Positions 1-64,000 of a stretch of 64,000 nt of DNA are shown here, one piece after another. The stretch spans positions 55,216,079 to 55,280,078 of the forward strand of contig CM049309.1 in NCBI GenBank assembly GCA_026874595.1. The letters run 5' to 3'. The translations under genes and the position numbers were made by a program. Numbering within the stretch: the stretch's first letter is position 1; each line of letters opens with the position of its first letter. A model generated the notes under the pieces. It was not told the DNA's origin. It searched no databases and was given only the letters and a program-made list of their open reading frames with translations. The stretch is from Sipunculus nudus (Eukaryota > Annelida > Sipuncula > Golfingiida > Sipunculidae).

Positions 1-202
1 TACATGTTTTAAGATAATAAGTGATTTTTAATTATATATGTTTATTATCATTAAATATTAAATGCAAAATAGAAATAAAATGAAGAGGAAAAGATGGAGA
101 AAAAATTAGACGAAATTAAAAGATATATTGATGAAATACACAAAAAGTATAAACACAAATCGTTCATGTACAAACGAAATAAATTCCAAATCAGTACTAT
201 CA

Positions 203-273
<71 letters not shown>

Positions 274-802
274 TTATATTGATACATGAGAGATGCGGGA
301 ATATACTTGTTATTTTACACTAAAAGCCTCTGCCGACGTCTAAAATATTAATTATTATACTATTTTTTAGCTTATATCTTGGTTCTTAAAAAAAAAGAAA
401 GGACAGACGTAAGTTCAGAGAATCATTGTGAGATATATTTTAAATTAGCAAAGAAGTGGTTGAGCAATAGAGTTATCGATCCGTCTGAGACACGTATATG
501 CGACTTATATTTGATGTCAATAAAAAAATATTCCATTTTTGGCTGTTCAATGGTGCGCTTGCAAATATCAAGTTTGATATAGCTATTTATCATATCCAAA
601 CTTAAATAATGATTATTTTAAATACATCTTGATGACAAGCCGACCGGTAATTCTCACTCGCCATGGTTCAGGTATTGTGAACTGCAAACTGAGAACACGC
701 TTGCATGAACGCCTGTGTGAACGCATTTTACTGACAACCACATAGTTTAAATAAAGTCGGTACCAGACTACATGTAAAAGTTCATCATAGGTCAAGGCCA
801 CG
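1..802. other. upstream of MESD, no gene seen
   Basis: AT-rich sequence with a TA dinucleotide run at 206-269. The 5' UTR and promoter of MESD must lie here or further left, but I see no clear TATA box. Confidence 0.5.
206..269. repeat. TA dinucleotide microsatellite
   Basis: About 32 perfect TA units. Confidence 0.95.
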
Positions 803-1000
803 ATGGCGCAAAGGCAGCTTACACACGCGTGCTTGTGTTTAATTGTGTTTACAAACTTTATATGGTTAGCTACAAGCGACAACAAAGACAACACAGCACA
901 GAAAGATGACACTAAAGCGAAAACAGACGCAAAATGGAAAAAGAAGGATGTTAGGGACTACACTGATGCAGATATAGAGAGGCTCTTCGACCAGTGGGAA
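803..1000 (+). CDS. MESD: MESD exon 1 (coding)
   Basis: This exon encodes residues 1-66: signal peptide, a Lys/Asp-rich linker and the conserved DYTDADIERLFDQWE segment. It ends GGGAA|GTAAGC in phase 0. Confidence 0.93.
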
Positions 1001-4000
1001 GTAAGCTAAGTATGGTTTATTTCCGGTTAGATTGGTATCGCCTCCCTAAGTCTTCAAATACCTGTACAATGTGAAATATTTTCAAAGCGCAAGTAAAATA
1101 CATTTTTATTGTAAAAATTACCTCAAGTTGTAATTAAAGTTCATGTAAAAATACAACTTATCACAGGAGAATTTTAGACTCGCAGGACTGGAAACAAAAA
1201 GAAAATAGGGGGCGTGGCTCTCATCCCCCTCCCCTTCTATTAGGGCTGGAGAGAAGAAAGGAATAGGACTCGTGGCTCTCACCTTTTTCTAGAGGATGGT
1301 AAGGTCATATTAGGTTTCCAATTTGTTCCTGCTTTATTGACATAAGAAAACAAAAATTATTTTATTGTAGCCATGTTCTGCCCCCTGCAAAACTGAACCT
1401 GTCACCAACCAGTCCAGCAAGGACCGCCTTGCCATAGGCATTAGGCCAATGTTGTTACATCTTTAGCTCAGCTGACTAAAGGTCAACTGAGCTATAGTGA
1501 TGAATGTTTGTCCATCCTTCTGTCTGTCCATTAAACTGGCACGTTTTGAAACCATTGGACCTATGAATCTGAAATTTGTCATACTGTTAGATCTCCCAAA
1601 AATCTCCTACCAAACTAAAAACTGGGTCACTTAGATTTTGTTCCTTTGAGAAATTTAGAAAAAAAAAACTCAATTATCCGTTAAAAATCTATTATAACAC
1701 TTCAGTACTTCCTAATATCAAAACATCTTGCTGGTCTTTCTTCATATTTACCATAAATATTTACCTGTATATGGCCTATTGACATGCTAGAAATTAGGTC
1801 AGTACTACAATATTTGTAATATTTATGGGGTCTAAACGCAATGCACTTTGTTAAAAAACAAGGAGAGATTTTAACTTATCATGATAAATATTAAAGCTAG
1901 GGACTTTTTTCCAAGCTAGCAGAAAGTTGCTAGCTAGAGAGAGAAATTACTCCACCATCAAGAGAGAGTGACTGTGTGTAGCAATTGTTTAGGCAGTTCA
2001 GAGATGTAATTGTCATGTAGACCATTCAGTGGCATTCACAATTTAAACCACAAGCCTCTCAAGTGTATTAGCAAAGCCAAGAAAGTAAACAAGATAGTAA
2101 TGGGATGGGCTTTTGTGTTACAAGAGATACAAGAGTTTAGGTTTGAAATGCAGGCTGTTTCTGGCAAAATAAATTATGGGCCTGACTTTTTAAATAGGTT
2201 ACCAGAGTGTTGAACTGAAATTTAACATTGTGGATATTTGTTAAGACAGACAATGTATATATATATATGTGGATATGAGTTGATGTATTGTATGTTTCCA
2301 CATAACTTGTAATGGATCGTTACTGTGTATTGAGAAAATACTATGTATTTCTTTTAAAGGGGGGGGGGGGGGTTTCACCAGAAAACAGTGACTAATAGTT
2401 ATTGTTATTGCATATTTAAATAAGGAATATATCATAAACCAGATGATTTTTATGCCCCCTCCACAAAGTGGCCGGGGCATATAGTTTTACCCATGTCCGT
2501 CATTCCGAAATCAAACAGTTGTACGGACTTTTTTTCGCAATGCCTGCAGATATTGGCCTGATTTTAGGTGTGTTGGCAGATAATGACCAGTTACAGATCA
2601 AGGTAGCGTTTTGCCCGGTTGACCTACTTTTGACCGTTTTACGGCTCCTAAACTTAGAAAAATTCATGGAAAATAGAAATTTTCATGACAAATACACATG
2701 TACGGACTTTTTTTCGCAATGCCTACAGATATTGGCCTGATTTTTGGTGTGTGGGCAGATAATGACCAGTTACAGATCAAGGTAGCGTTTCGTCCCAGTT
2801 GACCTACTTTTGACCGTTTTACGGCTCCTAAACTTAGAAAAATTCATGGAAAATAGAAATTTTCATGACAAATACACATGTACGGACTTTTTTTCGCAAT
2901 GCCTGCAGATATTGGCCTGATTTTTGGTGTGTGGCCAGATAATGACCAGTTACAGATCGAGTTCGTGTTTCGTCCCGGTTGACCTACTTTTGACCGTTTT
3001 AGGGCTCCTAAACTTAGAAAATTTCATGAAAAATAGATATTTTCATGACAAATACACATGTACGGACTTTTTTTCGCAATGCCTGCAGATATTGGCCTGA
3101 TTTTTGGTGTGTGGGCAGATAATGACCAGTTACAGATCGAGTTCGCGTTTCGTCTCGTTTGACCTACTTTTGACCGTTTTACGGCTCCTAAACTTAGAAA
3201 AATTCATGAAAAATAGAAATTTTCATGACAAATACACATGTACAGCCGTTTTTAGCCCTCAGCTCTTAGGCTGATGGGCTATTGTCGTCACCCAAGCTGC
3301 CGTCTGTCCATCTGTCTGTCCGGTGTCTGTCCGTCCATCCGTCCGTTCCGCGTCTGTTAACTTTTACCTTGTGAGCAGGATATCTCTAAAAGCATTCACC
3401 GTTGGAATTTTATTTCATCAGTGAAGATGTATATCGATAAAATCTCGGTCAAGTTCGAAGATGGGTGACCTTGACCCATTTTTCTACATTTTAGAGCTGA
3501 TTATAGCAAAACACTCAGAAGTTTATATCTCAGGAACCATTGTGTGGATTTTCACAAAACTTACTATGATCATTGGGACTGATGGTCTGTATGTGCTGCA
3601 CAATTTTGGTGGTGCCACCTGCAATTTCTGATTTTTTAATGAAATTTTATCGGATTTTTTCAATTTTGGCCTTTTGTGCAGGATATCTCCAAAGGTATTC
3701 AACACAGGAACTTCATTTCTTCAGTGCTATTGCTTTATATTTACAAAATCTTGGTCAAGTTCAAAGATGGGTGATCTTGACCTACTTTTCAAGGTCACAG
3801 AGCTTAGTATAGAAAAAAACTTAGGAGCTTATTTCTCAGGAAGCATTTGGTGGATTGTTATAAAACATGGTATATACCTCTCCAATTTAAATTTATAAAT
3901 GATTATCAACTATTGCTAATATTCTAGTTTCGCAATACAATGCTTACAGATACTGGCCTAATGTTTGGTCTGTGGGCGCATAATGACCACTTACAGATCG

Positions 4001-7000
4001 AGTTCTCGTTTCGTCCCAGTTAACCTATTTTCACTATATGACAGATCCTGAACATAGAAAATTTCATGAAAGACAGAAATTTTCATGAAAAATGCACATA
4101 TATGGACTTTTTTTCACAATGCCTGCAGATACTGGCCTGATTTTTGGTGTGTTGCTTGATAATGACCCTTTACAGATCGAGTTTGCCCTTGTTGACCTAC
4201 TTTTGACCATACAACACTTCCTGAACTTTAAAAAATTTTACAAAATTTAACAAATGTTTCTAAGTTGCCCCAGGTGGGGGCATTCGTGTCGTTCCGACAC
4301 ATGATTTTTTTTGTAATTTATTGTACTTTAATATCAATAATATAGATTATAGAGTATCATGTTTAAATGTTAATGTGAGGCCAAAGTTTAGAAAACCCAG
4401 GTGTCTCATTTGATGTCAATTTCAGTACAGATTTAGTTCTTTGGGAACTGATTCATGTTGAGGTCTTACTAAATGGACTGTTCCTAGCTGTTTCCACATG
4501 CACATGTAAATTAAAGTTTTCAGTTTAGTTGTTTAATCTTGAGTCCTGAGATACAAATACCTGTTTCACAGAGGTTATTCTGTTTAAGTTTCTAAAAGAA
4601 CTTTAATATTATTGGATGTTTCATTAAAGAAACCATGTTCTTAAACGCTGTAGGACATTTCATGGTTGTAAATGCATTAAATATTTAACATTGTAGGATA
4701 ATGATGAAGATGAACTGGAACCAGATGAATTGCCAGAACACAAACGCCCACAACCATCAATTGATTTATCAAATATTGACAAAACAGATCCTGAAAATAT
4801 ACTGCAGGCATCTAAAAAGGGGCGCACCCTCATGATGTTTGTCAGTGTGTCAGGTAAGTAGACAAAATTCTGATCTTTGTCAGTGTGTCAGATGGGGAGA
4901 TGTGAAACCTAATATTTGTCAGTGTGTTATGTCAGAAGACCTGAATCCTGATGTTTGTCAGTGTGTCAGGTCAGGGGACATGAATCATGTTTGTCTGTGT
5001 GCCAGGTCGGGGGACATGAATCCTGATGTTTGTCAGTGTGTCAGGTCAGGGGACATGAATCATGTTTATCAGTGTGTCAGGTCAGGAGACATGAATCATG
5101 TTTGTCAGTGTGTAAGGTCAGGGGACATGAATCCTGATGTTTGTCTGTGTGTCAGGTCAGGGGACATGAATCATGATGTTTGTCAGTGTGTCAGGTCAGG
5201 AGACATGAATCATGTTTATCAGTGTGTCAGGTCAGGAGACATGAATCATGTTTGTCAGTGTGTAAGGTCAGGGGACGTGAATCCTGATGTTTGTCTGTGT
5301 GCCAAGTTAGAAGACACAAATCCTGATGTTTGTCTGTGTGTCAGGTCAGAAGACATGAATCCTGATGTTTGTCAGTGTGTCAGATGAGGAGACATGAATC
5401 ATGTTTGTCAGTGTGTCAGGTAAGGAGACCTGAATCCTGATGTTTGTCTGTGTGCCATGTCAGAAGACACAAATCTTGATGTGTGTTAGCCTTTCAGTTC
5501 AGGAGATATGAATCCTGATGTTTGTCAGTGTGTCAGGTCAGGAAACATTAATCCTGATGGTTGTCAGTAAGTCAGTGAGACTTGGAATGTCAGTGTTTCA
5601 GATTGGGAGACATGAATGTTGATGATAATTAGTGTCTCTGGTCAGGTACAGGGTCACAGTCAAATACATATTTACTGTAGCTGCAACAAAGGTGATAGGG
5701 GGTTATGTGATCAGCCGTGTTTGTGTGTGTGTCAGTCATCTTTATATGTAATATTCAAGTCCTGGGTGGATTTTGATGAAATTCTGTGGAATGTTGGGCA
5801 TGTGTGAAATTTAATTTTTGGACAGTGGATTTATTATGCAGATCTGGATCCAGATTCATCCAAATTCACCCTTTTATGCCTGCCGTCTCATATGTTTTTC
5901 CTGTACAATATCGTCAAAATAAAATTTATTTAATCACTGCTTCCTTTCCTATCTTCACACCATTTGTTTTATTAAAATAAGTTGATAAATATGCTTCAAA
6001 CAGTGAAGTAACTGTCAACATTCATGGGTACTTTCAACATTCATAGTGTGTAATGGATGTCTTGTCATCATGGTGAGGTAAAATCGTTAGAATTTTGGTG
6101 CCATGACAATGGCTTCATAATCACATCTCATGGTCCTGACAAGTGGCTGTTTGCTGGCTGTATGAGGGACTACTGGTATATAGACCATGTGGCCCACTGC
6201 CACCCCCCCCCCCTATGACCTGTTGGTCACATTTATTTTAATGAAAGTGTGCAAGTGATACTGTCAATTTGTTTTGAAAGTATATGTCTTTAAATTATAG
6301 GAAATCCATCTGAGAAGGAAACTGAGAAGATAACTCAGCTGTGGCAGAGCAGCTTGTATAATGCTCATCTGGAAGTTCAAAGGTAGGACTGACGATTTCA
6401 CATCAGGCACAACAGTGATAACACCAAGAGAACCCAGATCTGCAGCAACAAAGAAATAAGCCTAATAGACTTCAGATAAGTCTTCTGTTTTAAAGATAGG
6501 ATTCATATGTCAAATGCTTCCTAAATAGCCTTTGGCTTTAATTTTCTAAAGTTTTAAAATAATTGGTCCAGAATCTCAACTTTATAAATAACCTAATTCT
6601 CTTATTCACATATCTTCAGTAATAAGATATGCATTATATCATAAAGAATTAAAATAAGGGTCTCTTTTCCATATCAGCTTATTGAAAGTTTTGTTAACAG
6701 AAGTTCCTAAGCATAGTCTGCAGTCTAGAAGGTGTATCAAACACTATAAATATATCTCTGTGTGTTCATAAACTACAGGTCATCACTCTTACTAAGTGTA
6801 TATTTTCTGCTTACAGGTATGTGGTTGGAGCAGACCGTGTACTATTTGTTCTAAAGGATGGGTCTAAAGCCTGGGAGATCAAAGACTTCTTGGTGAAACA
6901 AGAACGATGCAAGAGTGTCACGATTGAAGGGAAAGATTACTTGGGTGAAGGGGCAAAGAAGGTATGTTGTTGAAAGAATGTATGGAACAGATTAGATCAG

Positions 7001-8043
7001 ATTCTTTAGGTGAGCTTATTGTTACACAGAACTGAAGGAGAGTTGCCAGGTTATAGTTAACTTGGGTTGTATTCTTATATCTGGTCTGTGTTAAGGGACC
7101 AGAAGGGATAGTGTAAAGGTAACTGTAGATGCATTCTGATATCTTGTGTGTGTACAGTTGTGAATGGAAAAGGGTCTTATGGTTAACATGGTTGTAATTA
7201 GTTTCTTTATTCCACATGTTCTTTGCCTAGTGGAATGACAGTAACTAGCTCAGTCAGCTGTATATGTGCTGCAAACATTACACCTGTAAACTGCTAACTT
7301 TAACTAAATATTGTTTTTGGGGATTTAGGTCCCTAATGAAAACATAAGTCAGGCTCTCTTTGCTGTTCAGGTTTGCTGAACCAAAATTTTGCATGTTAAC
7401 ATATAATTAATATGGTGTGGTACCTCTTTCAAACATATCCATGTGTCCCCCCTCCCTCATTATGGGATCTTGGAAAAATATGGGATCCTGCCCTACAAGC
7501 TCTTAGATTGCCTTTAAATGCAATGCTCTTTTGTCTTTAAAATCCGTGTGATAATGCATTTGGTAACACTGAAAGTGCTACCAATAAATACCCAATGTTT
7601 GAACTTAACAGAAAAACCTGCCTTGTGACCACCAACTGGCAAATAGTTTACATTCAACAAAATTGTTTTGAGATTTTGTTTCATCCACACTTAAATCCAT
7701 TTTACCTTTGCAAGTCTGAATAATAACATGATAATTTAATCAGTGGTGTTTTGAAATCCCTTTTGCTTACAAAATTTATCTATGAATATATTCTGAAATT
7801 GGTATTTTTATGTCATTTTCTTTTTAGTTTTCTTTGTTTGGGATCCCAAGTGTTCAGTTGATATTTAATTTAATGTCACGTGCTGTCTGCTGAGCAGCAT
7901 GACATCAGTTTGTCAGTATTTTGTTTTTTCTGTTTTTTCAGGGTACAACTGATGAAAATAAACCTGAAGAGAAAAGTCAGAAGAATAAATCAAAACCGAA
8001 GAAAAAAGGTAGCAGAAAAGACAAGAAGAAAGATGAACTGTAA
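803..8043 (+). CDS. MESD: LRP chaperone MESD (boca homologue), five exons, 227 aa
   Basis: Coding exons are 803-1000, 4697-4853, 6301-6382, 6817-6961 and 7942-8043. All introns are GT/AG and every exon phase joins cleanly into a 227-residue protein (human MESD is about 234). Residues 1 to about 25 form a hydrophobic signal peptide. An acidic stretch (DNDEDELEPDELPEHKRPQP) follows, then the core domain with KKGRTLMMFVSVSGNPSEKE, YVVGADRVLFVLKDGSKAWE and IKDFLV, which matches the conserved MESD core. The tail is rich in Lys and ends in KDEL, an ER retention signal; vertebrate MESD ends in REDL. The family acts in the ER lumen to fold the beta-propeller/EGF modules of LRP5/6 and other LDL-receptor relatives, so it is needed for Wnt co-receptor export. 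The ATG at 803 is chosen because it starts the signal peptide. Identification rests on motif recall, not on a database search. Confidence 0.95.
1462..1915 (+). repeat. 5' fragment of the 2.6-kb dispersed element (family A)
   Basis: It starts with the family hairpin TTTAGCTCAGCTGAC...AACTGAGCTA, followed by GGCACGTTTTGAAACC and ACTGGGTC blocks found in the same order in the longer copies at 13681 and 23481. It stops near AGGGACTTTTTTCCAAGC, so it is truncated at its 3' side. It lies in MESD intron 1. Confidence 0.75.
2521..3240 (+). repeat. four-copy 180-bp tandem repeat
   Basis: TACGGACTTTTTTTCGCAAT recurs at about 2521, 2700, 2880 and 3060, with few differences between units. The units share TGACCTACTTTTGACCGTTT and TTTCATGACAAATACACATG. 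Confidence 0.93.
3248..3925 (+). repeat. inserted dispersed repeat fragment
   Basis: It begins TTTTTAGCCCTCAGCTCTTA, then GTCCGTCC-type simple sequence, then two diverged versions of a block containing AGGATATCTC and AAGGTGGGTGACCTTGACC-like text. It contains TGGTGGTGCCACCTGC, related to the palindrome of the 41.9-43.8 kb array. No gene is seen. Confidence 0.5.
4697..4853 (+). CDS. MESD: MESD exon 2 (coding)
   Basis: The acceptor is TTGTAG|GATAATG and the donor is GTGTCAG|GTAAGT. It encodes residues 67-118 plus the first base of codon 119. The last 20 or so bases and the donor are the apparent seed of the adjoining minisatellite. Confidence 0.93.
4854..5620 (+). repeat. 36/39-bp minisatellite copied from the MESD exon 2 donor
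   Basis: About 20 head-to-tail units of 36 or 39 bp follow the exon 2 donor directly. The typical unit contains GTTTGTCAGTGTGTCAGGTC followed by AGGGGACATGAATCCTGAT. The true exon end reads GTTTGTCAGTGTGTCAG|GTAAGTAGAC, so each unit repeats the exon end plus a mutated donor (mostly GTCAGG). The unit near 5407 carries CAG|GTAAGG, close to a consensus donor. Unit lengths are multiples of three, which is why a 182-codon frame is open across it. Confidence 0.9.
5621..6300. other. MESD intron 2, remainder
   Basis: Unique-looking intron sequence with a run of C at about 6200-6210. Nothing else recognised. Confidence 0.5.
6301..6382 (+). CDS. MESD: MESD exon 3 (coding)
   Basis: The acceptor is AATTATAG|GAAATC and the donor CAAAG|GTAGGA. 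It encodes the core segment NPSEKETEKITQLWQSSLYN and the following residues up to R146, which is split across the intron. Confidence 0.93.
6817..6961 (+). CDS. MESD: MESD exon 4 (coding)
   Basis: The acceptor is GCTTACAG|GTATGTG and the donor AAGAAG|GTATGT. It encodes residues 147-194, including VVGADRVLFVLKDGSKAWE and the end of the folded core. Confidence 0.93.
7942..8043 (+). CDS. MESD: MESD exon 5 (coding, KDEL end)
   Basis: The acceptor is TTTTTTCAG|GGTACA. The exon encodes the Lys-rich tail and ends in KDEL followed by TAA. Confidence 0.93.
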   Translation, partial: GTTDENKPEEKSQKNKSKPKKKGSRKDKKKDEL

Positions 8044-8051
8044 TGTTAAGA

Positions 8052-8057
8052 AATAAA
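8052..8057 (+). terminator. possible MESD poly(A) signal
   Basis: AATAAA lies 8 bases after the MESD stop codon. It is close for a 3' UTR, so the used site may lie further downstream; only the hexamer is seen. Confidence 0.35.
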
Positions 8058-9800
8058 AATGTAGTTAAACCTGTGTTTTCATCAGCACACTTCAAACCAA
8101 GCTTCTTACTGATCAGAATATTTAGTATGATTTGTTTAATGAAGTGTTCCACATTATTTGTTTTACAGCACTAATAGGGTATGAACTCAAGATTTAGATT
8201 GTTAATGGTGGACATATTGCAATTTCTGTCAGTAGGAAAAGGATTATGTTTTCAAAACTGACATGGAGGTTTGTGTAATCTCATTGGCAACATCTAACGT
8301 GGGAGTATTGTTAAAGCAGTGCTTACTGGCATCTGTTAGAGCTACAGTATACTGATTACTGAAAGTTACATTTCTACACGTTTGGTTAGTTATACCTCAT
8401 GTATTCAGTACATGTAAAATATGTAGATGTTTATATTTTACTTTATGTCAGGTTGTGTTTTGAGAAAGATTTTATGTTCTACAAGACAACTTCTCCCTTT
8501 GCATGATGCAAGTAGTATGGTATATCAGGAATGCCAGGTTGCCACTTTTAATTAAATAAGGACATCAGCACTGCATGAAAATGGAATTGCCTTATTTTCT
8601 CATCTGATTTTGAAAATTTGTGGATAATTCTTTTGAATATTTCTACTCTCCATATCTAATCCATTTTCACTTTTGGGTCAGTCAGATTCCCTGACTTCAC
8701 TCTGATTTGAGGAATTTTATCAAATTTCTTGACTTTACCCTGATTGGGAAAAGGGGAAACTCATTCGCCAGGGTTTTCCAGAATGGCTGTGAAACTTGAG
8801 ATTTATTCTTTTATTTAGCCAGCACGTAAATGGTCAGTTTAGCTATACCTCTTAGATTTTGTGTATGAAGCTGAGTGTTTAGAATAGTAATTAGTTTTAT
8901 ATCAAGGTACATATCTTTAAGTCAGTCATTTCTCATTATACACCGCATGTCACTCTCATGCTTGCAAGACGTTAACATAGTCTGATGGTCAAGTGATAGT
9001 GACCGTATACATCAGGTAAATAATTCACAATACATTTAATTCCAAGTATAATATCTATATCAAGTAGGTGTAAATGCTTGGAAGGCCTGGACACACCTGG
9101 AATAAATTTTGCATTACCAGTATTTGTTGCAAAGTTTCAGCCATAGGGCATTTAAAAAAAGGCATCTCTGTATCATATCCAAATATTTGAATGAGCACAT
9201 TTAAATGTTATGGTTGTAAGCAATAGGTTGGATGAAAAGGTGTCAATGTGTGCTTTTACAGAGCAATGTCAACAAATTTTTATCTGTTCTCTTGACAGCT
9301 GTTGTCATGATGTTAACAAAGTCTCATTATGGCATAGGCAGCTTTTATGCTAAGTTAATAAAATCAAATGGATATGCATTGGCATGATGTTGAAATGATA
9401 TTCAGCAGTTAAAAATTTCTTACCCTTACATTATTACCTAAAATTTGATATTTTGTATAGTTATCAAACTGCATATATGAAATATACACCTATTTTTTGT
9501 GAACGTGTTAATTATTATGTTGTGAAGGGCGCTTCGATCAAGGTGTCATAAAGGTCTCACTCTCATTATCTTCATGCGTAAATGTGTCAAGACATGATCT
9601 CATATCCTTTCAAGTTAGAACTTAAGTTGACTTTGTCAGTCGCATGGATCACGATAATGTGTGTGTATATATGGCTCAGCGGCTGTGAGTGACAGTGAAT
9701 TAGTTGAGTCCCAGTAGGCCAAATGTAGCAATGTATACGTGTCCACTTGTACGGATGCGGTGCGGATACGTTTATGTATGGGTGTCCATGTATACGTTCA
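8058..9800. other. intergenic, no gene seen
   Basis: AT-rich, unique-looking sequence downstream of MESD. It may include MESD 3' UTR. No ORF with recognisable content was found. Confidence 0.45.
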
Positions 9801-9803
9801 TCC

Positions 9804-10535
9804 AGAGGCGGATCCAGGATTTGCTATAGAGAGGGCACAACTGCTTCAAGGGTGTAAATTTTATGTACTTCGCTCAGCATCTTCATAAAAAAGGAACGTC
9901 TAATGTTTGATACAAAATAACGAGTATGTTCAGTCTCCTTTGTGACCTTAAATAGTGGCATTTGTGAACGAAAGTTCTGCAATAGACATTTAAATCTTAA
10001 ATAAATTAAAAACCTTAAATACGTGAATTCAGAATAAGTTTGATTAAACTCACCATGTCTCACTCCGTAGCATATTTAAAACTTTAATACATGACTTTTA
10101 ATGAATTTGATATCCTACAGATCGAAATGTTATTAAGACAGCTAAACTTTGTGGCCATAAATATTAAGCGGCAATAACAATAGATATGAATCCCTGAAAC
10201 ATTTGAATTACAAATTCTACTGCATTGAAAGAAATGTTGAACATATTAACACCTGAATTTTCATTTGGTACTTTTTATCTCATAATGTTCTAAAGATGCT
10301 TGAATTTATCCTCATACTTAAGTCTGGGGCAGCTGCGTTTTTCACAGCTACCATAGACTTGGTAGTATGGCAATGCGGAAACTTTGCATGTATTCTTCCC
10401 GGCAATTTTTTTTTCATGCAAGTATACCTTTCAACACTTAAATTCACCTGTTCATGTATTTAGCTTATTCATGAACTATCCATACAGTGGGTTATAAATT
10501 CATCAGAAAGAATATGCCACCCTCCGGATCCGCGT
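9804..10535. mobile_element. possible short DNA transposon (MITE-like)
   Basis: GAGGCGGATCCAGGATT at the left and CCCTCCGGATCCGCG at the right form a short, imperfect inverted pair around GGATCCGC. The interior is non-coding. The inverted repeat is short, so this is only a candidate. Confidence 0.35.
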
Positions 10536-10854
10536 ATGTTATCAGTACTGGTTTAAAGTCTTTCGCCACTAAAAAAATGGCATAAAGTACATCGAGGTTA
10601 CAAGCTGATTTCCATGATGGCAACATGTCAACAAAAATTAAAAAAAGAACCAAAAGAAAAAAACGCATGGTGAGTGCACAACAGTTATTAAGAAGTCACG
10701 AGCAAGGGGCATACTACAAAGTCGGACGGGAAATGCAGATAGATGAAGGGAAATTCACAGTATATCTTGGCTTTTATTGTGAACGATTACCACACGTGCT
10801 TTACCTTAGAGTGATAACGGCTGGTATAAAAAAAAAATTTAAGTGATCAGAGGG

Positions 10855-11100
10855 TTAAACGAGGCGTCTGAAAAGTAACGGGACTGGTGTCACAAACAAT
10901 TTATTTCAATTCCAAACAAACTACATGGTCTCTCCTTGATAGAAATCCCATCTTATCTAATCATCTTGTCCATCCTTTTCTGTCACGCTTCCATGCACTA
11001 CTAGAAGGAATTTTTCAAGATCTGGGATGTCCCTCAGTTGCGTCGCTAGGGTCCTCTTGATGGCAACCATCAAAACGGTTCTCCTTGATAGTAACCTTGG
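10855..11100 (-). mobile_element. possible decayed mariner-like transposon end
   Basis: ACGAGGCGTCTGAAAAGTAA resembles the end of a mariner/Tc1-type element. The reverse strand reads brokenly as a basic, Trp-containing tail (LRDIPDLEKFLLVVHGS) that could be a transposase remnant. A run of G follows. Weak evidence. Confidence 0.3.
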
Positions 11101-11159
11101 GGTGGGGGGGGGGGGGTAAAAAGAAGGCAAGATCAGGCGAAAAAGGAGGAAACCTAAAA

Positions 11160-12364
11160 CAAGGTCATGGTGAGCTTCTTGCCGAAAACATGATTTTGAG
11201 CACCCAGAGAGTATGACGGGGCATTAAGTGTATCCGTTTGGCCTGCAATCTTCTAACGTTAAATTCATGGAGGTCCTGGGTAAACATCCCTGCAAACCTG
11301 AAATTAGGTAACTGTGACCCAATATCCAGGCAGGTTCAGGGCAAATCTCCACGGAAAACGGAAAGAAGGTCATCTTGACCTATATTCTGGGAGGGACTGG
11401 CCAAAAGTATGAGTATTTAAACACTCCCCAAAAGTCAGATATTGCACAAATTGCATTCGTTTGGCCTATAATCTTCTGCCGCAAACAGCCAGTAGGTTCT
11501 GGGCATATCTAAATCATGGTGAGCTACTTGTCGAAGGCACATAACTTTACCGTTCTAATATGATATCCAGGAAGGTCTTTGGTTAGTCTCCTTTGAATGC
11601 TGTGATTAGGTCACTATGACCTTTATTCTGTTTTCTATATGAAAAAAAAACGACTTTAGCTCTGTGAAAGTCAGATGGACACAAAACAGTACGCTTGGAC
11701 CTGGAACTTTCTAATAAAAATTCAAGGAATTGGACAAATCTCCTTCGACACCTGAGATTAGGTTTTGATGATCCATATTCTGTGAGCTATGAGCGGAAAC
11801 CCGAGAAAGACAGGGCACACATCTTAACTGTCGAAACTAGAAATCGGGTCATTGTAGTCTCCTTGGATATCTGAAATAAGGTCAGTGTGACCTATATTCT
11901 GCAAGATATGCGAAAGAACATGATATGAGCCCCCTTTAAGACAGTATTGTACGACTTGTCACAGTAAGACCTGGACACTTCTAATTTGATTAATATCCTG
12001 GGAGGTTCCTGTAAAAATTCCATGGAGGACTGAAATAATGTCACTGTGACATATGTTCTGCGATCTATGTGAAAGAACATGATTTTAGCACCCTGTTAGT
12101 CAACCCGGCACACGGTAACTTCTTAGCATCTAAGGAGTTCCTGGTAAAAAATCTTCTCGGAAACCTTAAATATAGTCGCACTGTAACCTGTTTCTAAGGA
12201 CTATGGACAAAGAGCATGATTTTCAGTAGTCTGGAAGTCATTCTACCCATTGTTCAAGGTTCCTTAACAAATATTTTTCATCAGATCATAACATCAATAA
12301 TTAATGTTTGCGTCACCTGTATGTCTAATTTAGCTGATCGTCATGGCCCATGGGCCACTTGTTA
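11160..12364 (+). repeat. diverged copy of the AGGTCA-rich repeat (family B)
   Basis: Degenerate tandem blocks recur at roughly 150-270 bp, each around GGTCACTGTGACCTATATTCTG-like text and TCTCCTTGGAAACCTG-like text. It ends in GACC-type sequence (GTCATGGCCCATGGGCCACTTGTT), matching the right end of the repeat family seen at 29401-31341. It contains a perfect ERE-type palindrome at 11879-11893. Confidence 0.6.
11879..11893. promoter_or_regulatory. perfect ERE-type palindrome
   Basis: AGGTCAGTGTGACCT is an exact inverted repeat of AGGTCA with a 3-base spacer, the consensus oestrogen-response element. It sits in a dispersed repeat; function is not shown. Confidence 0.5.
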
Positions 12365-12589
12365 AACGAGAGCTGGTGTCCCGGTGTAATCAGACCAACG
12401 AGAGCGGGTGTCGCATGTTTTAACTTTGGAGCTGGATGCACAATGGGATTGGTCTAATTACACTTCTTTTGCATACCACCCTAGTAGCCCCAGAGAATCT
12501 AGCTATACAAAGCGGTGATTACAAGAAAGGAGATCTGGAACGACCGCAGTGTATAACCGCTGCGCGTGGAGCGTACCCCAACTTAAATG

Positions 12590-13470
12590 TCCGAAACAAA
12601 GAAGGAGTTGGAACTGAAGAATCGTTTTAGTGCTATGGCTGACTTGGTAGATCAAGTAGTCAACGAGAAGTGGGGCTTGGTTAAGAACACCTACGTTGAA
12701 AGTCATAAGAATCCTTGGCTATAACGTGTAAGAAGAAAGATAATAAAATTACTACGGGGTACATGGCAGATGACTGAAGGAAAGGAAGAAATGAAGGTCA
12801 AAATGCACTAAAAACTAAGTCTTAACCTCCTCAAGACAGGTCCACATTGCCTACAGGGTCAAGGAAAAGAAGTCAAGAGGAGTGCCAGATCTGATGAAAG
12901 GGCATTTGTGGAGAACTTGTCCAGAGATGCTGAATGTGCTGCAGCAAGAAAGGAGCTTAGTGTCGTTTATAAGATTACGAAACAACTTTGTGGCAACAAT
13001 ACCAACCAAAAAGCTTCAGTGAATGATAAAGATGGGATCTCTTTGACATCAGTTATAGAGAACAAGCTGAAAGGTGGGTCTAACCTTTGCAGGAGGTGAT
13101 AAATAAACTTGCACCAGAGAAGACAGTCAACCCACAATCTTCTGCAATGATCTCGACATTTGATGACACCCACCACCCCCAATCTCACAAGCAAGCTTTT
13201 GGCGTATGGAAAATTCTGCGGCTGTAAGGAGTACCATCAAAGGTAATCACTTTTATTAAACAGTTCTGTGAGCATGTTCAGTGTAGTATAGTCCTGTGAA
13301 ATACCATCTTAGAATGGTTTACAGTGGACTCGGGGGCGAGACAGGGATGTACTAATTCCCCATCCTTTTTCTATTCACAATAGACTCGATCATGCTCCAG
13401 ACCACTTCAGACAAACCTAGAGGCATTAAGTGGACTCTGTGAAACCATGCGGAAAACCTGGGTTTTTTAG
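12590..13470 (+). pseudogene. decayed LINE ORF2 fragment (endonuclease-RT linker and part of RT)
   Basis: Across frame shifts and stops, pieces read like non-LTR retrotransposon ORF2: KNRFSAMADLVDQVVNEKWG, then the linker VKRSARSDERAFVENLSRDA with AAARKELSVVYKITKQLCG, then an RT piece around VDSGARQGC (the GxRQGC motif of reverse transcriptase palm) and a TTSDKPRGIKWTL-like piece. The YADD catalytic motif is not seen intact. No intact frame longer than about 65 codons remains, so it is dead. The domain order is known for LINE ORF2 proteins of this type; the clade is not assigned. Confidence 0.75.
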
Positions 13471-13680
13471 ATGATTAAAATAATTGAGGGACATATAGGC
13501 TTACTCAACAGTAACATTCGTTTTTCCGCGGTTCCTTGTAAAACGAAGAATCTCTGGATCATTCATAAATTCTTAATTATTTTCACAAGTGAACACTCCT
13601 CCACTGAAATAATATATACTGTTCACAGGTTTACATGTTTGAACGACTAATTCTGGGTTGTGCTTCACTGATTGCGATTT

Positions 13681-16315
13681 TTTAGCTCAGTTGACTATAA
13701 GTCATCTGAGCTATAGTCGTGGTCCATTGTCCATCGTCCGTCCGTCTTGCCGTCCGTCTGTCCGTAGATGTGGCACGTTTTGAAACCGTAAGACCTAGGA
13801 ATCCAAAATTCGGCATAGTGTTAGATGTCCCCAAGATCTCCTACCAAGCCGAAAACTGGGTCTTTGGGACTTTGTTCCTTTGAGAAATTAAGGAAAAACA
13901 TCATTTTTTTTATTAAAAACCTATTTTTACACTTCAGGGCTGCCTAATATCAAAACCACTCATCTGTTTTTCCTCATAATTACAATAAATATTCCTCTAT
14001 ATAGTTCCTATGTATATGCCTGAAATTATGCCGGTATTATATAATTTAAGAAAGTTATGGGCCAGAACATAATGCATTTTGAAAAAAATCAGGAATGATA
14101 TTTGATCTTAACACAAAACTTGTTAAAGCTATGGACTTTTTTCCAAGTAATATAACTTTAATTCATCAAAATTAAATTGTATACCCAAAATTAGATCAAA
14201 ATCTTTTAATTTTTTAAAAATATTAACAAAAATAAAAAATTGGTACCTTGAATTTTGCCTAACTTTGACCATGGCACGTTTTTTTCCTGTAAGTACTGTG
14301 GATTTAATTTTCTCAGCATGTTTTTGTTAGCATTTTGTCTGTTAACACCAAAAATTTGAAACCAGTTGATCAAAAACTGTAGATTTTATTCCAGTTTTCA
14401 AGCACCATGTAACATATTGTTTTTATCAGGCTAGTGTTATGCAGTTTGCAAGAGCTCAGCTCCCCAGCTTAAGCTCCCCGTTCTTAAAATTTGGCATACA
14501 ATTAGATGTCTCCAAAATCCCCTATTATGCCAAGAATTTGGTCACTAGGACTTAATACCTTTGAGATATTAATGAAAAACTTCATTTTTCAATTAAAAAC
14601 CCATTGTTACACTTCAATACTGCCTAATATTAAAACCACTGATCTGACTTTAATCATATATAATATACATGTTTTTCTATACATTCTCTGTGGACATGCC
14701 AGAAATGATGTCAGTATTGCGTAATTGTTTTAAGTTATGGGCCCAAACATAATGCACTTTGTAAAAAATCTAGAAATATATTTACTCCCTTAACATGGGG
14801 CTTGCTGAAGCTAAGGATTTTTTGTCAGGGATGTAACATTATTTAATCAAGATTCAATTAAATACCCAAAATTAGTTCTGAATTTTTAAAAAATTTTATA
14901 AGTTATTAGTATAAATATTAAATTAGTACCTTAAATTTTGCCCAACTTTGACCATTTCACTTTTGTTTCATGTGAGCTCTGTTTATATAATTTTCATATC
15001 ATGCACACATAAGGATTTTAGCTTTTTAGTTTAGAAAGCTGAAAGAAATTGGCCAAAATTGTAGCTTTTATTAATGTTTTTATGAGACCATGTCAGACCT
15101 TGGCTCTCTCCAGCCACTCTTGAGTCACCTGTATGTTGACCTTGTTGAACTTTCAGCAAATTATGCACGCTTGAGGCGAGGCATATACTGGGGCAGCCAG
15201 CCAGCTTATGGCCAGCCACAGATGATCCAGGTGTCCAACCCAACTCATCGAGTAGTTTTAACCAACAACATAACAATAAACAATAAATTAATCAATTTTT
15301 ACTGGTTTTTAATAACAAATTAAAGAAAAATAGAAAAGGAATTTGTTAGTTTATAATAATAGGGAATTAACTTGCAGTTACTGATGATATAAGAATCTTG
15401 TATTGATCGATAGAATGTCACGTATTCCAAATAACACCATGCAGTCACCTATGGCATTTTTCAGTTCAATTTTAATAATAAAAAAGTAAATCATATTATT
15501 CATTACTTATCATTAGGGATCATATGAAGGAAATTAATGATAGACAAAGATGCAGTTGATAATATTAATCTAGATTCCTACTGTGTCTAGTGTGTACATT
15601 GATGTGAAATTAGTCCAAAATGAATATATCACATTTTTTTAAAATATAAATAAAAGCCATAAAACCAGGTACTAATGATCAGTATTTAAATGTGTGAATT
15701 TTGTACATTCTGGATTCTCAACACCATTGTTTGGCTAAAACTGAATAAATACCAGACATGGTGGGAATACTTTGCAAATGTATTTAAATACGAATATGAT
15801 TATGTACTCCATTATAAAATTTCTTGCATCAAGAATGGGAATTCAGGTAAAAATGAAAGTATATGAATACCAGTGCAATTACTTTCCAAATGTATTCATG
15901 AATGCATTCATGAATATATTCTTTAATATTATTTTAAAAATCATTTCAGTTATATTTCATTTTAAAAATCATACGATTCTCTTATTATTTTTAATTAAAA
16001 TTATATCTGGGACAATATTTGTAATTTTTTTTAATAAATAGTTAAACTCTAATATTATATGTTCTGCTTATAAGTTATATGGCCAAGTCAAAATCTGTGT
16101 GACAATAGTACTCCATTTGTTAATAAAAAATAAATGAAATCAATTCTCTTCTCTGTCCTCAAAGGTACTATCAAAATCATACATAAGCTAAACAACAACA
16201 GCTCATAATACAACTTATACTTATTACCACACAAAACCAGCATGTGCCTCATTTCTAAATCATATTTTTTTATCATATATAACAGCTGAGCGCCGTGACC
16301 CATAGGTCCCTTGTT
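13681..16315 (+). repeat. 2.6-kb dispersed element, family A, copy 1
   Basis: The left end is TTTAGCTCAGTTGACTATAA, folding with GTCATCTGAGCTA into a hairpin. The right end is CAGCTGAGCGCCGTGACCCA followed by TAGGTCCCTTGTT. The interior holds two related halves (about 13735-14460 and 14480-15100), then AT-rich sequence. Copy 2 at 23481-26080 is collinear along its whole length with few differences. No transposase or RT is seen, so this is non-autonomous or non-coding. Confidence 0.88.
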
Positions 16316-16754
16316 ATACAAATCTTTTATGCAAACCCATATCGCATTATTGTATTTGCATGGTGTTTATAATTAAAGTGCTGAGACTCCAATGCCCAAT
16401 CACATCTGGACTAATTTGCATTCTTTAAAGACCATGTTTGTACAGATAAAAAGGTTGTACGGTTACCGCCACTTACCGGCAATTAAAATATTCATTAACT
16501 GTCACGGTATATCGGTATCACGTGCAGGGGTATATTTCGGTATTCAATAGGTTTGCGACCTTTTGCGAGTTTGCATGAACAGTGAGTCAAGGTCATCCTA
16601 TAAAAGGTCCATGAAATTTACATATTTTAATATTAACTTCGTACTTCTTATTAATATCTCCTTATACCAGCCTGTCACGCCTCACCAGATACACTGGTAC
16701 ACACACTTAATAAAGGTTTGGTAAAACATTGAGTCCGGTAAAAACAATCGCCTG
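16316..16754. other. intergenic, no gene seen
   Basis: AT-rich unique sequence; nothing recognised. Confidence 0.45.
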
Positions 16755-17290
16755 AACTAGCGATACTGGACACCCTCTAGCAGCCCCTCACTGGACACCC
16801 TCTGGCAGCCCCTCACTGGACACCGGCTGGCAGCAACTCACTCGACACCGAATGGCAGCACCTGACTCGAAACCGGCTGGCAGCACCTGACTCGACACCG
16901 ACTGGCAGCACCTGACGCGACACCAGCTGGCAGGACCTCACTCGACACCAGCTGGCAGCACCTCATTCGACACAGGCTGGCAGCACCTCACTCAACACCA
17001 GCTGGCAGTCCTCACTCAACACCAGCTGGCAGCACCTCCCGTAGCACCTCTCTGGAGACTGGGGGGAGCACCTTTAGCAGCACCCCTCTAAACACTGGGC
17101 GGCAGCACCTCACTGGACACCAGCTGGCAGCACCTCACTCGACATCGGCTGGCAGCATCTCCCTTCACACCTGCTGGCAGCAACTCATTCGTCACCGGCT
17201 CGCAGAACCTCTCGCAGCACCTCTCTGAACACTGGGCCGCTGCAACCCTCAGATCACCTGTCTGGAGACAGAGCGGCAGCAATTCTGATT
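16755..17290. repeat. about 25-bp minisatellite
   Basis: Degenerate tandem units such as CTGGCAGCACCTCACTCGAC followed by ACCGG run for about 530 bp (some 20 units). GC content is well above the surroundings. The reverse-strand frame through it is repeat translation, not a gene. Confidence 0.85.
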
Positions 17291-17525
17291 CTGCATGCTC
17301 CACAGACTGTCCCTAAATTCTGCATATGCACTTCTTTAAATACCCTTCTAACCTGGAGGCTCATTTATATTCATAAGACTCATACAAATCCTGGCCTGCT
17401 TTTTTCACTATGGCTCATCTATATTCATGAGCACGCTGAATACAAAAAAGGCTGGTAAAGTGTGTAAGATGGAATGTTTGGGATGAAAACTTTGGCTCAA
17501 AATGTCAATAGAGTTCTTGCTTTCG

Positions 17526-17830
17526 AAGGGGGGGGGGCATATATAAGGCAAGTTTGAAATTCATATGTCAAACCAAACTGGAGTTATCATTAGGAAACAT
17601 ATTTGACGGACATACTGAAAGACGAACAGCCGGCCGGACAGGATGCATGGTTACTATAGGGCATCAATACTGTTCCTGCTTTTAAGGTGGGCCATATATA
17701 AGTCAAGTTTGAACTTCAAATGTCAATCCAAATTGGAGTTATCATTAGGAAACATATATTTGACGGACATAATGAAAGACGAAGAGAGGGCCGGACAGGA
17801 TGCATGATTACTATAGGACACCCGCTTATT
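17526..17830 (+). repeat. two-copy tandem duplication, about 155 bp
   Basis: AAGTTTGAAATTCATATGTC...GGATGCATGGTTACTATAGG recurs about 155 bp later with substitutions. Confidence 0.7.
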
Positions 17831-18337
17831 CAAACGGGGCCTAATAAACACACAGGGTTGTCGGACACTAGATGACATCACAGTTTTGAATCTGATAGTA
17901 TCAATATAATTTGGCAATCTCAAAATAAAGGAAAAAAATGCATAAAAAATACAGGTGCGCCACCAGTCTTAAGGAACTGAAGAAATCAGTCATAATCAAT
18001 GAACACACCAGGTTTCGGGACACTAGATCTATGAAAATAGAGAAAAAAAATCGTCGAAATAAGAAAAAAACACAGGTGGCGTTAAATTTTTCAGGAGCTG
18101 ACAACCCTGGTCATGTCAATATTCAAAGCAAGATTCATATAGCAATCCATGCATAAATTATCAAGATACTGGATCGCGGTTTTGTATCAAATTTTACCAC
18201 AGCTCGGAGATAGGATATAGGTCGCAGTGACCTAGCTAATTTCAGGTTTCCAAGGAGATTTTTTATTAACCTCCCCCGCTTTAAAGTTTCTAGGCCCGAT
18301 TGTTACGATTTGTGCCTTGCTAACGGACAAAGTGCCA

Positions 18338-18345
<8 letters not shown>
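17831..18345 (-). repeat. family B repeat, reverse orientation, left part
   Basis: On the minus strand it reads GGCACAAATCGTAAC...TCTCCTTGGAAACCTG...AGGTCACTGCGACCT and onward in the same order as the plus-strand copy at 29450-29830. Its 5' end resumes at 19146-19195 after a TA run and an LTR-like insertion. Confidence 0.65.

Positions 18346-18378
<33 letters not shown>
18342..18378. repeat. TA microsatellite
   Basis: TA run directly left of the LTR-like element; TA sequence also follows that element at 19146. Confidence 0.9.
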
Positions 18379-18382
<4 letters not shown>

Positions 18383-19145
18383 ACGGAACCTAATATAAAC
18401 ACATCACGTATGCGTGATGAACAAAAAATTCTGTAACGGAGATTAAAAAATCAGATTCTGTAACACTAGGCAGCGTGAAATGTCTAGGGGAATGAACAAA
18501 GAAGTCAGTGGTTTTTTGTTAACAAATAACTATAATATATTCTTAAAACAACCCTAACAAAACAATACACTAAATCAATACAATTATACAGTAAAACAGC
18601 AGTAGAACAACAAACCAATACAATCACACAGAAAAATAATGTGCACAGTACCTGGAAACCAACAGCGTCACAACGATAAGTTCTTTAAATGTATACTCTC
18701 CAAATGTAGAGTACAAATGTACGAAATCCAGGAGAAAGTCTTAGAAAATCTATAATTGCCGCATTCGTCGGATAAGGTCCTAGAAACTGACACACGCTTC
18801 TGCGCCCGCTGGTATCTGCTCTGCTGCTCTCTGCCCGTTCTGAAACACAACCCCTTTATATACCTTCACACCCCAAGCCGAGTATTTTCCACTTCTCGAA
18901 CAGTCTATAAGATCTTGCACAACACAGTAAACACGCGTTTCAGGAATTCTCTAGAAAAACAGCGCTGTGTATCTCTACATACCAGGCTCTTCACGTGACC
19001 TCGGCCAGGCGTGAAAACCCAAGGCTAACATGACAACGAGAGTTCAGCCAGCACAGATTAAACACAGAATGTAACAAACGGCCCTGCGAGGGCGCCACAA
19101 CACGAGTTACGCCCGAGCCACACAATAAAAAGAGCACCTGTAACA
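18379..19145 (-). mobile_element. probable solo LTR inserted in a TA microsatellite
   Basis: The 767-bp block starts TGTTACGG and ends CCTGTAACA, a TG...CA inverted pair typical of LTR ends. It interrupts a TA tract (ATAT on both sides, so a target duplication is possible but uninformative). On the minus strand GTATATAAAGG near 18861 looks like a TATA box in mid-LTR, which suggests minus orientation. No internal retroelement genes accompany it. Confidence 0.6.
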
Positions 19146-19195
19146 ATATATATATATCTCAGTTGATTTGTCAGCTGAGCTAAAAACGTTACTGG
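19146..19195 (-). repeat. family B repeat, 5' end, reverse orientation
   Basis: TCAGCTGAGCTAAAAACG is the reverse complement of the common 5' end TTTTAGCTCAGCTGA. Together with 17831-18345 it forms one element split by the LTR. Confidence 0.55.
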
Positions 19196-19833
19196 TACAC
19201 TCATATCCACTCCTCTTGTTAAGAACTTAAGATGCATATGCTTACCTTATGGGACCCCTGGCCTGACTAGTTTTCTACCACACATGTATTTTATTTTTTT
19301 CACGAATTTGTAAATCTGAAATTAAATATTTCATATTCTACACTAGATCTCATAACCCATTACTCGATCATGTCCACGTCTGATTAAGAATGCAAGTCTC
19401 CTGGTCTGCATGGTTCGGTTTTGATCACTCGGCTCATTTAATTTGGATTTTTTTATTGAATTCTAAATTTGTTTTTATTGACTGTTTATGAATTCTTAAA
19501 TATTAAATTAAATGTTTCATGTGAGATGCAATATCTTCCAAATTGTTTATCATATCTCCATTTATACAGACGACTGGCGCACCCTCTCCACTGAGTTGAG
19601 CTTGATCAGGCTGTCTGCAGTTAATACCATACCACAGGGGGCCTTTTTCTCTGGCACCCCCCCCCCCCCCTTCTGTTGACAGACCTGTACTATGAAATAG
19701 ATGAATCTTAAAATTAACATTTTTTTCAGCAACGAGCAGTAACGACGGAGACCTTTAGCTTTTCTAATGATAATATAAATGAAAAACTAAAAGAAATAAA
19801 AATAGTTTGCAGTTACTAATATTTACCAAAATT

Positions 19834-19868
19834 CAGCTGAGCGATGTGAACCATGGGTCCCTTGTTTC
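19834..19868 (+). repeat. 3' terminus of a family A/B-type element
   Basis: TTCAGCTGAGCGATGTGAAC followed by CATGGGTCCCTTGTTT matches the right end shared by the dispersed elements. Its body is not identified. Confidence 0.6.
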
Positions 19869-21600
19869 ATATGATGCTGTATTTACCGCGTAAAATGTTC
19901 ACGAGTCCAGTGAATGCGGACGCTGTCAGCTGGCTTGCACACTGACATACACGGAGACTCGTACATGGCACTTCGATTACAAGACAACCAGTAGCGCGTC
20001 ATGATTATAAATCTGAAGCGGCCTTTCATCAGGTGACGCGAAATTCAATGTTTGTTAAGCTTGTATTATTGGACTACGTCTAGAAATTAATGTATTTTAA
20101 ACAGGTCAACAAAGTGCAAGAAATATGACGAATTTCCTCACAATTTTAAAAGAAAACCCGGATTTGGTGTGTATACGCACTGAAGTTAATATAATACGCT
20201 GGAGTCTGATGGCCAGTATTTCAGCTTTAAAAAAGAAAAAAAAACTGTTTCATGTAATATCATGCACATTGAAGGACAAAAAGGGCAATTATTGGCGATG
20301 CCGTTCCATGTAATACGTACGTACATCGGCTCAGCTGTCAAAGGTATTTGCGCAAGATGACTGACATAATCGGGGTATCGACGTCCCGTTTTATATTTTT
20401 CATCTTTCAAATAAATACTGTTTTACATACCTTTATATGAATATATATTTTATATATTCTACTACCTAATTAGGCGGTGAATTTTATTAAGAGTTCATTC
20501 AATACCATCCTTATTTTTCCTACTCACCTGCAAAGGAAATCTCGAACTGCAGTCATTTGTACAATTCTCTCATACAACAGAAAATAAAATCGTCTGCAAA
20601 TCGGTATCACTTGGATTATAGTCCGTTCCTGTACCCCTGTCCACCTGATTTTTCGCAATTATCTCTACACAAGACAAATTTATTATTTTGCAAAACTTCA
20701 CACAACCGTCGCCTAAAGATCGTTGGTTTTTCTTAATTGTCCTGAATGTGCAGTGAAGTCAAGCACGTGTACACAAGCCTTATTAGGGTATAAAAAATAT
20801 TTGGAAATATTTAATTTTGAGAGCGCCCGGCGCTTATTACGTTGAATACGGTACTGCCCTTTTTTCGGTATCCAAAAAATGATGTCCAGAGAAGGCAGTG
20901 AAATAAAAATGAAATTTAAGGCGAAATAAAAAAAGGTATATATACCACCCGCGTCAATTTTAACCCCCCCCCCCGCATAAAAAAATGAAATAATACAAAT
21001 TTGAAAAGATATCCTTTGTTATGTAGTGCTTGTACCTGTTTTGTCTTGTAGTTGTACCATAACTTGTGTAAGGAATGTCAACTTGTGACCACGACAAATA
21101 CATCATTACATGTTTAGCCAAAACTTCTGATAATTATATGTATAGGCCTACTGCCCTTTCTGGGTCCGACCCTCTTGTAATAATTACATTTTAAGTTATT
21201 CAATAACTAAAACTCTAACGGTCACTTAAAGTGGACCAGTTCAGTTCGGTCACACACCAGTGTCCCATTAACCCAGCACGAGTGAACCCCCGCGTCAGAA
21301 CTTTGTCCTTATTCACGCAAGTTCATGGTCATGACCTTTTTGTTCACCCTTGACCTAACCCGTGAATATGGTGCCTCGCTTTCGAAGTAAGGTCCATAGG
21401 GACTCCACATTATATTTATTCGCGTTGTGGATATTTTTTATACACTTGATATTTGTTTCAAGTATTGTTTCAGATTCACTTAGTTAAAATAATATGCACA
21501 TTATTCCTTTTTTTTCACAAAATCAATATAATTAGACTGAATTAAAAGAGCTGGATGTTTAAGGAAATTTATTTACGGTACAGTGAATTATAATAACAAG
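19869..21600. other. upstream region of R3HDM4, no gene seen
   Basis: Mixed sequence with short C runs. The 5' UTR and promoter of the R3HDM4-like gene should lie at its right end. No TATA box is convincing. Confidence 0.4.
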
Positions 21601-21716
21601 GTGTATATAACAAGGTGTACACGAGTGCTGTCAAACAGTGGTACAAAATAGATGTTACGCCACTCTGCTGGCAATTTCATAACACTTCGAAACCAAGGAA
21701 AAATAAAGCTGCATCG

Positions 21717-21805
21717 ATGAACATGGGAGTGCAGAAAAATAATCAAGATAGTCCCAGACTAGAATCGTCCCCGCGCAGAGTCAAAATGGTGGATGGTTTA
21801 CGGGG
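21717..21805 (+). CDS. R3HDM4: R3HDM4 exon 1 (predicted, coding)
   Basis: The frame MNMGVQKNNQDSPRLESSPR... ends at a strong donor, ACGGG|GTAAGTTT, in phase 2. Joining it to an acceptor at 32700 (ATTTAAG|A) keeps frame. No other upstream candidate was found. ATG at 21717 or 21723 could be the start. It is an inference; a transcript would settle it. Confidence 0.55.
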
Positions 21806-24800
21806 GTAAGTTTATCTCTGTTGATCTGAGCAGTCAAGTGTACGCGCTCTGGTTGTGGTAATACTAATAATACTAATAATAATATATGTAGGGCCCGTCA
21901 CTGAACCGCCCACATCAGACGATCAAGACCCCCCAACGGAAAAACGAAATAAAATAAAAAACGGGTGTTTCCAATTTGGATAGCTGTCATGAATCGCCTC
22001 AAAACACCCCTTGGGTACTACTATAGAACGCTTCGCCTAACAACCATGGATATGCATGAAGTCATACTGCTGCTTGCATTAATTTTGCCACTTATTTTTA
22101 TCGGCCACTTACACTCCTCCATTACATAAATCCTAAACATCATAACGTCCGTCTGTATACATTCATAGTCATAACCTCGTCGAGACAGTGCGTAAGTGAT
22201 CATACAGTCGCTCTGAAGCCCGCGTTCTAATAATAGTAATATGGCTCCCAAACTTGCCATCAAGTTTGAAACCTCACACTGGCATTCATCAATGAATTAT
22301 CACATGTATTTTGGCTGTACTGTATGTATTACTGTATAACTTAATTGTACAGTCTGTTAGGGTACTCATAAGTCTTCCAAAATCATTGCTACACATAATA
22401 TTCAATATTTATTGCTTAACCATTGTTTGGTAGGTTATCAAGCGTTGCAGTACAGTACATTGAGAGTTTACCCTACTGGTCCCTAGAGAACATTGCCATG
22501 GGTATATCTAAATCCATTTGGGCACATATTCCTTATATAGCATGAAGACACCAAATAACCTCTAAATATTGCCATTAAAACATTTAACCGATTGCTGTTT
22601 GGGACGCCCCCTGGACGCCCGTCACAAAACTAATACGCTGTATTCATAAGCCACGATAACGCACGATGGACTCACCGTCCTAATGCATTTTTCCCTGCTA
22701 ATTATTTGCTTTAAATATCTATGCCATGCCATTGAACACATTTCCATATTGTTCAGGGACACCCCTACCGTAAAGTTGATAATTTTTTATTTATTAACAT
22801 GGGAATTTCTCGTGAATATTATTTAAATTCTAATTAGGACTCTGTTGGCAAGCCAATTGGTTGAAATGAGTCGGCAAGTGACACAAGGGTCGCCAACAAG
22901 CGCAATGTTTCAACTGACCGTGCCGGGTTGTTATGACAATAACTCAAATAAAACTTCCACAAAAGATCGGTATCTATCTAAATTATTATCATTTTGTACT
23001 TAAAATGTGAATTTTTTTCATTCCTAAAGCCATTTTCTGTGTTTATGATGCCTGTTATGAAGGTCGAGCGATGTCACAAATTTTCAAGATGGCGGCCGTC
23101 GGACTTGCCGCTCGATAGACCTCGTGCTTTGACAAATCTCAGAATATGTTTTGAACAAAATAAATATGAAAAGATGTTCAATAAAGTTTACTGACTGAAA
23201 TTCGAGAATGTTTATTATGTCTTTAGATAAAAAAAGACGTCTGACATCGTTTTGACATTGTTAATCATCATGCAATTCCACGGGGATTCCTCGAAAAGAA
23301 CTGTCACCGGGCGACAAAACGGGAAATACACGCTTTACCGGGAGTACCAAAACGGTCAAAGTTAACATTACAAAGGTTGAAATACATATATAAATGTTAG
23401 ATTTAACCATTCTGGTGGACTTCTGGCTACTTCCATAGGGTTTTATACATATTTGATGGATAAATCTGTCAGTTTACATTTTTAGCTCAGCTGACTATAA
23501 GTCATCTGAGCTATAGTCGTGGTCCATTGTCCGTCGTCTGTCCGTCCGTACGTCCGTGGATGTGGCACGTTTTGAAACCATAAGACCTAGGAATCCAAAA
23601 TTCAGCATAATGTTAGATGTCCCCAAGATCTCCTACCAAGCCGAAAACTGGGTCTTTGCGAATTCATTCCTTTGAGAAATAAAGGAAAAACCTCAATTTT
23701 TTATTAAAAACCTATTTTCACACTTTAGGACTGCCTAATATCAAAACCACTCATCTGTTTTTCCTCATATTTCCTATAAATAATCCTCTATATAATTCCT
23801 ATGTACATGTCAGAAATTAGGTCTGTATTATTTAATTTAAAAAAGTTATGGGCCCAAACATAATGCATTTTGTAAATAATCAGGAAAGAAATTTTATCAC
23901 TTAACACAAAACTTGTTAAAGCTAAGCACTTTTTTTCCAGTAATATTACTTTTATTAATCAAAATTAAATTGTATACCCAAAATTAGATCAAAATCTTTT
24001 AAATTTTTAAAAATATTAGCAAAAATAAAAAATTGGTACCTATAATTTTGCCCAACTTTGACCATGGCACGTTTTTTGCTGTAACTGCTGTGGATTTAAT
24101 TTTCACATCATGTTTTTGTTAGCATTTCAACTGTTAACACCAAAAATTTGAAACTAGTTGATCAAAAACTGTAGATTTTATTCAAGTTTTCAAGCACCAT
24201 GTCACATATTGCTAGTGTTATGCAGTTTGCTAGAGCTCAGCTCCCGAGCTTCAGCTCTAAGTTCCTTAAATTTGGCATACAGTTAGATTTCTCCAAAATC
24301 CCCTACCATGCCAAGAATTTGGTCACTAGGACTTAATTCCTTCGAGATATCAATGAAAACTTCATTTTTCCATTAAAAACCCAATGTTACACTTTAAGAC
24401 TGCCTAATATCAAAACCACTGATCTGACTTTGATCATATATAATATACATATTTTTCTATACATTCACTATGCACATGCCAGAAATGATGTCAGTATTGT
24501 GTATTTTTTTTAAGTAATGGGCCCAAACATAATGCACTTTGTAAAAATCAAGAAATATATTTACTCCCTTAACAAGGGCATTGCTGAAGCTAGAGATCTT
24601 TTTTGTCAGGGATGTAACATTATTTAATCAAGATTCAATTGAATACCCAAAATTAGTTCTGAATTTTCAAATTTTATAAGTTATTAGTATAAATATAAAA
24701 TTAGTACCTTAAATTTTGCCCAACTGTGACCATGGCACATTTGTTTCCCGTGAGCACTGTTGATATAATTTTCATATCATGCACACATAAGGATTTCAGC

Positions 24801-27800
24801 TTTTTAGTTTAGAAAGCTGAAAGAAATTTGCCAAATATTGTAGCTTTTATTAATGTTTTTATGAGACCTTGTCAGACTTTGGCTCTCTCCAGCCCCTCTT
24901 GAGTCACCTGTATGTTGACCTTGTTGACCTTTCATCAAATTATGCACGCTTTAGGGGAGAATCCAGGCAGCTTATGGCCAGCCACAGTTGATCCAGGTGT
25001 TCAACCCAACTCATCTAGTAGTTTTAACCAACAACATAACAATAAACAATAAATTAATAAATTTTTATTGGTTTTTTATAACAAATTTAAGAAAACTAGA
25101 AAAGGAATTTGTTAGTTTATAATAACAGGAAATTAACTTGCAGTTACTGATGATATAAGAATCTTGTACCGATGGGTAGAATGTCACATATTCCAAATAA
25201 CACCATGCAGTCACCTATGGCATTTTTCAGTTCATTTTTAATGATAAAGAATTAAATCATATTATTCATTACTAATCATTAAGGATTATATGAAGGAAAT
25301 TAATGATAGACAAAGATGCAGTTGATAATATTAATCTAGATTCCTACTGTGTCTAGTGTGTACATTGATGTGAAATTAGTCCAAAATGAATTTTTTACAG
25401 TTATTTTTTAATATAAATAAAAGCCATAAAACCAGGTACTTATGATCATTATTTAAATGTGTGAATTTTGTATATTCTGGATTCTCAACATCATTGTTTA
25501 GTGAAAACTGAATAAATACCAGACATGGTGCGAATACTTTGTAATTGTATTTAAATACGAATATGATTATGTACTCCATTATAAAATTTCTTGCATAAAG
25601 AATGGGAATTCAGGTAAAAATGAAAGTATATGAATACTCGTGCAAATACTTTCAAAATGTATTCATGAATGCATTCATGAATATATTCTTTAATATTATT
25701 TTAATAATCATATCAGTTATATTTCATTTTAAAAAATCATATGATTCTCTTATTATATTTAATAAAAATTATATTTGGGACAATATTTGTAATTTTTTTA
25801 ATAAATAGTTAAACTCTTATATTATATGTTCTGCTTATAAGTTATATGGCCAAGTCAAAATCTGTGTGACAGTAGTACTCCATTTGTTAATAAAATAAAT
25901 GAAATCAATCCTCTTCCCTGTCTCCAAAGGTACTATCAAAATCATACATAAGCTAAACAACAACAACTCATAATACAGCTTATATTTATTACCACACAAA
26001 ACCAGCATGTGCCTCATTTCTAAATAATATTTTTTTATCATATATAACAGCTGAGCGTCGTGACCCATAGGTCCCTTGTTTATCACCTTTCTTTGAAGTT
26101 CACCTGGTCTTAATTAGTTCTTCATACCTGAACAGGTAGGCAATTGAAATTTACCCTTATTTAAATCAACATGATATTTCATGTCAATTCTACAAGTTTA
26201 TTTTTTTTTTTATAAATTTCTTAGAATGAATCATATATTGTTTTGTCTACTTTATTTCAGAACTCCCAACCTATAATAAATTAAATAACCTTAATCATAT
26301 TTCATTAACCTGTTTTACCTAGATCTTCCATGACAATACACCAGGTACTGGCGGATGATAATTCCCTTATTGTTCCTAAATTCTACCATGTCTTCACTCG
26401 GATATACTATAGACATTCATGTACAAATATGCTAAAACAATAAAGACAATAAACTTACCTGAATTTACCTAACTTACCTGGTTCTACTAATAGATATATG
26501 TGAAATTTATGATTCGTTAAGTCATTAACCACTTGCTTGGTATCTCTGTAATATGTGTTAAAAATTTCATAAGGATCCACCAAAAATTGATCACATTATC
26601 AATCATAACATTAATGTACAGTGTGTCAAAATTGAAAGTGTGAGAAACCTAGAATTAATCTGAACAGTAAGGGGGGTGTTTTGTGACAACCAAATACAAA
26701 CAGTAAAGGGTTAAATACAGATTTTTAGACTCCATTGGGACAAAAATTTTAAATGAATAGTGCTAAATGATCAGTGTAGCATGATTGTGTTATTGGGATT
26801 ACTTATGGTAATACACTACTTAGCACCGGAGTAGGTCGAATAGACATTCAGGTTTTAGTCAGTACCTGATTCACACGTAAATAAAGTTGTTGGACTTACC
26901 TGGTGTTCCGTTGGTCTTATATGTTATACGCCCAGTTACATAATATTACATGGTGTCCGAGTTAATTGACAAGGCAACGGAAAACATGTCGGACATGCCA
27001 GAGGGTAGTCACAGTTCCTACCACGTGCAGGCACCCAGGCTGTTCCACTTTAACCATGCTGAGCAGTGGCCAAAATGGATTTGCCAGTTCGATAGGTTTC
27101 GGTTAGTGTCCGGACTTGGGGGGGGGGGGAATCCACCCAGATTATGGTTGATACGCTTATTTATCTAATGGGTGATAAAGTCAAAGAAATTTTTGCTACC
27201 TTTTCCCTGAGCTCAGAGGAGCAAAGTAATTATGATCTTGTCATTGCTAGATTTGACTACCACTTTGTTGCCCGGAGGATTGCGATATACTGTTGAGTCA
27301 AATTTAACTGTAGTGTTCAGGAAGAGCATGAACCAGTAGATTCGTTCATCACAGATCTGTATGCTCTAGCTAAATATTGTGAATACCACAAATTGCACGA
27401 CAAACTTATCCGTGACAAGACAGTTGTAGGATGCTTAGACAGTAAGTTAGCAGAGAGATTACAGATGGATCCGGAGTTCACTTTAGCTAAAGCTCTACAA
27501 CAACTCGGGCAAAGTGAAGCAGTTAAATGTCAACAGGAAACTGTTAAAAGCATCCACTGATGAATTTCCAGCATTGCATGCTGTCTGTTACTGTGCAAAC
27601 CAGAGATCAAATGGAACAGTGTATTCAAAGCATCGCAAACTGCAAAACTTCCAGCCAAAACAACATAAAACTCCTTCCAAACAAGGTCAAGGACAGAGAA
27701 TTAATAAAACTGGATACAGTCATTGTGGCCGATCAGAAGCACACCCACATTATGTCCAGCTGCACATGCTAGATGATTAAAATGTTAAAGGTGGGTCATT

Positions 27801-30800
27801 TTGCAGCTGTTTGCCGAACTAAAGCAGTAAATGAACGGAACTTTGATGAAAGTCTACCACCACAAAATCCCAGACCATTCTTAGGTTATATAAATCACTA
27901 GATAAAGTCTCTACTACAGATGTGTGGTGAGGTGAAGCTACAATAGGAGAAAAACCACTCAGATTCAAAATTGAATCAGGAGCTGATGTAACTGCTGTCC
28001 CTGAAGTAATGTGCTTGCCCTTAGTACTTGAGCAACTACAAACAACAACAGGTCAGTTATGGGGACCAGGTAAAAATCCCATTGATGTGTTAGGGAAATT
28101 CACCACAGATATAGTAGTGAATTACTCTATGACTGATCTGGATGTTTATGTTATCAAAAAACCTGGATGAACATCCGTGAAACTTTGACGGTAAACGCAC
28201 AGATTTTGTGTAACATAGACTGCCCAGGTCAAGCTCGGTCAAATCCTTCAGATGCACAATTAAATCTGTATGAAGATTATAAAGAGCTGTTCCAGGGTTA
28301 AGGTAAATGGAAAGGGAATATAAAATTGAGCTGTCAGATTATGTTAAGCCCTATGCCCTCTCTACCCCAAGAAATGTGCCTATATGGCAGCTAACCCTGG
28401 TGACAAAAGAGCTGAATCAAATTGAACAGCAAGGGGTAATATCAAAAGTGGACAAATCAACAAAATAGTGCAGTGGTATGGTTGTAGTACCTAAACCAAA
28501 TGGTCAGATCAGAATATGTACAAGCAGCAGAAACAGTGGTATGATAAGCTTCATTCAGCCAAACCCCAGATACTGCTAGAATCAGGACCGCAAGAATGGG
28601 TTTCAGATTTGACTACTCAGGGTACAATACAATAACCAATGAACAAATTAAGGTCATACAAAATCATGACTGAGAAGGGCGAGCTCACCAGAAATCGAGC
28701 ACATCTTAGTCCTATACCTGAAAGTAGTACAGAGCGAGATGAAACATGATCAGTTTGACAGTTTGACACCAGTTTGCCAGGCGAGAATCCAGACCATGAA
28801 CAACAGCCAATCAATAGTCCAGCTAGTTGTGAGAGGAAGGATGGCACAGCTACCATAACCAATTATGGCAGAGTCATTATTGCCCCTAAGAGACTTGATT
28901 TATAATGATGAAAATTCACCAAGCTGGTGTATAAGTGCAGAATAATCCCTTGGCCTCAGTGCAGGGTTTGGGAAGTCTACCCCATCCCTGGATTTGGCTT
29001 AAGTTGGTTTCAAATAAACCACTGGTAATTTAATTTAAGTTGATCAAGTGGGACTTTAAACGGTCAGTTTAAACCTCTCAGGAGCCCAGATAGGGGGGTG
29101 TAGCATGCTTGTGTTATTAGGGTTACTTAGGTAATACACCACTTGGAGCCAGTCAAATAGACATCCGGGTTTTAGTCAGTACTTGATGGGCATGTGAATA
29201 CAGTTGTTGGACTTACCTGGTATTCCATTGGTCTTATAAGTTACATGCCCAGTAACACAATATTACAATCAGTAGGTCTGAAAGTTTGGGCACTTACTGT
29301 GAGGAAAATGAGATATTGCTTCTTCCCAAAAGACTCCTGGGATCTTCCAGTCAAGGAGTTAAAAAGAATGTAAAATGCATTCACATGTGCATATTAAGGT
29401 TTTAGCTCAGCTGACTGTAAGTCAACGTCCGTCCGGCTTTCCGTTTGCAGGGCACAAATCGTAACTGCTGGTCCTAGAAACTTCTAAGTTAAGGAGGTCA
29501 ATAAAAAAAATCTCCTTGGAAACCTGGAATTAGGTCACTGTGACCTATATCCTCGGAGCTAAGGGGCTTGAAAGTAACCCCCAGAATAATAAAAAATATA
29601 ATACAAAACCTCCAATATCTTGATAATTAATGCATGGATTGTCATGAATCTTGCCTTGAATATTGACCATGACTAGTTTGGTCAGTTCCCGAAAAGTGGT
29701 GGCGCCACCTGTATATTTTTTGTCATTTTAACGAATATTTTTCTATTTTTTTACTATAAAATGACAACAATCATGTCAGTTTCTCAGCTGTAATTACATC
29801 TAGTGTCCCAAAACCTGGTGTGTTTATTGATCACAAGTGGATGCCATATAGTAATAACCTTGTCTGTCTGTTCGTATGTCTGTCTGTCAATCCGTCCATC
29901 CACACAGATTTGTTTCCAGATGATAACTCCAGGTTGTATTGACACATGGATTTCAAACTTGACTTACGTATGGCCTACCACTAAAGCAGGAACCTATATG
30001 ATTTTGGGGTCACGAGGTCAAGGTCACAGGACACACTTATTTAAAAAGATTATGGCTGCATTTTAAGCCAAGCTTTTCATCCCAAACTTTCCATTTTGCG
30101 CATTTAGCTGACTTGCCAGTATGGGGAGAGCATAAATGAATTTGGGGTCACATGGTCAAAGTGACAGGGGCCATCTGTTCACAAATTAGTTTCCAGATGA
30201 TAACTCCAGTTTAGTATGACATATTGGTTTCAAATTTAACTTATATATGACTGGCCACTAAAGTAAGAACTGTGTCGATTTTAGGGTTTAACGGTCAAAG
30301 GTCAAGGTCACAAGACTAATTTCTTTAAAAAGAATGCATATGCATTTGAAGCCAAACTTTACATTGCAAACCTTCCATCTTCAAGATGTTGCTAATCTGC
30401 TGATAGGGAAAGATTCTGTTCAATTTTGGGGTCATGAGGTCAAAGGTCAAGGTCACAGTACCCACTTATTTAGAAAGATTGTGGATGCATTTTAAGCCAA
30501 ACTTTTCATCCCAAACCTTCCATCTTGCACATATAGCTGAGCTGCCAATAGGGGAAGAACCTGATTGATTTGGGGTCACAAGGTCAAAGGTTATGGTCAC
30601 AGGGGCCCATCTGTCCACTTATTTGTTTCTGGATGATAACTCCAGTTTTGATTGCCACATTGGTTTCAATTTTGACTTATATATGACCCACCAATAATGT
30701 AAGAACCCTTTTGATTTTGGGGTCATAAGGTCAAAGGTCAAGGTCACAGGACCCACTTCCTTAAAAAGATTGTTGATGTATTTTTATCCAAACTTTTTGT

Positions 30801-33800
30801 CCTAAACCTTCTATCTTCCAGATGTTGCTCACATGCCAATAGTGGAAGTAACTTATGGATTTGGGGGTCACAAGGTCAAAGGTCAAGGTCATGTGGGCCA
30901 TCTATCCACATATTAGTTGCCAGATGATAACACCAGTTTGGTTTGAAATATTGGTTTCAAACTTGACTTATATATGGCCCACCACTAAAGTAAGAAATGT
31001 TGATTCTGGGGTCATGAGATCAAAGGTCAAGGTCACAGGACCCACCACTTTAGAAAGATTGTGGATGCATTTTAAGCCAAACTTTTCATTTCAATCCTTC
31101 CATCATCAACATGTGGTGCACCTGCCTATATGGGAAGTTTCCTTTTGATATTTGGGTCACAAGGTCAAAGGTTAAGGTCACAGGGTCCATCCATTCACAA
31201 ATTAGTTTATGGATGATAACTCCAGTTTGGATAGACTGGTTGGCTTCAAACTGATCACAGGACCAATATTTTGAAAACCTCATAAACATTTATCCTTATA
31301 GACAAATGCAGCTGAGCATCGAGACCCATGGGTCCCTAGTTAATTTCTTTGCTTCAAGTCTAATTAATTTAATCTTGCAGCCCAGTTAGCAATTAAGCCA
31401 TGATAGACAAGATGGACTTAGATGCCATTAAGTGTGGATTCAAGACTTATTTGGTATTTTTACTGGATATATAGATCTTCCAAGTTAGAGTCATGACACT
31501 AGTCATACTACACACAGTAAGTCCTATTGGATCAAAATTCAATAATCTGATCAATAGGCTACATCAAAATCAAAATCCCTTGGGAATTCCTATTTAAAGT
31601 AACCATAATACCTGTTTATAAAGAATTGATTTAGCAGCAAACTTCTTGGTAAAATAAAGACTTGATTCTATGATTCTTGATTCTATAAATTTACCATACT
31701 TTTTTCCTGGAGAGTTTGTCATACAAGTACAAGGCAGTCCCCTGAAATGCCCATACTCTGGTTGTTTCTAGTGCTTGTGATGAAACATCACAAAACACCG
31801 TCATCACTCTAAATATTTAAGCCAAAAAGCTGGATCAGTTGATAAATTTTCATCTGTTGAATGTTTCAATGCAAAATTGTATTCTAATCACATGAAACAC
31901 AATAATCAACACAAACACAATGTTCAACCATTTCTGCTGTGATGCTGCCACCTGGTGGCACCAGTCAGCATCAAGCCAAGCACATGATGATTGTTTTTCA
32001 TGTGTAGAATCAGTCTCATTTAAATATATTTTTAACAGAGATATGGCAGAAATAAATACCAATTTTTGGCTTCAGGATTTCTGCGAAGTAGGTGTTTGTT
32101 TCAGGTACCAAAAACACGTGTTTTGTGTGTTTCAGGGGTCCCATGTACATGGTTACCAAAAAATTAAGGCTATCCTTTGCTCCGATTCTTGCTAATATGA
32201 AGTGAAGTCAAATAACCATCTACAGTTAGTCTCAAAAGAGCCCATGAACACTGTGTCACACTGTGGGCAACAGATTAAAAAATTCATTTCACCACCACAT
32301 TTGATTAATAGAGATTATGCTTCACATATTTCAAACCTAATAAAGCAGTTTTTTAAATGCCAGCTAATATTATTGCTCTCAGTCAGCCAGAACTAGCCAC
32401 ATTACTTACTGCCCTGCCTTTTTTCAGGTTTTTGTGACCTTATTCATGTACATTGATACACTCTCACACAATGACCAGTCTGTCTCTAAATTCAAGAACC
32501 CATTTTTTGTTCAGCTTAGGCAGCTGGGGAAGCCAGTTAAAAAAAGGGAGTCTAAATATATAAGTAAATACTTCTTTTAATAAACTTACTTTGAAATAAA
32601 ATTTATTTACTTCAGATATATTGTACTCAAACATAAAAACACTTCATTATTGAAAGGAAATTAGCAGTGGCAAATAAGTTGTTTCATTTGTCATTTAAGA
32701 GAGACAGAAGGCTGCAACAAGTCATCACCTGTTAATATACCAGCTGGGTCCAAGTCTCCTAAATCCCCAAGGAAGAAGGCCCGTAACTGGTGGTACCGCT
32801 ATTACAGAGGAAAAGAAGCCAATCTCAAGAAGAAGCATGGGGCTCGCCAGGCTCGGAGATATGACAACTGTAAATTTTGCTTCAGAACTAATGATGGAAA
32901 GGCTGAACTGTGTTAATGCACATGTTACATTATGAAAATGTTCTTTAAAGTGTATAGTAAGTCTGTATATATCATGCAAAATTAGCATGCCATCATGAGT
33001 GCAGATTTTAGAAATATAAAAAAAATCATTTGCATTGAACTTCCTGTCAAAAGCTGGGCCCACATGTTTCATAGGTCCTAGCTAGAAACTTCCCTCTGTA
33101 GCATGCACACTATTCTTGTATCCTTACAGTGAACATCCAATGTTCTTCAGTGAACTCTCTGTTGAGCCCACAGATATGTCATATCTTCCTGCAGGGACCT
33201 TCTGACAAACATTTCTCATGTCTTCTCAGTGAACTTTCTGTTAAACTCACAGACACTCCTGGTGTCCTTGCAGGGAACTTCCTCTTAGAGTTCCCATAAT
33301 TTGTGTGTCTTTGCATGGAGCTTATGTTTCATGTATCCTTGCAGGAACCTTGTTGTTAGAGCTCACCAACATATTGTTGTATCCTACCAGTTAGCTTCCT
33401 ATAGAGGTCACAGACATTCCTCAGAACCTTGCAGGGAACTTCCTTATGGAACTCACCAAAATTTGTTGTATTTCACCAGTGAGCTTTGTGTAGAAGTCAC
33501 AAACATTCCTTTTATCCTGGCAGTGAACTTCCTCTTAGAGTTCCCATATTTCGTGTGTCTTTGCACAGAGCCCACGTTTCATGAATCATTGCAGGGAACT
33601 TCCTGTTGGAGCTTGGTGAGAATGAGGAACTTGGAGAGCTGGAGCTGGCAGACCTGATGGAGCCAACTGTATCAGCCTTCGCTGAACTCCTCATGCAAAA
33701 TGACAAGATGGAGGTAACTACGATATCATACTGTGATGGCCTCATATATACAAGTTTGAAATTTCATATTTCCTTTTTGTTGTGCTATAAAGGTGTATTT

Positions 33801-36800
33801 TTCATGATCTCCCCAGGAATCCATGCACAAAGTAATAGTTTATGAAAAAAAGTTACCTCATTCAGTTGTCTATCAACACATGTTTGAAAAGTAATTAATA
33901 CATGCTTCTTTGGGCTGGTCCAAGGACCATGCTTTTAGTTGGTTACTGGCATATGGTTTAGCACTTGCAGATAGCTCTTCATGAAGAGCTCCATTGTCAA
34001 CAAAATTTTAACAATTGTTGTCAAAGTATACATGTGCTGATGCTTTGCCTTATTCGTGAGGTTTTCAATTTTGGGGTGATTTCTGTTTTGCAAATATTGT
34101 AGGTTTGAAACCCTTACAAATACAAAGCCCGGCTCAGTATTTTACATTTTGTTATTTACATATAAATAATAAAATTATATCTTGAATTTTCCTATATGTA
34201 AGCATTTTATTAGGAATCTGGATGTAATAACCAAATTAAATTTGGTGCTGTATTTAGTCAGAGGTTTTTGCTTGCTAGCATTAAGTATGTCCTCCATAAT
34301 GGAAAATGTGCATTAAAGGTGACCTGCTCAAAACTCTCTTAACTGGCTTTTTAGTGAATATGAGCATGCTATCTGTAGGTACAGAAGGGAGAAAGACATT
34401 TAAAAAGATAAAAGTCCATACAGAGAAAAACATGAGCTGATCACTGTGCTCAAGAGAAGGCTCATCTTATTAAGCATTCTCTTTTCATCATGTTTATATG
34501 CAAGTTTATGAATACAGATGGGCAAGTAATGTCAGTTGATGCCAGTTCTTATTGACAAGTTTTTGTATTTACTTTTCTTTTGCAGTATACATACATCACA
34601 TAGATCATCAGTATAACTGCACCCTTGTGGCAGGTGACAAGTGTGATGATGTGCTTTATTATGTAACATAGCAACCTCTGTATGACCTCTGTCACAGTAT
34701 GTTGTTCTAAAAGCAGCTGACAGGTGGCACCACTGTTGGTGAAGTAAAAGATCAGACAGGTCCCCAGGTAGTGGTGATTTGTCTGTGGTTTGTTCACACC
34801 ATCATGTGCCCCTGCTCAGGTGTTAGTGGCCACATTTTTGTCAGATCTGGAACGACTTCATAAACCATCCAGAAGAAGAGCAGGAGAAGCTACTCAAAGG
34901 ATGCTGTAACCATGGTGATGAAAAGGAGAAGGAAAAGGCTACTGAATCTGGTGATGAGGATGGAGATACAGACAGCTGGGAGGTTGTTGAAGACAAGCGG
35001 GCAGGTAGGGGTACAGAAAAGTACAGTAGAGCGCCGTATTTCCGAATGCTGAATTTCCAAAAATTTGTTTTTCCAAAATTTAAAATGAGGAACCGAAAAT
35101 GTATTCGTATTTCCGAAATACGTATATGTAAAAACCTAAAATGAGTATTGTAATAACGAGTCACGAGTCCTGCAGTCATGTGTTAAGCCCAGTGGTGACC
35201 CTAATTAATTAGGGTTGTCGCCGGGGCAAAGGTGCAAAAACTACCAATATCACCGCAATGCTTGGTTACCTGTACCCCTAGCACTTGTGTGTTATCAGTC
35301 ACATCTCGTTTGTACTCAGGCAAGCATAGTTTGTCGGCTGGGGACAGGATGTTATGCCAAATAACTGAGCAGTTTACTCACATCATCATTGGCGAGGTAT
35401 AATTCATTAAACGCTTGTGCTTGTTTTAAATGTCCCGGTCTTCAATTACGTAGATCAGTAAGAAACAACGTGTTCCTTGGCAATGTCATTTGACCTTTCC
35501 CTCCAGTGAATTTGATGAAAAAAAGAGCATGTACGTAGCCTAAAAGCAGGTTAGACTGATCTTTGCCAATTATGCTCAGCAATAATCCAATATTTTTATA
35601 CGTCCAGGTCGTCAATTACAAATATCGAAAAGACACACCGTGTTTCTCGGGTAAAATGGCATTATGTTAATCATTAACTGTCATATTAACTTGCTGCTAG
35701 ACCCTTGTCCACATTTCCAAATGTTCGTTTTTATGAACAAAAAGCTTGTCCCCCGACACTTTCGGAAAAACGGCGCTCTACTGTATTCTCAAACCATATT
35801 GTAGAGAATATTTTAGCTTTCAGAATATGTCAAGTGGTCATAGTGTTACTGTGTTGGTAATATTCAGAAAAAAACTGAAATAATTTGTAGACCAACACCT
35901 GAAACAGTTTTGAGACCTTAAGGGAAATCTTATCTTTCTGCTAATGGAATTTCTCAGATATTTTGCACATGATATCTACATGGCATACTTTGTTAAATTA
36001 TGAAATAAGATTTGGGGGTCAGTGTGCTTATTTTTGCAGTATTTGAAGTTCAAATGGACACTTGTGGTAGGTTTTAAATGATATTATAACTAAGCAGGAC
36101 CAAAGTTACATAATTTAGAAACTTCACCAATACAGTTTTCATGATATTCTACATTAACATGCAGGATTAAATATCAGTCTTATTTAAAGACAAAAATGTG
36201 TATGTGCTGGGTTAAATTTTAAAATTATTATGCAAAAATGTGAACAATTTTTGAGATTATTAGTTCAGTTAACCCCCCATAGGAAGTGCTGGGGATTGTG
36301 GGACAGAAAGCCAGTCCACATATAAATGGCTTCTGTTGTCATCAATATGTAATTGGCTAAAAAAATGCCCAGGTCAAAAGAAATAAAATATATCAACACT
36401 CAAAAATGTGGGTATATACTAATTAAAAGTCTTTTTAGAGTGACACTATCAGTGTCACTTACAATCATATGGTGATATTTATGCTCTGTTTTATCATCTA
36501 TTTGCAACTGTCAAAACTGTCAGTTGACAAGGTCGCTATTGGTAAGTTCTTGCACTTGAGCCTTTTCTGATGATATTCTGTTTGAAAATTTATTAGTCAA
36601 ACTGTGTTACTGATTATAAAATTAATAAATAAAGCTGTTCCACTGAGAATTCCCACAATTATTGTTGATCATAGTTATTATTCTCAAATGAAGCACTGAA
36701 GCGATGATCTTGTTCATGACAACAAACCTCACAAACAGTAAAATATGTAGCTTCATGACAATATTAATCCACTAGAAATTTTTAATTTGCATTGTCATCA

Positions 36801-38401
36801 ATAGGAGGCACAAGTAAAGTGTCAAATTCCCCCTTAAACATCAGTAAACTACATTTGATATGTTGTCTACAGAATATGCTCTTCAAGCAGCGGTTATATA
36901 CTGCAGTCATTTCATGTGTAACCGCTGCTTTCTATAGCAAGGTTCTCTGGGCAGGAATACCAGGGTGCTCACAGAGCACAGATTTGTAACCAGACCACTG
37001 ATATTACATTGTGCATCCAACCAAACTTTTAAACATGCTACACCCGCTCTGGTTGGTTTGATAACACCAGGTCTGGCATAGGGCCAAGAATCAGAGCAAT
37101 GAGAGCTTGCGTCCCAGTGAAATCCTGGTGTGATTGAGGAGCAATCATCAGACTGACAGCAGATGATACAACTGGTCAGATCAGTGGATGATATGTGGAG
37201 CTTTTTTATTGTCACTTGAATCAGGTCCCTCTTGTTTATTTGCAGTGCACCCTGCTTTCCCAGCTGAAGCCTGCTTTGAAAGGATTGATCTGAAACTGAG
37301 AAAGCTGTTGAAGAAGAAACAACTGCCGATGGTTAGTGTGTTCATGAGCTCTGCTGACTTTTACCTATGCTAAGCCGTATCAATATGTCTGATCATTGTA
37401 CATCAAGATTCCCCCATAGTGGCCAGATGGGTTAGGACTAGAGATTTCTTATTTTAACTCTGTGATCTTTAAATCAAGTATCATATGTTTACTTTCTGCA
37501 AGCCATAGATTCAAACAGAGTTTGAGCATGCTGAATATCAGGTCACTGAATATCAGCCGAGTTATAGGGATGTCACACTATTCACCCTCCATTTGGCCAT
37601 CAGTTGGCTGACACTTTCAAATGCTCCTGTGGAAATCCCTAGTAATAAATGGTATATTTATGCTATGTTGCGAGCCTTCTTTCCATCTGGCCCATCATCA
37701 GACACAATATCCGATCATGATCTACCAATGCATGCATACAACTTGGAATATAAAAAAAAGAAAGGAAAAGATGAAACAAATGTCCCTCTCTGAAACCCAT
37801 ATATCGTACTGATTGTATATTTTACTGATTCCCTGATCTCCCGGTAAGCACCTACAGCTTTGTTAGATCACCTAAAGCTTTGTAACACCCAGTCCCCCCC
37901 AAATGGTTTGTAAATAAAAACAATTAAAATTTAAATTTAAGTTTATTCCTAAATCTGCTTAGGTGCTGTATTATATGTAGATAGTAGTTGATGGATTCAA
38001 CAGCTGAAACCTTTAATGGTTTTATATCTTGTACATTGATTTTATTCTTGTTTTTCTTAAAAAAAATTAATATATTTAAATTTTTTGTCTGTTTTACTAT
38101 TGATAAAATAAAATATAAAAAATGCATAAGTATATAATATAGTAATATTTAATATATAAATAATATTAATAGAAAACTATTGTCAATATCAGTATTTGAA
38201 CAGTGCGCCTGTGCCAAGTTGAAACCTAATCCCCAGTCATTGAAGACCGGTAAATGGGCCTGACCCATCTTAGGATAGGTCTGTACCAATTACCAATATT
38301 GATTATTTGGTCTGACCCATCTTGCCATTTTGAAACCTGCTTCCCAGACATTGGGGATCAAATATAATATTGGCTTGATGGGCCAGATTGAAGATTTTGC
38401 G

Positions 38402-38467
<66 letters not shown>

Positions 38468-40317
38468 GACCAGATCCTGATCTGGCCAAGTTGAAACCTA
38501 ATTTCCAGTCATTGAAGACTGGTAAATGGGCCTGACCCATCTTAGGATGGGTCTGTACCAATTACCAATATTGATTATTTGGTCTGACCCATCTTGCCAT
38601 TTTGAAACCTGCTTCCCAGACATCGGGGATCGAATATAATATTGGCAAGATGGGCCAGATTGGAAGATTGTGCGCAACATATATATATATATGAAAGACC
38701 AGATCCTGATCTGGACCAGATCCCGATCAGGGTTTAGGCTGGACTAAATCCCAATTGGGATTTGGTCTGGACCAATCGCTGATTGGTCTAGACCAATCGC
38801 CAATTGGTCCAGACCACATCCAGATCAGGATTCTGACCAGTCCAAACCCCGACCAGGATCTAGTCCAGCCCAAATCCTGATACAGACTGTGAGTTGACTT
38901 AATACTGAATAATGCCTTCAGCACATACTTCTGATTAAGTTAAGGAAAATTCATCTCTAATTTTTTTGCCATGCTTAACTTTAATAAGACTGATACCTGA
39001 TTTATTTATGGAATAAAAGAATACTACTGACTTTTGTGGCACATCTTAACCATTGTAAAAATTAGAAATAAGTTAAACTTGATGAATAAAATTTTCACAT
39101 CATGTATGTATAAATCAAGATAATTAAATTCTGTTTAAGAAATACACTAATTTTAAAAATATAATTTTACATTGATTTTGTAATAAAAAAGTGCCTTATG
39201 AACATGAAATTAGCGAGTAGATATAGTCATGAGCCGGATCAGGGGTATGGGTAGCCATAACCCTCAACTGATTAGACAGGAAGTCATACTCTTTGTTGTT
39301 ATTTGAAGAAAGCGATTTAAGCCGGACTGAATCCTGATCAAAATTGGCAATTTGTCCAGATTAGGAACTGGGCCTTGACACACACACACTCACACACACA
39401 CATATATATTCCAATATGTTTATTTCCTCCCTGTATTTTCACACTAGAATGAAAGAAATGCTTTGAAAATTAACCCAAAATTTTATAACCAGAGAAGAAA
39501 TTTAAATTAATATATTTTGATTTTTTTTTTAAATTTTTTTCCATTTTTATCAGGGAATTCTACAAAATCTTGAGGAGGATGTGACTGAATTCTTTAAGGA
39601 ATGGCCACAGTCAGTCATGGTGTCTCAGCTGCCATCAAGCTATGAGCGTCTTCTGCTTCATGCACTCTGCCAGTACCTGAATCTATTCTCATATAGTAAG
39701 CTCACTTATATATATCCTTCTATATTTTTGAGGCGCAGATTCAACTGTTGGTTTGTGATCAGTTCTGGTGTATGCTTTCAGCTTTGTAAAACAATATTAT
39801 TTATGAAAGATAGTGAATTAAAAACTAAGATAAACTAAAACTTATTATATATATATTCTTGAGTCCCATGTCTTACTTTAACTCTACAGATTTGGGGGAA
39901 ATAAGTTTTTGTTACACAGTGTGTAAATCATAGATTAATTAACCTCAAAACTGGTTTTGAAGACAAAACTGTCACATTTTAACTCTACAAAAATTTTCTT
40001 AATTCACAGTATTTAAATAGTGACTCTTTGTTAACTTGAGTTACATAATGATTAAATCATTTCATTGGTTTGCTCATTCAGTGAAAAAAAAAAAGACACA
40101 CTTCGCAAATGTTGTGAGCACTAGTCAACATTTTAACTTTAGTCTTGTGTTGACTCTGGTCAGTTTAGTACTGGACATCATGTTAACGTCTATCTGGTGT
40201 ATTCTTTCAGGTTATGATGATGAAAAAGGTGCTCGTCAGACTCAGGTAGAAAATCGGGAAACTTCTTTCACACTTCCAGAACAGTCCTTGGCCAGTTTCC
40301 TGGAGGAACGACTATGA
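21717..40317 (+). CDS. R3HDM4: R3H domain-containing protein 4-like, seven exons, 290 aa
   Basis: Coding exons are 21717-21805, 32700-32869, 33595-33713, 34845-35004, 37246-37331, 39554-39695 and 40211-40317. Phases match at every junction and sum to 290 codons plus TGA (human R3HDM4 is about 268). Recognisable blocks in order: SPRKKARNWWYRYYRGKEAN (31-86 region), RRYDNW|NFLLELGE, FAELLMQNDKMEIWNDFINH followed by PEEEQEKLL, an acidic loop, AEACFERIDLKLRKLL, then the R3H segment SSYERLLLHALCQYLNLFS with the Arg-x3-His pair, and the C-terminal SLASFLEERL. The order and spacing match my recall of R3HDM4. R3H domains bind single-stranded nucleic acid; the specific function of R3HDM4 is poorly known. 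Exon 1 is assigned by a good donor and phase only and is the least certain. Confidence 0.88.
21806..23480. other. R3HDM4 intron 1, left part
   Basis: Non-coding. It contains AAGATGGCGGC at 23086-23096, a YY1-type motif whose ATG opens only a 9-codon frame. Nothing else recognised. Confidence 0.45.
23481..26080 (+). repeat. 2.6-kb dispersed element, family A, copy 2
   Basis: Collinear with 13681-16315 from the TTTAGCTCAGCTGACTATAA hairpin to the TAGGTCCCTTGTT end. The main difference is a short deletion near 24960. It sits in R3HDM4 intron 1 in the same orientation as copy 1. Confidence 0.88.
26081..26769. other. R3HDM4 intron 1, between repeats
   Basis: AT-rich unique-looking sequence; nothing recognised. 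Confidence 0.45.
26775..26950 (+). repeat. 5' LTR
   Basis: 176 bp, TGTAGC...ATTACA, about 80-85% identical by eye to the 3' LTR, so insertion is not recent. Confidence 0.88.
26951..27780 (+). pseudogene. gag remnant of the LTR retrotransposon
   Basis: The first frame reads APRLFHFNHAEQWPKWICQF, a Ty3/gypsy gag pattern, then breaks at a run of G near 27118-27129. Another frame continues with IYLMGDKVKEIF, and after a stop with EEHEPVDSFITDLYALAKYC and KLIRDKTVVGCLDSKLAERL, again typical of gag. A zinc-knuckle-like piece (YSHCGRSEAHPHY) follows near 27717. Stops and shifts show it is dead. Confidence 0.82.
27930..28170 (+). pseudogene. retrotransposon protease remnant
   Basis: The frame near 27960 reads FKIESGADVTAVPE, which resembles the retropepsin active-site region, but the usual catalytic D(S/T)G is changed to E-S-G here. 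It ends at a stop after VYVIKKPG. Confidence 0.6.
28225..28560 (+). pseudogene. start of reverse transcriptase, decayed
   Basis: Broken frames give ELSDYVKPYALSTPRNVPIW, then VTKELNQIEQQGVISKVD and GMVVVPKPNGQIRIC, the N-terminal part of a gypsy-type RT. The catalytic YxDD region is absent. Confidence 0.7.
29099..29267 (+). repeat. 3' LTR
   Basis: 169 bp, TGTAGC...ATTACA, directly preceded by the purine run GATAGGGGGG. Confidence 0.88.
29532..29546. promoter_or_regulatory. perfect ERE-type palindrome
   Basis: AGGTCACTGTGACCT is an exact IR3 of AGGTCA. It is inside the family B repeat; binding is not shown. Confidence 0.5.
30292..31182 (+). promoter_or_regulatory. regular array of AGGTCA half-site clusters
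   Basis: Clusters of up to three half-sites (AGGTCAAAGGTCAAGGTCA, a DR1 followed by a DR0 and containing TCAAGGTCA) start at 30292, 30437, 30581, 30728, 30873, 31017 and 31162, spaced 144-147 bp. Some are degenerate. These are potential nuclear-receptor sites only. Confidence 0.45.
31342..32699. other. R3HDM4 intron 1, right end
   Basis: Unique-looking sequence; the reading frames here carry no recognisable domain. Confidence 0.45.
32700..32869 (+). CDS. R3HDM4: R3HDM4 exon 2 (coding)
   Basis: Encodes the basic, aromatic block KKARNWWYRYYRGKEANLKK through RRYDN. The donor is CAACT|GTAAAT in phase 1. The acceptor at 32699/32700 is chosen by phase with exon 1; an alternative AG lies at 32707/32708. 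Confidence 0.75.
33115..33594 (+). repeat. degenerate array of about 45-bp units copied from the exon 3 acceptor
   Basis: Nine or so units precede exon 3, with starts near 33121, 33189, 33223, 33267, 33338, 33384, 33429, 33473 and 33517. They resemble TCCTTGCAGGGAACTTCCTC followed by TTAGAG. The real junction reads TCATTGCAG|GGAACTTCCTGTTGGAG. Several units (33267, 33429) keep a full YAG acceptor with a pyrimidine-rich lead, so they are potential decoy 3' splice sites. Some units carry extra 25-bp inserts (TTTGTGTGTCTTTGCA...). Confidence 0.82.
33595..33713 (+). CDS. R3HDM4: R3HDM4 exon 3 (coding)
   Basis: The acceptor is TCATTGCAG|GGAACTTCC and the donor is ATGGAG|GTAACT. It encodes NFLLELGENEELGELELADL and the FAELLMQNDKME end. 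The same acceptor-plus-exon-start sequence is repeated upstream. Confidence 0.9.
33714..34844. other. R3HDM4 intron 3
   Basis: Non-coding sequence, nothing recognised. Confidence 0.45.
34845..35004 (+). CDS. R3HDM4: R3HDM4 exon 4 (coding)
   Basis: The acceptor is TTTTTGTCAG|ATCTGG and the donor GGGCAG|GTAGGG. It encodes IWNDFINHPEEEQEKLL and a Glu/Asp/Lys-rich loop ending SWEVVEDKRA. Confidence 0.92.
35024..35783. mobile_element. MITE with pogo/Tigger-like inverted ends
   Basis: The 760-bp block begins CAGTAGAGCGCCGTATTTCC and ends GGAAAAACGGCGCTCTACTG, a near-perfect terminal inverted repeat, with TA on both sides (35022-35023 and 35784-35785). That fits a Tc1/mariner-superfamily (pogo-type) element. 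No intact transposase frame is present. It starts 19 bases after the exon 4 donor. Confidence 0.85.
35786..37245. other. R3HDM4 intron 4, remainder
   Basis: Nothing recognised apart from AT-rich sequence. Confidence 0.45.
37246..37331 (+). CDS. R3HDM4: R3HDM4 exon 5 (coding)
   Basis: The acceptor is TTATTTGCAG|TGCACC and the donor CCGATG|GTTAGT. It encodes HPAFPAEACFERIDLKLRKL and LKKKQLPM. Confidence 0.92.
37332..38214. other. R3HDM4 intron 5, left part
   Basis: Non-coding, AT-rich; nothing recognised. Confidence 0.4.
38215..38697 (+). repeat. two-copy tandem duplication of about 271 bp with TA runs
   Basis: CCAAGTTGAAACCTAAT...GATGGGCCAGATTG...GCGCAACATATATAT occurs at 38215 and again at 38486 with few differences. 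The first copy is followed by a long TA run (38405-38462), the second by a short one. Each is followed by GAAAGACCAGATCCTGATCT, itself palindromic. Confidence 0.88.
38405..38462. repeat. TA microsatellite
   Basis: About 28 TA units. Confidence 0.95.
38696..38890. repeat. cluster of palindromes
   Basis: A chain of short and long inverted repeats: CCAGATCCTGATCTGG, AATCCCAATTGGGATT at 38748-38763, the 54-bp palindrome at 38763-38816, and further GATCAGGATC-type repeats. All draw on the words GACCA, TGGTC, GATC and AATTGG. It lies in R3HDM4 intron 5. Confidence 0.85.
39380..39405. repeat. CA microsatellite
   Basis: A short CA run just upstream of R3HDM4 exon 6. Confidence 0.8.
39554..39695 (+). 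CDS. R3HDM4: R3HDM4 exon 6 (R3H core)
   Basis: The acceptor is TTTTTATCAG|GGAATT and the donor CATATA|GTAAGC. It encodes the R3H region with YERLLLHALCQYLNL. Confidence 0.93.
40211..40317 (+). CDS. R3HDM4: R3HDM4 exon 7 (coding end)
   Basis: The acceptor is TTCTTTCAG|GTTATG. It encodes the end of the R3H fold and the C-terminus ASFLEERL, then TGA. Confidence 0.93.
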
Positions 40318-40512
40318 CGCACAGCTGTAGCTGGTCCCTGCTGGCAGTGCACTTGATATCACTAGTATCAACATCTCTCAATCTCGGCCATTTTAGGCCT
40401 TATCACTATATCGGGGTGTTTGTATGTTACTTAATTATGTGACGTGTTGCCTTTTTTTGACCTACCTGATGTATGTATCAAAGGGGTGCACTATGGTGTG
40501 GCACTTGTTTTT

Positions 40513-40682
40513 TGGATCAGATCTATATGCAAGTGATCCTTTGTGGCACTGTTGTTTAAGGATCTGAGCTATATGCAAGTGATCCTTTGTGGCACTGTTG
40601 TTTAAGGATCAGGGCTATATGCAAGTGATCCTTTGTGGCACTGTTGTTTAAGGATCAGAGCTATATGCAAGCGATCCTTAAC
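40513..40682 (+). repeat. 46-bp tandem repeat in the R3HDM4 3' UTR
   Basis: CTATATGCAAGTGATCCTTT recurs at 40523, 40569, 40615 and 40661, a strict 46-bp period. Each unit has GGATCA-type and TGATCC-type arms able to pair as RNA. Confidence 0.92.
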
Positions 40683-40900
40683 ATACAGTTGGGTTGGAGT
40701 AATGTTTCCTAAGTTAGATCAAAGTTTGATCTTGCATTGGTATGTAGCATAAATGTATGCAGGAATGTTGCTTTCTCTTTACTGTAAAGTATCACAAGTA
40801 TTTTGCTACTACTGTGTCTTTAGAAATTTTACACAGCAATGTTAAAGTTACATATAATGTCCAGACTATGTTTCCTTATTGAAATATTTACCACATTTAA

Positions 40901-40906
40901 AATAAA
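40901..40906 (+). terminator. probable R3HDM4 poly(A) signal
   Basis: AATAAA with a GT-rich downstream element about 30 bases later. Confidence 0.55.
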
Positions 40907-40930
40907 AGCTATCTGTTTGCCAGTTCAGAT

Positions 40931-41880
40931 ACTGTGTGTCTGTAACCTTTACAGGTTTAGTAAGGTAGCATTTTGAACTTTCAGTCCAGAAGTTCACATG
41001 TAAGATTCACTGATCTGTATTTGCAAAAGCTCATTGTATTTACCTTAACTACAGCCACCATAAATTTGTAGCCAAATTGCATTTGCCGGTAAATATGACA
41101 TTGAAAAGGAAATCTTGTCATAATTTGTCTAAAAGATTTTATCTGGCTTTACTTGTCTGGTATTTAGGTATCTAGCTTTGCCCTGTGTCTCTTGGCATGT
41201 TTCTTGCTGATCTGTGTCAGCTCATTCTGATAGCTGTGTGTATGCTACGTATACATTTTAGTGTTGTTAAGGGATAGGTTTTGTGCTGGGATGTAATGTT
41301 ATGCGGGTGTTTATTCACTAAAGGTTTTGTGCAAGGTGAATGATAATATTTTAAAACTATAATTTGATTACCATTTTATATTTTAAGAATTTACCAGAAA
41401 CTTTGTAATACTTGAACCTATAAGCATAAGATTCAGTATCCATTTTGCTAAGGAGAATTTTCATGGTATCTCAGTCCCAACTGTTTTCTATGTGTTGATT
41501 ACCAAGTTGTTATTATTTGTTAATTATCTTTGTTAAAGGGCCATGTACTGATTATTGGAACTCCAGGGAATTTTTACCATTTTATAAACTGTCCTTATTT
41601 ATACTTGTATAGTAGATGCTTAACTATATTTATTTCTTGTGTAATAAATATAATATATTACTATGAAGTAAGTCTTCTCTCATTGTATAAAATCTGGTTG
41701 TCTCTCAAGAAACTAAGGCTCTTTTGTTGATAGGGGGACAATTTTCTTGACCACTTTGACTGGATAACATATATCACATATATATATGATAACATAACAG
41801 ATAGGAAGATCTCTGCCGGTACATGAAAGTAGGTCAGATTTGCTTGAACTCGAGCAATAACTGGATCCACTGAAACTTGT
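40931..41880. other. between R3HDM4 and the 278-bp array
   Basis: AT-rich sequence that may be the end of a longer R3HDM4 3' UTR. No gene seen. Confidence 0.4.
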
Positions 41881-43780
41881 GGAAGCCACTCTTCTCACTC
41901 ATTCATTGTATTCACCAAAACAAAGTTTTGCGGATACTATGTTTTTGACCGGGTCCGCCGCCACCGCCATGTTCATTTCCATAGAACTCCTCTGAGACTA
42001 CTGGACTGATTTTTCCGAAACTTACACCAATTATCAGGTCACAAGTGAACTGGTGCCTAACCAATTTGCGTTGATCTCTGACCTTTTCTCTCTGCCCAGG
42101 GTCAATTTGTGTGTCTGTTTTCACACATAAACCCACATATCTCGGGAACCGTTTGACCGATCAGGAAAACAATTTTGTACAAATGTAGCCCTTGGGTAGC
42201 TTTATAACATACACAAAAAATGGTGGTGCCACCTGCAACCATGTTTGCACAGTGTCCTTCTGTTCGTCTGCCTTGGGTTAAAATAACTCGTATCTCCGCA
42301 GTGGTTTGACTAATTCACGTGAAATTTGGCATGCGTATACATCCTGGATAGCTTTCTCAATTTTATGACATGTGGCACCACCTACATTCACATTCACGCT
42401 GCAGACATCCATGCTTATATCTCGGGAACTGTTTGACCAATTTTGCCAAAATTTTGCATGTGTATAGATCTCAATAGCTCTTCATCATACACAAAACTGG
42501 TGGCGCCACCTGCAGCCATTTTTGCATAGCGTCCATCTGTTTGTCTGCCATGGGATAAAATCACTCGAATCTCGGCAGCAGTTTGACATATCTCCCTAAA
42601 ATTTTGCAGGTTTATACATCCTGGACAGCTCTCTTGATTTTATGACAGGTGGCGCCACCTGCATTCTAGTTTACGCTGCAGACATCCAAGCTCATATCTT
42701 GGAACCATTTGACCGATAAGGCCAAAATTTTGCATGTGTATAGATCTCACATGGCTTTTTATCATAGGCAAACCTGGTGGTGCCACCTGCAACCATTTTT
42801 GGACAGCGTCCGTCTGTTTGTCTGCCATGGGATAAAATCACTCAAATCTCGGCAGCGGTTTGACATATCTCCCTAAAATTTTGCAGGTTTATACATCCTG
42901 GACAGCTCTCTTGATTTTATGACAGGTGGCGCCACCTGCATTCTAGTTTACGCTGCAGACATCCAAGCTCATATCTTGGGAACCATTTGACCGATAAGGC
43001 CAAAATTTTGCATGTGTATAGATCTCACATAGCTCTTTATCATATGCAAAACTGGTGGCGCCACCTGCAACCATTTATGGACAGCGTCCGTCTGGTTGTC
43101 TGCCATGGGATAAAATCACTCAAATCTCGGCAGCGGTTTGACATATCTCCCTAAAATCTTGCAGGTTTATACATCCTGGACAGCTCTCTTGATTTTAAGA
43201 CAGGTGGCGCCACCTGCATTCTAGTTTACGCTGCAGACATCCAAGCTCATATCTCGGGAACCATTTGACCGATAAGGCCAAAATTTTGCACGTGTATAGA
43301 TCTCGCATAGCTCTTTATCATACACAAAACTGGTGGCGTCACCTGCAACCATTTTTGGACAGCCTCCTTCTGTTTGTCTGCCGTGGGATAAATTCACTCA
43401 TAACTTGGCAGTGGTTTGATATATCTGCCTAATTTTGTAGGTTTATACATCCTGGAAAGCTCTCTTGATTTTTGCACAGCGTCTGTCTGTCTGCCATGGG
43501 TAGAATTATTACTCGGCAGTGGTTTCACATATCTGCCAAAAATTTTGCAGTTTTAGACATCCTTGACAGCTTTCTTTTTTTATGACAGGTGGCGCCACCT
43601 ACATTTTAGTATACGCTGCAGACATCCAAGCTCATATCTAGGGGAACCGTTTGACCAATTGGGCCAAAATTTTGCATGTGCATAGATCTCACATGGAGGG
43701 GCCATCTGCAACCATTTTTGCACAGCGTCATATTTCAGTAGTGGTTTGACTTATCTGCCTAAAATTTTGGGTGTTTATAC
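41881..43780. repeat. tandem array of 277-278-bp units with GGTGGCGCCACC palindromes
   Basis: Units of 277-278 bp recur from about 42227 (42499, 42777, 43054, 43333), diverging at both ends. Each has two GGTGGCGCCACC-type palindromes about 140 bp apart, plus TCATATCTCGGGAACC, TTTGACCGATAAGGCCAAAA and GGATAAAATCACTCAAATCT. No coding capacity; the small reverse frames are repeat translation. Confidence 0.88.
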
Positions 43781-44219
43781 ATCTTGGTTATCTTTCTCGA
43801 TTTTTTTGGTAGGTGGCACCACATACATACACATTTTGGATGCAGACATCCATGCCAAAATGCAAAACACCTCACTCTTGTTTCCCCTTAGTTTTGATTT
43901 TGGTGGATACACGTAGTCGCTTGTCGACTACCCGTATTCCAGTTCAAACAACTGGTGTTGAATCTTCCCAATTAGACATACACCCCATGTGTCCACTGTG
44001 AAAAAATAAGATTCATAACCTCATTTGCTGAATTTACACCCCAGACATTCCTGAACCAGTATCATTTAAACTTGCACAAAAGAAATAAAAACTTCCATAA
44101 TATACCTTGCCCAATACATAAAGCCAGTGGTATGCCACTTTTACAAATGAAAGATAGGAGTTAAATGATTGACAGACAGACATACTTCAAACGTCCACAA
44201 AATGGAACAAAAAACCCAG
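43781..44219. other. convergent intergenic gap
   Basis: Non-coding sequence between the two tail-to-tail genes; nothing recognised. Confidence 0.4.
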
Positions 44220-44237
44220 TAGCTTAGTTGACAAGGT

Positions 44238-44243
44238 TTATTT
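44238..44243 (-). terminator. candidate poly(A) signal, minus-strand gene
   Basis: TTTATT on the plus strand, AATAAA on the minus strand. Confidence 0.3.
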
Positions 44244-45130
44244 TCAATAAAGATCCATGAAATTACAATGCACCTGCTAATAAAATAATTTACCATATAT
44301 AATATAATATATAGCTTGTTAGCAGTATGTGGATACAAACACAGTGTCAGAAAATCCATTCTGCTTATCTTGTACATATAAAACTTCACGTTGATAAATG
44401 ATTTGCAGAGGCATCTCAAAAACAGCATGCACATTGTGAAAACCACTAGACTAGTACAGCATTATATCACAGACTGAAATCAACAGCACACATGGCAACA
44501 ACCAGATCGGTAAAGGTTAATCACAGGGATTCACTTTGATTTGGCACTGTGAAATAACAAACAAGTTCCAACTTCTCACGCTCCGCTAGGATAGCAGACC
44601 CACAGACATCAACAGATATTCTGCATAATGTACAAATGTGAAATATTTAAGGTAAAGCTTTCTTAACTGGAGAACAATACAAGGGGAAGGTTTGCAATGC
44701 CCTACCCTGGTGGGACATGACTTAATTTAGAGTGTTGCATGTGCAGGGTTTTATTTGTTCAGTGGCTGTGTGGTATTGTGGCGATGTAGTGTTGCAGTAT
44801 AGGATTGTATATATTATTGATTGCATGAAATTGTGTCATGTTGTGGAGCATTGTGTGGTAGTGTGACTCGATGTGGAGTGCTGTGTGTACAGGATAGTGA
44901 GATCTACCCCCTCCCCTCAGAAAAAAAAATCCCCTTGTAAGAAAAGTACCTAGGTAAAAAGCTCTCTTGCCTTCATGATAAAGATGACAAAAGCCTCACA
45001 CACCCGAATAATTAAATACAATAGTCAATAACAGGAATTCATTATAATATTAATTACTGGAAAGTGTTGTTATGAGAAAGGTGATACCTTGTTCGTATAA
45101 GTCTACTTTTTTATTCACAAGTCTATTTTA

Positions 45131-45335
45131 TGGAGTGGTGTGTACAGGGTTGTGTATAACACAGTGACTCTGTGATCATGTCTTGGTGTAGAGTGGTGTG
45201 TGTACAACATGATGTATAATACAGTGACTGTGATCATGTCCTGATGTAGAGTGGTGTGTGTACAGGGTTGTGTATAACACAGTGACTCTGTGATCATGTC
45301 CTGATGTAGAGTGGTGTGTATACAGTGTTTCATGC
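45131..45335. repeat. 58-60-bp tandem repeat, four copies
   Basis: GAGTGGTGTGTGTACAGGGT-like units start at 45133, 45191, 45249 and 45309, with GTGATCATGTCCTGATGTA between. Confidence 0.88.
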
Positions 45336-46259
45336 ATTACAGTAACTGCATAGATTCATAACTGCATGGAAATGTCAAGTGGTGCATGTACAATAGTATA
45401 TATAACATATATTACAAGATGATAATGTATGGGAATGGATATGGAGCAATAAATTACAGGAAAGCATAGAAGGTATGAAACAGATGCAAGTATGAAAGAG
45501 CAAAACTTACAGCTATACTTATCTAAAGACAGTGTCAAGGATGTATCTGAGGGTGTCATTAGTTATTCTGTTATAATTCTATATCAAAATGGACTGAAAT
45601 TAACCATTCAACAGTGACTGATATACTTGTGAATGATGTGACTCTAATCAGTAATTCAGAATAAACCCTGTAAAAGATATAAAATGAAGGCCCTTTCAGG
45701 TTTTGACAGATGTCCCTAAAAGCTTTTACTGATATTCTTTATTACAGTTTTAAAAGATACTTGGTAAAACAACTGAAAAAGTTTGACCACTGGTGAAGAT
45801 CTAAGCTAGCAAATCTTGCAAACAGTGCAAGTTCTATCACAGAACTGTATTAACATCCAAATCTGATGTACTGTGTATTGTGCTGCAGCTACACAAGCAA
45901 CATATCAAATATAAGGAATTAAAATTGCATGGTCTTACACATCTACCCAGCATCAAAACATCACTGGATGAGAGATAACAGGATAATCTCAAGCAAACAA
46001 ATAAACTGCTATGATTATATTGAATATAATTTTGCAGTTCCACAACAAATAACAAAGTCCTTCAACATAACATGAGAATCCTGTTTACCGATACTTTACA
46101 TCAACATTTTCTCTTACACTTTTAGCTGATAACACTTTAAAAAGTCACCTTGTTTGTCGCAGGTGACCACCTAGATGAACCATGGAATCATGCACAGAAA
46201 ATTACTTTAAGAGTAAACAATCACGTGTGTGTGAGTATAACCATGATCTTCCATAAAAT

Positions 46260-46830
46260 GAGGCTGTGTGTTTAATGTTACCATCCATAGATATACCTCT
46301 TTGTAAAGTAACTTTCCAAATATTAATTCTCCGTGTGTAACAGTAACCTTCCATGTATTTAAGCTCTGTTGGTAACACTACCTTTCATATGATAAAAGCT
46401 TTTATGTGTAATAGTAACTTTCCATAAAATGCTCTGAGTGTAATGTTAACTTTTCATATAGTAAACCTTTGGTGTAAAAGTATAATCATTTCATATGATA
46501 AATCTGTGTGAAACTGAAATCCTACACATGAAAAAGCTCTGTGTGTAACAGTAACTTTACACCTTGAAAATTTCTGTGTGTAACAGTAACTTTACAAAGT
46601 AAAAAGCTTTGTCTGTAACAGTAACTTTACACATTAAAAAGCTCTTGTATGTAACAGTTATCTTACACATAATACAGCTGTGTGTAACAGTAACCTTTCA
46701 CATATTACAGCTCCTTGTGTAACAGTAACCCTCCACTTAATACAGCTGTGTGTGTAACAGTAACCTAATACATAATACAGCTGTGTGTTACAGTAACTTA
46801 ATACATAATAAAGCTCTGTGTGCAAAAATT
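46260..46830. repeat. degenerate tandem repeat, about 35-45 bp
   Basis: Repeated GTGTAACAGTAACTTTACAC-like and AAAGCTCTGTGTGTAACAGT-like text, strongly diverged. Confidence 0.7.
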
Positions 46831-48685
46831 TGTTCAGATCTGTGAGAGGACATTTTGAGAAGTACACAGCAGCTAAAGAATGACTAAGCATGATCGCTAT
46901 TAGAAACCATGACCTTGTAAAACAATAAATGACCACAAAATATACAAATATTGAAAACTAGCGCAATGGAAGAACTCTGGAATCTTGGAATGTATGTAAA
47001 CAAGATTAAAATCTTGTCAGGTAGTTGTAGGTTGCTACAAATACATACACAGACAATGTAAACAATATAAGCATGACCTACCAGTCCCCGATTGCTGTAT
47101 GTGATACACTATACAACACAGTTAAATATTCCTCACATTCATTCTGTAATTATATGAATCATGAAAATTACAGTTATGATGATGAAATGGCATTATTGTT
47201 ATTACTGTTAAACCAAACAGCATGATAGCTGGGGAGAGATTGAGATTCTTCACCAGTATATACTTTAGAAGGAGATCACAATAAGATGAACCTGTGAAAG
47301 GGGGAGAAAGGTACATTAAATGCATGGATATGAATAGAAGCTCGGTGCTTGGTTCAAAAGGGTTCTGGGGGTCATTTGGCTAACTTTTATAAGGAAATTC
47401 CATATAATAAAACAAAAACCAATGTCCTCAATGATCTGATCTGACAGCTTGGAAAATTGTTATAAATTACAATATGTTCCTTCAAGGCCAAGTTTGACAT
47501 GTGGACCACCTGTTCTGCATCAGAATTTGGCTATGTTTGCAACATGCATGAAATTTTTTACTTCTTGACAGAAAATAAACAGTTGATCAGTTTCAGCCTT
47601 GACTAGCACTAAACAAAGCTAAGATATCAGTACATGAATTTTTTTGTTCATGACTAATCCTTTAGATAGCCCAGATATAACACATACAGATTTTGGTTTG
47701 TGGGGTTTTGGATGTGTGTGTATGGTAATGGTCCCCTGATTCTTTTGTAAAATATATTAAGAATCAGGTCTTAGGGTAATTATTGAATTATATATCTACT
47801 GAATTATTATCTCAAAATCAATATGAGAAATTAAAATTTGCTTGTAATGTTTCAATCTCTGTATCTAATACTCCAAATAACTCTGCTTGATATAAGGATA
47901 GTGCTGGTGACATTTCTGTCTCAGCATTCAAACTACTGTATTGACTCCTCTTACAACTATGATTGTGCATTCTTTGAATATAAAGAAAGAGAGAAATACC
48001 ATAATTTAAAAAAAATAACTGTATTAAATGAACATATACTGTCAAGGCTGTGAGTGTCAAGTGCTCATTTGTACTATACTAAAAAAAAAAAAGGCCAATT
48101 TTTTTTACATTTTGAATTGCATGATATATTCATATCTAGTTGACAAAAAAAGTACACTGGCATTCAATCATAAGAAAAAGAGTTCAGTTGGAAACTTCTG
48201 ATCATGTGCTCGACCTTTCCATTGCTGATGTACTTGATATACACAAATGTAAAAATACACCAATAAAATGTAGAAAATATAGGCACCACTAAACCTGCAA
48301 AAGTGTACATGATATACACCTAGCTATCACCGATGTGTGTAAAACATGATGACAACTCTTCACAGATGAACCATAAGTGAATGACGGATGGGTATCACAA
48401 AATGGCTGGTAGGCAACTTGACATGGTGAAAAATGAAAATTAAAGAAGGAACCTGCCCAACTCAGGGGCTTTGGAATTCTAATTGATAAGACCAGGAACA
48501 ATGATGTTCAGTAATTAATGTTAACATTAGATACATAATGTCTGCAACTGGACCAGAACCTGATGTTCTTCAGTTTCCTTGTCGAGGTTAAACATGCACA
48601 GAGTGAGAGTGAAAGCACTCCCGGTTATCACAGATGTAAACCAGCGGCTCATGGGACTTATGTCATGGTAGTGACTCAAACAGGA

Positions 48686-48830
48686 TCATGATGGACCGTG
48701 GTACGAGTGAAGGGAGTTGATAGAATCTGCGCGACCCTGATATAGTCGAGAGATGCGCTGGCTGATTGACTGAGAAGGGTTCCAAGGGTTGTTTGGGCGG
48801 GTGGATGAAGACTCATGGCCTGAGGACACC
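48686..48830 (-). CDS. minus-strand gene, exon E (C-terminus)
   Basis: The acceptor is GTGTTTTCAG|GGTGTC; one base completes an Arg codon split with exon D. It encodes VSSGHESSSTRPNNPWNPSQ through SLHSYHGPS and TGA. The intron to exon D is 8.8 kb. Confidence 0.75.
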
Positions 48831-51800
48831 CTGAAAACACAATAAAATAATATTTTAGACCCTGAAACACAATTTAACAATAACTTCTATCATTAAACAT
48901 AATATAATAACAATTTACACACTGAAAAAGATATTTTTCATCCTGATACACAGTAAAACAACAAGAGCACTGCAACATGCATAATACGCCCGTCATGTAT
49001 CTGGTGACCTCTGACCTCATTAAATATGCATGAGTTTTGATGAGAAGATTATTCAGGTGAGAAAATCTATTGGTTAATATGTATGGGTTTCATGAAAATC
49101 CATTTTTGATTTTGGTAGGTCACCAAGGTGCCTACAAAGTGTGGTGACCTCTGACCTCATTAAATATGCATGGATTTTGCTGGAAATCGAACTCTGAGAT
49201 ATTTTATTGATTAACATTTCTAATGAGTTTTATCAAAATCCTTCATATTCTCCGTTATCTCTGTGACAGCGCAAAGTAGCCTAGTGACCCGTGACCTTAT
49301 AAAATATGTGTGGATGTTGCCCATTTTCAAAATCAGGCGAGATAATCTGTTAGTAAGTAGTTATGGTGAGTTTTGTAAAAATCCATTAAAGCCCCGGTAA
49401 GTTATTGCTGCTAAAAGTTAATGGACGGACAGTCAGAGGGACAGACGGATGGACAGTGGGTAAACCATAACACTCTCTTCATATGACGGGCTTATAATAA
49501 CAAGCACCCTGAAACACATTGCCAGTAACACAATACCTAGCATGGTAGAGTATACTATTACTGATATTAAACCTACATAAAGGAAATAACACTGACAACA
49601 AAGATACTGTTAATGGGAGCACCGACAAATACATTAAAAAGACAGTAATATTAATGTTAACAAACTTATATGGAGGAAACTGCATATGCTACAAACATAA
49701 TGACAATGACAGAAAAATTGGTAATAACCGTTATAATAATGATTACATAACAAATATACCATAAGTTAATACAATGCCAACTGAACCTTAAATCAATATA
49801 TCATTACTGTAATATTAATAACAATTTCTCCAATTCTACAAGCATTATAGTGTCCTTCTATGAGAGTGGCATCTTGCAGAAAAAAATACAAACAGCTTTA
49901 AGAAATATCAGATTAATAAACCTTAATATATGAACATAAAGTAATACCTGGTCACAATAACAAGTCTGATTCTGAACAAAAGTCTCACCTACCAGGCCCA
50001 GATCAAGATTTGTGACCACTGTATTTCTTAACTAACATTTTTTAAACTGGTTTGGTAGGGAAGGGGGTGTAAACTGAGTTAACTGACTTGTCCTGTACAA
50101 GTATATATCAATGAACTTGACAGCCATGATAAGTCTTATTGTCTTACTGTTCACTTTTATGGGGATGGAAGTTTAGAAATAACTCCTTATTTCAGGTCTG
50201 ATGTTAGATCCTGGGTTAACATGATAAACTGTTTAATATGAAGACTGTAACCCCTAAAAATATTCAAAACTGAGGTTTACCATGCTGAGCTAACAATGTT
50301 TTTATTTCAGGCATAATACTTAAATTACAAATTCAATTTTAAAAAAAATTGTTATCTGTACATATTCACATGAAATATTCAGCTCTAACACTACTCACTC
50401 AAAACACTCAACATGTTGATATATACAATGTTAAACAAGCAGTGTTGGCAAAAGACCAGACGTGTGGTGTGTGTACGTATGCCTTTGTTGTTCCAGCAGT
50501 GACAACAAGAATACCACACATGCACACATACTGACATGCACAGATACATACAGACACTGAGACACTATTTTACTGTAAACAAATAAAACTAAAAAACTGC
50601 AGAACTATAATAATATTTTAATTACATGTGTATCCTGGCATACCTCTTAATACATAATGTATTTGATGTTTTGGATGGCAAAAATAGCTCAGGTGTGGGA
50701 ACTGGCAAGGGCAGCTCACAGGTCTGAGGACTGACAAGGGCAGCTCACAGGTCTGAGGACTGACAAGGGCAGCTCACAGGTCTGAGGACTGACTAGGGCA
50801 GCTCACAGGTCTGAGGACTGACAAGGGCAGCTCACAGGTCTGAGGACTCACCAGGGCAGCTCACAGGTCTGACGACTGTCAAGGGCAGTTCACAGATGTG
50901 GGGACTGGCAAGGGCAGCTCATAGGTGTGGGGACTGGCAAGGGCAGCTCACAGGTCTGAGGACTGACAAGGGCAGCTCACAGGTCTGAGGACTGGCAAGG
51001 GCAGCTCATAGGTGTGGGGACTGGCAAGGGCAGCTCACAGGTCTGAGGATTGACAAGGGCAGCTCACAGGTCTGAGGGCTGACAAAGGCAGCTCAAAGGT
51101 CTGAGCACTGACAAGGGCAGCTCACAGGTCTGAGGGCTGACAAGGGCAGGCCACATGTCTAAGACCCACCAGGGCAGCTCACAAGTCTGAGGACTGACAA
51201 GGGCAGCTCACTGGTCTGAGGATTGCCAAGGGCAGCTCACAGGTGTGGGGACTGGCAAGGGCAGCTCATAGGTCTGAGGACTGACAAGGGCAGCTCACAG
51301 GTGTGGGGACTGGCAAGGGCAGCTCACAGGTCTGAGGACTGACAAGGGCAGCTCACAGGTCTGAGGGCTGACAAGGGCAGCTTACTGGTCTGAGGACTGA
51401 CTAGGGCAGCTCACAGGTCTGTGGGCTGACAAGGGAAGCTCACAGGTCTGAGGGCTGACAAGGGCAGCTCACAGGTCTGAGGGCTGACAAGGGCAGCTTA
51501 CTGGTCTGAGGACTGACAAGGGCAGCTCACAGGTGTGGGGACTGACAAGGGCAGCTCACAGGTGTGGGGACTGACAAGGGCAGCTCACAGGTGTGGGGAC
51601 TTACAAGGGCAGCTCACAGGGCTGAGGACTGGCAAGGGCATCTTACAGGTCTGAGGACTGACAAGGGCAGCTCACAGGTCTGAAAACTCACCAGGGCTGC
51701 TCACAGGTCTGAGCACTGAAAAGGGCAGCTCACAGGCCTGAGGACTGACAAGGGCAGCTCACAGGTCTGAAGACTGACAAGGGCAGCTTACAGGTGTGGG

Positions 51801-54800
51801 GACTGGCAAGGGCAGATCACAGGTCTGAGTAATGACAAGGGCAGCTCACAGGTCTGAGCACTGACAAGGGTAGCTCACAAGTCTGAGGTCTGACAAAGGC
51901 AGCTCACAGGTCTGAGGACTGACAAAGGCAGCTCACAGGTCTGAGGACTGAAAAGGGTAGCTCACTGGTCTGAGGATTGCCAAGGGCAGCTCACAGGTGT
52001 GGAGACTGGCAAGGGCAGCTCATAGGTCTAAGGACTGACAAGGGCAGCTCACAGGTCTAGGGACTGACAAGGGCAGCTCACAGGTTTGAAAACTCACCAG
52101 GGCAGCTCACATGTCTGAGCACTGACAAGGGCAGCTCACAAGTCTGAGGACTGACAAAGGCAGCTCACAGGTCTGAGGATTGCATGGGCAGCTCACAGGT
52201 CTGAGGACTGACAAGGGCAGCTCACAGGTGTGGGGACTGGCAAGGGCAGCTCACAGGTCTGAGGACTGACAAGGGCAGCTCACAGGTCTAAAGGCTGACA
52301 AGGGCAGCTCACAGGTCTGAGGGCTGACAAGGGCAGCTTACTGGTCTGAGGACTGACTAGGGCAGCTCACAGGTGTGGGGACTTACATGGGCAGCTCACA
52401 GGGCTGAGGACTTGCAAGGGCATCTTACAGGTCTGAGGACTGACAAGGGCATCTCACAGGTCTGAAAACTCACCAGGGCAGCTCACAGGTCTGAGCACTG
52501 ACAAGGGCAGCTCACAAGTCTGAGGACTGGCAAAGGCAGCTCACAGGTCTAAGGACTGACAAAGGTAGCTCACAGGTCTGAGGACTGACAAGGGCAGCTC
52601 ACAGGTCTGAGGACTGACAAGGGCAGCTCACAGGTCTGAGGACTGAAAAGGGCAGCTTACAGGTGTGGGGACTGGCAAGGGCAGCTCACAGGTCCTAGTA
52701 ATGACAAGGGCAGCTCACAGGTCTGAGGACTGACAAGGGTAGCTCACAAGTCTGAGGACTGACAAAGGCAGCTCACAGGTCTGAGGACTGACAAAGGCAG
52801 CTCACAGGTCTGAGGACTGACAAGGGCAGCTCACAGGTCTGAGGACTGACAAGGGCAGCTTACAGGTGTGGGGACTGGCAGGGGCAGCTAACAGGTCTGA
52901 GTAATGACAAGGGCAGCTTACAGGTCTGAGCTCTGACAAGGGCAGCTCACAGGTCAGAATACTGACAAGGGCAGCTCACAAGTCTGAGGACTGGCAAGGA
53001 ACAGTTACTGTAGACTGAAAAGAGGGGATTTTCATATGACTCAGGGCATTTCACAGGACTGAAGGCTGTTTGAGGACTAGTTGGGGAAAATACAGGACTT
53101 AGGATAGATTAGGAACTCCCATGAGCTAAGGCTAGGGGACAAGGGATTTGAAGACTGGTGACTATTAAGGGGAAATAAACAGAATTGGACACTGGTTCTG
53201 GTTTTTTTCTTTGGCTGAAGACTGGTGAAGGATGTTTTTGAGGGCTGAGGAAAGGGGGTCGCATGGTACAAACATATTTGAATCAGATGACTGGCTTTGA
53301 AACTTGTGGACCAGGTGATGATTGGAGAAGTGAAGAGCAAACTCAACATCTATCCTTGCAGGCATTAAAGTACACTCCTACAGAAACAGGCTACAAGGAG
53401 AGACTACAAACCAGGAAGTGTAGCCAGCCTGTAGCCTCAGACGAGGTGAACGCAATCATGCTGTTTAAATCTAACTGGTGTGAACTAACTAAACTGTACA
53501 TGTGAGACAGCATGTTAAGCTCTTAATCTGTGGTGCCTTTTAGCAGACTCAAAATGTGATCAATAATAAATGAAGGTAATACCCGAGCTGTCCCATGTAG
53601 CGGTGAGTATACCATGTATTAATTTTTCTGTGTGCTAAATTACTGAAACATTAAGTAGCACACATTTCAAATTTGATCATTTAATAACACATTCATATTT
53701 TAAGCAATTTATAAATGCTGCTTCAGTGACTTTTTAAAAGTATTAATTTGCATATTTGTACAATAAAATTGTCCTTCTCTGCCGTTCTGTGTCACTCAGT
53801 TCATGATGATAACAACAAGTTTTGCACTATGTGCACTAAGAGGGTGATAAATCTGATGAGGGTTTAGGAATTACTGATATTCTAATAAATACTGTAGGGA
53901 TTGCCCTTGTCGACCCTTTGGACAGGCAGGTAGCATTTTAGTGTTCAAGTTTCAACATTTTAAAGGCCTTCTACTTTTGGAACATATTTCATCCAATGTT
54001 TGTACATTATAAAAAAAATGTTCAGTTAATACACTGTTAAAAAGTAACTTGACATTTAAGAAATCAATTTAAATGATGAAATAACAAAATCATAATGAAA
54101 TTAATCTAAAAAGTCAATAAAATGAAGACATTTTTTGGTAGGACTGCAGAGGATACAGGATTTTCAGAAGTGTTTATCTTGAACATTTCAAAATCTCATA
54201 AACAATTGATGTAATGTTTGATTTAGAAGGAATAAACCACTGAAATGATTTAAAAACCATGACGCTTCAATCAAGTGATCAATTATAACTTTGATTTTAA
54301 TTTTAGAAAAATACAGGCTATTGGAAAACAAGGACTTGAGTGGCTGTAGGAATGTTAGCATCCTGAAAAAAGATCCATGCTCAAAAAATTCTTGGACATG
54401 CATCTTGTTTGAATGTATAGATGCAGTAAGGATACACATATTTAGTGGGTTTGAAGGGACTGTAAAAAAAAACTGGTAGATTTAGGAATTGCAATATACA
54501 TCACTTATCAAAATGAAGTCAAACTAGCTGGGAGGTCTAATCAAAACTAGGGAATGTTTTACAAGAAGAATTTGGCATGGTGGAACAACAGAACAAATAC
54601 AAGTCTAGTCCATGCACATGCAGCACAGGAAATGAAGATACTCCTGGTTCATGTGGTTCTGCACGGGACACAAACACAATCCTGGTTCAAGTAGATAAAC
54701 AGAGAACATAGAGACATTCCTTGTTGACGTGAAGGTGGATAAGCTCAGGGCCTTCAGATACAATCAATAATCAGGGTTCAATAGATTGCCTGATGGCTCA

Positions 54801-57800
54801 TAAATCTATGATTAATATTGCTGGGACAGAGATCAGAAAACAATCCTTGGTTATAAGGACACTGCACAGTATATAATGAAAATACTGGTCCACAGGTACA
54901 CAGCACCACAGATAAACACATTCCACATTCATGCTAAAATAACAAAGCACATGAGCATGATCCTGCTTCATGCACACTGCACAGGACACAAAGCCATTTA
55001 ATCCAAGTGATTACATAAAAGAACAGGACACAGCTCTGTTTTATGCTCAAGAGGTGAATACCTAAAATCTTAAAGGTTCTAGCACTCCAGAGCCATTACA
55101 CAAAACCGTCAATAGGAAAAACTGCATACAATCATCCGCCAGAAAACACTATCCCAACAGAGCTCATTCAAACCATCCCAAGTAACCAGCACACAAGACA
55201 ATCCTCAATGAATCACATCACCAGACAGTTTACTGAAGCTACCACACAAAACCACTGAAAGGGAGCTACTACACTAGACCCTCCCCAGGGAGCTACCATA
55301 CTAGACCAACATAAGGGAGCCAACACCCAAAACAATTTCAAGGGAGCAATCACATAAGACAATTCCCAGGGTACAATCACACAAGACCATTGAAAGGGAG
55401 CCACCACACAAGACCATTGAAAAGGAGCCACCGCACAAGAGCATTCCAAAGGAGCCACCACACAAGACTCCTCCCAAGGATCCACTTCACAAGACCATTC
55501 CCAGGGAGCAATCACACAAAACCATTCCCAAGGAGTCACCACACAAGACCACTTCCAAGGAGCCACCACACAAGACTATTCCCAAGGAGCCACCACACAA
55601 GACCATTCTCAGGGAGCCACCACACAAGACCATTCACAGGGAGCAACCACGCAAGACCATTCTCAGGGAGCAACCACAAAGGACCATTCCCAGGGAGTAA
55701 TCACATGAGCCATTCCCAGGGAGTCACCACACAAAACCATATCCAGGGAGTCACCACACAAGACCATTCCCAAGGAGCCACCACACGACCATTCCAAGGG
55801 AGCCACCACACAAGACCATTCCAAGGGAGCCACCCCACAAGACCATTATCAGGGAGCAACCACACAAGACCATTCCCAGGAAGCAATCACATAAGACCAT
55901 TCCAAGGGAGTCACCACACAAGACCATTCCCAGGGAGCAATCACACAAGGCCATTCCAAAGGAGTCATCACACAAGACAATTCCCAAGAAGCCACCACAC
56001 AAGACCATTCCAAGAGAGCCACCACACAAGACCATTCCAAGGGAGCCAACGCACAAGACCATTTTCAGGGAGCAATCACATAAGACCATTCCAAGGGAGT
56101 CACCACACAAGACCATTCCCAGGGAGCAATCACACAAGGCCATTCCCAAGGAGTCGCCACACAAGACCATTCCCAGGGAGCCACCACACAAGAACATTCT
56201 CAGGAAGCTACGGAAATAATCTATCCCCTGCATACAGGACTGTCACTGGTAGGGTAGGGTCACAGCATGTATACATGTTAATAACTTCTCAATGTAGCAC
56301 TCAATAATAATTCCTCCAAACCCTTTAAAGAAATAAAGAGGACTGGGCAACAGCCAACAGAAAGGGTAAGATATAGCAAATGATATGAAAGTGTATGTAG
56401 TAACACATCCAGCCTCCAGTCCCTCTTTCTCATAACAAGCTGTGTTATTAATACACCATGAACATTTACAATGATAAGTGATGTAGGTACCAAATAAAGC
56501 AAATGTTAATAAAGACAAGATTAGTATCAGACAATAATGACAGCGGGCATGTCCTTGTGTTTGTAATTAGAAGGTCAAGTACATAGAATATGTACAAGCT
56601 AATTGGAAAATTTCAAACCTTATCAGAGCCCGTGACCGTATAATGTGGTGGCTGTAACAGGTTTAAATCCAAGGAAACTTTTAGTTTCTATGACAATAAT
56701 GAAAAGAGGAAAAATCTAATCATCTACCTAATGAATTATCTATAACAATAAACATAGTCATGTTAACTTGTTTAGTCTACATTATAGCGGGATTAAACAG
56801 AGTTCAGTATGGTTTTCTGTGCCAACTGTGAACATGTATGAAAATGGTTAAATTTATTTCATTTACAATATATGTCAACATTAGGTCTTGTTGCGTAAAA
56901 TACTCAATAAAATTGTAGTTACACACAGGAAGACCATAGAGCCAGACAGACTGCATAGTTAAGCCACTAAGCCAGACAGGTTGTTCAACCAAACTGACTG
57001 CTGGGCTGTGCAGGCAACCGAGCCAGACTGCATGCAGTGTGAATCAGGCTGCAGAGCTTTGGTGCAGAGCCAGACAAGATTGTGAACCAAATCGACTGCT
57101 TGCCTTCTGTTCCAGACAGGCTATTTAGCCAGTGTGCTGGTCAGACAGACTTCTGAGCCAGGCTACTGAACAGAACAGGTTGTTTAGTCAGGCTGCCAAG
57201 TCAGAGTGACTACTGAGCTAGACCCGTTATTGATTAGAGATGTTTAGCCAGACAGGCTGCTGATCAGAGAGATTGTTGAACCAGACACGCTATAAAAACT
57301 GCTCTGCAACCAGTGTCCAGCACAATAAGGTAAGTGGCAACAGTGATATGAATAATTGTAATTTGTAAAAAGGTAAACTGGCAACAGTGATATGAATATT
57401 GATAATTTGTACAGTTGTGAGTTACTGACAAGGATTTGTAGTTTTAACAGCAAATCAGTACATATAAATCAGTGACTTGTTAAAATGGAGAATCAACTAA
57501 CTGATAAATGATCTTGAAGTTAAAGTGTTTGGAAAATGAGTCTGATGATGTTAGATTGAGTTGAGTGGTACTGTAGATTGATGATGCATACCTCTCTGGG
57601 CGGGCTGAGTAGTCGGACTCATGCTGAGCGGTGCTGCTAGAACCATTTTTGGCATCTGATGCAAACTGATAGACAATCAGTAGGCAATCTCTACATAGCT
57701 GAACGATGCGACGACAACAGTTCAGCTCTGATGATGTCACTACATCTGTGCTTTTACTGAATATTGTCTCCCATGAATTTCTGCAATAAAAAATTATCAA

Positions 57801-60800
57801 CACTTTTCACAGAAAATATACAAGGTTATTTACCAAAGTATCTGAAAAAAAGATAGAGTGTGGATATGCAATATCCATTATCTTTTTCCTGAACCCAGGG
57901 CAAATTTTCCTGCTAACCTTACTAACCAAAATCAAAGTAAATTTCTGGGCCTGTGAACTGATGTGTCTTTGATTAAATTCAGCTATCAATTATTACCTTC
58001 AATTTGATTCTCATTCCAGTTATTGCAAACAATCATGGATTTCCTTTACAGAGGTAGAATGATATTTTGTCACACAGAAATATCTACCAAAAGTTTTCCT
58101 CTAAGATGATGCAAAGGTGAACATAAGTTTAATACCAATGCATTATTGTAAAGGTAAAGTAAAAGTTAAATCTGCACATGAATAACAGTACTAATATCTA
58201 ATGAAGGATACAAGTTGACATTCCTGGTTAAACAATACTGCTTCCTGAATTATGTATATTGTTCATCCGTACAGCATTCCTTAGGTATGAACTACACATA
58301 AAGAGTATGAAAATGACTGAACGTGCAATCAGTTAAATTCCCAGTGCCATAGATTACTGACAGGGACATGATCCAATGCATAAGTTATTTGATGCATTGT
58401 TACAGTACATTTTAGTTTAATCTTTCTATTGAAGATATTTATAAAAACTGGATGGAAAACTCAGGTAGATGGAAAACTTGACCAATCAATATGACCAATT
58501 TTATCATTCAGACTTTGGCTGAATTCAGTACAATAAATTTTTTTTAGCAGATGTCACTTTTTATTAAGAATGTTTCCTTAATGTTAGAAAAAAACAACAG
58601 AAATGATATGACAATGTACCCCTGAGATGAAAAGCAGTTCCACAGTCCTTGACCATGGCTCCATAGAAGGCGATTAAACACCCGACTAAATATACGATAC
58701 AGCTTCAGGTTGTCCATGTCACTGGTTCTCCATGTTCTCTGAAGCACTGCTCTCACATTAGACCGCACAATGTCGATTACCTATAGATCCCATACATAAA
58801 TCATTCATTAACAGACAGTTCAGGCAAAACCTGTACCAGTACAATATGTTCCAGTAAAGAACAATTCCACATTTCTTAATAAATGGCTAAAATAGTTAAT
58901 AATGGGTTATTAATAATAACATTTCAACACAAATGAGGAGAGAAGAAAAAGTACACAACAGTTATAAATTACTGTGGCACTGCTACTGACATGTCCTCTG
59001 TCTTGCGTATCAGCAGGTACTTCATCTAAGTATTTTAACATTATAAGTCATAATTTATTTTTTTATTATAATAACTGATTAACATCATCGTTTTGTGGCA
59101 GACTTGACAGGTTCCTATGTCACCATGGATAGGCATCCACTGATTAGACCATGAGAAGGAATCTCTCAGGATAACGAGTACTTCACCTTTCTCCTCTTGA
59201 TGGAGTCCAGTTTAACCAGCCAGTAGGATGCAATCCTTGGTTTATGAAACTTCCAGTTCTCATGTAACTGTAAGAAACACATAGACTTACTGTACGGTTA
59301 CACAAGTTATTATATACTAACACTGAAATAAATTCTTCTGCTGTATTTACAAAGCTCAGTAAGTGCAATGCCACATGATATTTTGTTAAAAAATTAAACT
59401 GATTAGCTAATTTTCCTTGATGTATCAATGACACCATATTTGTTAATTTTCCTGAATGAATGAATGAATGAATGAAAGCAATATAACGAAGTCATTAACA
59501 GAGCAGGTGGATGATCATGTCAATATAGAGCAGGTTGATGACCATGTCATTAATAGAGCAGGTTGATGACCATGTCAATAATAGAACAGGTCGATGATCA
59601 TGTCAATATAGAGCAGGTTGATGACCATGTCAATAATAGAACAGGTCGATGATCATGTCAATATAGAGCAGGTTGTTAACCATGTCAATAATAGAACAGG
59701 TCGATGATCATGTCAATATAGAGCAGGTTGATGATCATGTCAATAATAGAACAGGTCGATGATCATGTCAATATAGAGCAGGTCGATGATCATGTCAATA
59801 TAGAGCAGGTTGATGACCATGTCATTAATAGAGCAGTTGATGACCATGTCAGTAATAGAACTGGTTGATGACCATGTCATTAACAGAACAGGCTGATGAT
59901 CATGTCAATATAGAACAGGTTGATGACCATGTCATTAACAGAGCAGGTCGATGATCATGTCAATATAGCGCAGGTTGATGACCATGTCAATAATAGAACA
60001 GGTTGATGATCATGTCAATATAGAGCAGGTTGATGATCATGTCAATATAGAGCAGGTTGATGACCATGTCAGTAATAGAACAGGTTGATGATCATGTCAG
60101 TAATAGAGCAGGTTGATGACCATGTCAGTAATAGAGCAGGTTGATGAACATGTCATGACCATGTCATTAATAAAGCAGGCTGATGATCATGTCAATACAG
60201 AGCAGGTTGATGACCATGTCAATAACAGAGCAGGTTGATGACCATGTCAATAACAGAGCAGGTTGATGACCATGTCAATAATAGAACAAGTTGATGACCT
60301 TTTCATTAATAGAGCAGGTTGATGACCATGTCATTAATAAAGCAGGTTGATGATCATGTCAATACAGAGCAGGTTGATGACCATGTCAATAACAGAGCAG
60401 GTTGATGACCATGTCAATAACAGAGCAGATTGATGACCATGTCAATAATAGAACAAGTTGATGACCATTTCATTAATAGAGCAGGTTGATGATCATGTCA
60501 ACATAGAGCAGGCTGATGCCCATGTCAATAACAGAGCAGGTTGATGACCATGTCATTCATAGAGCAGGTTGATGAACATGGCAATAATAGAGCAGGTTGA
60601 TGACCAAGTCATTAATAAAGCAGATTGATGACCATGTCAATATAGAACAGGTTGATGATCATATCAATAACAGAGCAGGTTGATGATCATGTCAATAATA
60701 GAACCTGTTGATGACCATGTCATTAATAGAGCAGGTTAATGATCATATCATTAATAGAGCAGGTTGATGATCATGTCAATATAGAGCAGGTTTATGATCA

Positions 60801-63800
60801 TGTCTATATATATAGCATGTCGATGATCATGTCAGTATTATAGCAGGTTGATGACCATGTCAATAATAGAGCAGGTTGATGATCAGGTAAATATAGAGCA
60901 GGTCGATGACCATGTCATTAACAGAACAGGTCGATGATCAGGTAAATATAGAGCAGGTTGATGACCATGTCATTAATAGAGCAGTTGATGACCATGTCAG
61001 TAATAGAACTGGTTGTAACCATGTCATTAACAGAAAAGGCTGATGATCATGTCAATATAGAACAGGTTGATGACCATGTCATTAACAGAGCAGGTCGATG
61101 ATCATGTCAATATAGCGCAGGTTGATGACCATGTCCATTATAGAACAGGTTGATGATCATGTCAATATAGAGCAGGTTGTTGACCATGTCAATAATAGAA
61201 CAGGTCGATGATCATGTCAATATAGAGCAGGTTGATGATCATGTCAATATAGAGCAGGTTGATGACCATGTCAATAATAGAACAGGTTGATGATCATGTC
61301 AATATAGAGCAGGTTGATGATCATGTCAAAATAGAGCAGGTTGATGATCATGTCAATAATAGAACAGGTTGATGATCATGTCAATATAGAGCAGGTTGAT
61401 GATCATGTCAATATAGAGCAGGTTGATAATCATGTCAATGTAGAGCAGGTTGATGATCATGTCAATATAGAGCAGGTTGATGATCATGTCAGTAATAGAG
61501 CAGGTTGATGACCATGTCAATAATAGAACAGGTTGATGACCATGTCATTAATAAAGCAGGTTGCTGATCATGTCAATACAGAGCAGGTTGATGACCATGT
61601 CAATAACAGAGCAGGTTTGAAGACCATGTCAATAACAGAGCAGGTTGATGACCATGTCAATAATAGAACAAGTTGATGACCATTTCATTAATAGAGCAGG
61701 TTGATGATCATGTCAACATAGAGCAGGCTGATGCCCATGTCAATAACAGAGCAGGTTGATGACCATGTCATTCACAGAGCAGGTTGATGAACATGTCAAT
61801 AATAGAGCAGGTTGATGACCAAGTCATTAATAAAGCAGATTGATGACCATGTCAATATAGAGCAGGTTGATGATCATATCAATAACAGAGCAGGTTGATG
61901 ATCATGTCAATAATAGAACCTATTGATGACCATGTCATTAATAGAGCAGGTTAATGATCATATCATTAATAGAGCAGGTTGATGATCATGTCAATAAAGA
62001 GCAGGTTTATGATCATGTCAATATATAGCAGGTTGATGACCATGTCAGTATTATAGCAGGTTGATGACCATGTCAATAATAGAGCAGGTTGATGACCATG
62101 TCATTAATAGAACAGGTTGATCATCATGTCATTAATAGAGCAGGTTGATGACCATGTCAATAATAGAACAGGTTGATGATCATGTCAATAACAGAGCAGG
62201 TCAATGATCATGTCAATATAGAGAAGGTTGTTGACCACGTCATTAACAGAGCAGGTTGATGTCCATGTCAGTAATAGAACAGGTTGATGACCATGTCATT
62301 AATAAAGCAGGTTGCTGATCATGTCAATACAGAGCAGGTTGATGACCATGTCAATAACAGAGCAGGTTGATGACCATGTCAATAACAGAGCAGGTTGATG
62401 ACCATGTCAATAACAGAACAAGTTGATGACCATTTCATTAATAGAGCAGGTTGATGATCATGTCAACATAGAGCAGGCTGATGCCCATGTCAATAACAGA
62501 GCAGGTTGATGACCATGTCATTCACAGAGCAGGTTGATGAACATGTCAATAATAGAGCAGGTTGATGACCAAGTCATTAATAAAGCAGATTGATGACCAT
62601 GTCAATATAGAGCAGGTTGATGATCATATCAATAACAGAGCAGGTTGATGATCATGTCAATAATAGAACCTATTGATGACCATGTCATTAATAGAGCAGG
62701 TTAATGATCATATCATTAATAGAGCAGGTTGATGATCATGTCAATAAAGAGCAGGTTTATGATCATGTCAATATATAGCAGGTTGATGACCATGTCAGTA
62801 TTATAGCAGGTTGATGACCATGTCAATAATAGAGCAGGTTGATGACCATGTCATTAATAGAACAGGTTGATCATCATGTCATTAATAGAGCAGGTTGATG
62901 ACCATGTCAATAATAGAACAGGTTGATGATCATGTCAATAACAGAGCAGGTCAATGATCATGTCAATATAGAGAAGGTTGTTGACCACGTCATTAACAGA
63001 GCAGGTTGATGACCATGTCATTAATAGAACAGGTTGATCATCATGTCATTAATAGAGCAGGTTGATGACCATGTCAATAATAGAACAGGTTGATGATCAT
63101 GTCAATAACAGAGCAGGTCGATGATCATGTCAATATAGAGAAGGTTGTTGACCACGTCATTAACAGAGCAGGTTGATGTCCATGTCAGTAATAGAACTGG
63201 TTGATGACCATGTCATTAACAGAACAGGTCGATGATCAGGTAAATATAGAGCAGGTTGATGACCATGTCATTAACAGAGCAGGTTGATGATCATGTCAAT
63301 ATAGAGCAGGTTGACGACCATGTCAATAATAGAACAGGTTGATGATCATGTCAATATAGAGCAGGTTGATGATCATGTCAAAATAGAGCAGGTTGATGAC
63401 CATGTCATTAACACAGCAGGTGGATGATCATGTCAATGTAGAGCAGGTTGATGACCATGTCAAAAATAGAGCAGGTTGACGATCATGTCATTAATAGAGC
63501 AGGTTGATGATCATGTCAATATAGAGCAGGTTGATGACCATGTCATTAACACAGCAGGTGGATGATCATGTCAATGTAGAGCAGGTTGATGACCATGTCA
63601 AAAATAGAGCAGGATGATGACCATGTCAATAACAGAGCAGGTTGATGATCACAGCTGCTTTACCTTATCAAGTATATAATCTGCCTCCTCATCGGTCTTG
63701 CCGGGGAATTTGATGTGCATATCATTCAGAGACATGAGTGTCCTCCTTGTCAACTCCTCCTCCCACTCCTTGCCCTGCATCCCCATCATGGAGTCATCCT

Positions 63801-63812
63801 GGAGTAAAGTCA
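48686..63812 (-). CDS. unidentified large protein, last five coding exons (240 C-terminal residues)
   Basis: Read right to left the coding exons are 63812-63664, 59267-59187, 58780-58620, 57780-57592 and 48830-48686 (TGA). All introns are GT/AG and all phases join. The segment runs from VTLLQDDSMMGMQGKEWEEE through YILDK, LHENWKFHKPRIASYWLVKL, IVRSNVRAVLQRTWRTSDMD, LYRIFSRVFNRLLWSHGQGL, RRIVQLCRDCLLIVYQFASD and a Ser-rich tail ending SLHSYHGPS. It looks alpha-helical, rich in Trp and Arg/Lys, and the last 50 residues or so look disordered. No membrane segment or catalytic motif is visible. I considered large helical scaffold families (BEACH, RalGAP, LYST-like, EFR3-like) and could not support any. 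The gene continues past the right edge. Confidence 0.78.
48960..49500. repeat. dispersed repeat with DR1-type AGGTCA motifs (family C)
   Basis: Begins ACAAGAGCACTGCAACATGC and ends near GACGGGCTTATAATAACAAG. Inside are about three diverged blocks of some 130 bp with GTGACCTCTGACCTCATTAA. TGACCTCTGACCT (DR1 on the minus strand) occurs exactly at 49005-49017 and 49145-49157. Confidence 0.65.
49501..50682. other. intron of the minus-strand gene
   Basis: AT-rich; nothing recognised. Confidence 0.4.
50683..53000. repeat. 29-bp minisatellite, about 80 units
   Basis: The unit is GGGCAGCTCACAGGTCTGAG followed by GACTGACAA, alternating with a GTGGGGACTGGCAA variant. There are no unique spacers. It lies in the intron between exons D and E of the minus-strand gene. 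Confidence 0.95.
53001..55216. other. intron of the minus-strand gene
   Basis: Nothing recognised; the small frames here carry no domain. Confidence 0.4.
55225..56212. repeat. 27-bp minisatellite, about 36 units
   Basis: Units such as AGACCATTCCCAGGGAGCCA followed by CCACACA, with a CAATCACACA variant. Because 27 is a multiple of three, several frames stay open on both strands (up to 305 codons); they are repeat translations (HHTRPFPGS and similar), not genes. Confidence 0.95.
56310..57591. other. intron next to exon D
   Basis: Contains a degenerate AGCCAGACAGGCTGCTGA-like repeat at about 56930-57300. Nothing else recognised. Confidence 0.5.
57592..57780 (-). CDS. minus-strand gene, exon D
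   Basis: The acceptor is TTTATTGCAG|AAATTC and the donor GAGAG|GTATGC. It encodes NSWETIFSKSTDVVTSSELN through ESDYSARPE. Confidence 0.8.
57781..58619. other. intron between exons C and D
   Basis: AT-rich; nothing recognised. Confidence 0.4.
58620..58780 (-). CDS. minus-strand gene, exon C
   Basis: The acceptor is ATCTATAG|GTAATC and the donor TCAGG|GTACAT. It encodes VIDIVRSNVRAVLQRTWRTS through GLWNCFSSQG. Confidence 0.82.
59187..59267 (-). CDS. minus-strand gene, exon B
   Basis: The acceptor is TTCTTACAG|TTACAT and the donor GAAAG|GTGAAG. 27 codons: LHENWKFHKPRIASYWLVKL and DSIKRRK. Confidence 0.78.
59452..59476. repeat. TGAA microsatellite
   Basis: About six TGAA units at the left edge of the large array. 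Confidence 0.85.
59491..63652. repeat. 27-29-bp minisatellite with higher-order copies, about 150 units
   Basis: Units are GAGCAGGTTGATGACCATGT followed by CAATAATA or CAATATA. GAT/GAC and AATA/ATTA/ACA variants alternate. Blocks of variants recur in order, for example TTGCTGATCATGTCAATACA at about 61560 and 62310, 750 bp apart. The array fills most of the intron between exons A and B and stops about 12 bases from the exon A donor. Confidence 0.95.
63664..63812 (-). CDS. minus-strand gene, exon A
   Basis: The acceptor is GCTGTTAG|TGACTT and the donor GATAAG|GTAAAG. An alternative acceptor CTCCAG|GATGAC would start the exon at 63798. It encodes LQDDSMMGMQGKEWEEELTR ... KTDEEADYILDK. Confidence 0.78.
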
Positions 63813-64000
63813 CTAACAGCATAAAAACAAACATTCTTAGCACCCTTGACTTAAGGAACAGTAACCTATGGCCTCCATCAGGTTCCAAGATGATAAAAGC
63901 AGTCTGACCACCCAATTATCTGTGAAATACTGAATAACATAGCTCCATACAGTGGTGTAGTATACAAAGCCAACTGGCAAGCCATATCTTCAACAACCAG
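63813..64000 (-). other. intron upstream of exon A
   Basis: Non-coding to the window edge; earlier exons of this gene lie outside. Confidence 0.4.

Follow-up and report, generated by a model that had tools for sequence, protein, structure and literature searches.

Introduction

Tandem duplication is said to be a source of introns, and Rogers (1989) and Zhuo et al (2007) are cited for this idea. According to two reports, duplicated AG|GT sites can make introns, with examples in Drosophila and in human genes, and a single duplication then turns exon into intron (PMC2891723, PMC2812944). In human segmental duplications, the second of these reports describes internal tandem repeats at exon-intron boundaries, with units of about 30 bp on average, that vary between recent paralogues and create introns or longer exons (PMC2812944). 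The human gene IFI6 carries a minisatellite on the donor of one of its exons, and two downstream units are reported to be in use as splice donors (PMC4526556). We found no genome-wide account of junction-seeded arrays in the open-access literature searched.

Here we describe an array of this known kind that opens intron 2 of a MESD gene, for which human IFI6 is the closest precedent; what stands out is how often such arrays occur in this genome. In both IFI6 and MESD, a minisatellite lies on an exon's donor and the units carry donor sequence; in IFI6, however, downstream donors are reported to be used, whereas 18 of the 19 MESD copies are without GTAAG and use of a downstream donor would meet a stop codon. 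In the human segmental duplications, the boundary units are likewise of minisatellite size, but MESD is a single-copy gene whose copies lie within the intron. AG|GT junctions are copied in intron gain by tandem duplication as they are in MESD, but in MESD the junction has been copied many times into the intron. We consider it very probable that the MESD array is an intronic minisatellite that arose by tandem duplication across the splice junction, that it has been kept because the proximal donor is the one used, and that it is one case of a recurrent class.

Results

MESD intron 2 opens with copies of its own splice junction

The window, that is, the whole 64-kb stretch of DNA that was analysed (G000:C4:55216079-55280078), belongs to an assembly of 1.43 Gb in 153 contigs. 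The initial annotation had named the gene at its start MESD, and the identification holds: the best match is to the solved MESD protein (E 2.8e-50), followed by solved Boca (5.1e-33), and only MESD exons 2, 3, and 4 were matched in a protein search of the assembly. The features of the locus are collected in Table 1. Four tandem 180-bp copies with 95% matches also lie at 2520-3243, between the likely exon 1 and exon 2.

Intron 2 is 1447 bp long, and the array occupies just its first half. Tandem Repeats Finder reports it at 4833-5575 with a unit of 39, 19.5 copies, and 81% matches; by alignment we count 19 units, spaced 38 bp once and afterwards 36 or 39 bp, in agreement with the roughly 20 tandem junction copies of 36 or 39 bp that had been described at the opening of this intron. 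The span of 4832-5620 given for it was too short, since decayed units reach about 5650. With head-to-tail units of this length and number, the array falls within the definition of a minisatellite (units of roughly 10-100 bp), and its structure is that of the IFI6 type, the unit consisting of exon end plus donor and the array beginning at the exon.

That the copies derive from the junction itself had been proposed from the letters alone, and self-alignment against shuffled sequence bears this out. Exon 2 ends in 24 nt that recur without a difference (24/24) in the unit at 5171, and at least 18/24 is reached at 19 places in the intron; 500 dinucleotide-shuffled versions of the intron gave 19/24 at best (mean 15.6), and five other exon stretches scored 12-16 against the real intron. 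The 18-nt consensus of units 1-18 equals the end of exon 2 exactly, and all 18 exon-derived nucleotides are kept in 6 of the 19 downstream units. Relative to the unit consensus, there are 23/324 substitutions in the exon-derived part and 41/360 in the intron-derived part. The end of exon 2 codes LMMFVSVS, the counterpart of LMMFVTVS in solved MESD; because this segment is conserved in the solved protein, the exon is the likely source of the array. Judged by register, contiguity, the 24/24 identity, and the protein-constrained exon end, seeding of the array by the exon 2/intron 2 junction is well supported, and exon-to-array is the simplest and likelier direction. The two units adjoining the exon (u01 and u02) are, together with u04, u17, and u19, the most diverged from the exon unit.

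The array occurs at one place only in a DNA search of the 1.43 Gb assembly, a search that skips common words. The exact 20-mer TGTTTGTCAGTGTGTCAGGT has six occurrences in the genome, one in MESD exon 2 and five in the units. When up to two mismatches are allowed, the same 20-mer is found at 198 places compared to 19 for its control, so that part of the MESD unit consists of a phrase with many occurrences in this genome; the first 100 of the 198 near-matches include the MESD array, GT- or TGTC-rich look-alikes, and a separate array on C2. This last array (G000:C2:4895270-4897595) is unrelated; its unit, TGTTTGTTTGTGTGTCAGGT, differs from the MESD unit core by two mismatches.

Table 1 Features of the MESD locus and seeded arrays elsewhere in the genome (positions are those of the window).
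Feature	Position or locus	Strand	Basis
MESD exon 2	4697-4853	+	Translation, match to solved MESD
Exonic part of repeat unit, last 24 nt of MESD exon 2, TCATGATGTTTGTCAGTGTGTCAG	4830-4853	+	Matches to array
Authentic 5' splice site GTAAGT, MESD exon 2	4854-4859	+	Strongest U1 pairing among 175 GT sites in 4700-6298
In-frame TAG, reached by any transcript with a downstream donor	4859-4861	+	Sequence reading
19 tandem units from exon 2/intron 2 junction, nearly all 36 or 39 bp	4874-5596	+	Tandem Repeats Finder, alignment
Unit 15; donor at 5420, CAG|GTAAGG	5402-5440	+	Ranks second in U1 match among 175 GT sites
Decayed distal units	5597-5650	+	Sequence reading
MESD exon 3	6301-6382	+	Phase 1 join to exon 2 (TCA G|GA AAT); translation, match to solved MESD
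MESD exon 4	from 6817	+	Translation
Clear seeded donor arrays, CAGGTAAGT	L006-L011, L015, L016, L018		By eye and alignment
Clear seeded donor arrays, CAGGTGAGT	L023-L026, L028, L033, L036, L053, L054		By eye and alignment
Probable seeded donor arrays (4)	L017, L021, L022, L034		
Donor array, ABC_membrane	L009		Pfam E ≤ 0.006, under Pfam's own cut-off
Donor array, 3HCDH_N	L011		Pfam E ≤ 0.006
Donor array, Thioredoxin	L018		Pfam E ≤ 0.006
Donor array, LRR	L023		Pfam E ≤ 0.006
Donor array, Kunitz	L024		Pfam E ≤ 0.006
Donor array, Peptidase_M1	L026		Pfam E ≤ 0.006
Donor array, Tfb2	L033		Pfam E ≤ 0.006
Donor array, Beta-lactamase	L036		Pfam E ≤ 0.006, under Pfam's own cut-off
Donor array, PID	L054		Pfam E ≤ 0.006, under Pfam's own cut-off
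Exon-start array	L042		COR-A, E 9e-5
Exon-start array	L045		By eye; neither Pfam nor PDB gave a relevant match
Exon-start array	L097		MMS19, E 4.4e-13
Exon-start array	L100		DOCK, 3.9e-31
Exon-start array	L102		By eye; no Pfam match
Exon-start array	L103		USP39, PDB match 1.2e-15; Pfam UCH 0.061

Downstream donors in MESD lead into a stop codon

As had been noted, most MESD copies are without the donor: GT is kept in 15 of the 19 downstream units and GTAAG in a single one, and the donor position reads GTCAGG in nine, GTCAGA in three, GTCGGG, GTTAGA, and GTAAGG in one each, with no GT in four. The near-consensus copy reported at 5407 is present, but its donor lies at 5420. We calculated pairing with the 5' end of U1; the energies are -13.7 kcal/mol for the true donor, -11.5 for 5420, -8.6 for 6073, and -7.4 for typical GTCAGG units.

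Read-through from exon 2 gives S-G-K-stop (TCA-GGT-AAG-TAG). Because the TAG is in frame, every alternative exon end would be truncated, and no longer MESD would come from a downstream donor; examined for frame-keeping as in the IFI6 type, the downstream donors of MESD run into this stop. The idea that the copies permit variable exon ends finds no support here, nor in the unit lengths, which are not biased toward multiples of three across the seeded arrays described below. The accompanying idea, that copies serve as decoys for U1, is unsupported as an account of splicing, although the pairing energy at 5420 makes decoy action there possible. Judged from the sequence, then, neither a decoy role nor a role in variable exon ends is supported for the MESD copies.

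Donor-motif arrays recur elsewhere in the genome

We searched the genome for three perfect donor motifs spaced 15-45 bases apart, with the reversed motif as the control. The CAGGTAAGT triple pattern yields 393 matches compared to 128 for its reverse, corresponding, among the matches listed on contigs C1-C4, to 13 and 3 distinct arrays; the CAGGTGAGT triple pattern yields 453 compared to 53, or 22 and 5 arrays among the matches listed from C1 to C8:40 Mb. Single motifs number 15,335 compared to 12,947 reversed for CAGGTAAGT and 11,051 compared to 6,480 for CAGGTGAGT, and after correction for these single counts donor arrays remain in 2.3 to 3.7 fold excess. A binomial test gives p 0.024 for CAGGTAAGT and 0.033 for CAGGTGAGT, the latter becoming 0.056 with a dispersed family of three counted once; both donors pooled, with that family counted once, give 0.005. 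The enrichment of donor arrays over the reversed-motif control is modest. Three of the loci (L029, L032, and L035, on C4, C5, and C6) share a near-identical unit, GTGAGTGATCATCTCTGATTATGCTTACAG, a dispersed satellite with an acceptor-like and a donor-like motif.

We fetched the starts of 36 arrays, 14 for CAGGTAAGT (L005-L018) and 22 for CAGGTGAGT (L019-L038, L053, L054), and called an array seeded when the end of an open coding exon lay inside the unit; these calls were made by eye and alignment, mostly by eye, and were not blind. Eighteen of the 36 clearly start at the end of a coding exon (9/14 for CAGGTAAGT and 9/22 for CAGGTGAGT). Of the four probable cases, L021 is graded as just probable because it is without a Pfam match and fails the coding score. 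No coding exon was seen by eye at the start of the other 14. The Pfam search covered the 22 clear and probable arrays (10 of the 14 for CAGGTAAGT and 12 of the 22 for CAGGTGAGT); nine had a match at E ≤ 0.006, and in the remaining 13 there was none at this level, the best being PH at 0.023 (L008).

The copy consensus equals the last 15 exon nucleotides in 15 of the 18 donor arrays measured, namely those with at least three copies (L007 has too few, and L017, L022, and L034 were left out). In these 18 arrays, GT is present in 186 and GGTRAG in 149 of 214 downstream copies, a count that covers the fetched array starts and copies with at least 14/24 identity to the junction, in arrays picked for perfect donors. 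Since 149 of the 214 copies keep GGTRAG, strong spare donors are apparently tolerated, and loss of the donor would not be needed for tolerance; from the sequences, splicing in this genome seems able to cope with a large number of spare sites. We draw nothing from the observation that donor positions are less diverged (Wilcoxon p 0.001, 18 arrays), which might have been read as selection to keep or lose donors, because the set is biased: arrays were picked for perfect donors and copies below 14/24 went uncounted.

Unit length is a multiple of three in 8 of 29 seeded arrays (22 donor arrays, 6 acceptor arrays, and MESD; 4 of them only probable), which is the chance level, so translation of the extra units is not favoured. 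As units that keep the frame are not enriched, we discarded the thought that they might point to variable exon ends.

Array starts are more often coding than single donor sites

For a base rate, we took the first 20 single CAGGTAAGT sites listed on C1, excluding a 20-match array cluster at 2.460-2.462 Mb; some of the 20 proved to lie within arrays. Four were judged coding (L061, L067, L072, and L073), none of these four with a relevant Pfam match, and an automated coding score passes three sites. By this score, 19/36 array starts and 3/20 singles are coding (Fisher p 0.005); by eye, the figures are 18/36 and 4/20 (p 0.026), or 22/36 for the arrays when the probable cases are included (p 0.003). 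The cut-off of 5, chosen after the scores were known, is passed by 13 of 158 reverse-strand sites, and the single CAGGTAAGT sites show no difference from this reverse-strand null (p 0.26). The score uses assumed amino-acid frequencies, and its training exons include some of the arrays, each left out in turn, while MESD exon 2 dropped out. The score misses L009 and L024 despite their Pfam support, lets through L031, judged non-exonic, and for L006 favours a frame other than the one judged coding; it is weak as evidence.

One of the single sites, L067, ends an exon, and its 53-bp junction unit is met again 9 and 16 kb downstream (L066 and L065), where 27-29 of 30 exon-end letters agree. The interval G000:C1:1777019-1794090 is perhaps a very long junction-seeded array.

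Exon starts seed arrays as well

At the other end of the intron, three copies of the acceptor motif TTTTTNCAGG give 75 matches compared to 11 for the control, with 49,415 and 55,609 singles; there are 14 such arrays in the whole genome, and two of them are seeded by an exon start (L042 and L045). The looser motif TTTTNCAGG picks out 11 places from C1 to C2:4.57 Mb, four of them exon-seeded; L039 is common to both sets, and at one place (L101) Tandem Repeats Finder reports no array. Array matches for TTTTNCAGG show no excess over the control (586 compared to 881). Database matches support four of the six seeded acceptor arrays (L042, L097, L100, and L103). Among 20 single TTTTTNCAGG sites, taken as every fifth listed, none is clearly an exon start, and nine lie in one dispersed repeat. 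The acceptor side is a set of cases, not a measured enrichment. On C1 alone, three arrays are seeded at CAGGTAAGT donors and three at acceptors. An apparent preponderance of donor over acceptor arrays, as if acceptor arrays were selected against, disappeared with the TTTTNCAGG scan, and so the idea of counter-selection was dropped.

Other repeats in the window

Eight minisatellites (units of 15-80 bp, at least three copies) make up 9.5 kb, or about 15%, of the 64-kb window. A candidate for a second seeded case, a 28-bp array of about 150 copies at 59491-63648 on the minus strand, begins about 12 nt past a possible donor, AAG|GTAAAG, of the minus-strand open frame 63652-63830; we rejected it, since its unit is unlike the sequence with which this frame ends and the frame itself has no Pfam or PDB match. 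A 27-bp array of 36 copies at 55237-56208 is open in several frames, in one of them for 330 codons. Open frames at 34827-39835 match R3H-associated and R3H domains and are probably exons of one gene.

Discussion

The MESD array could have formed in a few steps. About 38 bp, some 24 nt from exon 2 and some 14 nt from intron 2, would have been duplicated, and the duplicated junction would then have been amplified and partly homogenised inside intron 2. When a junction is duplicated in this way, one copy would stay in place and the others would fall in the intron, at either of its ends. The exon-proximal donor would remain in use, the likely rule being exon definition, so the extra copies would leave with the intron, probably without any function; most of the MESD copies would later have lost the donor. 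For seeded arrays to last, splicing should normally have to settle on the site nearest the exon, as exon definition would allow and intron definition would not.

It is quite plausible, though we lean against it, that junction seeding is no commoner than the random birth of minisatellites in a repeat-rich genome and that splice sites are irrelevant to it. The genome is so rich in minisatellites, which fill about 15% of the window, that random placement would yield some junction cases; donors and acceptors both seed arrays, the 14 donor-motif arrays without an exon at their start fit such a view, and so does the looser acceptor motif with its fewer array matches than the control. Against this stand the ratios of donor arrays to reversed-motif arrays (13:3 and 22:5), which go beyond what the single-motif counts give, and the excess of coding starts in arrays over single sites, both by score and by eye. 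We rate as somewhat less likely than not the opposite position, that exon-intron junctions are preferred sites of minisatellite seeding in this animal, where the proximal site would win and the arrays would be neutral passengers or spare sites that buffer mutation.

The copies in MESD might instead be active, the donor at 5420 or U1 bound to the array slowing or diverting splicing toward a truncated, unproductive message that tunes expression. The second-best U1 match in the region and the reported use of downstream units as donors in IFI6 speak for this, and the unit lengths, which count against translated isoforms, do not count against unproductive splicing; but with GTAAG in just one of 19 units and any product meeting the TAG, we consider such a role improbable. 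It is very unlikely that tandem duplication created intron 2 itself, as in the exon-duplication model of intron gain by duplicated AG|GT sites: the array fills only half of the intron, copies of the exon segment are not found at both of its ends, and beyond 5552 there is no match of at least 17/24 to the exon end, only an 18-nt GT-rich look-alike at 5718-5735. That the array came first and then extended into the end of the exon, or homogenised it, is extremely unlikely, for although gene conversion within arrays is common, the copies agree with the exon at synonymous sites too, and phrases like the unit core abound in the genome, the exon end is conserved with solved MESD, the array is found nowhere else, and u01 and u02, which adjoin the exon, have diverged from it instead of being homogenised with it.

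Duplication across the junction, with the proximal donor in use, remains our preferred reading, and the question of how often it has happened can be approached from the counts. Eight clear cases for CAGGTAAGT lie on 28% of the genome, which extrapolates to about 28 in all. If the CAGGTAAGT type were to make up 2-3% of donors, then for all donor types together the number of introns that open with stacks of their own splice sites would be of the order of a thousand, in addition to those with such stacks at the acceptor end; if true, this genome would be a natural competition experiment among adjacent, near-identical splice sites. The choice that the spliceosome makes between near-identical sites has mostly been studied in constructed reporters. 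The two dozen genes examined here, with natural donor or acceptor arrays at both ends of introns, make the exon-proximal rule testable by RNA reads. Seeded arrays would also be one route of intron growth, and they are a warning that gene prediction has to reckon with false splice sites in stacks.
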